The notes below the pieces were generated by a model, which was not told where the DNA came from, did no database searches, and worked only from the letters and a program-made list of their open reading frames with translations. A stretch of DNA of 64,000 nt from NCBI RefSeq assembly GCF_014199525.1, contig NZ_JACHNU010000003.1, forward strand, positions 1 to 64,000. Reading direction: 5' to 3'. The position numbers and the translations under genes are program-made. The stretch is from Conexibacter arvalis (GTDB taxonomy: Bacteria > Actinomycetota > Thermoleophilia > Solirubrobacterales > Solirubrobacteraceae). This document shows, one piece after another, positions 1 to 64,000 of the stretch (the stretch's first letter is position 1; each line of letters starts with the position of its first letter).

Positions 1-53
1 ACAGCACCTCCCCGACGACGCCGACCACGGCATCGTCTTAAAGCCCCCGGACA
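1..53. other. Window edge, unassigned; possible 3' end of an upstream gene
   Basis: Two plus-strand frames are open here with G/C-ending codons. One ends at TAA 38-40 just before the hairpin at 54-86; the other runs to TAG near 110. I cannot tell which is coding, or whether this is spacer. Confidence 0.2.
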
Positions 54-86
54 GCACAAACCCCGGCCACAGGCCGGGGTTTGTGC
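54..86 (-). terminator. Strong hairpin downstream of tRNA-Pro
   Basis: A perfect 15-bp inverted repeat has arms at 54-68 and 72-86 and a 3-nt loop. The outer part of the stem is A/T-rich (CACAAA/TTTGTG) around a CCCCGGCC core, as in bidirectional terminators of GC-rich genomes. It lies 30 bp beyond the 3' end of the minus-strand tRNA and could also end a plus-strand gene entering from the left. There is no separate U-tract. Confidence 0.55.
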
Positions 87-116
87 GACACCCTCGTTAG
101 CAGGGGTTTTGTGTAA

Positions 117-190
117 TCGGGGCGCCGAGATTTGAACTCGGGACCTCACCGACCCGAACGGTGCGCGCTACCAGGCTGCGCCACGCCCCG
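117..190 (-). tRNA. tRNA-Pro (anticodon CGG)
   Basis: A 74-nt cloverleaf reads on the minus strand. The acceptor stem CGGGGCG pairs perfectly with CGCCCCG, followed by discriminator A. The D arm is GCGC-AGCCTGGTA-GCGC, the anticodon arm CACCG-TTCGGGT-CGGTG, and the T arm CCGAG-TTCAAAT-CTCGG. Anticodon CGG reads CCG proline codons, which are abundant here. The 3' CCA is not encoded and must be added after transcription. Confidence 0.96.
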
Positions 191-293
191 ACGTACGGTG
201 CCCGGTCAGTATTCCACAAGCGGCGCGAGGAGCGGCGTCTCGATCCGAGGCCCGCCGACGCCACCGCGAGCGCAGCCACCCGCCCCGACCGGC

Positions 294-299
294 TAGCGT
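294..299 (+). promoter_or_regulatory. Candidate -10 (TAGCGT) for a leaderless Nif3 mRNA
   Basis: The TANNNT hexamer ends 7 nt before the ATG at 307, so transcription would begin at or next to the start codon. No Shine-Dalgarno and no recognisable -35 are visible. It is supported mainly by recurrence of the same arrangement elsewhere in the window. Confidence 0.4.
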
Positions 300-306
300 T
301 CCCCTC

Positions 307-1080
307 ATGGCCGCCCGCACCGAAGAGATCATCGCCTACCTCGACGAGCTGCTCGGCGTCAGGGGCTTCCCGGACATGGGGCCCAACGGGCTGCAGGTGC
401 CCGGCTCGCCGACCGTGACGACCGTCGTCACCGGCGTCTCGGGGCAGCTGGAGCTGTTCGAGCGCGCGGTCGAGCTCGGGGCGCAGCTGGTGATCGTCCA
501 CCACGGGATCCTGTGGGACTTCGAGCCGCGGCGGATCGGCGCGGCGCAGGCGAAGCGGCTGAAGACCCTGCTCGCCAACGACGTCGCGCTCGCCGGCTAC
601 CACCTGCCGCTCGACGCGCATCCGGAGGTCGGCAACAACGCGCTGATCGCGGCCGGGCTGGGCGCCGACGTGGTCGAGCCGGCGTTCGACCACAAGGGGC
701 GGACGATCGGCGTCATCGCCCACTTCGACGACAACGGCGGCGACGGGATCCCCGCCAGCGAGCTGTTCGCGCGCGTGGCGACGCTGACCGACCGCGATCC
801 GCTCGTCTTCGACGCCGGCCCCGCCTTCGTGCGGCGGCTCGGGATCGTCTCCGGCTCCGCGGCCAACGATCTGGCGACCGCGATCGACCTCGGGCTCGAC
901 GCCTTCATGACCGGCGAGCCGAAGGAGCACGTGATGGCGCAGGCGCGTGAGAACTTCATCCACTTCATCGCCGCCGGCCACTACGCGACCGAGACCTTCG
1001 GGATCCGGCGGATCGGCGAGCTGGTCGCCGAGCGGTTCGGCGTCGCTCACCACTTCGTCGATCTCCCAAACCCCGTCTAG
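307..1080 (+). CDS. Nif3-family dinuclear metal-binding protein (DUF34)
   Basis: This 257-residue protein has the Nif3/YbgI/YqfO fold signature. VHHG near residue 63 supplies metal-binding histidines, TGEPKEH lies near residue 202, and HYATETFG near residue 222 completes the usual metal-site set. The family is often annotated as GTP cyclohydrolase I type 2 homologue, but its cellular role is unsettled and I do not infer one. Length matches the short bacterial form without the YqfO insertion domain. The start is the ATG just after a TANNNT -10, with no ribosome-binding site, which suggests a leaderless message. It stands alone between the tRNA and a small downstream gene that has its own promoter. 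Confidence 0.92.
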   Translation: MAARTEEIIAYLDELLGVRGFPDMGPNGLQVPGSPTVTTVVTGVSGQLELFERAVELGAQLVIVHHGILWDFEPRRIGAAQAKRLKTLLANDVALAGYHLPLDAHPEVGNNALIAAGLGADVVEPAFDHKGRTIGVIAHFDDNGGDGIPASELFARVATLTDRDPLVFDAGPAFVRRLGIVSGSAANDLATAIDLGLDAFMTGEPKEHVMAQARENFIHFIAAGHYATETFGIRRIGELVAERFGVAHHFVDLPNPV

Positions 1081-1111
1081 GCGCCAACGCCGCACGCTCG
1101 GACCAGCGGGT

Positions 1112-1140
1112 TTGAGCGCGTCCGTCGGGGGAGGTATAAC
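1112..1140 (+). promoter_or_regulatory. Sigma-A-type promoter TTGAGC-17-TATAAC
   Basis: The -35 TTGAGC is at 1112-1117 and the -10 TATAAC at 1135-1140, with exactly 17 bp between. It lies upstream of GGAGG at 1161-1165 and the ATG at 1177, so the predicted leader is about 30 nt with a good ribosome-binding site. Confidence 0.6.
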
Positions 1141-1176
1141 CGCTCAACGGCATCCACACGGGAGGTCTCGAGACCG

Positions 1177-1365
1177 ATGGCAAACCATCTGACGCCCACG
1201 GAGCTCGCACGTGAGGCCGGCCTCGACCGGCGCGACGTGATCATGAAGTGCCTCGAGATGGGCGTCCCCATCTACAACGGTCGGATCGACAGAACCCTCT
1301 TCGCGGCGAGCCTGGAGCAGCAGTACCAGGTCACCGCCTCCCCCACCCCGCTGGCGACCGGATAG
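1177..1365 (+). CDS. Small helix-turn-helix / IF2_N-like protein
   Basis: This 62-residue protein has a clear promoter, a GGAGG ribosome-binding site and an ATG start. Residues 5-45 (LTPTELAREAG, then VIMKCLEMGVPIYNG) resemble the small IF2_N/helix-turn-helix fold found at the N terminus of initiation factor 2, where such modules bind nucleic acid. There is no other domain, so this is a free-standing module. Function is unknown; a small nucleic-acid-binding or ribosome-associated protein is a guess. The 180 bp after it hold only a possible TAGGAT -10 (1504-1509) for the next gene. Confidence 0.75.
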   Translation: MANHLTPTELAREAGLDRRDVIMKCLEMGVPIYNGRIDRTLFAASLEQQYQVTASPTPLATG

Positions 1366-1546
1366 GCCTCCTCGACATCCCGGTCGCGCCCGCCGCCGCC
1401 GACCCGAACGCAGGCGGGCATCGCGCGTGCGCCATTCACACGCGCGCGAACAGCCGCCTGGCCGGATAGCCAGGAACCCGCACATCGCCCTCTGAGGCGC
1501 GGTTAGGATCGGCTTGCTCCCATTCCGCACCGAGGAGGAGGTTGTG

Positions 1547-3376
1547 ATGGAGGCCAGCGCCACCCAGCGCGCGACCGACGCGTCGACCGGCTCGGAGACG
1601 ATCGCCGACCTGCTGTCCCTCGCCGCGGACCGCTACGGCGACCGCGTGGCGGTGAAGGTCAAGCGCGACGGCGCCTGGCAGGACGCGACCTTCGCCGAGG
1701 TCGGGGCGATCGCCGACGAGATCTCCGAAGGCCTGATCGACCTCGGCGTCGCCCCCGGCGACCGCGTCTCGATCCTCTCCCGCACGCGCCCTGAGTGGAC
1801 CTACGCCGATTTCGGCATCGCGCAGATCGGCGCCGTCGTCGTGCCGATCTACCAGACCAACTCGCCGGAGGAGTGCGAGTGGGTGCTGAGCGACTCCGAC
1901 GCGATCGCGGTCGTCGTCGAGAACGCTGGCGAGCTGGCGAAGGTGCGCGCAGTCCGCGCCCGCCTCCCCCACCTCAGGCACGTGGTCGTGATCGACCCCG
2001 ATGGGATCGACGAGGCGGAGATGAACGACTCGAGCGCGATCTCGCTCGCCGAGCTGCGGGCCCGCGGCCGCGCCCGCACCCGCGCCCGCGGCGACCGCGC
2101 CGAGCTGGAGGCCCGCATCGCGGCGGTCAAGCCCGGCGACCCCTTCACCTTCATCTACACCTCCGGCACGACCGGCCCGCCGAAGGGCTGCGTCCTCACG
2201 CACGGCAACTACCGCGCGATGCTGACGATGGCCGAGCACGGCAACAGCATCGTCGAGGACGAGCTGACCTACCTCTACCTGCCGCTCGCGCACTCCTACG
2301 CGCTGCTGGTCCAGCTGCTCTCCTTCGACGTCGGCGCGGCGCTCGCGTACTGGTCCAACGACCCGCTCCAGATCATCGTCGAGCTGAACGAGGTCCATCC
2401 GACCAACCTCCCGTCGGTCCCGCGGATCTTCGAGAAGATCTACACGCTCGTCACGGGCAATTTCCCGCCGGACGAGATCCGCCAGGCGGCCCAGCTCGGC
2501 GTCCGGGTCCGCCACCTCCAGCTCGCCGGCGAGCCGGTCCCGCCCGACCTCCAGGCCGCCTTCGCCAGAGCCGACGAGGAGCTCTACTCGAAGGTCCGCG
2601 CCGCCTTCGGCGGCCGCGTCCGCCAGGCCGTCACCGGCGCCGCCCCGATCGCGAAGGAGATCCTCGAGTTCTTCTTCGCCTGCGGCGTGCCGGTCTTCGA
2701 GGGCTACGGCATGACCGAGACCTCGACCGCCGCGACCTTCCAGTCGCTGGAGGAGCACAAGTTCGGCACCGTCGGCAAGCCCTTTCCCGGCGTCGAGCTG
2801 AGAGTCGCCGACGACGGCGAGGTGCTGATCAAGGGCGCGAACGTCTTCGCCGGCTACCACAAGCGCGACGACGCGAGCTTCGGCGCGATCGTCGACGGCT
2901 GGCTGCACACCGGCGACCTCGGCTCGATCGACGACGACGGCTTCCTCACGATCGTCGGGCGCAAGAAGGACCTCATCATCACCGCCGGCGGCAAGAACAT
3001 CACGCCCGCGAACATCGAGAACGACATGAAGCGGTCGCGCTGGGTCTCCCAGGCGGTGATGCACGGCGACCGCCGCCCCTTCCCCGTGATGCTGATCACG
3101 CTCGACGCCGAGGTCGTCGTCCCGTGGGCCCAGCAGCAGGGCCTCCCCGAGGACGTCGCCGCGCTCTCCAGAGAGCCGCGCGTGCTGGCGCTGATCCAGG
3201 CCGACCTCGATCGCGCCAACGAGAGGTACGCCCAGGTCGAGCAGGTGAAGAGGTTCTTCGTCCTCCCGCACGACCTCGCGCAGGAGACCGGCGAGCTGAC
3301 GCCGACGCTCAAGGTGAAGCGAGCGGTCGTCAACGACAAGTACGCTGCCGAATTCGATGCCCTCTACGCGGAGTAG
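1547..3376 (+). CDS. Long-chain acyl-CoA synthetase (AMP-forming)
   Basis: This 609-residue ANL-superfamily enzyme activates a fatty acid to acyl-AMP and then to acyl-CoA. The phosphate-binding loop YTSGTTGPPKG is near residue 203, the adenine motif GYGMTETS near 386, WLHTGDLG near 452, and the GRKKDLIITAGGKNI hinge near 470. A C-terminal lysine in TPTLKVKR is the probable adenylation lysine. Length and motif spelling fit the FadD15/ACSL branch, whose substrates are long-chain acids. I chose ATG 1547 because GAGGAGG lies about 6-12 nt upstream; a TTG at 1514 in the same frame lacks one. An adjacent small membrane protein may be co-transcribed. Confidence 0.93.
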   Translation: MEASATQRATDASTGSETIADLLSLAADRYGDRVAVKVKRDGAWQDATFAEVGAIADEISEGLIDLGVAPGDRVSILSRTRPEWTYADFGIAQIGAVVVPIYQTNSPEECEWVLSDSDAIAVVVENAGELAKVRAVRARLPHLRHVVVIDPDGIDEAEMNDSSAISLAELRARGRARTRARGDRAELEARIAAVKPGDPFTFIYTSGTTGPPKGCVLTHGNYRAMLTMAEHGNSIVEDELTYLYLPLAHSYALLVQLLSFDVGAALAYWSNDPLQIIVELNEVHPTNLPSVPRIFEKIYTLVTGNFPPDEIRQAAQLGVRVRHLQLAGEPVPPDLQAAFARADEELYSKVRAAFGGRVRQAVTGAAPIAKEILEFFFACGVPVFEGYGMTETSTAATFQSLEEHKFGTVGKPFPGVELRVADDGEVLIKGANVFAGYHKRDDASFGAIVDGWLHTGDLGSIDDDGFLTIVGRKKDLIITAGGKNITPANIENDMKRSRWVSQAVMHGDRRPFPVMLITLDAEVVVPWAQQQGLPEDVAALSREPRVLALIQADLDRANERYAQVEQVKRFFVLPHDLAQETGELTPTLKVKRAVVNDKYAAEFDALYAE

Positions 3377-3405
3377 CGCGAGGGCGTAGTCTCCAAGCGA
3401 GAGAG

Positions 3406-3885
3406 ATGCGCACCGATCCGAGCGACACGGGCGGGCTGTTCGTCACCCGACGGCCCGGGACGAGACCGACGAAGTACAGAGCGCCGCCGAGAACGCTCGG
3501 CGAGAGACGCCGTCGCGCCGACAGCCTCTTCGCCGGCTTCCTGCTCGCGGTGATGATCTTCATCAACCTCTGCTTCTGGGGCCCGCTGCCGCTCGCCTGC
3601 CTGTTCGTCGGCGGCCGGCTCCAGCACCTGACCGACAACATCGGCGTCGGCCTCGTCGCCTCGTTCGGCACGCTGATCGGCGGCCTCCTGCTCGGCCTGA
3701 TGGCGCTGAAGCGGCTCGACTACATGTGGATCCTCGTGCGGCGCGCGAGCGGAGTCGACCAGCGCCAGGGCGTGATCGGCCGCATCTTCATGATCTGCTG
3801 CGCGATCGGCGCGCCGGTCTTCGTCGTCTGGTTGCTCGGCTTCAGCGGGGCCCAGCTCTCCGGCATGGGCAACATGGGCATATGA
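3406..3885 (+). CDS. Small membrane protein, unknown function
   Basis: This 159-residue protein has a basic cytoplasmic N terminus (about 40 residues, RRPGTRPTKYR, GERRRRAD) and then three hydrophobic segments, roughly residues 45-65, 75-100 and 125-145. I recognise no family. The ATG is preceded by GAGAGAG, and the gene starts 29 bp after the acyl-CoA synthetase stop, so co-transcription is plausible, although a TAGTCT hexamer at 3387-3392 could be a local -10. G/C-ending codons support real coding. Its reading frame extends upstream inside the synthetase gene, but that extension is the other gene's shadow. Confidence 0.7.
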   Translation: MRTDPSDTGGLFVTRRPGTRPTKYRAPPRTLGERRRRADSLFAGFLLAVMIFINLCFWGPLPLACLFVGGRLQHLTDNIGVGLVASFGTLIGGLLLGLMALKRLDYMWILVRRASGVDQRQGVIGRIFMICCAIGAPVFVVWLLGFSGAQLSGMGNMGI

Positions 3886-3919
3886 CCCGGTGAGCGACGC
3901 CGGCCGACCGTACGCGGCG

Positions 3920-3925
3920 TACCAT
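3920..3925 (+). promoter_or_regulatory. Candidate -10 (TACCAT) for the HisC-like gene
   Basis: A TANNNT hexamer lies 9 nt upstream of the ATG at 3935, placing the transcription start within a few bases of the start codon. No -35 match is evident. Confidence 0.35.
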
Positions 3926-3934
3926 TAGGCGGGG

Positions 3935-5041
3935 ATGGGGCTTCGCGGGTACTACAAGCAGTTCGCGGGGATGTCCGACGAGGAGATCACCGAGGAGCTG
4001 AAGGAGAAGGCGGCAGAGGAGCGGCGCAAGGCGCTCGCCCGCGTCGACCCGCTCGACCTCTCCAGAACGACCTGGCACGAGCTGCCCCACCCCGACGTCG
4101 TCGCCGCGGTCACCTTCGCCGCGCGCGGCGCCCTCAACGCCGCCGGCGACCCGACCGCCGAGGAGCTGCGGCGGGCGCTCGGCCGCCGCGTCGGGATCGA
4201 GCCGGAGCGGATCGCCGTCGGCAACGGCGCCGCCCAACTGCTCTCCGCCGCGACCCGCGCGCTCCTGAAGGCCGGCGAGGAGCTGCTGATCCCGTGGCCG
4301 TCGTACGGCCTCTACCCGCTGATGGCGCAGCGTTCCGGCGCCCGCGCCGTCCCGGTCCCGCACGGCCATGACGTCGAGCGTCTGCTCGCGGCCGTCACCG
4401 AGAAGACGCGCGCGATCGCGCTCTGCAACCCGAACGACCCGACCGGCGCGTACATCCCCCCGCAGCGGCTGCGCGAGCTGCTCGACGCGCTGCCCGAGCA
4501 GGTCTCGCTGCTGCTCGACGAGGCGCTCGTCGACTACGTCGCCGACGAGCGCGCCGCCGCCGGCTCGCTGGCGCTGCTCGACGACCATCCGCGCCTGCTC
4601 GTCTTCCGCACCTTCTCGAAGGTCTACGGCCTCGCCGGGCTGCGCTGCGGCTACGTCCTCGGCGGCCCGGGCTCGGAGCGGCTGCTCGCCCAGCTGGCGC
4701 CGGAGCTCGGCGTCGGGACGCCGGTCCAGGCCGGCGCGCTGGAGGCGATCCGCGCCTGCGACGCGCAGGTCGCCGCCCGCCGCGCCGTCGTCCTGACCGA
4801 GCGGGCGCGCGTGCTCGACGCCCTCCACGACCTGCCCGTCGACGCCGCCCCGACCGAGGCGAACGTGCTCTGGCTGCGCGCCCCAGGCCTCACCGCCGGC
4901 GAGCTGACCGCGCGGCTGCGCAACGGCAACGTGATCGTCATGTCCGGCGAGGAGGTCGGCGACGAGGAGCACGTGCGCGCGACGGTCCAGGCGCCCCAGC
5001 ATGCCGACCGCCTGCTGCAGGCGATCCGCACCTCGCTCTGA
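3935..5041 (+). CDS. HisC-like PLP aminotransferase (histidinol-phosphate / aromatic type)
   Basis: This 368-residue fold-type I aminotransferase has NPNDPTG near residue 167 and the Schiff-base lysine K229 in TFSKVYGLAG, followed by GLRCGYV, which positions the phosphate-binding arginine. The LLDEALVDY aspartate would contact the PLP ring nitrogen. HisC makes L-histidinol phosphate from imidazole-acetol phosphate, but the same subfamily includes aromatic amino-acid transaminases, and no other his genes are nearby, so the substrate is open. An unusual N-terminal segment (about 35 residues, EEITEELKEKAAEERR) precedes the catalytic domain. The gene converges on the patatin gene with only 3 bp between stops. 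Confidence 0.85.
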   Translation: MGLRGYYKQFAGMSDEEITEELKEKAAEERRKALARVDPLDLSRTTWHELPHPDVVAAVTFAARGALNAAGDPTAEELRRALGRRVGIEPERIAVGNGAAQLLSAATRALLKAGEELLIPWPSYGLYPLMAQRSGARAVPVPHGHDVERLLAAVTEKTRAIALCNPNDPTGAYIPPQRLRELLDALPEQVSLLLDEALVDYVADERAAAGSLALLDDHPRLLVFRTFSKVYGLAGLRCGYVLGGPGSERLLAQLAPELGVGTPVQAGALEAIRACDAQVAARRAVVLTERARVLDALHDLPVDAAPTEANVLWLRAPGLTAGELTARLRNGNVIVMSGEEVGDEEHVRATVQAPQHADRLLQAIRTSL

Positions 5042-5044
5042 CCG

Positions 5045-6331
5045 TCAGTCGCCGGCCGACTGGCGCAGCAGGGTGCTTCTCGTCTGCTCCAGGATCGAGC
5101 GCCAGCGGGCCGTCTCGACCGGCTCCGCGGCCGCGAAGTGCTTGACGACCTTGCGCACCCGCGTGGCGGAGATCTCGATCCCGTGCCTGGCTGCGATCCG
5201 GCGCAGCCTGTCGTAGTCCTCCGACAGCTTCACCGTCACCGATCGGAAGCCGTGGCGGGCGATCTCCACGCGCGCGCGATAGTCCATCACGCTCGTGCGG
5301 AACATCAGCTCGTCGGTCGGCTCGGGCTCGATCAGGATGATGTCGACGCCCGGGTAGCGCTGCTCCCACTGGCGCTTCAGCTCGTGCAGGCGGCCGTGGG
5401 CCATCAGCTTGAAGGTCTGGTAGCCGATCTGCGGGAAGCCCATGTCCGAGACGCGGCGCCGCCTGCGGTCGGGATCTCTCAGGTCGTTGACGTAGGGGAC
5501 GAGCGGGTTGACGACGACCAGCAGTCTCGCGCCGGCCTCGACGGCGAGGTCGAGGTTGGTGGTCGAGACGATCCCGCCGTCGACCAGCTCGCGGTCGCCG
5601 ATCCGCACCGGCTCGTAGACCATCGGCAGCGCCGTCGACGCGCGCACGGCGGTCGAGATCGGCACGTCGTCGAAGCCGGGTCTGCCGAAGACGACCCGCT
5701 CGGTCGTGTCGAGGTCGGTCGCGGTCAGGTAGAGCTCGTGCTCGAGCGCGCGGAAGTCGTCGCTGCGCTCGCCGCCCTCCAGCACGCTGCGCACGTACTG
5801 CTCTATCCCCTTGCCGGTGTAGAGGCCGGGCGGCATCCCCTCCGCGAGGCCGAGCACGACGTCGAGCGCCGACACCTGGCCCAGCTCCCGTATCAGCCGG
5901 CGCGTCAGCCGTGCGGCGTTGAAGGGGAAGGCGATCGCGCTGATCGCCAGGTCGCGGACGTTGAGCGCGAGGACCGCCTTCAGGTCGACGTCGGGAAACG
6001 GCGTCGGCACCTGCCGGTTCAGGACCCGCATCATCTCCTCGGGCGTGATCCCGTTCGCCGTCATCGCCGCGACGAACGAGCCGGCGCTGGTGCCGACGAA
6101 GACGTCGAAGTCGGTCACCGAGCGGTTGACCGACAGCAGGTCGAGCGCCCGCAGCGCGCCGATCTCGTAGACCGCGCCGGTGAAGCCGCCGCCGCCGAGC
6201 ACGAGCGCCGTCTTCGAGCTGCCGCGGCGACCGGCGCCCGCGCCTCTTCTCGCGCCGGCGCGTGGGCCGGTGGCGGCGCCGCGGCCGGCGCGCTCGGCGG
6301 CCGACCGCTCCAATCTGACGACTCTGCCCAT
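5045..6331 (-). CDS. Patatin-like phospholipase / acyl hydrolase
   Basis: This 428-residue protein has the patatin hallmarks: oxyanion motif GGGGFTGAVYEIG near residue 43, nucleophile serine in GTSAGS near 78, and catalytic aspartate in DGGIV near 250. Such enzymes use a Ser-Asp dyad to hydrolyse ester bonds in lipids. The first 30 residues are Arg/Gly/Ala-rich and low-complexity, with no signal peptide, so a cytoplasmic or peripheral location is likely. A GTG two codons upstream of the ATG is an alternative start. The open frame continues far upstream, but only as antisense of the carboxypeptidase gene. A TACACT hexamer upstream could be its -10. Confidence 0.9.
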   Translation of the reverse strand: MGRVVRLERSAAERAGRGAATGPRAGARRGAGAGRRGSSKTALVLGGGGFTGAVYEIGALRALDLLSVNRSVTDFDVFVGTSAGSFVAAMTANGITPEEMMRVLNRQVPTPFPDVDLKAVLALNVRDLAISAIAFPFNAARLTRRLIRELGQVSALDVVLGLAEGMPPGLYTGKGIEQYVRSVLEGGERSDDFRALEHELYLTATDLDTTERVVFGRPGFDDVPISTAVRASTALPMVYEPVRIGDRELVDGGIVSTTNLDLAVEAGARLLVVVNPLVPYVNDLRDPDRRRRRVSDMGFPQIGYQTFKLMAHGRLHELKRQWEQRYPGVDIILIEPEPTDELMFRTSVMDYRARVEIARHGFRSVTVKLSEDYDRLRRIAARHGIEISATRVRKVVKHFAAAEPVETARWRSILEQTRSTLLRQSAGD

Positions 6332-6342
6332 GGTCACCCAAT

Positions 6343-6348
6343 AGTGTA
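6343..6348 (-). promoter_or_regulatory. Candidate -10 (TACACT) for the patatin gene
   Basis: This TANNNT hexamer on the minus strand is 11 nt upstream of the ATG at 6331. The shared divergent spacer also holds a GCGTTT-N8-AAACGC inverted repeat at about 6353-6372, which could be an operator for either gene. Confidence 0.4.
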
Positions 6349-6409
6349 CGGCTGCGTTTTGACCGCCAAACGCACTGCCATCTCCCCCGGACCGCGACTT
6401 TTCGCGCGC

Positions 6410-7774
6410 ATGCCTGTTCCGAGCAGCGTGCGCCGAATTGCCCTGCTCCTCTCCGCGGCCGCGCTGACTGCGCCGGCCGCCGTCGCCCAGACCGCCTCCG
6501 CCGCCCCGCTCGACCGCGCCGTCACGCGTGAGCTGAGCCGCGCCGGCGGCGTCAACGGCGGCTACGTGCTCGACACCACCACCGGCCGCGTGCTCGCCTC
6601 CGTGCGCGCCGACACGCCGCGGATACCGGCCTCCGTCGAGAAGCTCTACACGACCTCGACGGCGCTCCTGCGCTTCGGCGCCGACGGCACGCTCGACACG
6701 AGCGTGCTCGGCAGCGGCAGGCTGCTGGACAACGGCACCTGGCGCGGCGACCTGTGGCTGCGCGGCACCGGCGACCCAACCTTCGGCTCCCAGAGCTTCA
6801 TCAACCGCTCCTACGGGGTCGGCACGAGCGTCGAGGAGCTCGCGCAGGCGATCGCCGACGCCGGCATCACGCGCGTCACCGGCCGCGTCTACGGCGACGA
6901 GAGCCGCTTCGACCTGCGCCGCGGCGGCCCCTCGACCAGCTGGCGCTACGACGTCTGGATCGGCGGCGCCCTCTCGGCGCTGCTCTACAACCGCGGCCTC
7001 GCCAAGGAGGACGGCTCGGCGCGGCAGACGGCGCCGGCGCTGTTCGCCGCCCAGCAGCTGACGGCCGCGCTGAAGCGGGCCGGCGTGCGCGTCGGGAAGG
7101 CGGCGTCGAGCGGACCCGCGCCCGAGAGCGCCGAGCAGCTCGCCGCGATCTCCTCGCCGCCGATGTCGACGCTCGCGCGGCTGACGAACGTCGACTCGGA
7201 CAACCTCTACGCCGAGCAGCTGCTGAAGACCGTCGGCGCCCACCACGGCCGCGCCGGCTCGACGGCCGCCGGCGCGGCGGTCGTGCGCCAGACGATGCGG
7301 CGCTTCAAGGCAAGCCCGCGGATCGCCGACGGCTCCGGCCTCTCGCGCGTCAACGCGACGACGCCGCGCCAGGTCGTGCTGATGCTCGACGGGATGCGCG
7401 ACGAGCCCGGCTTCCGCGCCAGCCTGCCGGTCGCCGGCCGCACCGGCACGCTCGCCAAGCGGATGCGCGGCACCTCGGCGCAGGACCGCTGCCAGGCGAA
7501 GACCGGCACGCTCTCCAACGTCTCGGCGCTCGCCGGCTACTGCCGCACCGCGAACAACCACGTCGTCGCGTTCGCCTTCCTCGCCAACAGCGTCTACACG
7601 GTCTCCGCGAAGGCGGCCGAGGACCGGCTCGCGATCATGCTGGCCCGGCAGCGGCCGGCCGGCGCCGCGCGCGCCGACGCGAAGGCGAAGGCGCAGAAGA
7701 ACCGCTCCGGCGGCGCCGCGACGGGCGCCGCCGCCCACGCGCGGCGGGTCGGAGCGGTCCGCGTCGCGCGCTAG
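6410..7774 (+). CDS. dacB: D-alanyl-D-alanine carboxypeptidase, peptidase S13 (PBP4 / DacB type)
   Basis: This 454-residue exported penicillin-binding protein trims or cuts peptidoglycan cross-links. A signal peptide (RRIALLLSAAALTAPAAVAQ) covers about residues 8-28. The three active-site motifs are in order: SVEK (S75, K78), SDN near residue 262, and KTG near 364. The insertion between the first two motifs is shorter than in E. coli PBP4, consistent with the compact actinobacterial form. The C-terminal roughly 45 residues are Ala/Lys/Arg-rich and may contact the wall. ATG 6410 is the only start that exposes the signal peptide properly. It is divergent from the patatin gene. Confidence 0.92.
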   Translation: MPVPSSVRRIALLLSAAALTAPAAVAQTASAAPLDRAVTRELSRAGGVNGGYVLDTTTGRVLASVRADTPRIPASVEKLYTTSTALLRFGADGTLDTSVLGSGRLLDNGTWRGDLWLRGTGDPTFGSQSFINRSYGVGTSVEELAQAIADAGITRVTGRVYGDESRFDLRRGGPSTSWRYDVWIGGALSALLYNRGLAKEDGSARQTAPALFAAQQLTAALKRAGVRVGKAASSGPAPESAEQLAAISSPPMSTLARLTNVDSDNLYAEQLLKTVGAHHGRAGSTAAGAAVVRQTMRRFKASPRIADGSGLSRVNATTPRQVVLMLDGMRDEPGFRASLPVAGRTGTLAKRMRGTSAQDRCQAKTGTLSNVSALAGYCRTANNHVVAFAFLANSVYTVSAKAAEDRLAIMLARQRPAGAARADAKAKAQKNRSGGAATGAAAHARRVGAVRVAR

Positions 7775-7777
7775 CGT

Positions 7778-7808
7778 CGCCTCCCGCGCTCACCGCCGAC
7801 GGGAGGCG
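7778..7808. terminator. Hairpin between convergent genes
   Basis: Perfect 9-bp arms CGCCTCCCG (7778-7786) and CGGGAGGCG (7800-7808) surround a 13-nt loop, 3 bp after the dacB stop and 25 bp before the MFS stop. No T-tract. Probably shared termination. Confidence 0.5.
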
Positions 7809-7833
7809 GTCGCGGGCGCGAAGCCGCCGGCCC

Positions 7834-9063
7834 TCAGGCGGTAGCCGGCGCGACCAGCGGCGGGGTGCGGCGCAGCCGCAGCGACAGCAGCAGCGCCGCT
7901 CCCAGCAGCGTGCCGCAGACGACCATCACCGCCGCCCAGTGGCCGCCGCTCCACGCCGCGCCGGCGGCGATCCCGCCGAGCGAGGAGCCGGCGTAGTAGG
8001 CGAGCAGGTAGAGCGCCGAGGCCTGCGCCGCCGAGCCAAGGCCGCCCGAGCGGCGGCCGACCCAGCTCGACGCGACCGAGTGGCCGGCGAAGAAGCCGGC
8101 CGTCAGCGCCGCGACGCCGAGCACGATCAGCGGCAGCGAATGGGCCCCGGTCAGCGCCAGCCCGGCGCCGGCGAGCACGATCGCGGCCGGCAGCACCGGC
8201 CGGCGCCCGACGCGGTCGGCCAGCCGCCCGGCCCACGCCGAGCTGAACGAGCCGATCGGGTAGACGAGGAAGATCGCGGCGACCGCCGCGTGGCTGAGGC
8301 CGTACGGCGCGTCCTCCAGCCGGAACGTGAGGCCGTTGTAGACGGCGGCGAAGGTCGCCATCAGCAGCGCGCCGACGGCGTCGAGCCGCAGCAGCCCCGG
8401 CTCGGTCAGGTGGACGCGCATCCCCCGCACCAGCCGCAGCGGCTCGAAGGGGCGCGAGCGGAAGTGGGCCGAGGCCGGCAGGAGCCTGACGGTCGTGAGC
8501 GCGCACACCAGCCCGATCGCGCCGACGCCGGCGAAGGCGATCCGCCAGCTGCCGCCGTCGGCGAGCACGCCGCTCAGCAGTCGCCCGAACATGCCGCCGA
8601 TCGCGTTGCCGCCGACCAGCAGGCCGATCGCGAGGCCGAGCGACTTGCCGTGGACCTCCTCGGCGAGGTAGGCCATCGCGACCGCCGGGAAGCCGGCGAG
8701 CGCGACCCCTTGGAGCGCGCGGAGCGCCAGCAGCGCCTCGAAGCTCGGCGCGGCGGCGCAGGCGAGGCCGAGCAGCGCCGACAGCAGCAGCGACGACGAG
8801 ATCACGCGCGTGCGGCCCCAGGTGTCGGCGACCCAGCCGGCGGGCACGAGCGCGAGCCCGAGCGCGGCCGTCGTGACCGCGAGCACGAGCGCGGAGGCGG
8901 CCGGCGTGACCGCGAACCGCTCCGACAGCAGCGGCAGCAGCGCCTGCGGCGAGAAGAGCAGCGCGAAGGTGGCGCCGCCGCCCGCGAACAGCGCGATCGC
9001 GACGCGGCGGAAGCCGGGCTCGCCGGAGCGGTGACGAGCGGTGGTCGCGTCGGTCGTAGGCAC
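7834..9063 (-). CDS. MFS transporter, DHA1/YnfM-like efflux permease
   Basis: This 409-residue protein has about 12 hydrophobic segments. The MFS loop motif VADTWGRTR is near residue 77, with a second copy, RLADRVGRRP, in the C-terminal half near residue 265. Length and motif fit drug:H+ antiporter family 1, and its pairing with a divergent LysR regulator mirrors the ynfM/ynfL arrangement. The substrate cannot be read from sequence. The start codon is GTG at 9063, directly after a promoter that would give a leaderless message, and an inverted repeat over the -35 is a likely LysR site. Confidence 0.88.
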   Translation of the reverse strand: MPTTDATTARHRSGEPGFRRVAIALFAGGGATFALLFSPQALLPLLSERFAVTPAASALVLAVTTAALGLALVPAGWVADTWGRTRVISSSLLLSALLGLACAAAPSFEALLALRALQGVALAGFPAVAMAYLAEEVHGKSLGLAIGLLVGGNAIGGMFGRLLSGVLADGGSWRIAFAGVGAIGLVCALTTVRLLPASAHFRSRPFEPLRLVRGMRVHLTEPGLLRLDAVGALLMATFAAVYNGLTFRLEDAPYGLSHAAVAAIFLVYPIGSFSSAWAGRLADRVGRRPVLPAAIVLAGAGLALTGAHSLPLIVLGVAALTAGFFAGHSVASSWVGRRSGGLGSAAQASALYLLAYYAGSSLGGIAAGAAWSGGHWAAVMVVCGTLLGAALLLSLRLRRTPPLVAPATA

Positions 9064-9070
9064 GGATCAC

Positions 9071-9099
9071 ACCGTAGGACCGGACAACGCATGTGTCCA
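9071..9099 (-). promoter_or_regulatory. Promoter of the MFS gene with overlapping inverted repeat (LysR site candidate)
   Basis: On the minus strand the -35 TGGACA (9094-9099) and -10 TACGGT (9071-9076) are 17 bp apart, predicting a start at about 9064, beside the GTG. An inverted repeat GGACA-N7-TGTCC at 9082-9098 overlaps the -35 and the spacer, the right size for a LysR-type box. Related GCATG/GCATATG elements follow at 9089-9138. Confidence 0.6.
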
Positions 9100-9181
9100 A
9101 TGCATGGTTGAGATCGAACCGATGTGCTGCAAGCATATGTGAGATGGCTCCGCGAAAAAGCCCCGTCTGGCCGGTGATCCG

Positions 9182-10096
9182 ATGACCGTCGAGGAGCTGC
9201 GCTGGTTCGTCGCCGTCGCCGAGCGCGAGCACGTCACCGCGGCGGCCGCCGAGCTGCACGTCAGCCAGCCGGCGCTGTCGCGCGCGCTCGCGCGCGTCCA
9301 GGCGCACGTCGGCGTGCCGCTGTTCGACCGCAGCGGCCGCAACCTCAGGCTCAACCGCTTCGGCCGCCTCTACCTCGAGCGCGCCCGCCGGGCGCTCGCC
9401 GAGCTCGACGCCGGCGACGAGGAGCTGTCGGCCGCCACCGGCCAGGGCGGCGGCGGCACGGTGATGCTCGCCTTCCTGCACACGCTCGGCACCTGGCTCG
9501 TGCCGGCGCTGCTGCGCGGCTTCGGCGCGGAGCGACCCGACGTGGCGCTGCGGCTCGACCAGGGCAGCGCGCAGGAGATGACCGAGCTGCTGCACGCCGG
9601 CGAGGTCGACGCGATCCTCACCAGCCCGCGGCCGGAGGGCCGGTCGATCGGCTGGCACCCGCTCGCGAACGAGCCGCTGCGGCTCGCCGTGCCGCCCGGC
9701 CACCGGCTCGGCGCGCGCAAGCGGGTCCGGCTCGCCGAGGTCGCCGACGAGCCGTTCGTCGCGATGAAGCCCGAGTACGGCCTGCGGGGCGTGACCGACG
9801 CCCTCTGCGCCGCCGCCGGCTTCGCGCCCCGGGTCGCGTTCGAGGGCGACGACATCGGCACGCTGCGCGGGCTGGTCGCCGCCGGCCTCGGCGTCGCGCT
9901 GCTGCCGCTCCCCCACTCCGCCGGCGCCGAGATCGACCAGCCGGCGACGCCCCACCTGCAGGTCGCCGATCGCGGCGCCCAGCGGCTCCTCGGCCTCGCC
10001 TGGGACCGCTCGCGCTACCGCTCGCCGGCGACCGAGGCGTTCGTCGCGTGGGTCGTCGCCAACGGCCGCGAGCTCGCGACCGCGCCGCCGCCCTGA
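9182..10096 (+). CDS. LysR-family transcriptional regulator
   Basis: This 304-residue protein starts with the LysR winged helix-turn-helix (ELRWFVAVAEREHVTAAAAE, then VSQPALSRALARVQ and GVPLFDR, residues 4-55), followed by a periplasmic-binding-like effector domain from about residue 90 to the end. It is transcribed away from the MFS gene across a 118-bp spacer that contains the inverted repeat over the MFS promoter, so it most likely controls that transporter in response to an exported compound. It ends 3 bp from the convergent ligA stop. Confidence 0.92.
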   Translation: MTVEELRWFVAVAEREHVTAAAAELHVSQPALSRALARVQAHVGVPLFDRSGRNLRLNRFGRLYLERARRALAELDAGDEELSAATGQGGGGTVMLAFLHTLGTWLVPALLRGFGAERPDVALRLDQGSAQEMTELLHAGEVDAILTSPRPEGRSIGWHPLANEPLRLAVPPGHRLGARKRVRLAEVADEPFVAMKPEYGLRGVTDALCAAAGFAPRVAFEGDDIGTLRGLVAAGLGVALLPLPHSAGAEIDQPATPHLQVADRGAQRLLGLAWDRSRYRSPATEAFVAWVVANGRELATAPPP

Positions 10097-10099
10097 GCG

Positions 10100-13790
<3,691 letters not shown>

Positions 13791-13807
13791 GTCACCCTGT
13801 CAAGTAC

Positions 13808-13838
13808 GGAAGAACGAGCCCCCGGGGCGAGTTCTTCC
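13808..13838 (-). terminator. Hairpin after rplQ (second of two)
   Basis: Arms GGAAGAAC (13808-13815) and GTTCTTCC (13831-13838) enclose an inner GCCCC/GGGGC stem with a two-base bulge. No T-tract follows. It probably reduces readthrough from the ribosomal operon into truA. Confidence 0.5.
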
Positions 13839-13840
13839 AA

Positions 13841-13872
13841 TCTGACCCAAGGCCGCAGGCCGCGGGGTCAGA
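13841..13872 (-). terminator. Hairpin overlapping the rplQ stop codon
   Basis: Arms TCTGACCC (13841-13848) and GGGTCAGA (13865-13872) with an inner GGCC-GCA-GGCC stem. The rplQ TGA sits inside the distal arm. With the next hairpin it forms a tandem pair ending the alpha operon. Confidence 0.5.
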
Positions 13873-14221
13873 CGAGTTCGAGGAAGACCATTTCGGTCGC
13901 GTCGGAGCGACGCGGGCCGAGCTTCAGGATGCGGGTGTAGCCACCCGGGCGCTCCGTGTAGCGAGGGGCGATCTCCTCGAACAGCTTGTACACGGAGTAC
14001 TTGTCCTGACCGAGCGCCGAGAGGGCCTGACGACGGGCGTGCAGGTCGCCGCGCTTGGCGAGCGTGATGAGCTTCTCCAGCTCCGGCTTGACAGCCTTCG
14101 CCTTCGTCTCGGTGGTTCTGATGCGCTCGTGCTCGATGACCTCCTTGCAGAGGTTGGCGAGCAGCGCCTTCCGATGAGCGGAGGAGCGGCTGAGCTGGTA
14201 GCGGTTTCGCTGGTGACGCAT
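13868..14221 (-). CDS. rplQ: 50S ribosomal protein L17
   Basis: This 117-residue L17 starts [20 protein letters not shown], contains [13 protein letters not shown], and ends with [19 protein letters not shown], all conserved. It sits near the polypeptide exit of the large subunit. It follows rpoA by 24 bp and ends the alpha operon. Confidence 0.97.
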
Positions 14222-14245
14222 GGGATCGAGAAGGGTACCCGGTTC

Positions 14246-15241
14246 TTAGTCCTGGCGCAGGTGGAGCCCGCGCCCTTCGAGCGTCTCGATGACCTCGTCG
14301 ATCGACTTCTTGCCGAAGTTCGGGATCGCGTTGAGCTCGTTCTCGGTCTTCGAGATGAGGTCGCCGACGGTCTGGATGCCGGCGCGCTTGAGGCAGTTGT
14401 ACGAACGGACGCCGAGCTCGAGCTCCTCGATGAGGATGTCGTCCATCGCGTTCGCGGGACGGCCGCCGGGACCGCCGGCGCCGCCCGGGCCGCCGACGCC
14501 GCCGGCGAGGCCGGGCTCCAGCGCGCCGAGGCCGCCGGTGTCGCGCAGCTCGACGACGCGATCGGCGTCGGTGAAGATCGCCAGCTGCGAGATCAGGATC
14601 TCGGCCGCCTCGCGCAGCGCGGCGTGCGGGTCGATCGAGCCGTCGGTCTCGATGTCGAGCGTCAGCTTGTCGAAGTCGGTCTTCTGGCCGACGCGCGCCT
14701 GCTCGACGGCGTACGCGACGCGGCGGACCGGCGAGAAGATCGAGTCGATCGGGATCACGCCGATCGGCTGGTCGGGCGACTTGTTCTCCTCGGCCGGACG
14801 GTAGCCGCGGCCGCGGCCGATCGTCAGGTAGACCTCGAGCTTCGTCTTCTTCTCGAGCGTCGCGATGTGCGCGTCCGGGTTGAGGATCTCGACGCCGGAG
14901 GGCAGGTCGATGTCCTTCGCCGTGATGTCGCCGGGGCCCGTGACGACGAGCGGGGCCTCGATCTCCGTGGCGTCGGAGTGCATGCGGCAGACGATGCCCT
15001 TGAGGTTGAGGACGATGTCGGTCACGTCCTCCTTGACGCCCGGGATCGTCGAGAACTCATGCGCGACGCCCTCGATCCGGACGCTCGTGACCGCGGCGCC
15101 GGCGAGCGAGGAGAGGAGCACACGGCGCAGGGAGTTGCCGAACGTGTAGCCGAACCCACGATCGAGCGGCTCGATCGTGAAGGAGCCGCGGTTCTCCTCG
15201 ACCGTCTCGGTGGTGATTCGGGGGACTTGGAAGTCAAGCAT
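14246..15241 (-). CDS. rpoA: RNA polymerase alpha subunit
   Basis: This 331-residue protein has an N-terminal assembly domain (NSLRRVLLSS near residue 37) and a C-terminal domain (residues 266-331: LELGVRSYNCLKRAGI, GKKSIDEV) that binds promoter DNA and regulators. The linker, about residues 236-265, is almost pure Gly/Pro/Ala (GGVGGPGGAGGPGG), more flexible than the acidic linkers of model species. It is preceded by AGGAA about 10 nt upstream. The usual rpsD neighbour is missing; a 192-bp spacer with a hairpin and a mini-ORF takes its place. Confidence 0.97.
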   Translation of the reverse strand: MLDFQVPRITTETVEENRGSFTIEPLDRGFGYTFGNSLRRVLLSSLAGAAVTSVRIEGVAHEFSTIPGVKEDVTDIVLNLKGIVCRMHSDATEIEAPLVVTGPGDITAKDIDLPSGVEILNPDAHIATLEKKTKLEVYLTIGRGRGYRPAEENKSPDQPIGVIPIDSIFSPVRRVAYAVEQARVGQKTDFDKLTLDIETDGSIDPHAALREAAEILISQLAIFTDADRVVELRDTGGLGALEPGLAGGVGGPGGAGGPGGRPANAMDDILIEELELGVRSYNCLKRAGIQTVGDLISKTENELNAIPNFGKKSIDEVIETLEGRGLHLRQD

Positions 15242-15344
15242 CGGGGTCGGTTCCTAACGTCGTCGTGTCGTGAGCGCCGCCCGCCGCGGGGCGGTCATCC
15301 GGGCGTCGCAGGGGCCGGACGGCGACCCCGCGACGGAACAAGGC

Positions 15345-15419
15345 TTACTGCGAGCGAGGGCCGGTGGAGCACACGGCGCGGGTCGCTGGCGGCTGCTCGG
15401 CGCGCGACCCGCGGACCAT
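15345..15419 (-). CDS. Possible 24-codon mini-ORF between rpsK and rpoA
   Basis: AGGAGGG at 15427-15433 lies 7 nt before ATG 15417-15419, one of the best Shine-Dalgarno/start pairs in the cluster. The ORF starts MVRGSRAEQPPATRAV and ends at TAA 15345. It begins just after the rpsK stop and lies across the hairpin at 15377-15413. It could be a leader peptide controlling rpoA, a small protein, or a remnant of the ORF that is open antiparallel to rpsK. No homologue is known to me. Confidence 0.3.
   Translation of the reverse strand: MVRGSRAEQPPATRAVCSTGPRSQ
15377..15413 (-). promoter_or_regulatory. Stem-loop in the rpsK-rpoA spacer
   Basis: Perfect 10-bp arms CGCGGGTCGC (15377-15386) and GCGACCCGCG (15404-15413) enclose a 17-nt loop. 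There is no T-tract, so a processing or regulatory structure is as likely as a terminator. It occupies the place of rpsD, whose product S4 regulates this operon in some bacteria. Confidence 0.5.
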
Positions 15420-15433
15420 GCCCCGGCCCTCCT

Positions 15434-15832
15434 CTAGACCCGCCGCCGCTTTCGCGGGCGGCAGCCGTTGTGTGCCTGAGGCGTGACGTCCTTGACGCCG
15501 GTGACCTCCAGGCCGGCGGCCTGCAGCGAGCGGATGGCGGTCTCCCGGCCGGAACCAGGGCCCTTCACGAAGACCTCGACCTTCTGGAGGCCGTGCTCGA
15601 TGCCCTTGCGGGCTGCGGCGTCGGCGGTCACCTGCGCGGCGAACGGCGTCGACTTGCGGGAGCCCTTGAAGCCGGCGCCACCGGCGGACTCCCACGCGAT
15701 CACGTTGCCCTCACGGTCGGTGAGGGAGACGATCGTATTGTTGAAGCTCGTCTTGATGTGGGCCTGACCGACCGGGATGTTCTTGCGAACTCTGCGGCGG
15801 CCACGCTGCGGACGCTTCGGAGCTGGACTCAC
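15434..15832 (-). CDS. rpsK: 30S ribosomal protein S11
   Basis: This 132-residue S11 has [30 protein letters not shown] and a basic C terminus ending RPRKRRRV; it lines the mRNA exit channel on the platform. GTG start, directly abutting the rpsM TAA with no spacer. Confidence 0.97.
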
Positions 15833-16213
15833 TTACTTCTTCCCCGCCTTCTTCTTCCCGGCCACCGACATGCGCTTGGGGCCCTTGCGCGTGCGCGCGT
15901 TCGTCTTGGTCTTCTGACCGCGCACCGGCAGGCCGCGGCGGTGACGGAGGCCGCGGTAGCAGCCGATCTCCATCAGGCGCTTGACGTTCTGGGAGCGCTC
16001 GCGCCGCAGATCGCCCTCGACGGTGAGGGCGTCGATCTCGTCGCGGAGCTTGCCGACCTCGTCCTCGGTCAGGTCACGGACGTAGGTGTCGGGCGAGATG
16101 CCGGCTCTCACCAGCAGCTCGTTCGAAGTCGCCCGCCCGATCCCGTAGATGTACGTCAGACCGATCTCGACGCGCTTGTTCAGCGGGATGTTGATGCCTG
16201 CGATACGAGCCAT
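15833..16213 (-). CDS. rpsM: 30S ribosomal protein S13
   Basis: This 126-residue S13 starts [20 protein letters not shown], contains [10 protein letters not shown] and [15 protein letters not shown], and ends in a lysine-rich tail (AGKKKAGKK) reaching tRNA. I chose ATG 16211-16213 over an in-frame upstream start because the conserved N terminus begins there. It follows rpmJ by 1 bp. Confidence 0.97.
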
Positions 16214-16214
16214 C

Positions 16215-16328
16215 TCAGCCCTGCCGCTGCTTGTGACGCGGGTTCGAGCAGATGACCAGCACACGGCCGTGGCGGCGAATGATCTTGCACTTCTCGCACA
16301 TCGGCTTGACCGACGGTCGTACCTTCAT
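16215..16328 (-). CDS. rpmJ: 50S ribosomal protein L36, zinc form
   Basis: This 37-residue L36 reads [20 protein letters not shown] and ends NPRHKQRQG; the CxxC, later Cys and His give the zinc site. It is too short to stand out as an ORF but unmistakable. AAAGGGAAC precedes the ATG. Confidence 0.96.
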
Positions 16329-16565
16329 GTTCCCTTTCGGCTGATTCCTGTCGATGCGGCTCTGGCTGCCGGGCCGGCCGCCGCTACCGCGTCGAGGACG
16401 AAGCACGCGCGAAAGCCATGCGGTTCCGAGCGCGACGGTGGATGGTACCAAACCCGAGAGCAGGAGCTCGCGCCCGCGCGTCGTGTCGTACCCGCGCGAC
16501 CGGACGGAACCACCTTCATGGCGCTCCCGCACTCGGGCGCGGAGCGGACGTGGCGCGTGCGCAAC
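16329..16565. other. Spacer where infA is normally found
   Basis: No frame on either strand encodes an IF-1-like protein (an acidic OB fold of about 72 residues). The open frames here encode low-complexity Arg/Ala sequences and are shadows. No strong hairpin. A promoter for rpmJ-rpsM-rpsK is possible but I cannot pick one with confidence. Confidence 0.7.
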
Positions 16566-17339
16566 TCAGGCCGCGGCTCGCTTGCCGCTCTCGTGCCACG
16601 GCGTGAGCACGCGCGGGCCGTCAGCCGTGACGGCGATCGTGAACTCGAAGTGAGCGGCGAGCGACCCGTCCTGCGAGTAGATCGCCCAGTGGTCGTCGGC
16701 CATCCGGACCTGGTGGCGGCCGGCCGTGACCATCGGCTCGATCGCCAGCACCATCCCCTCCTCGAGCAGCGGGCCCTTGCCGGCCGGCCCGTAGTTGGGG
16801 ATCTGCGGGTCCTCGTGCATGTCGCGGCCGATGCCATGGCCGACGAGCGAGCGGACGATCGAGAGGCCCTCCCCCTCGACGTGCCGCTGGATCGCGTTGG
16901 AGACGTCGCCGAGGCGGTTGCCGGCTCTGACGTGCGGGACGGCTGCGAACAGCGAGCCCTCGGTCACGTCGAGCAGCTTGCTGGCGACCGCGGAGATCGA
17001 GCCGACCGGGAAGGTGCGGGCGGCGTCGGCGACCCAGCCGTCGTAGACGACGCCGACGTCGACGGAGATGATGTCGCCGCGATCGAGCTTGTAGGGGCCC
17101 GGGATGCCGTGGACGACCATGTCGTTGGGCGAGGCGCAGATCGAGCCGGGGAAGCCGCGGTAGCCCTTGAACGCCGGCGTCGCGCCCTGCGAGCGGATGA
17201 ACTTCTCCGCCGCCTCGTCGAGCTCCTTCGTCGTGACGCCGGCGCGGATCTTGCCCTCGATCAGGTTGAGCGTGCGGACGAGGATCTCGCCCGCGGCCGC
17301 CATCTTCTCGATCTGCTCGGGTGTCTTCTTGACGATCAC
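16566..17339 (-). CDS. map: Methionine aminopeptidase, type I
   Basis: This 257-residue enzyme removes the initiator methionine from nascent proteins. The metal ligands are visible: D in SVDVGV near residue 93, D in ADAARTF near 104, H in VGHGIGRDMHE near 167, E in AIEPM near 200, and the last E in HFEFTIA near 231. There is no SH3-like N-terminal extension. GTG start, overlapping the adk stop (GTGA). Confidence 0.96.
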   Translation of the reverse strand: MIVKKTPEQIEKMAAAGEILVRTLNLIEGKIRAGVTTKELDEAAEKFIRSQGATPAFKGYRGFPGSICASPNDMVVHGIPGPYKLDRGDIISVDVGVVYDGWVADAARTFPVGSISAVASKLLDVTEGSLFAAVPHVRAGNRLGDVSNAIQRHVEGEGLSIVRSLVGHGIGRDMHEDPQIPNYGPAGKGPLLEEGMVLAIEPMVTAGRHQVRMADDHWAIYSQDGSLAAHFEFTIAVTADGPRVLTPWHESGKRAAA

Positions 17340-18010
17340 AGGTCTTCTTCGAGCCGCAGCGTGGCCAGCACGGCTCGGATGTGGTCGTGGACCTCCGTCG
17401 GGCTGCGCGTGCCGTCGACCCGGCGCAGCAGACCCTTCTCGTCGTAGTAGGAGATCAGCGGCTCGGTCTCGCGATGGTAGACCTCGAGCCGCTTGCGGAC
17501 CACTTCAGGCTTGTCATCGTCGCGCTGGATCAGCCGCGAGCCGTCGATGTCGCAGCGACCCTCGTGCTTCGGCGGGTCGGTCTCGACGTGGTAGGGCCGC
17601 CCGGTCTTGGCGCTCACGCGGCGACCGCTGATCCGTCTGACGAGGTCCTCGTCGGGGACGTCGATCAGCAGGACGGCCGTGATGCGGCGGCCGAGCTTCT
17701 CGAAGGCGGCGCCGAGCGCGTCGGCCTGCGGCCGGTTGCGCGGGAAGCCGTCGAGGATGAAGCCGTCGCGGCAGTCGTCGGCGCTGATGCGCTCGACGAT
17801 CAGGTCGATGACGAGCTCGTCGGGCACGAGATCGCCGGCGTCCATGTAGGCCTTGGCGGCTCTCCCGAGCTCGGTGCCCTCCTTGACGGCGGCACGGAGG
17901 ATGTCGCCAGTGGCGACGTAGGGCAGGCGGAAGTCGTCCTGCAGACGAGCCGCTTGGGTGCCCTTGCCGGCCCCCGGAGGGCCGAAGAGGATGAGGTTCA
18001 GCTCACGCAC
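17336..18010 (-). CDS. adk: Adenylate kinase
   Basis: This 224-residue long-form kinase interconverts AMP, ATP and ADP. The P-loop is GPPGAGKGTQ (residues 10-19), with DGFPRN near 87. The long LID domain keeps the family shape (PYHVETDPPKHEGRCDIDG), but three of the four zinc-site cysteines are replaced: VSAKTG stands where VCPxCG is usual, and the second pair reads C-x-x-D. The LID therefore probably holds no zinc and relies on polar contacts. GTG start, in the classic secY-adk-map order, 140 bp after secY. Confidence 0.96.
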   Translation of the reverse strand: MRELNLILFGPPGAGKGTQAARLQDDFRLPYVATGDILRAAVKEGTELGRAAKAYMDAGDLVPDELVIDLIVERISADDCRDGFILDGFPRNRPQADALGAAFEKLGRRITAVLLIDVPDEDLVRRISGRRVSAKTGRPYHVETDPPKHEGRCDIDGSRLIQRDDDKPEVVRKRLEVYHRETEPLISYYDEKGLLRRVDGTRSPTEVHDHIRAVLATLRLEEDL

Positions 18011-18090
18011 GAGGAGCGGAACTTACATGATGCGGGCGCGCATGGTTGCCACGTTGCCCGCCTGCCCGCGCCGTCGCGCGGGAACGGCCC

Positions 18091-18139
18091 GCGAGTTCCC
18101 CGGCGTCGCGGTCGTCCGCTCCGACGCCGTGGAACTCGC
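18091..18139 (-). terminator. Large two-part hairpin between secY and adk
   Basis: Outer arms GCGAGTTCC (18091-18099) and GGAACTCGC (18131-18139) are perfect; after a one-base mismatch, inner arms CGGCGTCG (18101-18108) and CGACGCCG (18122-18129) continue the stem. Total 17 bp with a 13-nt loop. No T-tract, so partial termination, RNA processing or mRNA stabilisation are all possible. Confidence 0.5.
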
Positions 18140-18150
18140 AAGGCGCAGCC

Positions 18151-19422
18151 CTATCTCAGGAAGCCCTCGTAGTTGCGCATCATCAGCTGAGCTTCGAGCT
18201 GCTTCATCGTGTCGAGCGCGACGCCGATGACGATCAGGATCGACGTGCCGCCGAAGAAGAAGTCGGCGTTCGTCTGGTTGATCAGGATCGTCGGCCCGGC
18301 CGCGACGACGGCGAGGAAGATCGCCCCCGGGAAGGTCAGGCGCGCGAGGATGCGGTCGAGGAACTCGGCCGTGGGCCGCCCTGGTCGCACCCCGGGGATG
18401 AAGCCGCCGTACCGTTTCAGGTTGTCGGCCTGCTCCACCGGGTTGAACGTGATCGCCGTGTACATGTAGGTGAACACGATGATGAAGAGCGCCTCGCCGA
18501 CGAGGTAGGCCCAGCCCGACGGCGAGAAGAAGTTCGCCAGGTCGGTCGCCCATGGTCGGTTGATCAGCTGGCCGATCGTCGGCGGGAAGGCCATGATGCT
18601 CGCCGCGAAGATGACCGGGATGACGCCGGCCATGTTGACCCGCAGCGGCAGGTAGGTCTGGCCGCCCTGCGTCATCCGCTGGCCGATCACGCGGCGCGCG
18701 TACTGGACCGGGATCCGCCGCTGCCCCTCCTGGACGAAGACGATCGCGGCGATGATCGCGAGCGCGAGGAACGGCATCATCACCTTGAAGACCGGGTCCG
18801 GGCTCGTCCACCAGGCGCGGATGCCCTGCGGGAGGCCGGCGACGATGCTCGCGAGGATCATCAGCGAGATGCCGTTGCCGATGCCGCGCTGCGTGATCAG
18901 CTCGCCCATCCACATGACGAGCATGCAGCCCGCGGTGAGGCAGATCGCGATCAGCATCACCTTCGCCAGCGTGAAGTTGTCGATGATCGACGCACCGGCC
19001 GACTGCTGGAAGGAGCGGAAGAGGAAGACGTACGCTATGGACTGCGCGAAGGCGAGGCCGACGGTCAGGTAGCGCGTGTACTGCGTGATCCGCTGCTGAC
19101 CGACCTCGCCCTCTCTCTGGAGTCTCTCGAGCGAGGGGACGACGACCGTGAGCAGCTGCAGGATGATCGACGCCGTGATGTACGGCATGATCCCGAGCGC
19201 GAACAGCGCGATCCGGGACAACCCCCCGCCGGAGAAGATGTTGAGGAAGTTGAGGATGCCGCCGTCGGAGAAGTTCGACTGGATCTGCTCGACCGCCTCC
19301 GAGTTGATGCCGGGGGCGGGGATGTGAGCGCCCAGTCGGTAGAGCGCAAGAAGCGCTGCGGTGAACAGCAGCTTCTTGCGGATCTCTCCGACCGTGAACG
19401 CCTTGAGAATCGTCGACAGCAC
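18151..19422 (-). CDS. secY: Protein translocase channel subunit SecY
   Basis: This 423-residue integral membrane protein has ten hydrophobic segments and forms the Sec channel with SecE, which is also in this window. The plug region follows APGINSEAV; GIMPYITASIILQLL and the cytosolic loop with YARRVIGQRMTQGG and FIPGVRPGRPT are conserved. GTG start. It is co-directional with rplO. Confidence 0.97.
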   Translation of the reverse strand: MLSTILKAFTVGEIRKKLLFTAALLALYRLGAHIPAPGINSEAVEQIQSNFSDGGILNFLNIFSGGGLSRIALFALGIMPYITASIILQLLTVVVPSLERLQREGEVGQQRITQYTRYLTVGLAFAQSIAYVFLFRSFQQSAGASIIDNFTLAKVMLIAICLTAGCMLVMWMGELITQRGIGNGISLMILASIVAGLPQGIRAWWTSPDPVFKVMMPFLALAIIAAIVFVQEGQRRIPVQYARRVIGQRMTQGGQTYLPLRVNMAGVIPVIFAASIMAFPPTIGQLINRPWATDLANFFSPSGWAYLVGEALFIIVFTYMYTAITFNPVEQADNLKRYGGFIPGVRPGRPTAEFLDRILARLTFPGAIFLAVVAAGPTILINQTNADFFFGGTSILIVIGVALDTMKQLEAQLMMRNYEGFLR

Positions 19423-19441
19423 GGTTCGGCGGCCTCAGGCG

Positions 19442-19954
19442 CTACGCGTCGAGCAGCTGCGCGGTACCGCCGGCGGCCTCGATGCGCTCGCGCGCGGCCG
19501 CACTGAAGGCGTTGGCGTGCACCGTCAGCGGCTTGGTGATCTCGCCCTTGGCGAGCACCTTCACCGGGATGCCCTTGCGGGTCGCGAGGCCCTTGGCGCG
19601 CAGCGCCTCGAGCGTGACCTCGGCGCCGGACTCGAAGCGCTCCTCCAGGTCGGCCAGGTTGACCGGCTGGGTGTGCGTCCGGAACGGCTCGAACGGCATC
19701 GACTTCTTCATGTGCGGGCCGCGCAGCTTGCGCATCCGCATGTGGATCGGCATCTGGCCGCCCTCGAAGCGGGCGCGGTCCTTCGCGCCGGAGCGCGAGC
19801 CGTAGCCCTTCTGGCCGCGGCCGGAGGTCTTGCCTGTGCCGGAGCCCTCGCCGCGGCCGACGCGCTTGCGCGGCTTGCGGTGACCCGGAGCGGGTCTCAG
19901 GTTGTGGAGGCCGATGCGCTCCTCGCGCTCCGCCTCTTCCTTCACAGGGCTCAT
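19442..19954 (-). CDS. rplO: 50S ribosomal protein L15
   Basis: This 170-residue L15 has the Gly/Arg-rich N-terminal extension (KRVGRGEGSGTGKTSGRG) that threads the large-subunit core. It is somewhat longer than usual because of a charged start (SPVKEEAEREER). Its ATG directly abuts the rpmD TAA. Confidence 0.97.
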   Translation of the reverse strand: MSPVKEEAEREERIGLHNLRPAPGHRKPRKRVGRGEGSGTGKTSGRGQKGYGSRSGAKDRARFEGGQMPIHMRMRKLRGPHMKKSMPFEPFRTHTQPVNLADLEERFESGAEVTLEALRAKGLATRKGIPVKVLAKGEITKPLTVHANAFSAAARERIEAAGGTAQLLDA

Positions 19955-20134
19955 TTAGGCTTCCTCGACCTTTACGAGATGACGAACTGCGTGGACCATC
20001 CCGCGCATCTGCGGGGAGTCCTGCTGCTCCACCGTCTGGCCGATCTTGCGAAGGCCGATCGAGCGGAGCGTGTCGAGCTGGCGCTGGTTGGCGCCGTTGC
20101 GCGACTTGACCTGGGTGATCTTGAGCGTGCTCAT
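19955..20134 (-). CDS. rpmD: 50S ribosomal protein L30
   Basis: This 59-residue L30 starts MSTLKITQVKSRNGANQRQL and ends with VHAVRHLVKVEEA. It lies between rpsE and rplO, in its conserved place, 5 bp after rpsE. ATG at 20132-20134 and TAA at 19955-19957 bound it exactly. Confidence 0.95.
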   Translation of the reverse strand: MSTLKITQVKSRNGANQRQLDTLRSIGLRKIGQTVEQQDSPQMRGMVHAVRHLVKVEEA

Positions 20135-20139
20135 TGGTG

Positions 20140-20733
<594 letters not shown>

Positions 20734-20772
20734 GTGATCCTAAGGTAGCTGGTGAGACGGGTCGGGCGCCAC

Positions 20773-21126
20773 TCAGAAGGCGAGGCCGCCCTCCCGAGCG
20801 CCCTCCGCGAGTGCCTTCACGCGGCCGTGGTACTGGTAGCCGCCGCGGTCGAACACCGCGGTCTCGACGCCGGCCGCCTTCGCGCGCTCGGCGAGCAGCT
20901 CGCCGACGCGCGTGGCCTGCTCGGTCGCGCGCAGGTCGCGGACGCCTGCTTCGGTCCAGTTGACGGCCGCGATCGTGTGACCGCGATCGTCGTCGATGAG
21001 CTGGGCGCTGATGCCCTTGTTGGAGCGGAACACCGAGATGCGCGGACGCTCTGCCGTGCCGACGACCTTCGCGCGGACGCGACGGCGGCGCTTGAGGCGC
21101 TTCGCGGGCTTGGTGAGAACGGTCAT
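20773..21126 (-). CDS. rplR: 50S ribosomal protein L18
   Basis: This 117-residue L18 binds 5S rRNA. It has [20 protein letters not shown] and the C-terminal [22 protein letters not shown]. Its ATG overlaps the rplF stop as ATGA, coupling their translation. Confidence 0.97.
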
Positions 21127-21656
21127 GCGCGCTTGCCAACCTTCCGGGCGACGTACTCGCCCTCGTAGCGGATGCCCTTGCCCTTGTAGGGCTCCGGCTT
21201 CCGCTGCTTGCGGATGTTCGCGGCGACCTCGCCGACGAGCTGCTTCGAGATGCCCCGGACCGTGATCCTGGTCGGCTGCGGGACCTCGAACTCGATGCCG
21301 GCGGGCGCCTTGATCGGAACCGGATGGGAGTAGCCGAGCGCCAGCTCGAGGTCTCTGCCCTTGAGCTGGGCGCGGTAGCCGACGCCCTGGATCTCCAGTC
21401 TCTTCTCGAAGCCGTTGGTGACGCCCTCGACCATGTTCGCGACCAGCGAGCGGGTGAGGCCGTGCAGCGCGCGGTGCTCGCCGCGGTTGGTCGGGCGGGT
21501 GACGACGAGCTCGTCGCCCACCTGCTCGACTCTGATGTCCCGGTGGACGCGCTCGAACAGCTCGCCCTTGGGGCCGTTGACGGTCACGCGCTCCGGCTCG
21601 ATCGCGACGGTGACGCCTGCGGGGACGGTGATGGGCTTGCGGCCGATACGACTCAT
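21123..21656 (-). CDS. rplF: 50S ribosomal protein L6
   Basis: This 177-residue protein starts [15 protein letters not shown] and has two tandem L6 folds; the C-terminal motif [15 protein letters not shown] is diagnostic. L6 sits by the sarcin-ricin loop. I chose ATG 21654-21656 over an upstream in-frame start because the conserved N terminus begins there. Confidence 0.97.
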
Positions 21657-21663
21657 GCCAGCC

Positions 21664-22071
21664 TCACCACACCTTCGCCACGACCTCGCCACCGACGCCC
21701 TCGCGGCGCGCCTCGTGACCGGTCATGACGCCCTTGGACGTCGAGATGATCGCCGTGCCGAGGCCACCCTGGATCTTCGGGATCTCGCCGTGGCCGACGT
21801 ACGTGCGCTGGCCGGGGCGGGACACCCGCTGGATGCCCTGGATGACCGGGCGGCGGTTGCCCGTGTACTTCAGCTTGATCTTGATCTGCTCGCCCGGGTG
21901 CTCGGCGCTGGGCGCCTCGAGCTCGTAGCCCTCGATGTAGCCCTGCTCCTTCAGGATGCGGGCCATCTCGCGCTTCAGCTTCGACGACGGGATCAGCACG
22001 GTGTCGTGCGAAGCCCGCGCGCCGTTGCGCACGCGCGTGAGGAAGTCGGCGATGGGGTCTGTCATCGACAT
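21664..22071 (-). CDS. rpsH: 30S ribosomal protein S8
   Basis: This 135-residue S8 starts at either of two ATGs two codons apart ([16 protein letters not shown]). Its C-terminal domain, [18 protein letters not shown], binds 16S helix 21. In E. coli S8 regulates the spc operon, but no such site can be assigned here. Confidence 0.97.
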
Positions 22072-22087
22072 GGAATCCAGCCCACCC

Positions 22088-22273
22088 TTACCAGGAGCTC
22101 TTCGTCATGCCGGGGATGTAGCCGTTGTGCGCGAGGTCGCGCAGGCAGATGCGGCACATCCCGAACTTGCGATAGACGGAGCGCGGGCGGCCGCACCGGC
22201 GGCAACGCGTGTACGCGCGGGTTCTGTACTTAGGAGTCCGCTGCTGGCGGACGCGCTGAGAGGTCTTCGCCAT
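22088..22273 (-). CDS. rpsZ: 30S ribosomal protein S14, zinc type (type Z)
   Basis: This 61-residue S14 has the CRRCGR and CRICLR zinc knuckles that define type Z. Short zinc-form S14 in the spc cluster is common in Gram-positives. Preceded by AGGGAG and AGGAAC. Confidence 0.97.
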
Positions 22274-22280
22274 GAAGTTC

Positions 22281-22862
22281 CTAGCTCCCTGTCGTCACGG
22301 CCGCCCCGCCAGGGCGCCCGTCCTTCGCGAACGGCATGCCGAACGAGCTCAGCAGCGCGAAGGCTTCGTCGTCGGTTTCCGCGGTGGTAGTGAACGTGAT
22401 GTCCAGGCCGCGGACCTGATCGACCTTGTCGTAATCGATCTCGGGGAAGATGATCTGCTCGCGGACGCCCATCGAGTAGTTGCCGCGGCCGTCGAACGAT
22501 CTCGGGTTCAGTCCGCGGAAGTCGCGGATGCGCGGGATCGCGACCGACAGCAGGCGGTCGAGGAACTCGTAGGCCCGGTCGTCGCGCAGCGTGACGCTGA
22601 GCCCGACCGGCATCCCCTCGCGCAGCTTGAAGGCTGCGATCGACTTGCGCGCGCGGCGGACGTTCGGCTTCTGGCCGGCGATCGCCGCGAGCTGCTCCTG
22701 GGCCTGCTCGAACTGCTTGGAGTCCTGCTTGGCCTCGCCGACGCCCATGTTGAGGGTGATCTTCGTGATCTTCGGCGCCTGCATCGGCGTCGAGTACCCG
22801 AATCTCTCCATCAGCTGCGGGCGGATCTCGGTGACGTAGCGTTGTTTGAGTCGTGCGGGCAT
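22281..22862 (-). CDS. rplE: 50S ribosomal protein L5
   Basis: This 193-residue L5 contacts 5S rRNA and the P-site tRNA. It has [31 protein letters not shown] and the C-terminal [17 protein letters not shown], all conserved. Confidence 0.97.
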
Positions 22863-22869
22863 AGCGGGC

Positions 22870-23190
22870 TCAGTCGATGCGGGTTCCGGAGCGCCGGGCG
22901 ACGCGGAATCGTCTCCCGTCGTGGATCTCGATGCCGACGCGCGTCGGCTTCCCGTCCTTGGGGTCGAGCAGCATCACGTTCGAGAGGTGGATCGGGCCCT
23001 CTCTCTCGATCACGCCGGCGACCGAGTCGGGACGACCCGGGGTCGGACGCTGATGCCGCTTGACGATGTTGAGGCCCTCGACGTACACGCGCTCCTCGGA
23101 CGGGTCGACGCGCAGCACTCTGCCCGTCTTGCCCTTGTCCTTGCCGCTGACGACGATGACCTGGTCGTCTCTGCGAATCCGGGCGGGCAT
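22870..23190 (-). CDS. rplX: 50S ribosomal protein L24
   Basis: This 106-residue L24 has the KOW motif ([18 protein letters not shown], residues 8-25) and NIVKRHQRP. An assembly initiator of the large subunit. Its ATG overlaps the rplN TGA (ATGA). Confidence 0.97.
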
Positions 23191-23558
23191 CAGAGCACCT
23201 CCGGAGCGAGCGAGACGATCTTCATGAAGTTGCGCTCGCGCAGCTCGCGGGCCACCGGCCCGAAGATGCGCGTGCCGCGCGGGTTGTTCTGCGCGTCGAT
23301 GATCACGGCCGCGTTCTCGTCGAAGCCGATGTACGTGCCGTCCTCGCGGCCGTACGGCTTCTTCGTGCGGACGATCACCGCCGTCACGACCTCGCCCTTC
23401 TTGACCGAGCCCTGCGGGCTGGCCTGCTTGACGGTCGCGACGATCGTGTCGCCGACCCCGGCGTAGCGACGTCTGGAACCGCCGCGCACGCGAATGCACA
23501 GGATCTCGCGGGCGCCGGTGTTGTCGGCGACCTTGAGACGGCTCTCGTTCTGGATCAC
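23190..23558 (-). CDS. rplN: 50S ribosomal protein L14
   Basis: This 122-residue L14 reads [19 protein letters not shown] and ends [23 protein letters not shown] start, overlapping the rpsQ stop as GTGA. Confidence 0.97.
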
Positions 23559-24130
23559 TTGGCACGCTCCACAACCTCGACGAGGCGCCAGCGCTTCAGA
23601 CGGGAGAGCGGGCGGGACTCGCGGATGATGACCGTGTCACCGATGTGCGCGTCGTTCTTCTCGTCGTGCGCGTGGAAGGTCGTCGAGCTGCGGACGACCT
23701 TCTCGTAGCGACGGTGACGACGAGCGACGTCGATCTGCACGGTGATGGTCTTGTCGGCCTTGTCGGAGACGACGACGCCCTGCCGCGTCTTCTGACGGCC
23801 CTCGCCGGGCTCGCGCGGCGGCGTCGGCTCGCCTCTCGGGGCGGCCTTCGCAGCCTCACGCGCCTTCGCGCGCAGGTTGCGGCGTCTCGCGGCGTTCTTG
23901 GCGCGCTTGGCGGCGCGCTCGGCCTGGCGCTCCTCGATCGAGCGCTGCGGGCGCGAGCCGGCCTTGGCGGCCTTCTTCGCGCGCGCCTGCTGGCGACGCT
24001 CCTTGGGCGCGAGCTGCGGCACGGGCTCACCCGCCGACGCCTCGGGCGCGGCAGCGGTGTCCTCGGCCGCCTCGGCCTCGGGCGCCGGGGTGGTCTCCTC
24101 GACGTTCTCGTTCTGCTCTTCGTCGGCCAT
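23555..24130 (-). CDS. rpsQ: 30S ribosomal protein S17 with a long charged N-terminal extension
   Basis: The S17 core (from about residue 112: [20 protein letters not shown], then [19 protein letters not shown]) is normal and would be about 80 residues alone. It is preceded by about 110 residues not found in ordinary S17: an acidic Glu/Ala/Pro part (residues 1-40) and a basic Ala/Lys/Arg part (residues 43-100). The whole is 191 residues. No start codon near the core has a better context, and the extension uses the same G/C-ending codons, so it is probably real. Its architecture matches the L22 extension. Function unknown; it would be disordered and could bind rRNA, mRNA or other ribosomes. 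Confidence 0.93.
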
Positions 24131-24132
24131 TG

Positions 24133-24348
24133 CTAGCCCAGTTCCTTGTTGTCAGCGTCAAGTCCGCGCTCACGGATGACCGTGAGCGTCCGCGCGACCT
24201 CGCGCTTGGCGAGGCGCAGCCGGGCGGTGTTCTCCAGCTCGCCGGTCGCGTGCTGGAAGCGCAGCCCGAACAGCTCGCGCCGGGCCGTCTGCAGGTGCTC
24301 GGCGAGGGCGCTGTCGTCCAGGTCGCGCAGTTCAGTCGCGTTGGTCAT
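24133..24348 (-). CDS. rpmC: 50S ribosomal protein L29
   Basis: This 71-residue helical L29 ([35 protein letters not shown]) sits at the exit of the nascent-chain tunnel. It is one base from the rplP stop. Confidence 0.96.
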
Positions 24349-24349
24349 G

Positions 24350-24763
24350 TCAGCCGTCCTCTCGCATGACGAATCTCGTCTTCACCGGAAGCTTGTGGCC
24401 GGCGAGCCGCATCGCCTCGCGAGCGAGCTCCTCCGACACGCCGGCGAGCTCGAACATCACGCGGCCCGGCTTCACGACGGCGACCCAGCCCTCCGGCGAG
24501 CCCTTGCCGGAGCCCATGCGGGTCTCGGCCGGCTTCTTCGTGTAGGGCTTGTCCGGGTAGACGTTGATCCACACCTTGCCGCCGCGCTTGATCTTGCGCG
24601 TCATGGCGATACGAGCGGCCTCGATCTGGCGGTTGGTCAGCCAGCCCTCCTCGAGGGCCTTGAGGCCGTACTCGCCGAACTGGACCTTGACCTGGCCCCG
24701 CGACAGCCCGCGGCGACGGCCGCGGTGCTGCTTGCGGAACTTCACACGCTTGGGGGAGAGCAT
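24350..24763 (-). CDS. rplP: 50S ribosomal protein L16
   Basis: This 137-residue L16 starts [16 protein letters not shown] and has the conserved [20 protein letters not shown] loop. It helps organise the A-tRNA site. Its ATG overlaps the rpsC stop by one base (TGATG). Confidence 0.97.
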
Positions 24764-25842
24764 CAGCCCTGACCTCCGGTACCGCGATTGCCACCTGCGC
24801 CGCCGCCGGCCGGGCCACGCCCGCCACCGCCGCCGCCACCGGGCCCGCGGCCACCGCCGCCGCCCGGACCGCGACCGCCGCCACCGGGGCCGCGACCGCC
24901 GCCGCCGGGACCGCCCGGACCGCGACCGCCGCCGCCACCGGGCCCGCGGCCACCGCCGCCGCCCGGACCGCGACCGCCGCCGCCGGGACCGCGCCCGCCG
25001 CCGTAGCCGCCCTGGCCACCGCGACCGCCCTGACCGCCCGGCCCGCGCCCGCGACCGCCACGGCCGCGTCCGCGACCGTCGCCGCCACCGGGGCCGCCCT
25101 GGCCGCCCCGACCGCGGCCGCCGCGACCACGGCCGTCGCGCTCACCGCGCCGGCCGCGATCCGGAGCCTGCGGGCCCGGGTCGTCCATCTGCGTCAGATC
25201 GGCGCCGGTGTAGCCCTCCGGCATGATCTCGCCCTTGTTGATCCAGCACTTGACGCCGATGCGACCGAAGGTCGTGCGCGCCTCGTGGAAGCCGTAGTCG
25301 ATGTCCGCGCGCAGCGTGTGCAGCGGGACGCGACCGTCCGAGTAGCCCTCGGTGCGGGCCATCTCGGCGCCGCCGAGGCGGCCGGAGACCTGGACCTTGA
25401 CGCCCTTGGCGCCCGAGCGCATCGCGCTCGTGAGCGCGCGCTTCATCGCGCGGCGGAAGGCGACGCGGTTCTGCAGCTGCTCGGCGATCGACTGCGCGAC
25501 GAGGCGCGCGTCGAGCTCCGGGCGCTTGATCTCGAGGATGTTGACCTTGACCTGCTTGTCGGTGATCCGGTGCAGGTCGCGGCGCAGCGCGTCGACCTCG
25601 GAACCGGACTTGCCGATCACGATGCCCGGACGCGCGGTGTGGATGTTGACCTCCACCTCGTTCGCGTTCTTGCGGATCGTGATGTCGGAGAGCCCGGCGT
25701 GCGAGAGGCGACCCACGATGTGGTTGCGGATCGCGATGTCCTCGACGAGGTAGTCGGAGAACTGCTTCTCGTTGAACCAGTTCGACTTCCAGTCGTGGAT
25801 GTAGCCCACGCGGAGCGACTCGGGATGGACTTTCTGACCCAT
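24763..25842 (-). CDS. rpsC: 30S ribosomal protein S3 with a 130-residue Arg/Gly-rich tail
   Basis: Residues 1-215 are normal S3: KH domain ([20 protein letters not shown]) and C-terminal domain ([20 protein letters not shown], then [13 protein letters not shown]). From about residue 229 to 359 the protein is nearly all Gly, Arg and Pro: [14 protein letters not shown] units first, then repeats of GRGPGGGG. Ordinary bacterial S3 ends about 10-60 residues after the core. S3 forms the mRNA entry channel, so a disordered RNA-binding tail there could touch incoming mRNA. The tail region contains a perfect 57-bp direct repeat. The frame is unbroken, ends in TGA coupled to rplP, and is read in the same frame as the S3 core. 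GGAGTAG precedes the ATG. Confidence 0.95.
24826..24981. repeat. Two perfect 57-bp direct repeats in the S3 tail
   Basis: Positions 24826-24882 and 24925-24981 are identical and 99 bp apart, embedded in further CCGCCGCC-type repeats. They encode the GRGPGGGG part of the S3 tail and could let its length vary by slippage or recombination. Confidence 0.85.
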
Positions 25843-25847
25843 GGCGT

Positions 25848-26498
25848 CTACTCCTTCGGCGCGAGCAGGATCGTGAGGTGGCTGGTGCGCTTGCGAATCG
25901 GCGTCGCACGGCCCATGGCGCGCGGCCGGAAGCGCTTCAGCGTCGGGCCCTCGTCGGCGTGGACCGCCTTGATGACGAGGTCGTCACCGTCGAGCTCGTG
26001 GTTGTGCTCGGCGTTGGCCACCGCGGACTCGAGCAGCTTGCTCCAGTCCTCCGCGACGGCGCGCGGCGTGAAGGCGAGGATGGCGCGAGCCTCCTCGACG
26101 GACTTGCCACGGATGTGATCGCAGACGAGACGGGCCTTGCGCGCCGAGGAGCGCACGTACTTGGCCTGCGCGCGAACCACGGGGCGATCGCCGTCGGCCG
26201 GCTTGGCAGCCTTGGCGGGAGCGGCTCTCTCGGCGGCTCTGCGCGCTGCTCTTCTCGGCTTCTCGTCAGCGGCCTCGGCGTCGGCTCTCGCCGCCGCTCT
26301 TCTGGCTGCTCTTCTGCGTCTCGGCGCTGCTCTAGCCTCGGCCTCGGTGGGCTCGTCAGCCGCAGCGACGGGCTCCTCCGCCGGCGTCTCCGCCTGCGTG
26401 GGCTCCGTCTCCCCGGACTCAGGGGCCCCCGTGTCGGTGGCCTCGGTCTCCGGCGTGTTCGCCTCGGACGTCTCTGTTCTCTCGTTCTCGTCTGCCAT
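25848..26498 (-). CDS. rplV: 50S ribosomal protein L22 with a long charged N-terminal extension
   Basis: The L22 core begins near residue 107 ([19 protein letters not shown]) and includes the tunnel beta-hairpin and the end [16 protein letters not shown]. Ahead of it are about 105 extra residues: an acidic stretch rich in Glu/Thr/Ala/Pro (1-55) and a basic Ala/Arg stretch (58-98: [32 protein letters not shown]). It begins MADE, like S17. The basic stretch is dense in AGA codons. In the ribosome the L22 N terminus is near the tunnel exit side, so the extension could reach nascent chains or membrane factors; this is inference. Confidence 0.94.
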
Positions 26499-26506
26499 GG
26501 AAATCT

Positions 26507-26779
26507 CTAGCGGCGCTTGCCGGTCTGGGTGTGGCCGCGGTAGAGGCGCGTCGGCGCGAACTCGCCGAGCTTGTGCCCCACCATCGACTCGCTGACGAAG
26601 ACCGGGACGTGTCTGCGGCCGTCATGCACCGCGATCGTGTGGCCGACCATCTCCGGGAAGATCGTCGAGGTCCGCGACCAGGTCTTGATCATCTGCTTCG
26701 TGTTGGCCTCGTTCATTCTCTCGATGCGCGCCATCAGGCGCTCCTCGACGAACGGACCCTTCTTGCTCGAGCGGCTCAT
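26507..26779 (-). CDS. rpsS: 30S ribosomal protein S19
   Basis: This 90-residue S19 starts [19 protein letters not shown], with [20 protein letters not shown] and [13 protein letters not shown] chose ATG 26777-26779 at the conserved N terminus and not the far upstream in-frame start. Confidence 0.97.
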
Positions 26780-26793
26780 CTGGTCGTCACCCT

Positions 26794-27633
26794 CTAGCGC
26801 TTCTTGCCACGGCGGCGGCCGCGGACGATGTAGCGGTCGGACTGCTTGCCTCTCTTGCGCGTGCGGTAGCCGAGCGTCGGCACGCCCCACGGCGTCACGG
26901 GATGACGGCCGGGGGTCGTCGAGCCCTCGCCACCGCCGTGCGGATGGTCGACCGGGTTCATCGCCGTGCCGCGCGTCTGCGGGCGCACGCCCATGTGACG
27001 CTTGCGGCCGGCCTTGCCGACCTTGACGTTCTGGTGGTCGGCGTTGCCGATCACGCCGATCGTCGCGCGGCACTCGGCGCGGACCATCCGCATCTCGCCG
27101 GACGGCAGGCGCAGCGTCGCCATCTCGCCGTCCTTGGCCAGCAGCTGCACGGAGTTGCCGGCCGAACGGGCGATCTGGCCGCCGCGGCCGGGCGTCAGCT
27201 CGACGTTGTGGATGACCGTACCGGCGGGGATCCGCTCCAGCGGCAGGCAGTTGCCGATGCGGATCTCCGCCTCGGGACCGCTCACCACGGTGGCGCCGAC
27301 GGCCAGTCTCGCGGGCGCGAGGATGTAGCGCTTCTCGCCGTCCATGTAGTGGAGCAGCGCGATGTACGCCGACCGGTTCGGGTCGTACTCGATGTGCGCG
27401 ACCTTCGCCGGCACGCCGTCCTTCAGGCGCTTGAAGTCGATCCGGCGGTAGAGGCGCTTGGCGCCGCCGCCGCGATGACGCGAGGTCTTGCGGCCGTACG
27501 AGTTGCGGCCGCCCGACTTCGTCAGGCCCTCGACCAGCGACTTCTCCGGCTTGCTGCGCGTGATCTCCGCGAAGTCCGGATACGTGACGAAACGACGACC
27601 CGGGGAGGTCGGCTTCGGCTTGCGAATCGACAT
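26794..27633 (-). CDS. rplB: 50S ribosomal protein L2
   Basis: This 279-residue L2 is needed for subunit joining and peptidyl transfer. It has the conserved histidine loop [10 protein letters not shown] near residue 225, and [13 protein letters not shown]. Its ATG overlaps the rplW TAA by one base (TAATG). Confidence 0.98.
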
Positions 27634-27929
27634 TACTCGCTCCCCTCCAGACCCTGGAAGATCGGGATCGTGTCTCCCTCGCCGACCTGCACGATGGCCT
27701 TCTTCCACGTGCGGGTGCGCCCGGAGGTGTACCCGCGCCGCTTCGGCTTGCTTCTGACGGCGACCGTGCGCACCTCGCGCACTCTCACGTCGAACAGCTC
27801 CTCGACGGCCTGGCGGATCTGCGTCTTGTGCGCGTCCGGATGGACGCGGAAGGTGTACTTGCCGATCTCGGCGAGCACGAAGCTCTTCTCCGAGACGACG
27901 GGACGGATGATGACCTGGCTCGCGTCCAT
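27633..27929 (-). CDS. rplW: 50S ribosomal protein L23
   Basis: This 98-residue L23 forms the docking site for trigger factor and SRP at the tunnel exit ([38 protein letters not shown]). Confidence 0.97.
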
Positions 27930-27931
27930 GA

Positions 27932-28564
27932 CTACGCCGCCTCCTCCTGCGCGGCGCCCGTGGCGCGCGCGGTGATCTGGGCCAGCGCGGTCTCCGAGAT
28001 CAGCAGCGACGCGGCGCCGATCACGTCGGCGACGCCGGCGTCCTCGACCGGCAGCACGAGCACGCGGTCGAGGTTGCGGAACGACAGCCCCGCGTTCGCC
28101 TCATCGGCGTCGAGCAGCACCAGCGTCGGGTTCGGCTGACCCCAGTCGGACAGCAGCTTGGCCGCCGTCTTCGTCGACGGAGCGTCGAAGCTCGTCGCGT
28201 CGAAGACCGCCAACGAGCCGCGGTCGGCCTGGACCGACAGCGCGCTGCGCAGCGCGGCGCGGCGGGCCTTGCGGTTGACCTTGAACGTGTAGTGGCGCGG
28301 CGACGGGCCGAAGACCGTGCCGCCGCCCTTCCAGATCGGCGAGCGGGACGAGCCGGCGCGCGCGCGGCCGGTGCCCTTCTGGCGCCACGGCTTGGCGCCG
28401 CCGCCGCGGACGTCGCCGCGCGTCTTCGTCGCGGACGTGCCCTGTCGGAGCGCGTTCAGCTCCGAGCGGACCGTCTCGTGGACGAGCGGGCCGTTGAACT
28501 TCGCGGTGAAGGCCAGTTCGTCGAGGACGACCTCACCGCCGCCGAGCTTGGGAGCGCTAGGCAT
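27932..28564 (-). CDS. rplD: 50S ribosomal protein L4
   Basis: This 210-residue L4 has the tunnel loop [20 protein letters not shown] followed by [11 protein letters not shown]. Its ATG lies 8 bp inside the end of rplC. In E. coli L4 regulates the S10 operon; no equivalent site is evident upstream of rpsJ. Confidence 0.97.
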
Positions 28565-29174
28565 CGGTGCGCACCTCCACCGTGCTGCCCTTCGGACCCG
28601 GAACCGAGCCGCGGACGAGCATCAGATTGTCCTTGCTGATGATCTCGACGATCTCGAGACCCTTCTGGGTGACGCGCTTGTTGCCCATCTGGCCCGGGCC
28701 GCGGATGCCCTTCATCACGCGAGCGGGCCAGGCGGACGCGCCGATCGATCCCGGGGCGCGCACGTTGTGCGAGCCGTGGGACGCCGGGCCGCGTCTGAAG
28801 TTGTGCCGCTTGATCGTGCCGGCGAAGCCCTTGCCCTTCGACGTGCCGGCGATCTTCACGGTGTCGCCCGCCTCGAAGGCGTCGACGGTGACGGTCTCGC
28901 CGACCTGCAGCTCGCCGGCCTCGTCACGGAACTCGACGAGGTGACGGTGCGCGGAGGCGTCCGCCTTCTTGAGGTGGCCGAGCTCGGCCTTGGTGAGGCT
29001 CTTCTCACGGCAGGCGCCGAACGCGAGCTGCACGGCCTCGTAGCCGTCGCGCTCGAGCGTGCGGATCGCCGTCACGGGGCAGGGCCCGGCCTCCAGGACG
29101 GTGACGCGCTCGACGCGCCCGTCCTCGAGGAAGCGCTGGGTCATGCCGAGCTTCTTCGCGAGGATCGCAGCCAT
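28557..29174 (-). CDS. rplC: 50S ribosomal protein L3
   Basis: This 205-residue L3 starts MAAILAKKLGMTQRFLEDGR and has the finger region GKGFAGTIKRHNFRRGPASHG approaching the peptidyl-transferase centre. It overlaps rplD by 8 bp. Confidence 0.97.
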   Translation of the reverse strand: MAAILAKKLGMTQRFLEDGRVERVTVLEAGPCPVTAIRTLERDGYEAVQLAFGACREKSLTKAELGHLKKADASAHRHLVEFRDEAGELQVGETVTVDAFEAGDTVKIAGTSKGKGFAGTIKRHNFRRGPASHGSHNVRAPGSIGASAWPARVMKGIRGPGQMGNKRVTQKGLEIVEIISKDNLMLVRGSVPGPKGSTVEVRTDA

Positions 29175-29175
29175 C

Positions 29176-29502
29176 TCAGCTCGCCAGCCTGATCTCGATG
29201 TCGACGCCCGCGGGCAGGTGGTCGAGGCGCTGGAGCGAGTCGACCGTCTTGGGCGTCGGCTGATGGATGTCGATCAGCCGCTTGTGCGTGCGGATCTCGA
29301 AGTGCTCCCGCGAGTCCTTGTCCTTGAAGGGGGACCGGATCACGCAGTAGACGTTCTTCTCCGTCGGCAGCGGCACGGGCCCGGACACGGTCGCGCCGGT
29401 ACGAGTCGCCGTCTCGACGATCTCCTTCGCCGCCGTCTCGATCGCGGAGTGATCGTATGACTTGAGGCGAATGCGGATCTTGTTCTGGGCCAGAGTTGCC
29501 AC
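29176..29502 (-). CDS. rpsJ: 30S ribosomal protein S10
   Basis: This 108-residue S10 ([34 protein letters not shown]) is also NusE in antitermination with NusB and NusG. I chose GTG 29500-29502 because the family N terminus starts there; in-frame upstream residues are not conserved. First gene of the S10 cluster, 168 bp after tuf. Confidence 0.96.
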
Positions 29503-29568
29503 TGTTGCCTTTGGTTCGTTCCGTCCGGTACTTGCTGTCTTCTTACGATTGGTCTTTTGCGCGCTGAA

Positions 29569-29598
29569 GGCGAGTCCCTGGGCCTTCCGGGACCCGCC
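29569..29598 (-). promoter_or_regulatory. Stem-loop in the rpsJ leader
   Basis: Arms GGCGAGTCCC (29569-29578) and GGGACCCGCC (29589-29598) pair with one mismatch around a 10-nt loop, 67 bp before rpsJ. An A-rich leader follows (CAAAAGACCAATCG). It could be a leader structure; I do not recognise a known family. Confidence 0.45.
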
Positions 29599-29632
29599 CG
29601 CGTTGGTCGTATCTCTCGACTTCAGCACACGT

Positions 29633-29656
29633 GCGGCGGGACCGGAGCCCCGCCGC
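29633..29656 (-). terminator. Hairpin 15 bp after tuf
   Basis: Perfect 8-bp arms GCGGCGGG (29633-29640) and CCCGCCGC (29649-29656), 8-nt loop. No T-tract. Likely separates tuf from the S10 cluster at least partly. Confidence 0.5.
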
Positions 29657-29670
29657 GGTGCAGCTTGGTG

Positions 29671-30855
<1,185 letters not shown>

Positions 30856-30970
30856 TTTGGGTTGCTCCTTGGAACTTGGTTGGGGATCGCCTACTGGGCG
30901 AACCTCGGAAATCTATCTCAGTTCCGCGTTTCGCGTCAGCTTGAAACGACGCGCGGCGGAATTTCCCTGC

Positions 30971-33073
<2,103 letters not shown>

Positions 33074-33116
33074 TGGCTCGGTTTCTACTCGCGGTCTCGT
33101 CGTCGGCGAAAGGCAC

Positions 33117-33140
33117 AAAAATGGCCCCAGCGGGGCCCGG
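33117..33140 (-). terminator. Intrinsic terminator in the fusA leader
   Basis: On the minus strand GGCCCC-GCT-GGGGCC is followed by ATTTTTG: an all-GC 6-bp stem, triloop and five T residues (33117-33121). This is the only hairpin I found in the window with a clear T-tract, and it lies upstream of the fusA start, not downstream of a gene. Confidence 0.7.
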
Positions 33141-33173
33141 TCATGACTGAGATGTCTTCCCGGGGCTCGTGCT

Positions 33174-33194
33174 CTAGTTCGTCGAAGTCTCCAT
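33174..33194 (-). CDS. Candidate leader peptide METSTN upstream of fusA
   Basis: ATG 33192-33194 opens six codons (Met-Glu-Thr-Ser-Thr-Asn) then TAG. GGAGG at 33204-33208 ends 9 nt before the ATG, better than the fusA site itself. The ORF ends 34 nt before the terminator stem, so a ribosome at its end would cover the GAGCCCC segment that can compete for the terminator. No conservation data are available. Confidence 0.4.
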
Positions 33195-33257
33195 GGGTCG
33201 TGACCTCCGAGTCTGGAGCCGGGCGCAAGCGCGCACGCCTCCGGGAGGCGGCGAATG

Positions 33258-33266
33258 AATATAGCA
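33258..33266 (-). promoter_or_regulatory. Extended -10 promoter (TGC-TATATT) for fusA
   Basis: TATATT at 33258-33263 with TGC directly upstream (33264-33266) fits the extended -10 class, which needs no strong -35. The predicted start near 33251 gives a leader of about 178 nt. Upstream of rpoB (TGC-TATCTT) and rpsL (TGC-TAGCAT) the same form recurs. Confidence 0.55.
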
Positions 33267-33335
33267 AAGGCGCGCGAGTCGCTCGGTGCGCATTGGGTTT
33301 TCGCCCCCTGGGGGCGAGCGGCCGATTAACGACGA

Positions 33336-33360
33336 CGCGCCGCTGTCTGCCAGCGGCGCG
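33336..33360 (-). terminator. Hairpin after rpsG
   Basis: Perfect 10-bp arms CGCGCCGCTG (33336-33345) and CAGCGGCGCG (33351-33360) with a 5-nt loop, 30 bp after the rpsG stop. No T-tract. Confidence 0.55.
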
Positions 33361-33389
33361 CGGAGTTGCGGCGAGATGCGCGCGGAGCG

Positions 33390-33860
33390 CTACCAGCGGT
33401 AGTGCGCGAAGGCCTTGTTGGCCTGCGCCATGCGGTAGATGTCGTCCTTGCGCTTGTAGGCGCCGCCCTGCTGCGACTGGGCGTCGAGCAGCTCGTTGGC
33501 GAGGCGCTGCGCCATCGTCTTCTCGCGGCGCTGACGGGCGAACAGCACCAGCCAGCGGACGGCGAGCGTGCGGGCGCGGCGCGGCTGCACCTCGACCGGC
33601 ACCTGGTAGGTGGCACCGCCGACGCGGCGGGAGCGGACCTCGAGCGACGGGGTGAGCGCCTTGACCGACGCCTCGAGCGCCTCGATCGGGTCTCTGCCGG
33701 TGCGCTCGGCGAGGATCGCCAGCGCGTCGTAGACGATGCGCTCGGCGGTGGACTTCTTGCCGTCCAGCATCACCTTGTTGATGACCTGCTGGACGAGGCG
33801 GGAGCGGTGGAGGGCGTCCGGCTCGATCGGCCGGATCGACGCGGCAGCGCGGCGGGGCAT
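33390..33860 (-). CDS. rpsG: 30S ribosomal protein S7
   Basis: This 156-residue S7 has the conserved [18 protein letters not shown] region near residue 79 and [12 protein letters not shown]. It nucleates the 30S head. Its ATG overlaps the rpsL TAA (TAATG). Confidence 0.97.
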
Positions 33861-34255
33861 TACTTCGCCTTCACCCCGTACTGCGAACGGGCCTTCTTGC
33901 GGTCGCTGACGCCGGCGGCGTCGAGCGTGCCGCGCACCACCTTGTAGCGCACGCCCGGGAGGTCCTTGACGCGGCCCCCGCGGACGAGCACGACGGAGTG
34001 CTCCTGAAGGTTGTGACCCTCGCCGGGGATGTAGACGGTGACCTCCATCCCGTGGGTCAGCCGGACACGAGCAACCTTGCGGAGGGCCGAGTTCGGCTTC
34101 TTCGGCGTCGTCGTGTAGACGCGCGTGCAGACGCCGCGACGCTGAGGCGCGGCGACCTTGGTCTTGCGGCCTCTGCCGGACTTGAGGCCCGGCGTAGCGA
34201 GCTTCTTCTTCGGCGTCTTGCGGCCCTTGCGGACAAGTTGGCTGGTAGTCGGCAT
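33860..34255 (-). CDS. rpsL: 30S ribosomal protein S12
   Basis: This 131-residue decoding-centre protein has [19 protein letters not shown], with the lysine whose change gives streptomycin resistance in other species left intact, and [21 protein letters not shown] chose ATG 34253-34255 ([11 protein letters not shown]). There is no Shine-Dalgarno; an extended -10 ends 10 nt upstream, which suggests a leaderless or nearly leaderless mRNA. It follows ald by 40 bp. Confidence 0.97.
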
Positions 34256-34265
34256 GTGGCGCGGA

Positions 34266-34274
34266 ATGCTAGCA
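34266..34274 (-). promoter_or_regulatory. Extended -10 promoter (TGC-TAGCAT) for rpsL
   Basis: TAGCAT at 34266-34271 with TGC at 34272-34274. The predicted start is only a few bases before the rpsL ATG. Lies in the 40-bp ald-rpsL spacer, so rpsL can be expressed separately from the metabolic block. Confidence 0.5.
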
Positions 34275-34295
34275 GCGTTGGGCCGGTCGCAGGTC

Positions 34296-35426
<1,131 letters not shown>

Positions 35427-35490
35427 CGGAACCTCGCCTTCCTCGCACTCGCGGGCTGTGCGACGGAGTGTTTCCGATGAGCGGCGGGTT

Positions 35491-37146
35491 CTAGTCGCGT
35501 ACCAGCTCGCGGCCGCGCAGCGCCAGCCAGAACTCGATCCGGTCGCGCGCGCTGCCCATGCTGCGGCCGGTCAGCTCCTCGACGCGGCGGATCCGGTAGC
35601 GGAGCGTGTGGCGATGGCAGTAGAGCCGCTTGGCGGCGCGCTCCCACTGGCCGTTCTCCTCGATGAACGCCTCCAGCGAGCGCATCAGCTCGCCGCCGTA
35701 GGCGCCCTCGCTCTCCTCGATCGGCGACAGGATCGAGTCGCAGAACAGCCGCAGCGCGTCGTCGTCCTGCAGCGACAGCAGCAGCTGGAAGGAGCCGAGG
35801 TCGCGGTAGGTCGCGACCGTCGTCCGCGCCGACGCGCCGTCGGCGGCGCCGCGGTCGACGTCGCCGTCCCCGTGCGGCTGCGCGAGCGCCAGCGCCTCCA
35901 GCGCGCAGCGGGCCTCGTGGAAGGCGCGCCGGGCGTCGGCGCTGTCGACGGCGCGGCCGGCGCCCAGCCTCAGCGACGCGCCGAGCGTGCGCGTCGCGCG
36001 CTCGGCGATCCGGCGCGCGAGCGCGAACAGCTCGTCCTCGTCGTAGCCGGGGACGAGCGCGCCGACGAGCCCGTCGTGGACCGCCACGAGCCCGTCGGCC
36101 GCCTCGCTGCGCAGCGCCGCGCCGAGCGCCGCCTCGGCCGCCGCCAGCCCGCCGGCGCCGGGCCGCGGCGGCGTCAGGACGATCACGCCGACGCGGGCGC
36201 CGAGGCCGAACGGCTCCAGCCGCCGCTTCAGGTCGGGACCGCGCAGCTCGCCGCTGACGACCGCCGACAGGACGTCGCCGGCGAGCCGCCGCTCGGTGTC
36301 CTCGGCGACGCGCCGGCGCAGCAGCTCGAGCGCGACGATCGTGACCGCCTGGTGGAGCGTGAGCCGATCGAACTCGGTCAGCGCGCCGCCGTCCTTCGCC
36401 GCCACCAGCCACGCCTGCAGCAGCGGGGCGCCGTCGGCCTCGCCGTCGCGTCGGCCGCCGGCGCCGACCGGCAGCGCGAGCGCGCGGCCGCCGAAGGCGC
36501 CGGCGCTCGGCGCGAATCCGCGGCGGCCGCCGGCGTCGGGGCCGCCGCGCGTCCGCTCGCGCAGCTCCTTCTCCAGCGAGGCGACCGTCTCGTCGTCGAC
36601 CTCGGCGCGGAAGGAGCGCTGCGCCAGCAGCCCGCCGCGCGCGTCGAAGACGAGCACGGCGCCGCCGATCAGGGTGGCGAGCGCGCCGGCGACGGCGTCG
36701 ATGCCGCGCTCGGAGAGGACGATCCGCTCGAGCCGCTCGTGCGCGGCGATCGCGCGGCGCAGGACCGCGTACTGCTCGTTGACCAGCCGGCTGAAGGCCG
36801 TCTCGGTGATCGCGATGAACGGGACCGCGTAGGGGATCTCGTACAGCGGCAGCCCGCGCTCGGCGGCCGCCTCGACGAGCGCCTCGGGGACCCGCTCGTG
36901 CGCGAAGCCGGTGCCGAAGCCGAGCCCGGCGAGGCCGTGGTCGGCGAGCCGCAGCACGAACGCCCGCTGCCTGTCGGCCGAGCCGAGCTGCATGCCCGTC
37001 GTCAGCAGCAGCTCGCCGCCGGAGAGCCACGGCGTCGGGTCCTCCAGCTCGGTGATGTGCACCCAGCGCACCGGGGCGTCGATCCCCTGCTCGCCCGCGA
37101 GCAGACGGATGTCGATGTCGCGGAACAGCTCGCGAACGGTCAGCAC
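35491..37146 (-). CDS. PucR-family transcriptional regulator (CdaR/PucR type)
   Basis: This 551-residue regulator has the PucR N-terminal domain (VRELFRDIDIRLLAGEQG, WVHITELEDPTPWLSGGELL, residues 3-48), a long middle region and the C-terminal PucR helix-turn-helix (ENGQWERAAKRLYCHRHTLR YRIRRVEELTG). Such proteins are ligand-responsive activators of purine, amine or amino-acid catabolism. GTG start with AGGAGAGGG upstream. It sits between the aminotransferase (17 bp) and ald (64 bp), so local control of that pair is the best guess. Confidence 0.9.
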   Translation of the reverse strand: MLTVRELFRDIDIRLLAGEQGIDAPVRWVHITELEDPTPWLSGGELLLTTGMQLGSADRQRAFVLRLADHGLAGLGFGTGFAHERVPEALVEAAAERGLPLYEIPYAVPFIAITETAFSRLVNEQYAVLRRAIAAHERLERIVLSERGIDAVAGALATLIGGAVLVFDARGGLLAQRSFRAEVDDETVASLEKELRERTRGGPDAGGRRGFAPSAGAFGGRALALPVGAGGRRDGEADGAPLLQAWLVAAKDGGALTEFDRLTLHQAVTIVALELLRRRVAEDTERRLAGDVLSAVVSGELRGPDLKRRLEPFGLGARVGVIVLTPPRPGAGGLAAAEAALGAALRSEAADGLVAVHDGLVGALVPGYDEDELFALARRIAERATRTLGASLRLGAGRAVDSADARRAFHEARCALEALALAQPHGDGDVDRGAADGASARTTVATYRDLGSFQLLLSLQDDDALRLFCDSILSPIEESEGAYGGELMRSLEAFIEENGQWERAAKRLYCHRHTLRYRIRRVEELTGRSMGSARDRIEFWLALRGRELVRD

Positions 37147-37163
37147 CTGCGGTCCCTCTCCTC

Positions 37164-38540
37164 TCAGCCGACGCGCATGCGCCGGCCGGCCTCGGCGAGG
37201 ACCGGCCGCAGCATGCCCTCGATCTCCTCGAACTCCTGCGGGCCCGCGATCAGCGGCGGCGACAGCTGGACGACCGGGTCGCCGCGGTCGTCGGCGCGGC
37301 AGATCAGGCCCGCTCTGTGCAGCTCCACGTCGAGGAAGCCGTGCAGCAGAACGGCGGCCTCCTTGGCGCTGAAGGTCGTCTTCTCGTCGCGGTCCCTGAC
37401 CAGCTCGATCGACTGGAAGTAGCCGGCGCCGCGCACGTCGCCGACGATCGGCAGGTCGCGCAGCGACTCCAGCATCGCCCGCAGCCGTCCCTCGTGCTCG
37501 CGCACGTGCTCGAGGATCCCCTCCTGCTCGTAGGCGTCGATCGCGGCGAGCGCGACGGCGGCCGCGACCGGGTGGCCGGCGAAGGTGAAGCCGTGCAGGA
37601 ACGACACGTCGCCCTCCATGAACGGCTCGGCGACGCGGTCGGAGGCGATCAGCGCGCCCATCGGCGCGACCGCGCCGGTCAGCCCCTTGGCGGTCGTGAT
37701 CATGTCGGGCGCGAAGTCGTAGCGCTGGCAGCCGAACCACTCGCCGACGCGGCCCCACGCGCAGATCACCTCGTCGGAGATCAGCAGCACGTCGAACTCG
37801 TCGCAGATCTCGCGCACGCGGCGGAAGTAGCCGTCGGGCGGCGTGAACGTGCCGCCGGCGTTCTGGACCGGCTCCATGATCACCGCGGCGACGGTCTCGG
37901 GCCCCTCGAACAGGATCCGCTCGCGCACCGCCTCCGCCAGCGACGCCGGCGAGACGCCGGGCGGCAGCCGGTAGACGTTGGTGTTCGGGACGTGGCAGCC
38001 GCCCGGCGTCAACGGCTCGAAGGGGACGCGCAGCGGCGTGATCCCCGTCGCCGACAGCGCTCCCATCGGCGTGCCGTGGTAGGCGACCTCGCGTGCGATC
38101 ACCTTCGTCTTGTTCGGGTTGCCCGTCAGCTTGTGGTACTGGCGCGCGAGCTTCAGCGCCGACTCGACCGCCTCGCCGCCGCCGCTGGTGAAGAAGACGC
38201 GGTTGAGGTCGCCGGGGGTCAGCGACGCGATCCGCGCCGCCAGCTCGATCGCGCGCGGGTGGGCGTAGGACCAGGTCGAGTAGAAGTCGAGCTCCTTCGC
38301 CTGCTCGGCGCCGGCCTGCGCGAGGTCGGCGCGGCCGTGGCCGAGGTTGCAGCAGAAGAGCGCGGAGAGTCCGTCGAAGTAGCGGCGGCCGTGCTCGTCG
38401 AAGACGTGGCAGCCCTCGCCGCGGACGATGATCGGCACCTCGGCACCGGCGTACGCGCCCATGCGGGTGAAGTGCATCCAGAGGTGGCGTCTCGCCAGCT
38501 CCTGGAGCGTCGCCGCAGCCTCTCTCTCCGTCGTCGCCAT
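37164..38540 (-). CDS. Class III PLP aminotransferase (omega-amino acid:pyruvate type)
   Basis: This 458-residue enzyme has YFDGLSALFCCNLGHGR near residue 53, the PLP phosphate-binding SGGGEAVESALKLAR near 122, LLISDEVICAWGR near 258, and Schiff-base lysine K285 in TTAKGLTGAVAPMGA. This pattern fits beta-alanine, taurine or polyamine:pyruvate transaminases, and the neighbouring alanine dehydrogenase supports pyruvate as acceptor. The donor is not determined. GGAGGG precedes the ATG. Confidence 0.9.
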   Translation of the reverse strand: MATTEREAAATLQELARRHLWMHFTRMGAYAGAEVPIIVRGEGCHVFDEHGRRYFDGLSALFCCNLGHGRADLAQAGAEQAKELDFYSTWSYAHPRAIELAARIASLTPGDLNRVFFTSGGGEAVESALKLARQYHKLTGNPNKTKVIAREVAYHGTPMGALSATGITPLRVPFEPLTPGGCHVPNTNVYRLPPGVSPASLAEAVRERILFEGPETVAAVIMEPVQNAGGTFTPPDGYFRRVREICDEFDVLLISDEVICAWGRVGEWFGCQRYDFAPDMITTAKGLTGAVAPMGALIASDRVAEPFMEGDVSFLHGFTFAGHPVAAAVALAAIDAYEQEGILEHVREHEGRLRAMLESLRDLPIVGDVRGAGYFQSIELVRDRDEKTTFSAKEAAVLLHGFLDVELHRAGLICRADDRGDPVVQLSPPLIAGPQEFEEIEGMLRPVLAEAGRRMRVG

Positions 38541-38558
38541 CGCCGCATCACCCTCCGG

Positions 38559-38573
38559 ATCGGATAAGCCGAT
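38559..38573. promoter_or_regulatory. Inverted repeat ATCGG-N5-CCGAT upstream of the aminotransferase
   Basis: Perfect 5-bp arms 19 bp from the start codon, between the ribosome-binding site and a weak promoter candidate (TTTGTA-17-TTATCC, minus strand). A possible PucR or other operator. Confidence 0.3.
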
Positions 38574-38665
38574 TCGCCGCTTCGTACAAAGGTACTCCGC
38601 GACGGGGCCGGGGCGAAGCGCGGCGCGCTCGCGGTCGGCCGGGCTCAGGCGACGGCGCGCGGCGA

Positions 38666-39547
38666 TCAGGCGACGGCGGCGCCTGGCCTGGCGGCGCGGA
38701 CCGGCGCCGGCGTCAGCGCGGCGGCGACGACGACCAGCACGAACGCGAGCGCCTGGGCGGCGATGCCGAGCGCGTCGCCCGGCAGCGGGTCGCCGAAGAC
38801 GATGATGCCGCCGGAGATCCCGGCGATGTTGGCGGCCGTGCCGGTGAAGGCGATCACCGGGACGGCCTCGCCCTCCTGCAGCGCCTTGGCGGAGGCGTAG
38901 AAGGCGGCGATCGACGCGGCGACGGCGACGGCCGTCCACGGCGTCGCGAGCAGCGCCAGCAGGCCGTCGTCGGCGGCGATCCCGGTCAGCGCCTTGAGCG
39001 CGACGTCGGAGACGCCGAACAGCAGGCCGGCGGCGGCGGCGAGCATCACGCCATGGTGATGGTCGGGCGCGCCGATCCGCTTGCCCATCACGAGCAGCCC
39101 GCCGACCGCGACGAGGCCGGCCTCGAAGGCGATCATCCCCGGCAGCGAGAACTGCGACTGCGCGTCATGGACCGCCGGCAGCGTGAGGCCGAGCAGCACG
39201 AGGCCGAGCGCGGTGCAGCCGAGCCCGATCCACTGGCGCGGACCGACCGAGAAGCCGAAGATCCGCTCGGCCATCACCGCGAGCATCACGACGCCGCCGG
39301 CCAGCACCGTCTGCACGACCGACATCGGCGCGACCGCGAGCGCCGCGACGTGGAGGATCCACGCCAGCAACGCGACGCCCATGCCGATCGCGAACCAGCG
39401 CGAGCGGAACAGCCCCGCCGCGGAGCGCAGCGGGTGGCTGACGTGGACGGCGGGTGCGGCGCAGGCGCCGCGGTGCTTGTACAGGAACGCGAGGTTCGTG
39501 GTGAACGCGCAGATCAGCGCAAGCAGGATGCCAAGATAAATCGTCAT
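38666..39547 (-). CDS. DMT-superfamily transporter, NIPA/EamA-like
   Basis: This 293-residue protein has nine or ten hydrophobic segments and no large soluble domain. The end-to-end repeat organisation (AAWILHVAALAVAP-like first half; FGVSDVALKAL and AFTGTAANIAGISGGIIVFGDPL in the second) resembles the NIPA magnesium/DMT group. The substrate is unknown. It is 125 bp upstream of the aminotransferase and could import the amino donor. Confidence 0.75.
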   Translation of the reverse strand: MTIYLGILLALICAFTTNLAFLYKHRGACAAPAVHVSHPLRSAAGLFRSRWFAIGMGVALLAWILHVAALAVAPMSVVQTVLAGGVVMLAVMAERIFGFSVGPRQWIGLGCTALGLVLLGLTLPAVHDAQSQFSLPGMIAFEAGLVAVGGLLVMGKRIGAPDHHHGVMLAAAAGLLFGVSDVALKALTGIAADDGLLALLATPWTAVAVAASIAAFYASAKALQEGEAVPVIAFTGTAANIAGISGGIIVFGDPLPGDALGIAAQALAFVLVVVAAALTPAPVRAARPGAAVA

Positions 39548-39710
39548 AAATCGAACTGAGGCAGGATCAGCGACCGGCCCCCGAGAAGCTCCTCACGCTG
39601 CGTCTTCGGCAGCGCGAGTGACCGACTTGAGGCCCTCCCGAGCACGAAGCAGGGTAGCGGCCGTTGCTGAACGACGCACGGCGAAACGTTCGGCTCGATC
39701 ATTTCGACAC

Positions 39711-40196
39711 ATGCAGCAGCCTGTCCTCTTCGTCGACGTCGACGGCGTGATCTCGCTCTTCGGCTTCGAGGCCGATGCCCCGCCGCCAGGGCGCTTCCAG
39801 CTCGTCGACGGAATCCCGCACTACCTTTCGGCCACTGCCGGCGAACACCTGCGCCGGCTGTCGTCGCAGTTCGAGACGGTCTGGTGCACCGGCTGGGAGG
39901 AGAAGGCGCCCGAGCATCTCCCCCACGCGCTCGGGCTGCTCGATGCATACCCTCATCTCACCTTCGCGCGCAGTCCCCGCCAGGCGCATGCGCACTGGAA
40001 GATCGGCGCGATCGACGCCTATGCCGGCGCACGCCCGCTCGCCTGGATCGACGACGCGCACGACGACGAATGCGGCGCGTGGGCGCGAGCGCGCGAGCAG
40101 GCCGGCGCGCCGACGCTCCTGGTCACGACCGATCCCGCGACCGGCATCGCCGCCGCCCACGTCGAGGCGCTGACCGCCTGGGCGGCGCGGCTGTAA
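39711..40196 (+). CDS. HAD-superfamily-like protein
   Basis: This 161-residue protein begins LFVDVDGVISLFGF, so the HAD motif I aspartates are D9 and D11. TGWEEKAPEHL near residue 62 and LAWIDDAHDDE near 109 fit motifs II and IV of a compact, cap-less HAD fold. Phosphatase activity is plausible but substrate unknown. It is the only plus-strand gene between 10,100 and 52,353, convergent with rpoC and divergent from the NIPA-like gene. I chose ATG 39711, since upstream in-frame sequence is Arg-rich and unlike a domain. Confidence 0.75.
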   Translation: MQQPVLFVDVDGVISLFGFEADAPPPGRFQLVDGIPHYLSATAGEHLRRLSSQFETVWCTGWEEKAPEHLPHALGLLDAYPHLTFARSPRQAHAHWKIGAIDAYAGARPLAWIDDAHDDECGAWARAREQAGAPTLLVTTDPATGIAAAHVEALTAWAARL

Positions 40197-40240
40197 GCGC
40201 GGGGACGCGCTGACGCGACAGGCGGCGGCCGCTGAAACGG

Positions 40241-40268
40241 CGACGGCCGCCCCGTGGGGCGGCCGTCG
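40241..40268. terminator. Perfect 13-bp hairpin between rpoC and the HAD gene
   Basis: Arms CGACGGCCGCCCC (40241-40253) and GGGGCGGCCGTCG (40256-40268) with a 2-nt loop. GTTTC follows on the minus side after a few bases. Likely bidirectional terminator of the rpoBC operon. Confidence 0.75.
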
Positions 40269-40288
40269 TGCGAAACGCCGAGCGCCTC

Positions 40289-40310
40289 CGCGCCGGGCTG
40301 CGCCGGCGCG
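40289..40310. terminator. Second hairpin after rpoC
   Basis: Arms CGCGCCGG (40289-40296) and CCGGCGCG (40303-40310) with a 6-nt loop, 15 bp from the rpoC stop. Acts in tandem with the hairpin at 40241-40268. Confidence 0.5.
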
Positions 40311-40325
40311 GGGCGGTCTGCGCGC

Positions 40326-44396
<4,071 letters not shown>

Positions 44397-44445
44397 TCGA
44401 ATCCCGTGTGTTGGAAGGTGGAGAGCGTGATTCCGGGAGCGCCGG

Positions 44446-44468
44446 GCCCGGCCGCGGGGCGGCCGGGC
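44446..44468 (-). promoter_or_regulatory. Hairpin in the rpoB-rpoC spacer
   Basis: Perfect 10-bp arms GCCCGGCCGC (44446-44455) and GCGGCCGGGC (44459-44468), 3-nt loop. Probably an RNA stability or ribosome-spacing element, since rpoC has no promoter of its own that I can see. Confidence 0.45.
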
Positions 44469-44482
44469 TCAGCGCGGCCGGA

Positions 44483-48070
<3,588 letters not shown>

Positions 48071-48130
48071 GACGGCGACTCCTCGGGCGGTCGAGAGGCG
48101 AGCAGAGGAAGCGCGAGAGCGCGACCAGCA

Positions 48131-48139
48131 AAGATAGCA
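48131..48139 (-). promoter_or_regulatory. Extended -10 promoter (TGC-TATCTT) for rpoBC
   Basis: TATCTT at 48131-48136 with TGC at 48137-48139. The start would be near 48124, giving a leader of about 54 nt to the TTG start. Confidence 0.5.
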
Positions 48140-48340
48140 CAGGGCATCGCTGCCCTCGCGCGGGGCTGTCAGCGCTCACGGACCCCACCCGCGAGACCGC
48201 GTATGTGGCGCGATCTCGAACCTGCTGGGCGGCTGCGACTATCGGCCGACCGCCGGATTGTACCGGGGCCGGCAAGATCGGGCGATCTGGCGCCGGACGC
48301 CTCCCGCGGCCGTATGGCCTGCGCCGCCCGGAACGACGAA

Positions 48341-48366
48341 GGGCCGGCTCCTTGCGGAGCCGGCCC
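48341..48366 (-). terminator. Terminator hairpin after rplL
   Basis: Perfect 11-bp arms GGGCCGGCTCC (48341-48351) and GGAGCCGGCCC (48356-48366), loop TTGC; followed on the minus strand by TTCGTCGTTCC. 31 bp after the rplL stop. Confidence 0.7.
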
Positions 48367-48397
48367 CTCGTGCAACAGCTGCTGGCGCTGTCGGCTC

Positions 48398-48784
48398 TTA
48401 CTTGAGCTCGACGCTGGCGCCGGCCTCCTCGAGCTCGGCCTTGAGCTTGTCGGCCTCGTCGCGCTCGATGCCCTCCTTGACGGGCTTCGGGGCCTCGTCG
48501 ACGAGCGCCTTGGCCTCCTTCAGACCGAGGCCGGTCGCCGCGCGGACGACCTTGATGACCTGGATCTTCTTGTCGCCGGCGCCGGTCAGGATGACGTCGA
48601 CGGTCGAGGACTCCTCGCCGCCGCCGCCGTCACCGCCGGCCGCGCCGCCGCCGGCCGCCGGGGCCGCCGCGGCGACGGCCGTCGCCGACACGCCGAACTC
48701 CTCCTCGAGCGCTCTGATGCGCTCGGCCAGCTCGAGCACGGAGATGCTCTTCAGCTCGTCGATCCACTCCTGCGTGGTCGCCAT
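48398..48784 (-). CDS. rplL: 50S ribosomal protein L7/L12
   Basis: This 128-residue stalk protein has an N-terminal dimer helix ([20 protein letters not shown]), a Gly/Ala hinge and the factor-binding domain ([33 protein letters not shown]). It is 1 bp after rplJ. Confidence 0.97.
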
Positions 48785-48785
48785 G

Positions 48786-49478
48786 TCAGTCCTCCTTCGC
48801 GTCGGAAGCGCCGGCTTCCGCCGCGTCCTCCGTCTGGTCAGTGGTGGGGGTCGAATCGGTGTCGCCGCCGGAGGCGTCGGCCTCCGGGGCGGGGGCGGCC
48901 TCGGCGGGAGCCGCGGCCTCCGTCTCGGCAGGCGCCTCGGCGGCCGGAGCCGCGTCGCCGCCGACCAGGCCCTGGTCCGCGATCGCTCTGAGCTGGATCG
49001 CGACGCCCGAGATGAGCGCGTTGAGCGAGCGGGCGAGGCCGTTGAGCGGCGAGGCGACGACGCCGACGAGCTGCCCGTAGAGCACCTCGCGCGACGGGAG
49101 CTTCGAGATCGCTCTGATCTCGTCGGGCGAGACGGCCTTGCCGTCCATCAGGCCGCCCTTGAACTCCAGCACCTGCGTCTCTCTCTGCGCGTCGCTGAGC
49201 GCCTTCGCGGCCGCAGCCGCGTCGCCGCGCACGAACGCGAGCGCCGTCGGACCCGTGAGGATCTCCTTCAGCGCCTCGGCGCCGGCCTTGTCGGCCGCGC
49301 GCTCAGTCAGCGAGTTCTTGACGACGCTGAGCGTCGTGTCCGACGCGCGCAGTCTCGTGCGCAGGTCGGCGACCTGGCTGACCGTGATGCCGCGGTAGTC
49401 GACCGCGAAGACCGCCGAGGAGGATTCGATCTCCCCGGCGATCCGGTCGATGACCGCCGCCTTCTCGTTTCTGTTCAT
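48786..49478 (-). CDS. rplJ: 50S ribosomal protein L10 with an acidic C-terminal extension
   Basis: This 230-residue L10 anchors L7/L12 dimers. The core is ordinary ([33 protein letters not shown]). After the L12-binding helix (near residue 170) come about 55 Ala/Glu/Asp/Pro residues ending GASDAKED. The 150-bp leader upstream resembles an L10 autoregulatory leader. Confidence 0.96.
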
Positions 49479-49628
49479 GTCAGGTCACTCTCTTCCGGAA
49501 ATGCGAAACGCCCGCGCGGAGGCGGGCGTCGAGCGGCGGGCCGAGAGCGGCCCGGGGCGTCCGATGCTCCGCCTGCCCCGGACTTACGTGGTCGCCGGGG
49601 GTCTCTGGCAGCGCGTCTCTGGAACGGG
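49479..49628 (-). ncRNA. Candidate L10 leader (rplJ autoregulation)
   Basis: The rplA-rplJ spacer folds into three consecutive stems on the minus strand: CCGGGGC/GCCCCGG (49552-49558 with 49575-49581), CGGGCCG/CGGCCCG (49537-49543 with 49548-49554) and the terminator-like stem at 49508-49529. The first two share bases 49552-49554 and cannot both form fully, as expected of a switch. L10-L7/L12 binding to such leaders is established in many bacteria; the kink-turn itself is not certain here. Confidence 0.55.
49508..49529 (-). terminator. Attenuator-like hairpin before rplJ
   Basis: Perfect 8-bp arms ACGCCCGC (49508-49515) and GCGGGCGT (49522-49529), loop of 6. The minus strand continues TTCGCATTTCC, a broken T-rich tail. 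30 bp upstream of rplJ. Confidence 0.5.
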
Positions 49629-50357
49629 CTACGCCGCGACCGGCGCCTCCCCAAGGATGTCACGCGTGCGCGTGGCGTCGACCTTGATGCCCGGCCCCAT
49701 CGTCGAGGTGAGCGTGATCGAATGGATGTATCTGCCCTTCGCGGCCGAGGGCTTGGCGCGAACCAGCTCCTCGACGACGGCCGCGTAGTTCTCCAGCAGG
49801 CGCTGCTCGTCGAAGCTCGACTTGCCGATCACCATGTGGACGATCGCGGTGCGGTCGGTGCGGTACTCGACCTTGCCGGCCTTCGATTCCTGCACCGCTC
49901 TGGCGACGTCCATCGTGACTGTGCCGACCTTCGGGTTCGGCATCTTGCCCGACGGGCCAAGGATGCGGCCGAGACGGCCGACGACCGGCATCAGGTCCGG
50001 CGTCGCGATCGCGACGTCGAAGTCGGTGAAGCCGTCCTCGATTCTTCTCGCCAGGTCGTCGGCGCCGACGACGTCAGCGCCCGCCTCCTCGGCCTCGCGC
50101 GCCTTGTCGCCCTGCGCGAAGACCGCGACCTTGACGTTCTTGCCGAGGCCGTGCGGCAGCGCGATCGTGCCGCGCAGCTGCTCGTCGGCGTGGCGGACGT
50201 TCAGGCCGGTGCGGACGTGCAGCTCGACCGACTCGTCGAACTTGGAGCGCTTCAGCTCCTTGACGAGCGCGATCGCCTCCGCGGGCTGGTAGAGGTGCTC
50301 GCGGTCGTAGCGCTGGCGCGCCTCGAGATAGGACTTGCCGTGCTTGGCCACCGTCAC
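49629..50357 (-). CDS. rplA: 50S ribosomal protein L1
   Basis: This 242-residue L1 forms the mobile L1 stalk. [17 protein letters not shown] and [16 protein letters not shown] are conserved. GTG start, overlapping the rplK stop as GTGA. Confidence 0.97.
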
Positions 50358-50776
50358 ACCACCTCCACGCCCATCGAGCGCGCCGTGCCGGCGATGATCT
50401 TCGCCGCCTGGTCGACGTCGTGGGCGTTCAGATCGTTGAGCTTCTTCTGCGCGATCTCGCGAAGCTGGTCCTCGGTGATCTGCGCGACCTTGTTCACGTG
50501 CGGCTCGGCCGAGCCCTTGTCGATGCCGAGCGCCTGCTTGATCAGGACCGCAGCCGGCGGGCTCTTCGTGACGAACGTGAACGAGCGGTCCTCGTAGACC
50601 GTGATCTCAACGGGAATGACCGTCCCGCTGTCCTGCTGCGTCTGGGCGTTGAACGCCTTGACGAACTCCATGATGTTGACCCCGTGCTGGCCCAGCGCAG
50701 GGCCGACCGGCGGGGCCGGGCTCGCCTGGCCGCCGACGGCCTGGAGCTTGATGACTGTCAGAACCTTCTTCGCCAT
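50354..50776 (-). CDS. rplK: 50S ribosomal protein L11
   Basis: This 140-residue L11 has the N-terminal proline-rich switch ([20 protein letters not shown]), target site of thiopeptides in other species, and [15 protein letters not shown]. It is one base after nusG. Confidence 0.97.
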
Positions 50777-50777
50777 G

Positions 50778-51299
50778 TCAGATCTTCTTCACCTGGTCGA
50801 AACCGACCTCGACCGGGGTTTCGCGGCCGAAGATTGATACCAGCACCTTGAGCTTGGCGCCGTCCTCGTTGATCTCCGAGATCTCGCCGGAGAAGTCGGA
50901 CAGCGGCCCGGAGACCACCTTGACCGACTCGCCGATCGCGAACTGCGCGCGGGTGCGCGGACGCTCCGCGGTCTCGCGGTGGAGCAGCCGATCGACCTCC
51001 GCCTGCGTCAGCGGCACGGGCTCGTTGGACGCGCCGACGAAGCCGGTGACGCCGGGCGTGCCCTTGACGAGCGCCCACGAATCCTCGTTGAGGTCCATGT
51101 TGACCAGCACGTAGCCGGGCATCGTGCGCTTCTCGGTGACAACTCTCTGGTTGTCCTTCATCTCGGTCACGGATTCGGTCGGCACGACGACCTGCCGCAC
51201 GGCGCGTCTCTGGTTGAGCGAGACGACACGGTGCTCGAGGTTGTGCTTGACCTTGTTCTCGTGACCGGAATAGGTGTTGACGACGTACCAGCGAAACAT
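50778..51299 (-). CDS. nusG: Transcription termination/antitermination factor NusG
   Basis: This 173-residue NusG has the NGN domain ([20 protein letters not shown], residues 3-22; [15 protein letters not shown]) and a C-terminal KOW domain ([20 protein letters not shown]). I chose ATG 51297-51299 because the conserved start is there and upstream in-frame residues are Arg-rich noise. It follows secE. Confidence 0.96.
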
Positions 51300-51337
51300 G
51301 TCGGGGGAGGTTTCCTTCGGGAGGGGCGCGAGCCGGT

Positions 51338-51898
51338 TCAGACGATGAGGTCGACGATCCGCGACGAGATCCAGTCGGCAGCGCCGAGGAAGGCGCCCGC
51401 GATGGCGACGAAGCCGATCACGACGGCCGTGGCCTGCGCGACCTGGGTGCGGTCGGGCCACTGGACACGCTGCAGCTCGCGCCAGCTGCCGCGCAGGAAG
51501 TTGATGAAGCGGCCGCCCTCGCGGCGCTTGGGCTCCGGCGTGCGATCGCCGCCGCGCGCCACGACCGCGCCGCCGTCGCCGCCGCGGCCACCGCCGCGGT
51601 CGGTGTCGAGCGACTCGCCGTCGTCGTCGATCGCGCTCTCGATCAGCTCGTCGGCCGTGCTGCCGCCGAGCGAGGGCTCCGCGGCGCCGGCGGCGTCCGC
51701 GCTCGCGAGCTCGGGACGGCCGACGGCGAGCTGCGCGTCTGCCAGATCGACCTCACCGGAGGCGAGCTCGGCGGGCTCCTGCTGGTGAAGCGTGTTCTCC
51801 TCGGGCAGCGCGCTGTTGCCCTCGGCGTTCGCCGAAGGTCTCGCGGAGCGGTTCTGCCGCTCGCGGCGCTGCTTCGCTCGTCTGCGGTCGCGGGCCAC
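51338..51898 (-). CDS. secE: SecE translocase subunit with a long N-terminal extension
   Basis: Only the last 60 residues match SecE: GRFINFLRGSWRELQRVQWP then one membrane segment (AQATAVVIGFVAIAGAFLGA). The first roughly 125 are a short Arg-rich head (ARDRRRAKQRRERQNR) and a long acidic linker with a GGGRGGDGG patch. Extended SecE proteins are known in actinobacteria. GTG start. Adjacent to nusG, as usual. Confidence 0.92.
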   Translation of the reverse strand: MARDRRRAKQRRERQNRSARPSANAEGNSALPEENTLHQQEPAELASGEVDLADAQLAVGRPELASADAAGAAEPSLGGSTADELIESAIDDDGESLDTDRGGGRGGDGGAVVARGGDRTPEPKRREGGRFINFLRGSWRELQRVQWPDRTQVAQATAVVIGFVAIAGAFLGAADWISSRIVDLIV

Positions 51899-51918
51899 GT
51901 CGTGTACGCGCTAGGGGA

Positions 51919-52083
51919 CTAGCGGGTCTCCCGATGGGCCGTGTGTCTCTTGCACCAGCGGCAGTACTTGCGGAGCTGAATCCGCTCGGGATTGTTCCGC
52001 TTGCTCTTGTTCGTCTGGTAGTTGCGCCGCTTGCACTCCTCGCACGCGAGGGTGACTGCGATGCGAACGTCTCCGCGAGCCAT
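51919..52083 (-). CDS. rpmG: 50S ribosomal protein L33, zinc form
   Basis: This 54-residue L33 starts [20 protein letters not shown], contains [20 protein letters not shown] and [14 protein letters not shown]. The two CxxC pairs give a zinc ribbon. First gene of the rpmG-secE-nusG-rplK-rplA unit. Its 138-nt upstream region has a possible TACACT -10 (52175-52180) but no convincing -35. Confidence 0.95.
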
Positions 52084-52352
52084 GGTCGTTCCAGGGTTCC
52101 AGTCGTCGTCTCAGGGCAAGTGCCATCGACCGGCGGCAGACAGAGAGTCGGTCGCCAACCGGCGCGAGCCACGGAGTGTAGCGAGAATCCCCGTCGCGGG
52201 GGCGGTTGACGGTCGTCCCGCCACCGCCGCACGCGACCGCCCACCCGGCCCGCGGGCCGCTCGATAGCGTGCCGGAGGCCGCGACCTCCGAGATCGCGTC
52301 GAGCGTCCCCGCAATTTTGCCTTCCAGGTCGGAATAGACAAGAATCGACGAC
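52084..52352. other. Divergent spacer between rpmG and the Rrf2 regulator
   Basis: No gene. It has short GC palindromes (GGCCCGCGGGCC near 52248-52259, CGGAGG-N6-CCTCCG near 52272-52289). On the plus strand TTGCCT (52317-52322) and AAGAAT (52340-52345) are 17 bp apart and could drive a leaderless Rrf2 mRNA. Confidence 0.4.
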
Positions 52353-52814
52353 GTGCGAATCGGAGCGAAGACCGACTATGCGCTGCGCGCGGCCCTGGAG
52401 CTGGCCGCGGCGGCGGGCGACCGGCCGGTGAAGGCCGAGACGATCGCCACCGCGCAGCAGATCCCGCCGCGCTTCCTGGAGAAGATCCTGAACGACCTGC
52501 GCCGCGCCGGGATCGTCGACAGCCGCCGCGGCGTCGAGGGCGGCCACCTGCTGGCCGCGCCGGCCGACGAGATCGCCGTCGCGGACGTGATCCGCGCGAT
52601 CGACGGGCCGCTCGCCAACGTCTCCGGCAAGCGCCCGCACGAGCTCTCCTACGACGGCGCGGCCGCGAGCCTGCCGGAGGTCCTCGTCGCCGCCCGCGCG
52701 GCGCTGCGCGACGTGCTCGACCGCACGACGCTCGCCGACGTCGTCGCCGGCGAGCTGCCCGAGCACGTCACGGCGCTCGCCGGCGACCCGGCGGCGTGGA
52801 GCAAGCGCGGCTGA
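52353..52814 (+). CDS. Rrf2-family transcriptional regulator without cluster cysteines
   Basis: This 153-residue protein has the Rrf2 winged helix (KTDYALRAALELA, IPPRFLEKILNDLRRAGIV SRRGVEGGH, then DVIRAIDGPLA). Where IscR/NsrR members carry three cysteines for a [2Fe-2S] cluster, this region (residues 90-110) has none, so it should sense by another route. GTG start. It lies 44 bp upstream of the molybdopterin oxidoreductase gene on the same strand and may regulate it. Confidence 0.9.
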   Translation: MRIGAKTDYALRAALELAAAAGDRPVKAETIATAQQIPPRFLEKILNDLRRAGIVDSRRGVEGGHLLAAPADEIAVADVIRAIDGPLANVSGKRPHELSYDGAAASLPEVLVAARAALRDVLDRTTLADVVAGELPEHVTALAGDPAAWSKRG

Positions 52815-52822
52815 GCGGCGCG

Positions 52823-52852
52823 CTGACGGCCGCCGCACGGCGCGGATAGGCT
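52823..52852 (+). promoter_or_regulatory. Candidate promoter CTGACG-18-TAGGCT for the oxidoreductase gene
   Basis: The -10 TAGGCT (52847-52852) ends 6 nt before ATG 52859, consistent with a leaderless transcript; no Shine-Dalgarno is present. Confidence 0.45.
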
Positions 52853-52858
52853 CCGCCG

Positions 52859-55147
<2,289 letters not shown>

Positions 55148-55159
<12 letters not shown>

Positions 55160-55759
55160 CAGCGAGGCGCCGACGTGCGCGAGGTGGTCGCGCATCGCGG
55201 CCTCGGCCGCGTCGCCGTCGCCGTCGCGGATCGCCTCGACGATCGCCGCGACCTCGCTGACGGCGCCGGCGCGCAGGTCGTCGTTCCCGGCCGTGGTCGC
55301 GCGCGAATGGCGCAGCAGGTCGGCAATCGCCGCGAACAGGACGCGGACCGGGAGGCTTCCCGACGCCTCGACGATCGCGGCGTGGGCGCGCACGTCGGCC
55401 TCGCCGAACAGCTGCGGGTCGCCGAGCACGCCGCGCATCTCAGCGAGCGCGTCGGCGAGCCGGGCGAGGTCCTCCTCCCCGCGCCGCTGGGCCGCGAGGC
55501 GCGCGGCGAGCGGCTCGAGCCGCAGCCGCACCTCGAACAGGTCGCCGAGGTCGAGTGGTGCGAGGTAGGTGCCCGAGCCCTGGCGCGACTCGATGATGCC
55601 GAGGTCGGCGAGGCGGCGCAGGCCCTCGCGCAGGCTCGAGCGCGAGACGCCCAGTCGCGCGGCCAGCTCGCGCTCGGGCGGCAGCCTGTCGCCGGGCGCG
55701 ACCTGCTCCTCGGCCAGCAGCGCGCGAACGCTCTCGGCGACGTGGTTGCGGGGCGGCAT
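55148..55759 (-). CDS. GntR-family regulator, FadR subfamily (FCD domain)
   Basis: This 203-residue protein has an N-terminal winged helix (VAPGDRLPPERELAARLGVS RSSLREGLRRLADLG, residues 21-55) and a C-terminal FCD all-alpha ligand domain whose metal-binding Asp/His residues (DVRAHAAIVEAS, DHLAHVGA) are visible. It is divergent from the fumarylacetoacetase-family gene. Two identical-half palindromes lie in the shared promoter region, so it most likely represses both. A consensus -10 ends 8 nt before the ATG, suggesting a leaderless mRNA. Confidence 0.93.
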
Positions 55760-55767
55760 CGACGGCG

Positions 55768-55773
55768 ATTATA
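55768..55773 (-). promoter_or_regulatory. Consensus -10 (TATAAT) of the GntR gene
   Basis: TATAAT on the minus strand, 8 nt before the ATG at 55759. The twin operators lie immediately upstream, between -10 and -35, so occupancy would block initiation. Confidence 0.6.
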
Positions 55774-55774
55774 G

Positions 55775-55799
55775 TGGTCGGACCATAATGGTCTGACCA
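55775..55799. promoter_or_regulatory. Twin palindromic operators TGGTC-N-GACCA
   Basis: TGGTCGGACCA (55775-55785) and TGGTCTGACCA (55789-55799) are perfect palindromes about a central base, 14 bp centre to centre. The TGGTNNNACCA core is typical of FadR-type GntR operators. On the plus strand CATAAT (55784-55789) inside the pair could be the -10 of the downstream gene. Confidence 0.8.
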
Positions 55800-55813
55800 A
55801 TCTGGAGCATCGC

Positions 55814-56632
55814 ATGCGCATCGGCACCGCCATCTCGAACGGAACCCCGACCCCCGTCGTGGAGCGCGACGGCGCGCTGCACGCGCTCGACGTCGCCGCC
55901 GGCTCGACCGTCGCGGACCTCGTCGCCGCCGGCGGCGCGCTGCCCGCCGCCGCCGCGGAGCCGCTCGACGGCGCGACGCTGACCGCGCCGCTGCGACCGG
56001 GCAAGATCGTCGCGATCGGCCTCAACTACATGGACCACGTGCGCGAGACCGGCCTCGACAAGCCGACCGCGCCGCTGGTCTTCACGAAGTTCACGACCTC
56101 CGTGATCGGCGACGGCGAGGAGGTCCGCGTCGACCGCGCGATCACCGAGAGAGTCGACTGGGAGGTCGAGCTGGCCGCCGTGATCGGCAAGACGGCGACC
56201 CGCGTCTCCGTCGACGACGCGCTGTCGCACGTCTTCGGCTACACGGTCGCCAACGACATCTCGGCCCGCGACGTGCAGTTCGCCGACGGCCAGTGGGTGC
56301 GCGGCAAGAGCCTCGACACCTTCTGCCCGCTCGGCCCCGTGATCGTCACCGCCGACGAGATCGCCGACCCGCAGGCGCTCGGCCTCTGGACGCGCGTCAA
56401 CGGCGAGACCGTCCAGGACTCGAACACGAAGGAGATGGTCTTCAGCGTCGCCGAGCTGATCTCGTTCTGCTCCCACAGCTTCACGCTCGAGCCCGGCGAC
56501 GTCGTCCTCACCGGGACCCCGTGGGGCTGCGGCGAGTTCATGGACCCGATCCGCTCGCTCGCCGCCGGCGACCGCGTCGAGGTCGAGGTCGAGGGGATCG
56601 GGACGGTCGCCAACACCGTCGTCGAGATCTGA
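55814..56632 (+). CDS. Fumarylacetoacetate hydrolase-family enzyme
   Basis: This 272-residue protein has the FAH catalytic domain: IGLNYMDHVRETG (near residue 66), metal-binding WEVELAAVIG (near 117), YTVANDISARDVQF, KSLDTFCPLGP and VLTGTPWGCGEF (near 236). The family includes hydroxyhepta-dienedioate isomerases, fumarylpyruvate and oxaloacetate-type enzymes of aromatic or sugar-acid breakdown. The exact substrate is unresolved; control by a FadR-type GntR suggests a carboxylic-acid inducer. GGAG precedes the ATG. Confidence 0.92.
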   Translation: MRIGTAISNGTPTPVVERDGALHALDVAAGSTVADLVAAGGALPAAAAEPLDGATLTAPLRPGKIVAIGLNYMDHVRETGLDKPTAPLVFTKFTTSVIGDGEEVRVDRAITERVDWEVELAAVIGKTATRVSVDDALSHVFGYTVANDISARDVQFADGQWVRGKSLDTFCPLGPVIVTADEIADPQALGLWTRVNGETVQDSNTKEMVFSVAELISFCSHSFTLEPGDVVLTGTPWGCGEFMDPIRSLAAGDRVEVEVEGIGTVANTVVEI

Positions 56633-56640
56633 TCCCTCTT

Positions 56641-56682
56641 CGCGGGGCGCGGGCGGGCCGTCGTGGCCGCCCGGGCCCCGCG
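56641..56682 (+). terminator. Large hairpin after the FAH-family gene
   Basis: Outer arms CGCGGGGC (56641-56648) and GCCCCGCG (56675-56682), inner GGGCGG/CCGCCC. 8 bp after the stop and just ahead of the TetR promoter. No T-tract. Confidence 0.55.
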
Positions 56683-56683
56683 A

Positions 56684-56709
56684 TACATTGGCGTTGCAGA
56701 TGAGCAACG
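56684..56709 (+). promoter_or_regulatory. TetR promoter -10 (TACATT) and autoregulatory palindrome
   Basis: TACATT (56684-56689) ends 10 nt before ATG 56700. A perfect inverted repeat CGTTGC-N6-GCAACG (56692-56709) spans the predicted start site and the ATG, the right place for a TetR operator. Confidence 0.5.
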
Positions 56710-57272
56710 TCGATGAACGAATTCGCGCGGCGGGCCGGCGGGCCTTCGCCCGCTGGGGCTACGCCGGGGCGACGGTCGAGCGGATCGCCGGCGAGGCCGG
56801 GCTGTCGCGCGTGACGCTCCACCGCCGCGGGATCGACCGCGACGTCGTCCTGGCCGCGCTGGCGGAGGAGGCCGACGACGCCTACCGCCGCGCGATGTGG
56901 CCGGCGCTGACCGGCAGCGGCAGCGGGCGCGAACGGATCGAGCAGGCGCTCGCCGCCCTCTGCGCCGCCGCCGAGGCCGAGCTGGAGGTCCTGCTCGCGC
57001 TGCGCGGCCGGCGTGACGCGATCTTCCACGACGACTCGCCGAGCGGGACCCGGGCCGCGTTCGTCGAGCCGCTGGCGCGCCTGCTGCGCGACGGCGCCGC
57101 CGACGGGTCGCTGCACGCCTTCGACGATCCCGACACCGCTGCGACCGTGCTCTTCAACCAGGTCGGCACCACCTATCTCCACCTCCGCAGCGACCATCGC
57201 TGGGAGGCCGAGAGATGCCGCGATGCGCTGCTGGACCTGACGTTGCGCGGTCTTGTCTCAGGCTCGACCTGA
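56700..57272 (+). CDS. TetR-family transcriptional regulator
   Basis: This 190-residue protein has a TetR helix-turn-helix (FARWGYAGATVERIAGEAGL SRVTLHRRG, residues 14-42) and a helical ligand domain. GIDRD replaces the usual YYHF-type end of the recognition helix. I chose ATG 56700 because the promoter lies directly upstream; a TTG at 56688 overlaps the -10. It is followed on the same strand by a SAM methyltransferase, which may be its target. Confidence 0.9.
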   Translation: MSNVDERIRAAGRRAFARWGYAGATVERIAGEAGLSRVTLHRRGIDRDVVLAALAEEADDAYRRAMWPALTGSGSGRERIEQALAALCAAAEAELEVLLALRGRRDAIFHDDSPSGTRAAFVEPLARLLRDGAADGSLHAFDDPDTAATVLFNQVGTTYLHLRSDHRWEAERCRDALLDLTLRGLVSGST

Positions 57273-57363
57273 GCATTAGGTCGGGGGTTGGTCACGCCGA
57301 GGGAGGCCGCGCAGCCGCATCGAGCGGCCTTCGGGCGAGCAGCGCCACCAGCGCTGGACGTAG

Positions 57364-58089
57364 ATGTTTCGCATGTGTAACGTGCATGTTGCAATGGCGA
57401 GGAGATCTCGTGACGATCCACCCGGCGCCGGCTACCTGAGAGCGGCCGGCCGCGCGCCGCTGGCGCTGTACGACCCGTTCGTCGCGGTCGCGATGCGCGA
57501 GCGCCTGTTCCGCGCACGGCTGGCCCGCCAGGTGCTCGCGGGATGGGCCGGCGACGGCCGCCGGCGCGGCGTGACGATCTGCGACGTCGGCTGCGGGACG
57601 GGCACGCTCTCGCTCGCGCTCGCCGGCGTGCGCGGCGTCGCCGCCGTGATCGCCGTCGACGGCGACCCGGCCGCCCTCGCGCGGGCGCGGGCGAAGGCGG
57701 CGCGTTCGGGCGGCTGGGCGGTCGAGTGGCGGGAGGGGATGGCGCAGCGGCTGCCGCTCGAGGACAAGAGCTGCGACCGGGTGGTGCTGTCGCTCGTGCT
57801 GCATCACCTCTCCCCCGCCGACCAGCGCGCGGCGCTGCGCGAGGCGGCCCGGGTGCTGCGGCCGGGCGGACGGGTCCACGTCGCCGACTGGGGCCGGCCG
57901 CGAGACCCGCTGATGCGCGTCGCCTTCCGACTGCTGCAGCTGGTCGACGGCGCCGAGACGACCGCGCCGCTCGGGCGTGGCGAGCTGCCGGCGATGCTCG
58001 ACGCAGCCGGCTTCGCCGACCAGCGCCTGCACGACCGCCTGCGCACCGCCGGCGGCCTGCTCGAGCTGCGCTCGGCGCGGCGCGGCTGA
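57364..58089 (+). CDS. Class I SAM-dependent methyltransferase (UbiE/COQ5-like)
   Basis: This 241-residue enzyme has motif I DVGCGTGTLSLALA (near residue 75), AVDGD (near 97), and VLSLVLHHLSPADQRAALRE followed by RVLRPGGRVHVADW. Substrate unknown. The start is uncertain: ATG 57364 is given, but 57373 or 57394 would only remove a weakly conserved N terminus. An imperfect palindrome at 57366-57381 overlaps the start. It converges on the alpha/beta hydrolase gene. Confidence 0.87.
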   Translation: MFRMCNVHVAMARRSRDDPPGAGYLRAAGRAPLALYDPFVAVAMRERLFRARLARQVLAGWAGDGRRRGVTICDVGCGTGTLSLALAGVRGVAAVIAVDGDPAALARARAKAARSGGWAVEWREGMAQRLPLEDKSCDRVVLSLVLHHLSPADQRAALREAARVLRPGGRVHVADWGRPRDPLMRVAFRLLQLVDGAETTAPLGRGELPAMLDAAGFADQRLHDRLRTAGGLLELRSARRG

Positions 58090-58115
58090 GCGGCGTGGCC
58101 CGCCCGTGGCGTCGC

Positions 58116-59066
58116 TCAGGCGGCCGCGCGGCCCGGTCCCGTCGTCGCGGCGCCGGCGTGGCCGGGGGCGGCGCCGATCCGCAGCAGCTCGCGCCACTCC
58201 TCGGGCGCGACGTTCGCCGGCTCGGTCGAGTCGACGAACTCCTCCAGCACCTCGAGGAAGCGGGTCGGCTCGTCGACGTGCGGGAAGTGGCCGGAGCGCT
58301 CGAACACCTCGAGCCGACTGGAGGGCACGAGCGCGTGGGCGTCGCGGCCGTGGGCGACGGGGATGATGCTGTCGTGCTCGCCCCAGACGATCAGGAACGG
58401 GACGTGCTCGGCGAGGTAGAGGCGGTCGCGCGCGTCGACGCGCTGGCCGCGCGGATCGACGATCGTGCGGAGCGTCTGGACGAAGGCGGCGCGCGCGTCG
58501 CGGTCGGCGAGCGAGGCGTGGCCGCGCGCGATCTCGGCGATGTCGGTGCCGGCCTGCAGGCCGACCTTCCCCAGCAGCGTGCCGGCGAGCCGGCCGGCGT
58601 CGAGCAGGTGGCGATTGACGAGCAGCGGCAGCACGACGTCGGAGCCCGGCAGCGTCGAGGCCCGCAGCAGCAGGTTGACCTCGCGGCCGAGGCCCCCGCT
58701 GCCGACCAGCACGAGCCGCTCGCAGCGCTCCGGGAACTGGTACGCGAGCTGCATCGCGACGCCGCCGCCGAGCGAATGACCGACGAAGGTCGCGCGCTCG
58801 TGGCCGAGCGCGACGAGCAGGTCGCGCACGCCGCTGGCGTAGGCGCCGAGCGAGTAGTCGCCGCGCGGCTTCGCCGACGCGCCGTGGCCGAGCAGGTCGG
58901 GCGCGATCACGGTGAAGCGGCGCGTCAGCAGCGGGAAGACCTTCGACCAGGTCTGCGAGGTCGACGTGATCCCGTGCACCAGCACCAGCACCGGCCCGCT
59001 GCCGCCCGCGCGATAGGCGATCCGGTGGCCGTGGAGCGTGATCTCCTGCAGCTCGAAGCGATCCAT
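58116..59066 (-). CDS. Alpha/beta-hydrolase
   Basis: This 316-residue hydrolase has the oxyanion segment LVHGITSTSQTW (near residue 29), nucleophile serine in GHSLGGG (near 96), acid aspartate in VWGEHDSIIP (near 228), and histidine in RSGHFPHVDEP (near 258). It resembles the meta-cleavage hydrolase/haloperoxidase-like group and has no signal peptide, so it is cytoplasmic. The C-terminal about 30 residues are Ala/Gly-rich. Divergent from the cfa-like gene. Confidence 0.9.
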   Translation of the reverse strand: MDRFELQEITLHGHRIAYRAGGSGPVLVLVHGITSTSQTWSKVFPLLTRRFTVIAPDLLGHGASAKPRGDYSLGAYASGVRDLLVALGHERATFVGHSLGGGVAMQLAYQFPERCERLVLVGSGGLGREVNLLLRASTLPGSDVVLPLLVNRHLLDAGRLAGTLLGKVGLQAGTDIAEIARGHASLADRDARAAFVQTLRTIVDPRGQRVDARDRLYLAEHVPFLIVWGEHDSIIPVAHGRDAHALVPSSRLEVFERSGHFPHVDEPTRFLEVLEEFVDSTEPANVAPEEWRELLRIGAAPGHAGAATTGPGRAAA

Positions 59067-59073
59067 CGACCTG

Positions 59074-59079
59074 ACCGTA
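59074..59079 (-). promoter_or_regulatory. Candidate -10 (TACGGT) of the hydrolase gene
   Basis: TACGGT on the minus strand ends 7 nt before ATG 59066, the same hexamer and spacing as the MFS gene. No Shine-Dalgarno. Confidence 0.45.
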
Positions 59080-59133
59080 CCCGTCGCGTCCGCCCCGTGA
59101 GCCGGTCGCCGCGTGGGCCGATGCTCTCAGATC

Positions 59134-59163
59134 TTGCATCGACGACCGTCGAACGGATAGCTT
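59134..59163 (+). promoter_or_regulatory. Promoter TTGCAT-18-TAGCTT for the cfa-like gene
   Basis: -35 TTGCAT (59134-59139) and -10 TAGCTT (59158-59163), 18 bp apart; the predicted start coincides with ATG 59171, so the transcript would be leaderless. Confidence 0.55.
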
Positions 59164-59170
59164 GGAACAC

Positions 59171-60424
59171 ATGCCATTTGCCGTGACCGCGCCGCTCCGC
59201 CGGGAAGTGGAGCGTGCCTTCCCCGACCGACCGTTCACCGTCCGCTTCTGGGACGGCAGCGAGATCCCCGCGACCGGCGGCGACGGACCCGTCTTCTCGG
59301 TCCGCTCCCCGCGCGCCGTCGCACACGCGCTCCGAGCCCCCGGCCAGCTGGGGATTGGGCGCGCCTACGTCAGCGGCGAGCTGACGGTCGACGACATCGA
59401 CAAGGCGATGGACCTGCTGCAGACGTGGCAGCCGCCGGCGATCGACGGTCGCACGCAGGCGAAGCTGATGGTCGCCGCCGCGCGCGCCAACGGCCTCACG
59501 CTGCCGCCGAAGCGCCCCGACGCGGAGCTGATCCTCAGCGGCAGAAGACACTCGGCCGAGCGCGACAAGCGCGCCGTCCGACATCACTACGACGTCTCCA
59601 ACGACTTCTTCCGCCTCTTCCTCGGCGACGCGATGACGTACAGCTGCGCCTTCTTCTCGCTCGGCGCGAACACGCTGGAGGAGGCGCAGGAGGCCAAGCT
59701 CGAGCTGGTCTGCAGAAAGCTCGGGCTGAGAGCCGGCGAGCGGCTGCTCGACGTCGGCTGCGGCTGGGGCAGCATGGCGCTCCACGCGGCGCAGAAGCAC
59801 GACGTGCAGGTCGTCGGGATCACGCTGTCGCCGTCGCAGGCGCAGCTGGCGCGCGAGCGGGTCGCCGCGGCCGGCCTCTCGGATCGCGTCGAGATCCGCC
59901 TGCAGGACTACCGCGAGGTCGGCGACGAGCAGTTCGACGCGATCTCCTCGATCGGCATGGTCGAGCACGTCGGCGAGGCGCAGATCGACGAGTACGCGGC
60001 CGTCCTGGCGCGGGCGCTGAAGCCCGGCGGCCGGCTGCTCAACCACGGCATCACGCGGCTGCGCCACGGCGAGCCGGAGGCCGGCGCCTTCTCCGAGCGC
60101 TACGTCTTCCCCGACGGCGAGCCGCTCCAGCTCAACCGCAACCTGCTCGCGCTCGAGCGCGCCGGCTTCGTCACCCAGCACGTCGAGGGGTTCGCGGCCG
60201 ACTACGCCGAGACGCTGAAGCACTGGTACGAGCGGCTCGACGAGCGGCTGCCCGAGGCGACCCGCCTGGCCGGCGACGAGCGGATACGGGTCTGGCGGCT
60301 CTACCTGCGCGCGGCCCGCAACGGCTTCCTCAGCGGCTTCACCGGCATCTACCAGGTGCGGGCGCAGCTGGCGGGGCCGGGCGTGCTGCCGGGCCAGACG
60401 CCGCCCGGGGCCGACGGGCGGTAG
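59171..60424 (+). CDS. Cyclopropane-fatty-acyl-phospholipid synthase-family methyltransferase
   Basis: This 417-residue enzyme would transfer a methyl(ene) group from SAM to unsaturated acyl chains of membrane lipids. It has an N-terminal helper domain (VRFWDGSEIP, RAYVSGELTVDDID), VRHHYDVSNDFFRLFLGDAMTY-type substrate loop (near residue 140), SAM motif LLDVGCGWGSMALHAA (near 195), and SSIGMVEHVGE (near 258), the general-base region. Length and domain order match Cfa/UfaA1. I chose ATG 59171, not TTG 59162, because the promoter places the mRNA end there. Confidence 0.92.
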   Translation: MPFAVTAPLRREVERAFPDRPFTVRFWDGSEIPATGGDGPVFSVRSPRAVAHALRAPGQLGIGRAYVSGELTVDDIDKAMDLLQTWQPPAIDGRTQAKLMVAAARANGLTLPPKRPDAELILSGRRHSAERDKRAVRHHYDVSNDFFRLFLGDAMTYSCAFFSLGANTLEEAQEAKLELVCRKLGLRAGERLLDVGCGWGSMALHAAQKHDVQVVGITLSPSQAQLARERVAAAGLSDRVEIRLQDYREVGDEQFDAISSIGMVEHVGEAQIDEYAAVLARALKPGGRLLNHGITRLRHGEPEAGAFSERYVFPDGEPLQLNRNLLALERAGFVTQHVEGFAADYAETLKHWYERLDERLPEATRLAGDERIRVWRLYLRAARNGFLSGFTGIYQVRAQLAGPGVLPGQTPPGADGR

Positions 60425-60498
60425 GGGCGGGCGCGGGTCGCCCGCTGCGCGGGGGCGCGCGCCGGGCGGGGCGCGCCGGGCGGGAGCACGCGCCGGCG

Positions 60499-61563
60499 CT
60501 ACACGTACGGGCGCAGCGCCGCCGCGCAGCGGGCGCCGTAGGCGGAGCCGAACAGCGCCGCGTGCAGCAGCAGCGGCGCCAGCTGCCAGAGGGCGATGCG
60601 GTCGGCGGCGCCGTCGGCGAGCGGCGCGACCTCGGCATAGGCCGCGAAGGTCCGCTCGGAGGGGCCGCCGAACAGCCGCAGCATCGCGAGGTCGACCTCG
60701 CGGTGGCCGCCGTGCGCGGCCGGGTCGATCAGCCACGGTCGTCCGTCGGCGCCGGTCATCACGTTGCCGCCCCAGAGGTCGCCGTGGAGGCGGGCCGGCG
60801 GCTCGGGCGGGCCGGCGACGTCGTCGGCCGGGTCGTGGAGGCGGGCGGCGAGGCGGTCGACCGCGGCGCGCGTCCCTGGCGGCAGCGCCCCGCGCTCGTC
60901 GGCGCGCCGCGCGAGCGGCAGCAGGCGGCGGTCGGCGTAGAAGGCGCCCCAACCGGCGGCCGGCTCGTTCGGCAGCGCCAGCGGGCCGATCGCGAGCGTG
61001 TCGGCCGGCCCGCCGAAGGTCGGCGCGCCGGCGGCGTGGAGCCGCGCCAGCCCGCGCCCGAGCGCCTCGTCGGTCGCCGCGCCGGCGGGGCCGGAATCGA
61101 TCCATTCGAGCACGAGGAAGCGCGGGCCCCGCTCGGCCGGCGCGGCATCCGGCGAGGGCGCGGTGGGATCGGGCGCGCCCGGGGCGGGGCCGGCGGGCGG
61201 CGCGGTGGGATCAGGCGCGCCCGAGGCGGGGCCGGCGGGCGGCGCGGTGGGATCAGGCGCGCCCGGGGCGGGGCCGGCGGGCGGCGGAGCGAGGTCGTCG
61301 GCGACGGCGAGCGGCGCGGGGAGCGGGAGCGCGGCGGGCTCGGCGAGCCAGCGCAGGCCCGCCGCCTCGGCGGCGTAGGCGCCCGGGGCGGCGTCGGCGC
61401 TCGTCTTGACGAAGACGCGCGCGCCGTCGACGAGCGTCGCGCGGTAGGCGTCGTTGAGGTCGCCGCCGGCGATCGGGCGCAGCTCCGCCACCGGGCGGCC
61501 GAGAGCGGTCGCGAGCGCCGCGGCGAGCGCGTCAGCTCCGCCGCCGCGCCGGCCGCCGCTCAT
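60499..61563 (-). CDS. Fructosamine kinase / phosphotransferase-like protein with an inserted repeat
   Basis: This 354-residue protein has the aminoglycoside/fructosamine kinase fold: GGDLNDAYRA (near 34), FVKTSADAAPGAYAAEAAGL (lysine near 52), catalytic LHGDLWGGN (near 265), and metal motif LIDPAAHGGHREVDLAM. This fits fructosamine kinases, which repair glycated proteins. Between strands beta4 and beta5 is an insertion of three 14-residue Pro/Ala repeats (PPAGPAPGAPDPTA) not present in family members I know; being a loop it may be harmless. Converges on the cfa-like gene. Confidence 0.87.
   Translation of the reverse strand: MSGGRRGGGADALAAALATALGRPVAELRPIAGGDLNDAYRATLVDGARVFVKTSADAAPGAYAAEAAGLRWLAEPAALPLPAPLAVADDLAPPPAGPAPGAPDPTAPPAGPASGAPDPTAPPAGPAPGAPDPTAPSPDAAPAERGPRFLVLEWIDSGPAGAATDEALGRGLARLHAAGAPTFGGPADTLAIGPLALPNEPAAGWGAFYADRRLLPLARRADERGALPPGTRAAVDRLAARLHDPADDVAGPPEPPARLHGDLWGGNVMTGADGRPWLIDPAAHGGHREVDLAMLRLFGGPSERTFAAYAEVAPLADGAADRIALWQLAPLLLHAALFGSAYGARCAAALRPYV
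61157..61282. repeat. 42-bp minisatellite, three tandem copies, inside the kinase gene
   Basis: Units start at 61157, 61199 and 61241 and differ at only a few bases. 42 is divisible by three, so gain or loss of units keeps the frame and changes the loop length in steps of 14 residues. Confidence 0.85.
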
Positions 61564-61672
61564 GCGCCAGCCGCTCCGCCCGCCGCGGTCGCCGCTCCGA
61601 GGGCCGCGCCGCTCGCCGTGACCGCAACTGCGCCTGCCGCGGCCGTCGCTCGGACGCGGTGGCGGGCGCCGC

Positions 61673-62158
61673 TCATGCCGGCGCGGCGCCGCGCAGGTCG
61701 GCGAGCAGTCCGGCGCAGGCGGCCTCGACCAGGTCGAGCACGTGGTCGAAGCCCTCGGCGCCGCCGTAGTACGGATCGGGCACGTCGAGGTCGGGCGCGC
61801 CGGCGCTCGCCGGGTCGAACTCCCGCAGCAGCCGCGCCTTCCCGGCCGCCTCCGCGTCCGGCGCCAGTCGTCGCAGGTTGCGGAGGTTGTCGCGGTCCAT
61901 CGCGATCAGCAGGTCGAAGCGGTCGAAGTCGGCCTCGGTCACCTGGCGCGCGACGCTCCGCATCTCGAAGCCCCGTCCCGCGGCGGCGGCGGTCGCGCGG
62001 GCGTCGGGCGGGTTGCCGACGTGCCAGGCGCCCGTGCCGGCGCTCTCGATCTCGATCTCGCCGGCCAGCCCGGCATCCGCGACGAGGCGCGTCATCACCG
62101 CCTCCGCCGTCGGCGAGCGGCAGATGTTGCCGAGGCAGACGAACAGGATCCGGGTCAT
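61673..62158 (-). CDS. Low-molecular-weight protein-tyrosine phosphatase
   Basis: This 161-residue enzyme starts TRILFVCLGNICRSP, with nucleophile C8 and R14 in the CX5R loop, and has the general-acid aspartate in VPDPYYGG (near 130). The YY of DPYYGG is typical of PtpA-like enzymes. Its ATG overlaps the sulfatase stop (ATGA), so the two are translated together, an unusual pairing. Confidence 0.93.
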   Translation of the reverse strand: MTRILFVCLGNICRSPTAEAVMTRLVADAGLAGEIEIESAGTGAWHVGNPPDARATAAAAGRGFEMRSVARQVTEADFDRFDLLIAMDRDNLRNLRRLAPDAEAAGKARLLREFDPASAGAPDLDVPDPYYGGAEGFDHVLDLVEAACAGLLADLRGAAPA

Positions 62159-63930
62159 GGCAGCGGCGACTCCGCGCCCAGCCGCGAGGCGACCCGGCAG
62201 CCGACGCCGGTGCAGGTCTTCATCGCGGCGACCGCCGCCGTCAGCCGCTCTCTGCGCGCCTCCGGCAGCGCGTCGTAGACGTTGTCGAGCTCGTCGGGAT
62301 CGACGCGGCGGTCGTAGAACTCGCGCTCCCCGTCGGCGTACTCGACGTAGAGGCTGTCGCGCGTGCGCAGCGCCTCGTAGGTCGGCGGGTTGCCGCTGCC
62401 GCGCGCCGGGAAGTCCGGGTCGGCCGGCGAGGTGACCGCTCCGCGGTGCTCGATCAGCGCCGCCCTGCGCCAGTCGGCCGGGGCCGGCAGGCCGCGCAGG
62501 AACGGGACGAGGCTGCGCCCGTCGGCGGTCGCGGGCGCCGGCGTGCCGCCGAGCTCGGTGAAGGTCGGGCAGAGGTCGACGTTCTCCGCGATCTCGCTGA
62601 CGACGCGGCCGGCGGGAACGCCGGGCCCGGTGACGACGAGCGGGACGCGGATGTCCGGGTCGTACGCCGTCAGCTTCCCGGGCGTGAGCCGGTGCTGGCC
62701 CATGTGGAAGCCGTTGTCGGAGCTGAAGACCACATAGGTGTTGCGCGCGACGCCGAGCCGGTTGAGCTCGCGCCGGATCCGCCCGATCGCGCGGTCGACC
62801 GACTGCACCGAGCGGACGCGGTTGCGGAAGTGCTCGTCGATCCGCTGCTGCTGCTCGTCGGTCAGGCGGCGGTGGCCTCGCAGCCACGACGGCTTGTCGG
62901 AGATGTCCTCCTCGTTGAAGGAGGGCGTGCGCGGCGCCGTCACCGCCGAGAAGCGGCCGACGTCGCGCGGCGCCGGGGTCGACGGGGTGTGCGGCGTGAA
63001 GGTCGAGAGCTCCAGCATGAACGGCTGCCCCGCGCCGACGGCCGACGATATGAAGCCGATCGCGTCGCGGCGCAGGACCGTCGTGAGGTAGTCGCGCGGC
63101 TCCCAGCCCCTGCGCACGACGCGGCCCTCGCGCGCGATCCGGTAGCCGTAGCCCGGATAGCCGTTGCCGACGACCTTCCAGTCGGTCCAGCCCGGCGGCA
63201 CGTACGGCCGGCCGAGGGCGTCGCGCACGCGGGTCGGGTTGTACTGGTTCATGTACTTGCCCATCAGCGCGGTGCGGTAGCCGGCCTGCTGCAGCGACGT
63301 CGCGAAGGTGTCGCGCTCCTGCCCGCGGGCGCGGAAGGCGAGGAAGCCGCCGTCGTCGCCGGTGTTGCGGTAGATCCCGGTGTTGTGGGGGTACCGGCCG
63401 GTCAGGATCGACGCGCGCGAGGGGCAGCAGAGCGAGTTGGTGACGATGTAGTTGGAGAAGGTGACGCCCTCGCGCTGGAGCCGCTTGACGTTCGGCATGT
63501 AGTCGACGAGGTCCCACGAGAGGTCGTCGGTCAGCACGAAGACGATGTTCGGCTTGTTCGACGGCGGCGCGAGCGGGAACCGGCGGGCGGGCGCCTTGGC
63601 GCGGGAGCGCGGGAACGCGCGGGCGGGAATCCTGGCGCGGGCGCGCTTCTTGGCCCGCGCGAGCGCACGTGCGCCGGCCGGCTTCTTGGCGCGGGCGAGC
63701 TTCTTCGCGCGGGCGCTCGGTCGCGCACGGACGGGCTGCTTGGCGCGGCGGAGCGCGCGCTGCTGGGCGGCGGCGCGCTTCGCGCCGGCGGCGACCTGCT
63801 TGCCGGCGACCGCCTGCTCGCGGGCGGCGGAGGCCTTGCCGGCCGGGGCCCCGGCGGCGGTGGAGGGCAGCGGGACGCAGAGGATCGCGGCCGCGACGAG
63901 CGCGGCGAGCGTGGCACGACGGTGTCTCAT
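62155..63930 (-). CDS. Exported sulfatase with a long basic linker
   Basis: This 591-residue protein has a signal peptide (RRATLAALVAAAILCVPLPS), then about 90 residues of Ala/Lys/Arg repeats (31-120) and a sulfatase catalytic domain (PNIVFVLTDDLSWD from about 127). The formylglycine motif is CCPSRASILTGRY (near 168), with the first cysteine the one converted; SSDNGFHMGQHR (near 405) adds metal and sulfate ligands. It would hydrolyse sulfate esters outside the cell. An anaerobic or FGE-type maturase is not in the window. The cysteines near the C terminus (CTGVGC) may form a disulfide. Confidence 0.92.
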   Translation of the reverse strand: MRHRRATLAALVAAAILCVPLPSTAAGAPAGKASAAREQAVAGKQVAAGAKRAAAQQRALRRAKQPVRARPSARAKKLARAKKPAGARALARAKKRARARIPARAFPRSRAKAPARRFPLAPPSNKPNIVFVLTDDLSWDLVDYMPNVKRLQREGVTFSNYIVTNSLCCPSRASILTGRYPHNTGIYRNTGDDGGFLAFRARGQERDTFATSLQQAGYRTALMGKYMNQYNPTRVRDALGRPYVPPGWTDWKVVGNGYPGYGYRIAREGRVVRRGWEPRDYLTTVLRRDAIGFISSAVGAGQPFMLELSTFTPHTPSTPAPRDVGRFSAVTAPRTPSFNEEDISDKPSWLRGHRRLTDEQQQRIDEHFRNRVRSVQSVDRAIGRIRRELNRLGVARNTYVVFSSDNGFHMGQHRLTPGKLTAYDPDIRVPLVVTGPGVPAGRVVSEIAENVDLCPTFTELGGTPAPATADGRSLVPFLRGLPAPADWRRAALIEHRGAVTSPADPDFPARGSGNPPTYEALRTRDSLYVEYADGEREFYDRRVDPDELDNVYDALPEARRERLTAAVAAMKTCTGVGCRVASRLGAESPLP

Positions 63931-64000
63931 CTGCGTCCAAAGTAGGGCAAACGCTTCAGCCCTGTTGCGCGCAGCACGCGCTTGTAGATCACGTCGAGGA
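63927..64000 (-). CDS. 3' end of a further minus-strand gene (partial)
   Basis: A minus-strand frame with G/C-ending codons enters from the right edge and ends at TGA 63927-63929, which overlaps the sulfatase ATG (ATGA). The last residues are LDVIYKRVLRATGLKRLPYF plus GRR. The coupled overlap supports a real gene; its product cannot be named from this fragment. Confidence 0.6.
   Translation of the reverse strand, partial: LDVIYKRVLRATGLKRLPYFGRR

What the first reader, a model, noticed from the sequence alone, without database searches (positions are those of the whole stretch)
33074..33300. Possible translation-sensing attenuator controlling EF-G
Seen: an extended -10 (33258-33266), GGAGG with 9-nt spacing to a six-codon ORF METSTN (33174-33194), and the only hairpin with a clear T-tract that I noticed in the window (33117-33140), all between rpsG and fusA. 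GCCCC and CCCGG segments just after the ORF stop can pair with the terminator arms, so a ribosome paused at the mini-ORF would change which fold forms. Known: uORF-terminator leaders control antibiotic-response and amino-acid genes. Inferred: EF-G level is tuned to ribosome speed, and the leader would respond to ribosome inhibitors.
Basis: partly seen in the sequence, partly recalled or inferred. Interest (0 to 1): 0.8.

Follow-up and report, generated by a model that had tools for sequence, protein, structure and literature searches.

The report
Six-codon ORF attenuator before elongation factors
Between two ribosome genes this soil bacterium and most of its order carry a conserved control switch, a six-codon mini-gene followed by a transcription stop signal, that appears to decide how much of the translation elongation factors (EF-G, and EF-Tu behind it) is made, depending on how ribosomes get through the mini-gene.

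Summary
The extended -10, GGAGG, six-codon ORF METSTN and GC hairpin with U-tract lie exactly where stated. A mini-ORF next to a terminator occurs once in 64 kb.

In the same order (closest named relative: Solirubrobacterales, Thermoleophilia), 97 of 126 fusA upstream regions carry the same plan: TGCTATNNT promoter, mini-ORF (88 of 96 exactly six codons), about 32 nt, terminator, fusA. There is one copy per genome, and none in 60 fusA regions sampled from other families of the class. The peptide varies (72 versions). Length, start, stop and a codon very rare in this window (ACA/AGA) before the stop are kept.

A hairpin starting at the stop codon covaries in one clade. In other clades, including the window's, folding favours the terminator when a ribosome sits at the stop and an antiterminator when it is held at the start. 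In four genomes that lost the native fusA, the leader sits directly before tuf. It therefore looks like an elongation-factor-operon attenuator, not an EF-G-specific one.

The Shine-Dalgarno sequence is conserved only in the genus. The signal and the sign of control are inferred. Mechanistically it resembles whiB7/wblC and ilvB uORF attenuators. I found no description for this operon.

The parts
33258..33266 (-). extended -10 promoter element TGCTATATT (TSS expected near 33251)
   Evidence: TGCTATNNT recurs at a near-constant ~74 nt before the mini-ORF ATG in family f1. TGCTATATT is unique in the window.
33195..33250 (-). 5' leader with small hairpins (CGCCTCCCGGAGGCG; GCGCGCTTGCGC)
   Evidence: A hairpin with a conserved GCUCA loop sits at this place in relatives.
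33204..33208 (-). GGAGG, Shine-Dalgarno-like, 9 nt before the ATG
   Evidence: Kept in 5 of 6 same-genus leaders, not conserved in the order.
33174..33194 (-). six-codon mini-ORF METSTN, stop TAG
   Evidence: 97 of 126 fusA loci of the order have it; 88 of 96 distinct leaders have exactly six codons.
33160..33164 (-). 5' arm of candidate antiterminator (CCCGG, +10 to +14 after the stop)
   Evidence: Position kept and sequence co-changed in relatives (CCCTG:CAGGG, CCTGTG:CACAGG, GCCCGT:ACGGGC); occlusion modelling.
33145..33156 (-). small conserved hairpin inside the candidate antiterminator (GAC...GTC)
   Evidence: 17/17 sequences keep the columns or a G-U variant, except one broken pair.
33136..33140 (-). 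3' arm of candidate antiterminator (CCGGG), overlapping the terminator's 5' arm
33117..33137 (-). intrinsic-terminator-like hairpin GGCCCC-GCT-GGGGCC, A, TTTTT
   Evidence: Terminator columns nearly invariant across 77 leaders.
30971..33073 (-). fusA (EF-G), first gene controlled
   Evidence: translation; 149 of 181 order genomes matched.
29671..30855 (-). tuf (EF-Tu), second gene; becomes the first gene after the leader where native fusA is lost
   Evidence: (L297-L300).

Best explanation
This is a ribosome-mediated transcription attenuator of the fusA-tuf (elongation factor) operon. Transcription starts at the extended -10, about 60 nt before the mini-ORF. A ribosome that initiates on the six-codon ORF and reaches its stop covers roughly the first 10-12 nt after the stop; this blocks the antiterminator's 5' arm and lets the GGGCCC hairpin terminate the transcript before fusA. 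When ribosomes are absent, or held at the start because translocation or aminoacyl-tRNA delivery is slow (low EF-G or EF-Tu, or inhibitors), that arm is free, pairs with the terminator's 5' arm, and RNA polymerase reads into fusA-tuf. Shown: the anatomy, its conservation, its single copy, its link to fusA or tuf, and covariation of the post-stop hairpin in one clade. Supported by modelling only: the direction of the switch, in the clades outside f1-A. Inferred: translation of the mini-ORF, premature termination in vivo, the signal, and negative feedback on elongation factors.
For: Order-wide conservation: 97 of 126 fusA regions; 88/96 distinct leaders exactly six codons; starts ATG 93, GTG 2, TTG 1; stops TAG 74, TAA 20, TGA 2; length variants of 5, 7 and 8 codons; 72 different peptides. 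Peptide free but length fixed suggests that ribosome position, not peptide sequence, matters. A covariance model finds one strong copy per genome, in 52 of 61 genomes at E <= 1, nearly all beside fusA. No leader in 60 sampled fusA regions from other families of the class. Stop-to-terminator spacing is 29-41 nt, mode 32. The promoter precedes the terminator and the rpsG end is often absent or far upstream, so in those genomes the terminator lies between fusA and the only candidate promoter found. In G013, G048, G101 and G112 the native fusA is gone and the intact leader precedes tuf (90-92% identity over nearly the whole gene in three; 100% over the 33 residues held for G048). Occlusion model: outside f1-A, P(terminator) is 0.725 with a ribosome at the start and 0.878 at the stop; the difference 0.153 compares with 0.048 (sd 0.033) when the spacer is shuffled, 0/25 shuffles reaching it; window leader 0.50 to 0.99. 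The hairpin starting at the stop codon covaries in f1-A (0.213 v 0.148, 0/500 shuffles). Codon 6 ends in A in 82% of six-codon leaders, but A-ending codons are 1.2% of codons in eight window genes and ACA is 1 of 153 Thr codons; this is a selected, possibly slow, site. The same logic is described for whiB7/wblC (PMC11550727) and Mtb ilvB1 (PMC13236596).
Against: No SD for most mini-ORFs (18/97). In f1-A the conserved post-stop hairpin does not overlap the terminator and occlusion makes no difference (0.031 v 0.043 shuffled). The antiterminator helix in g1/g25 is only 5.4 bp on average against 4.7 in shuffles (maximum 5.8), so it is suggestive alone. Some f3 genera keep the terminator but have no mini-ORF, and a few f1 genera (g24, g20) lack the leader. 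Thermodynamic folding ignores kinetics. No RNA or ribosome data.
Confidence: 0.6

Rival explanations
1. Autogenous or ribosomal-protein leader: a protein of the operon (EF-G, EF-Tu, or an S10-operon protein such as L4) binds the leader RNA and shifts the terminator; the mini-ORF is secondary.
For: [quoted passage not shown] A GCUCA-loop hairpin is conserved near the 5' end in f1. Some f3 leaders keep the terminator without a mini-ORF.
Against: Length-fixed, sequence-free mini-ORF with exchanged start and stop codons. The leader persists where native fusA is gone, so EF-G binding is unlikely to be the point. No Rfam family matches.
Confidence: 0.15
2. Opposite sign: a ribosome paused at the rare last codon or the stop codon, or a post-termination ribosome waiting for EF-G/RRF recycling, melts the post-stop hairpin P1 and thereby promotes read-through.
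For: P1 starts at the third base of the stop codon in f1-A (21/21 paired). A codon very rare in the window's genes is conserved before the stop. Recycling needs EF-G (established knowledge), so it would give direct feedback.
Against: P1 does not overlap the terminator in f1-A. In the other clades a ribosome at the stop raises, not lowers, terminator probability.
Confidence: 0.15
3. An independent small RNA or micropeptide gene that happens to lie before fusA; its terminator is simply its 3' end.
For: It has its own promoter, ORF and terminator.
Against: It always sits directly upstream of fusA (or of tuf after fusA loss) across four families; 72 peptide sequences; short terminator-to-fusA gaps leave little room for another promoter; one copy per genome.
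Confidence: 0.06
4. The hairpin is only the transcription terminator of the rpsL-rpsG operon.
For: rpsG lies upstream in the window.
Against: The promoter lies before the hairpin; in many genomes rpsG is not within the held upstream DNA or lies more than 700 nt away; in the genus a separate hairpin lies directly behind rpsG (window 33336-33360).
Confidence: 0.04

Closest known systems
whiB7 / wblC uORF attenuator (Actinomycetes)
   Same: Short uORF followed by a Rho-independent terminator; uORF translation favours the terminator and impaired translation an antiterminator; not amino-acid specific (PMC11550727).
   Different: It controls a stress transcription factor, not an essential elongation factor operon. 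Here the ORF is six codons with a free sequence and no general SD. No homology was tested or is claimed.
ilvB(NC) leader-peptide attenuators of Corynebacterium and M. tuberculosis
   Same: The ribosome at the uORF stop masks the antiterminator and so the terminator forms (PMC13236596; PMC11109978).
   Different: Those uORFs are rich in the sensed amino acids (Leu/Val/Ile). This one has no run of one residue.
rpsL-leaders and the predicted rpsG-fusA attenuator of streptococci (Naville and Gautheret 2010)
   Same: Predicted attenuator in the same gene interval, between rpsG and fusA (PMC2965389).
   Different: A structural element from another phylum, one of several unlike variants; the passages read mention no mini-ORF there. 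Rfam has no match here.
topAI-yjhQ uORF (E. coli)
   Same: A uORF that senses ribosome-targeting antibiotics generally (PMC12121999, abstract).
   Different: Different genes; the paper itself was not opened here.

Membership tests
Ribosome-mediated (uORF) transcription attenuator | Short ORF conserved by start, stop and frame between promoter and terminator | tested here: met
   97 of 126 loci; six codons in 88/96; start and stop codons exchanged.
Ribosome-mediated (uORF) transcription attenuator | Intrinsic terminator between the uORF and the controlled gene | tested here: met
   GGGCCC-type hairpin plus U-tract, near-invariant columns.
Ribosome-mediated (uORF) transcription attenuator | Antiterminator mutually exclusive with the terminator and masked by a ribosome on the uORF | tested here: inconclusive
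   Candidate in g1, g25, f2, f3, supported by occlusion against spacer shuffles. Not seen in f1-A.
Ribosome-mediated (uORF) transcription attenuator | uORF is translated and its translation changes read-through | not testable with these tools
   Needs ribosome profiling and reporter fusions.
Amino-acid leader-peptide attenuator (trp/ilv type) | Run of codons for the regulated amino acid | tested here: not met
   72 different peptides; no shared run; the last residue is T, R, N, A, I, S, G, K, Y or P.
whiB7/wblC leader | Located upstream of whiB7/wblC | tested here: not met
   Strong model matches, one per genome, lie next to fusA or tuf.
Known Rfam ribosomal-protein or translation-factor leader | Covariance-model match at gathering threshold | tested here: not met
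   Only a tRNA matched in the window.
rpsL-leader / streptococcal rpsG-fusA attenuator | Homologous sequence and structure | not tested
   The structures of PMC2965389 Fig. 3 are not held; only text was read.

The most novel reading that the evidence does not exclude
A built-in speedometer for translation: the time a ribosome needs for six near-arbitrary codons, ending in a very rare codon, is read out by RNA polymerase at an adjacent terminator to set the supply of EF-G and EF-Tu. This would be direct homeostatic control of elongation factors in an entire bacterial order, not tied to any amino acid, peptide or drug.
Probability: 0.35. Interest if true: 0.85.

Novelty: new variant of a known kind. 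Interest (0 to 1): 0.68.

Why it matters
How cells match elongation-factor supply to ribosome number and speed is an old question, usually answered with ribosomal-protein feedback and growth-rate control of promoters. Here a whole order appears to place the EF-G/EF-Tu operon under a minimal translation sensor. The peptide is free while the ORF length, a very rare last codon and the post-stop hairpin are fixed, so ribosome position and timing can be tested with single-codon changes. It also suggests translation inhibitors would induce elongation factors in these soil bacteria.

Tried and rejected
One search used a protein query in the wrong frame (the fusA ATG is at 33073, not 33072) and was discarded; repeated. 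One search failed for the same reason. Amino-acid sensing was rejected: no shared residue run. A conserved SD was rejected: 18 of 97. The idea that GGAG of ATGGAG acts as an SD-like pause at the stop was considered, but GGAG is replaced in about a quarter of leaders (GAT, GAC, GAA, ACG, GTG and others at codon 2; CAG in the tuf lineage), so it is not essential. A long-range antiterminator between the 5' leader and the terminator in f1-A was looked for by covariation without a convincing helix. RNAalifold on mixed clades was uninformative. Weak model matches (E > 0.1) elsewhere in genomes were not followed except two regions (L292, L293), which showed no mini-ORF leader by eye.

Full report
What was checked. 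Rfam has nothing here. A loose terminator scan finds no excess over shuffles anywhere in the window, and the whole leader does not fold unusually well. The combination of a 5-8 codon ATG ORF with a GC stem and T-tract 20-48 nt behind it exists once in the window, on either strand, and that is this one.

Conservation. BLAST of the leader found it in five of six same-genus genomes. The ORF is kept as METSTN, METSTI, METSTS or METSTR, with stops TAG or TAA, and GGAGG in 5 of 6 leaders counting the window. To go further, fusA was located in 149 of 181 genomes of the order and 130 upstream regions were read. Of 126 with at least 200 nt, 97 carry a mini-ORF in front of a GGGCCC-type terminator. Of the 96 distinct leaders 88 have exactly six codons, six have seven, one five and one eight; starts are ATG 93, GTG 2, TTG 1; stops TAG 74, TAA 20, TGA 2; 72 different peptides occur (14 of the ORFs were added by eye and checked by script). 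Stop-to-terminator spacing clusters at 32 nt. The promoter TGCTATNNT sits about 74 nt before the ATG in most of family f1.

A covariance model of 77 leaders finds one strong match per genome in most of 61 genomes. In 60 genomes of other families in the class, chosen, fusA follows rpsG without this leader (read by eye). The nearest named genome is a Solirubrobacterales MAG with the same leader (METLQN), so the element looks order-specific.

The leader belongs to the elongation factor operon. The distance to rpsG varies from 55 to about 1500 nt and rpsG is often not seen upstream, so the hairpin is not just an rpsG terminator. In genomes G013, G048, G101 and G112 the only fusA found is a divergent copy (62-64% identity) elsewhere, without a leader match. 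The native leader, with mini-ORFs ATGCAG......ACATAG, now stands directly before tuf; tuf is 90-92% identical to the window's in three of them and identical over the 33 residues held for G048. In G031 one of two fusA copies, the one in the native rpsG context, has the leader and the divergent copy does not. This argues against an EF-G-specific device and for control of the fusA-tuf unit.

Structure. In family f1 group A (21 gap-free leaders) a hairpin P1 begins at the third base of the stop codon and ends at the terminator. It covaries: 84.8% of cells paired, covariation score 0.213 against 0.148 in shuffles with none of 500 reaching it, and all slid versions lower; relatedness can inflate the shuffle comparison. 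It does not overlap the terminator arms. In the window's own clade (g1, g25) a different scheme is seen: an element 7-14 nt after the stop pairs with the 5' arm of the terminator, as CCCGG:CCGGG, CCCTG:CAGGG, CCTGTG:CACAGG or GCCCGT:ACGGGC, around a conserved GAC...GTC hairpin; by length alone this is only slightly above chance (5.4 v 4.7 bp). In families f2 and f3 CCGGGC at the same position matches GCCCGG of the terminator arm and loop (read by eye).

Partition-function folding with a ribosome footprint imposed gives, outside group A, terminator probability 0.725 with the ribosome at the start codon and 0.878 at the stop; the difference, 0.153, compares with 0.048 (sd 0.033) for shuffled spacers, 0 of 25 reaching it. 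In group A there is no effect. For the window leader the values are 0.50 and 0.99.

A further constraint is the last sense codon. It ends in A in 82% of six-codon leaders (ACA 53, AGA 12 of all 96), whereas in eight window genes A-ending codons are 1.2% and ACA is 1 of 153 Thr codons. The window's own genus is mostly an exception (AAC, ATC, AGC, CGC, CGA).

How it most likely works. Ribosome-mediated transcription attenuation: prompt translation brings a ribosome to the stop, masks the antiterminator arm and lets the terminator form; absent or start-stalled ribosomes allow read-through into fusA-tuf. A ribosome at codon 1 and one at the stop differ by about 15 nt, which is just what is needed to leave free or cover an element 7-14 nt after the stop; this explains the fixed length with a free peptide. 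The last step, that low EF-G or EF-Tu activity is the natural signal, is inference.

Known relatives. The logic equals that of whiB7/wblC (PMC11550727) and ilvB (PMC13236596; PMC11109978). An attenuator between rpsG and fusA was predicted in streptococci (PMC2965389), without a mini-ORF in the passages read. Searches for fusA/tuf uORF attenuators in the open-access library found no description of this one; subscription papers were not searchable. Hence: new variant of a known kind.

Noticed in passing
window 33336-33360 (minus strand): A perfect GC inverted repeat (CGCGCCGCTG...CAGCGGCGCG) followed by TCGTCGTT directly behind rpsG, kept in most same-genus genomes; possibly the rpsL-rpsG 3' end.
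   Followed up: no
L127-L148 (family f3, genera g33, g45, g47): fusA leaders with the same type of promoter and a terminator only 25-58 nt after the -10 but no mini-ORF, with conserved CGTCGCTC(A/G)GG near the start. How fusA is expressed past this terminator is unexplained.
   Followed up: partly
L048, L056, L068, L078, L079, L081, L104, L121 and others, 5' leader: A small hairpin with a nearly invariant GCUCA in its loop about 30 nt after the promoter; a similar CGCTCA appears in f2 and f3 leaders. Possible protein or ribosome binding site.
   Followed up: partly
L297, L298, L299, L300 (G112, G048, G013, G101): A lineage that lost native fusA from the str operon and carries a divergent fusA (62-64%) elsewhere; tuf now follows the leader directly.
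   Followed up: partly
codon 6 of the mini-ORF in L034-L141: A codon very rare in the window's genes (ACA, AGA, other NNA) precedes the stop in 82% of six-codon leaders although A-ending codons are about 1% of codons in window genes.
   Followed up: partly
all leaders, after the U-tract (window 33112-33116): A conserved GCC(C) a few bases after the T-tract in most families; it could pair with GGGC of the terminator's 3' arm in the read-through form.
   Followed up: no
window 48131-48139 (minus strand): The only other TGCTATNNT-like site on either strand of the window (TGCTATCTT); downstream gene not examined.
   Followed up: no
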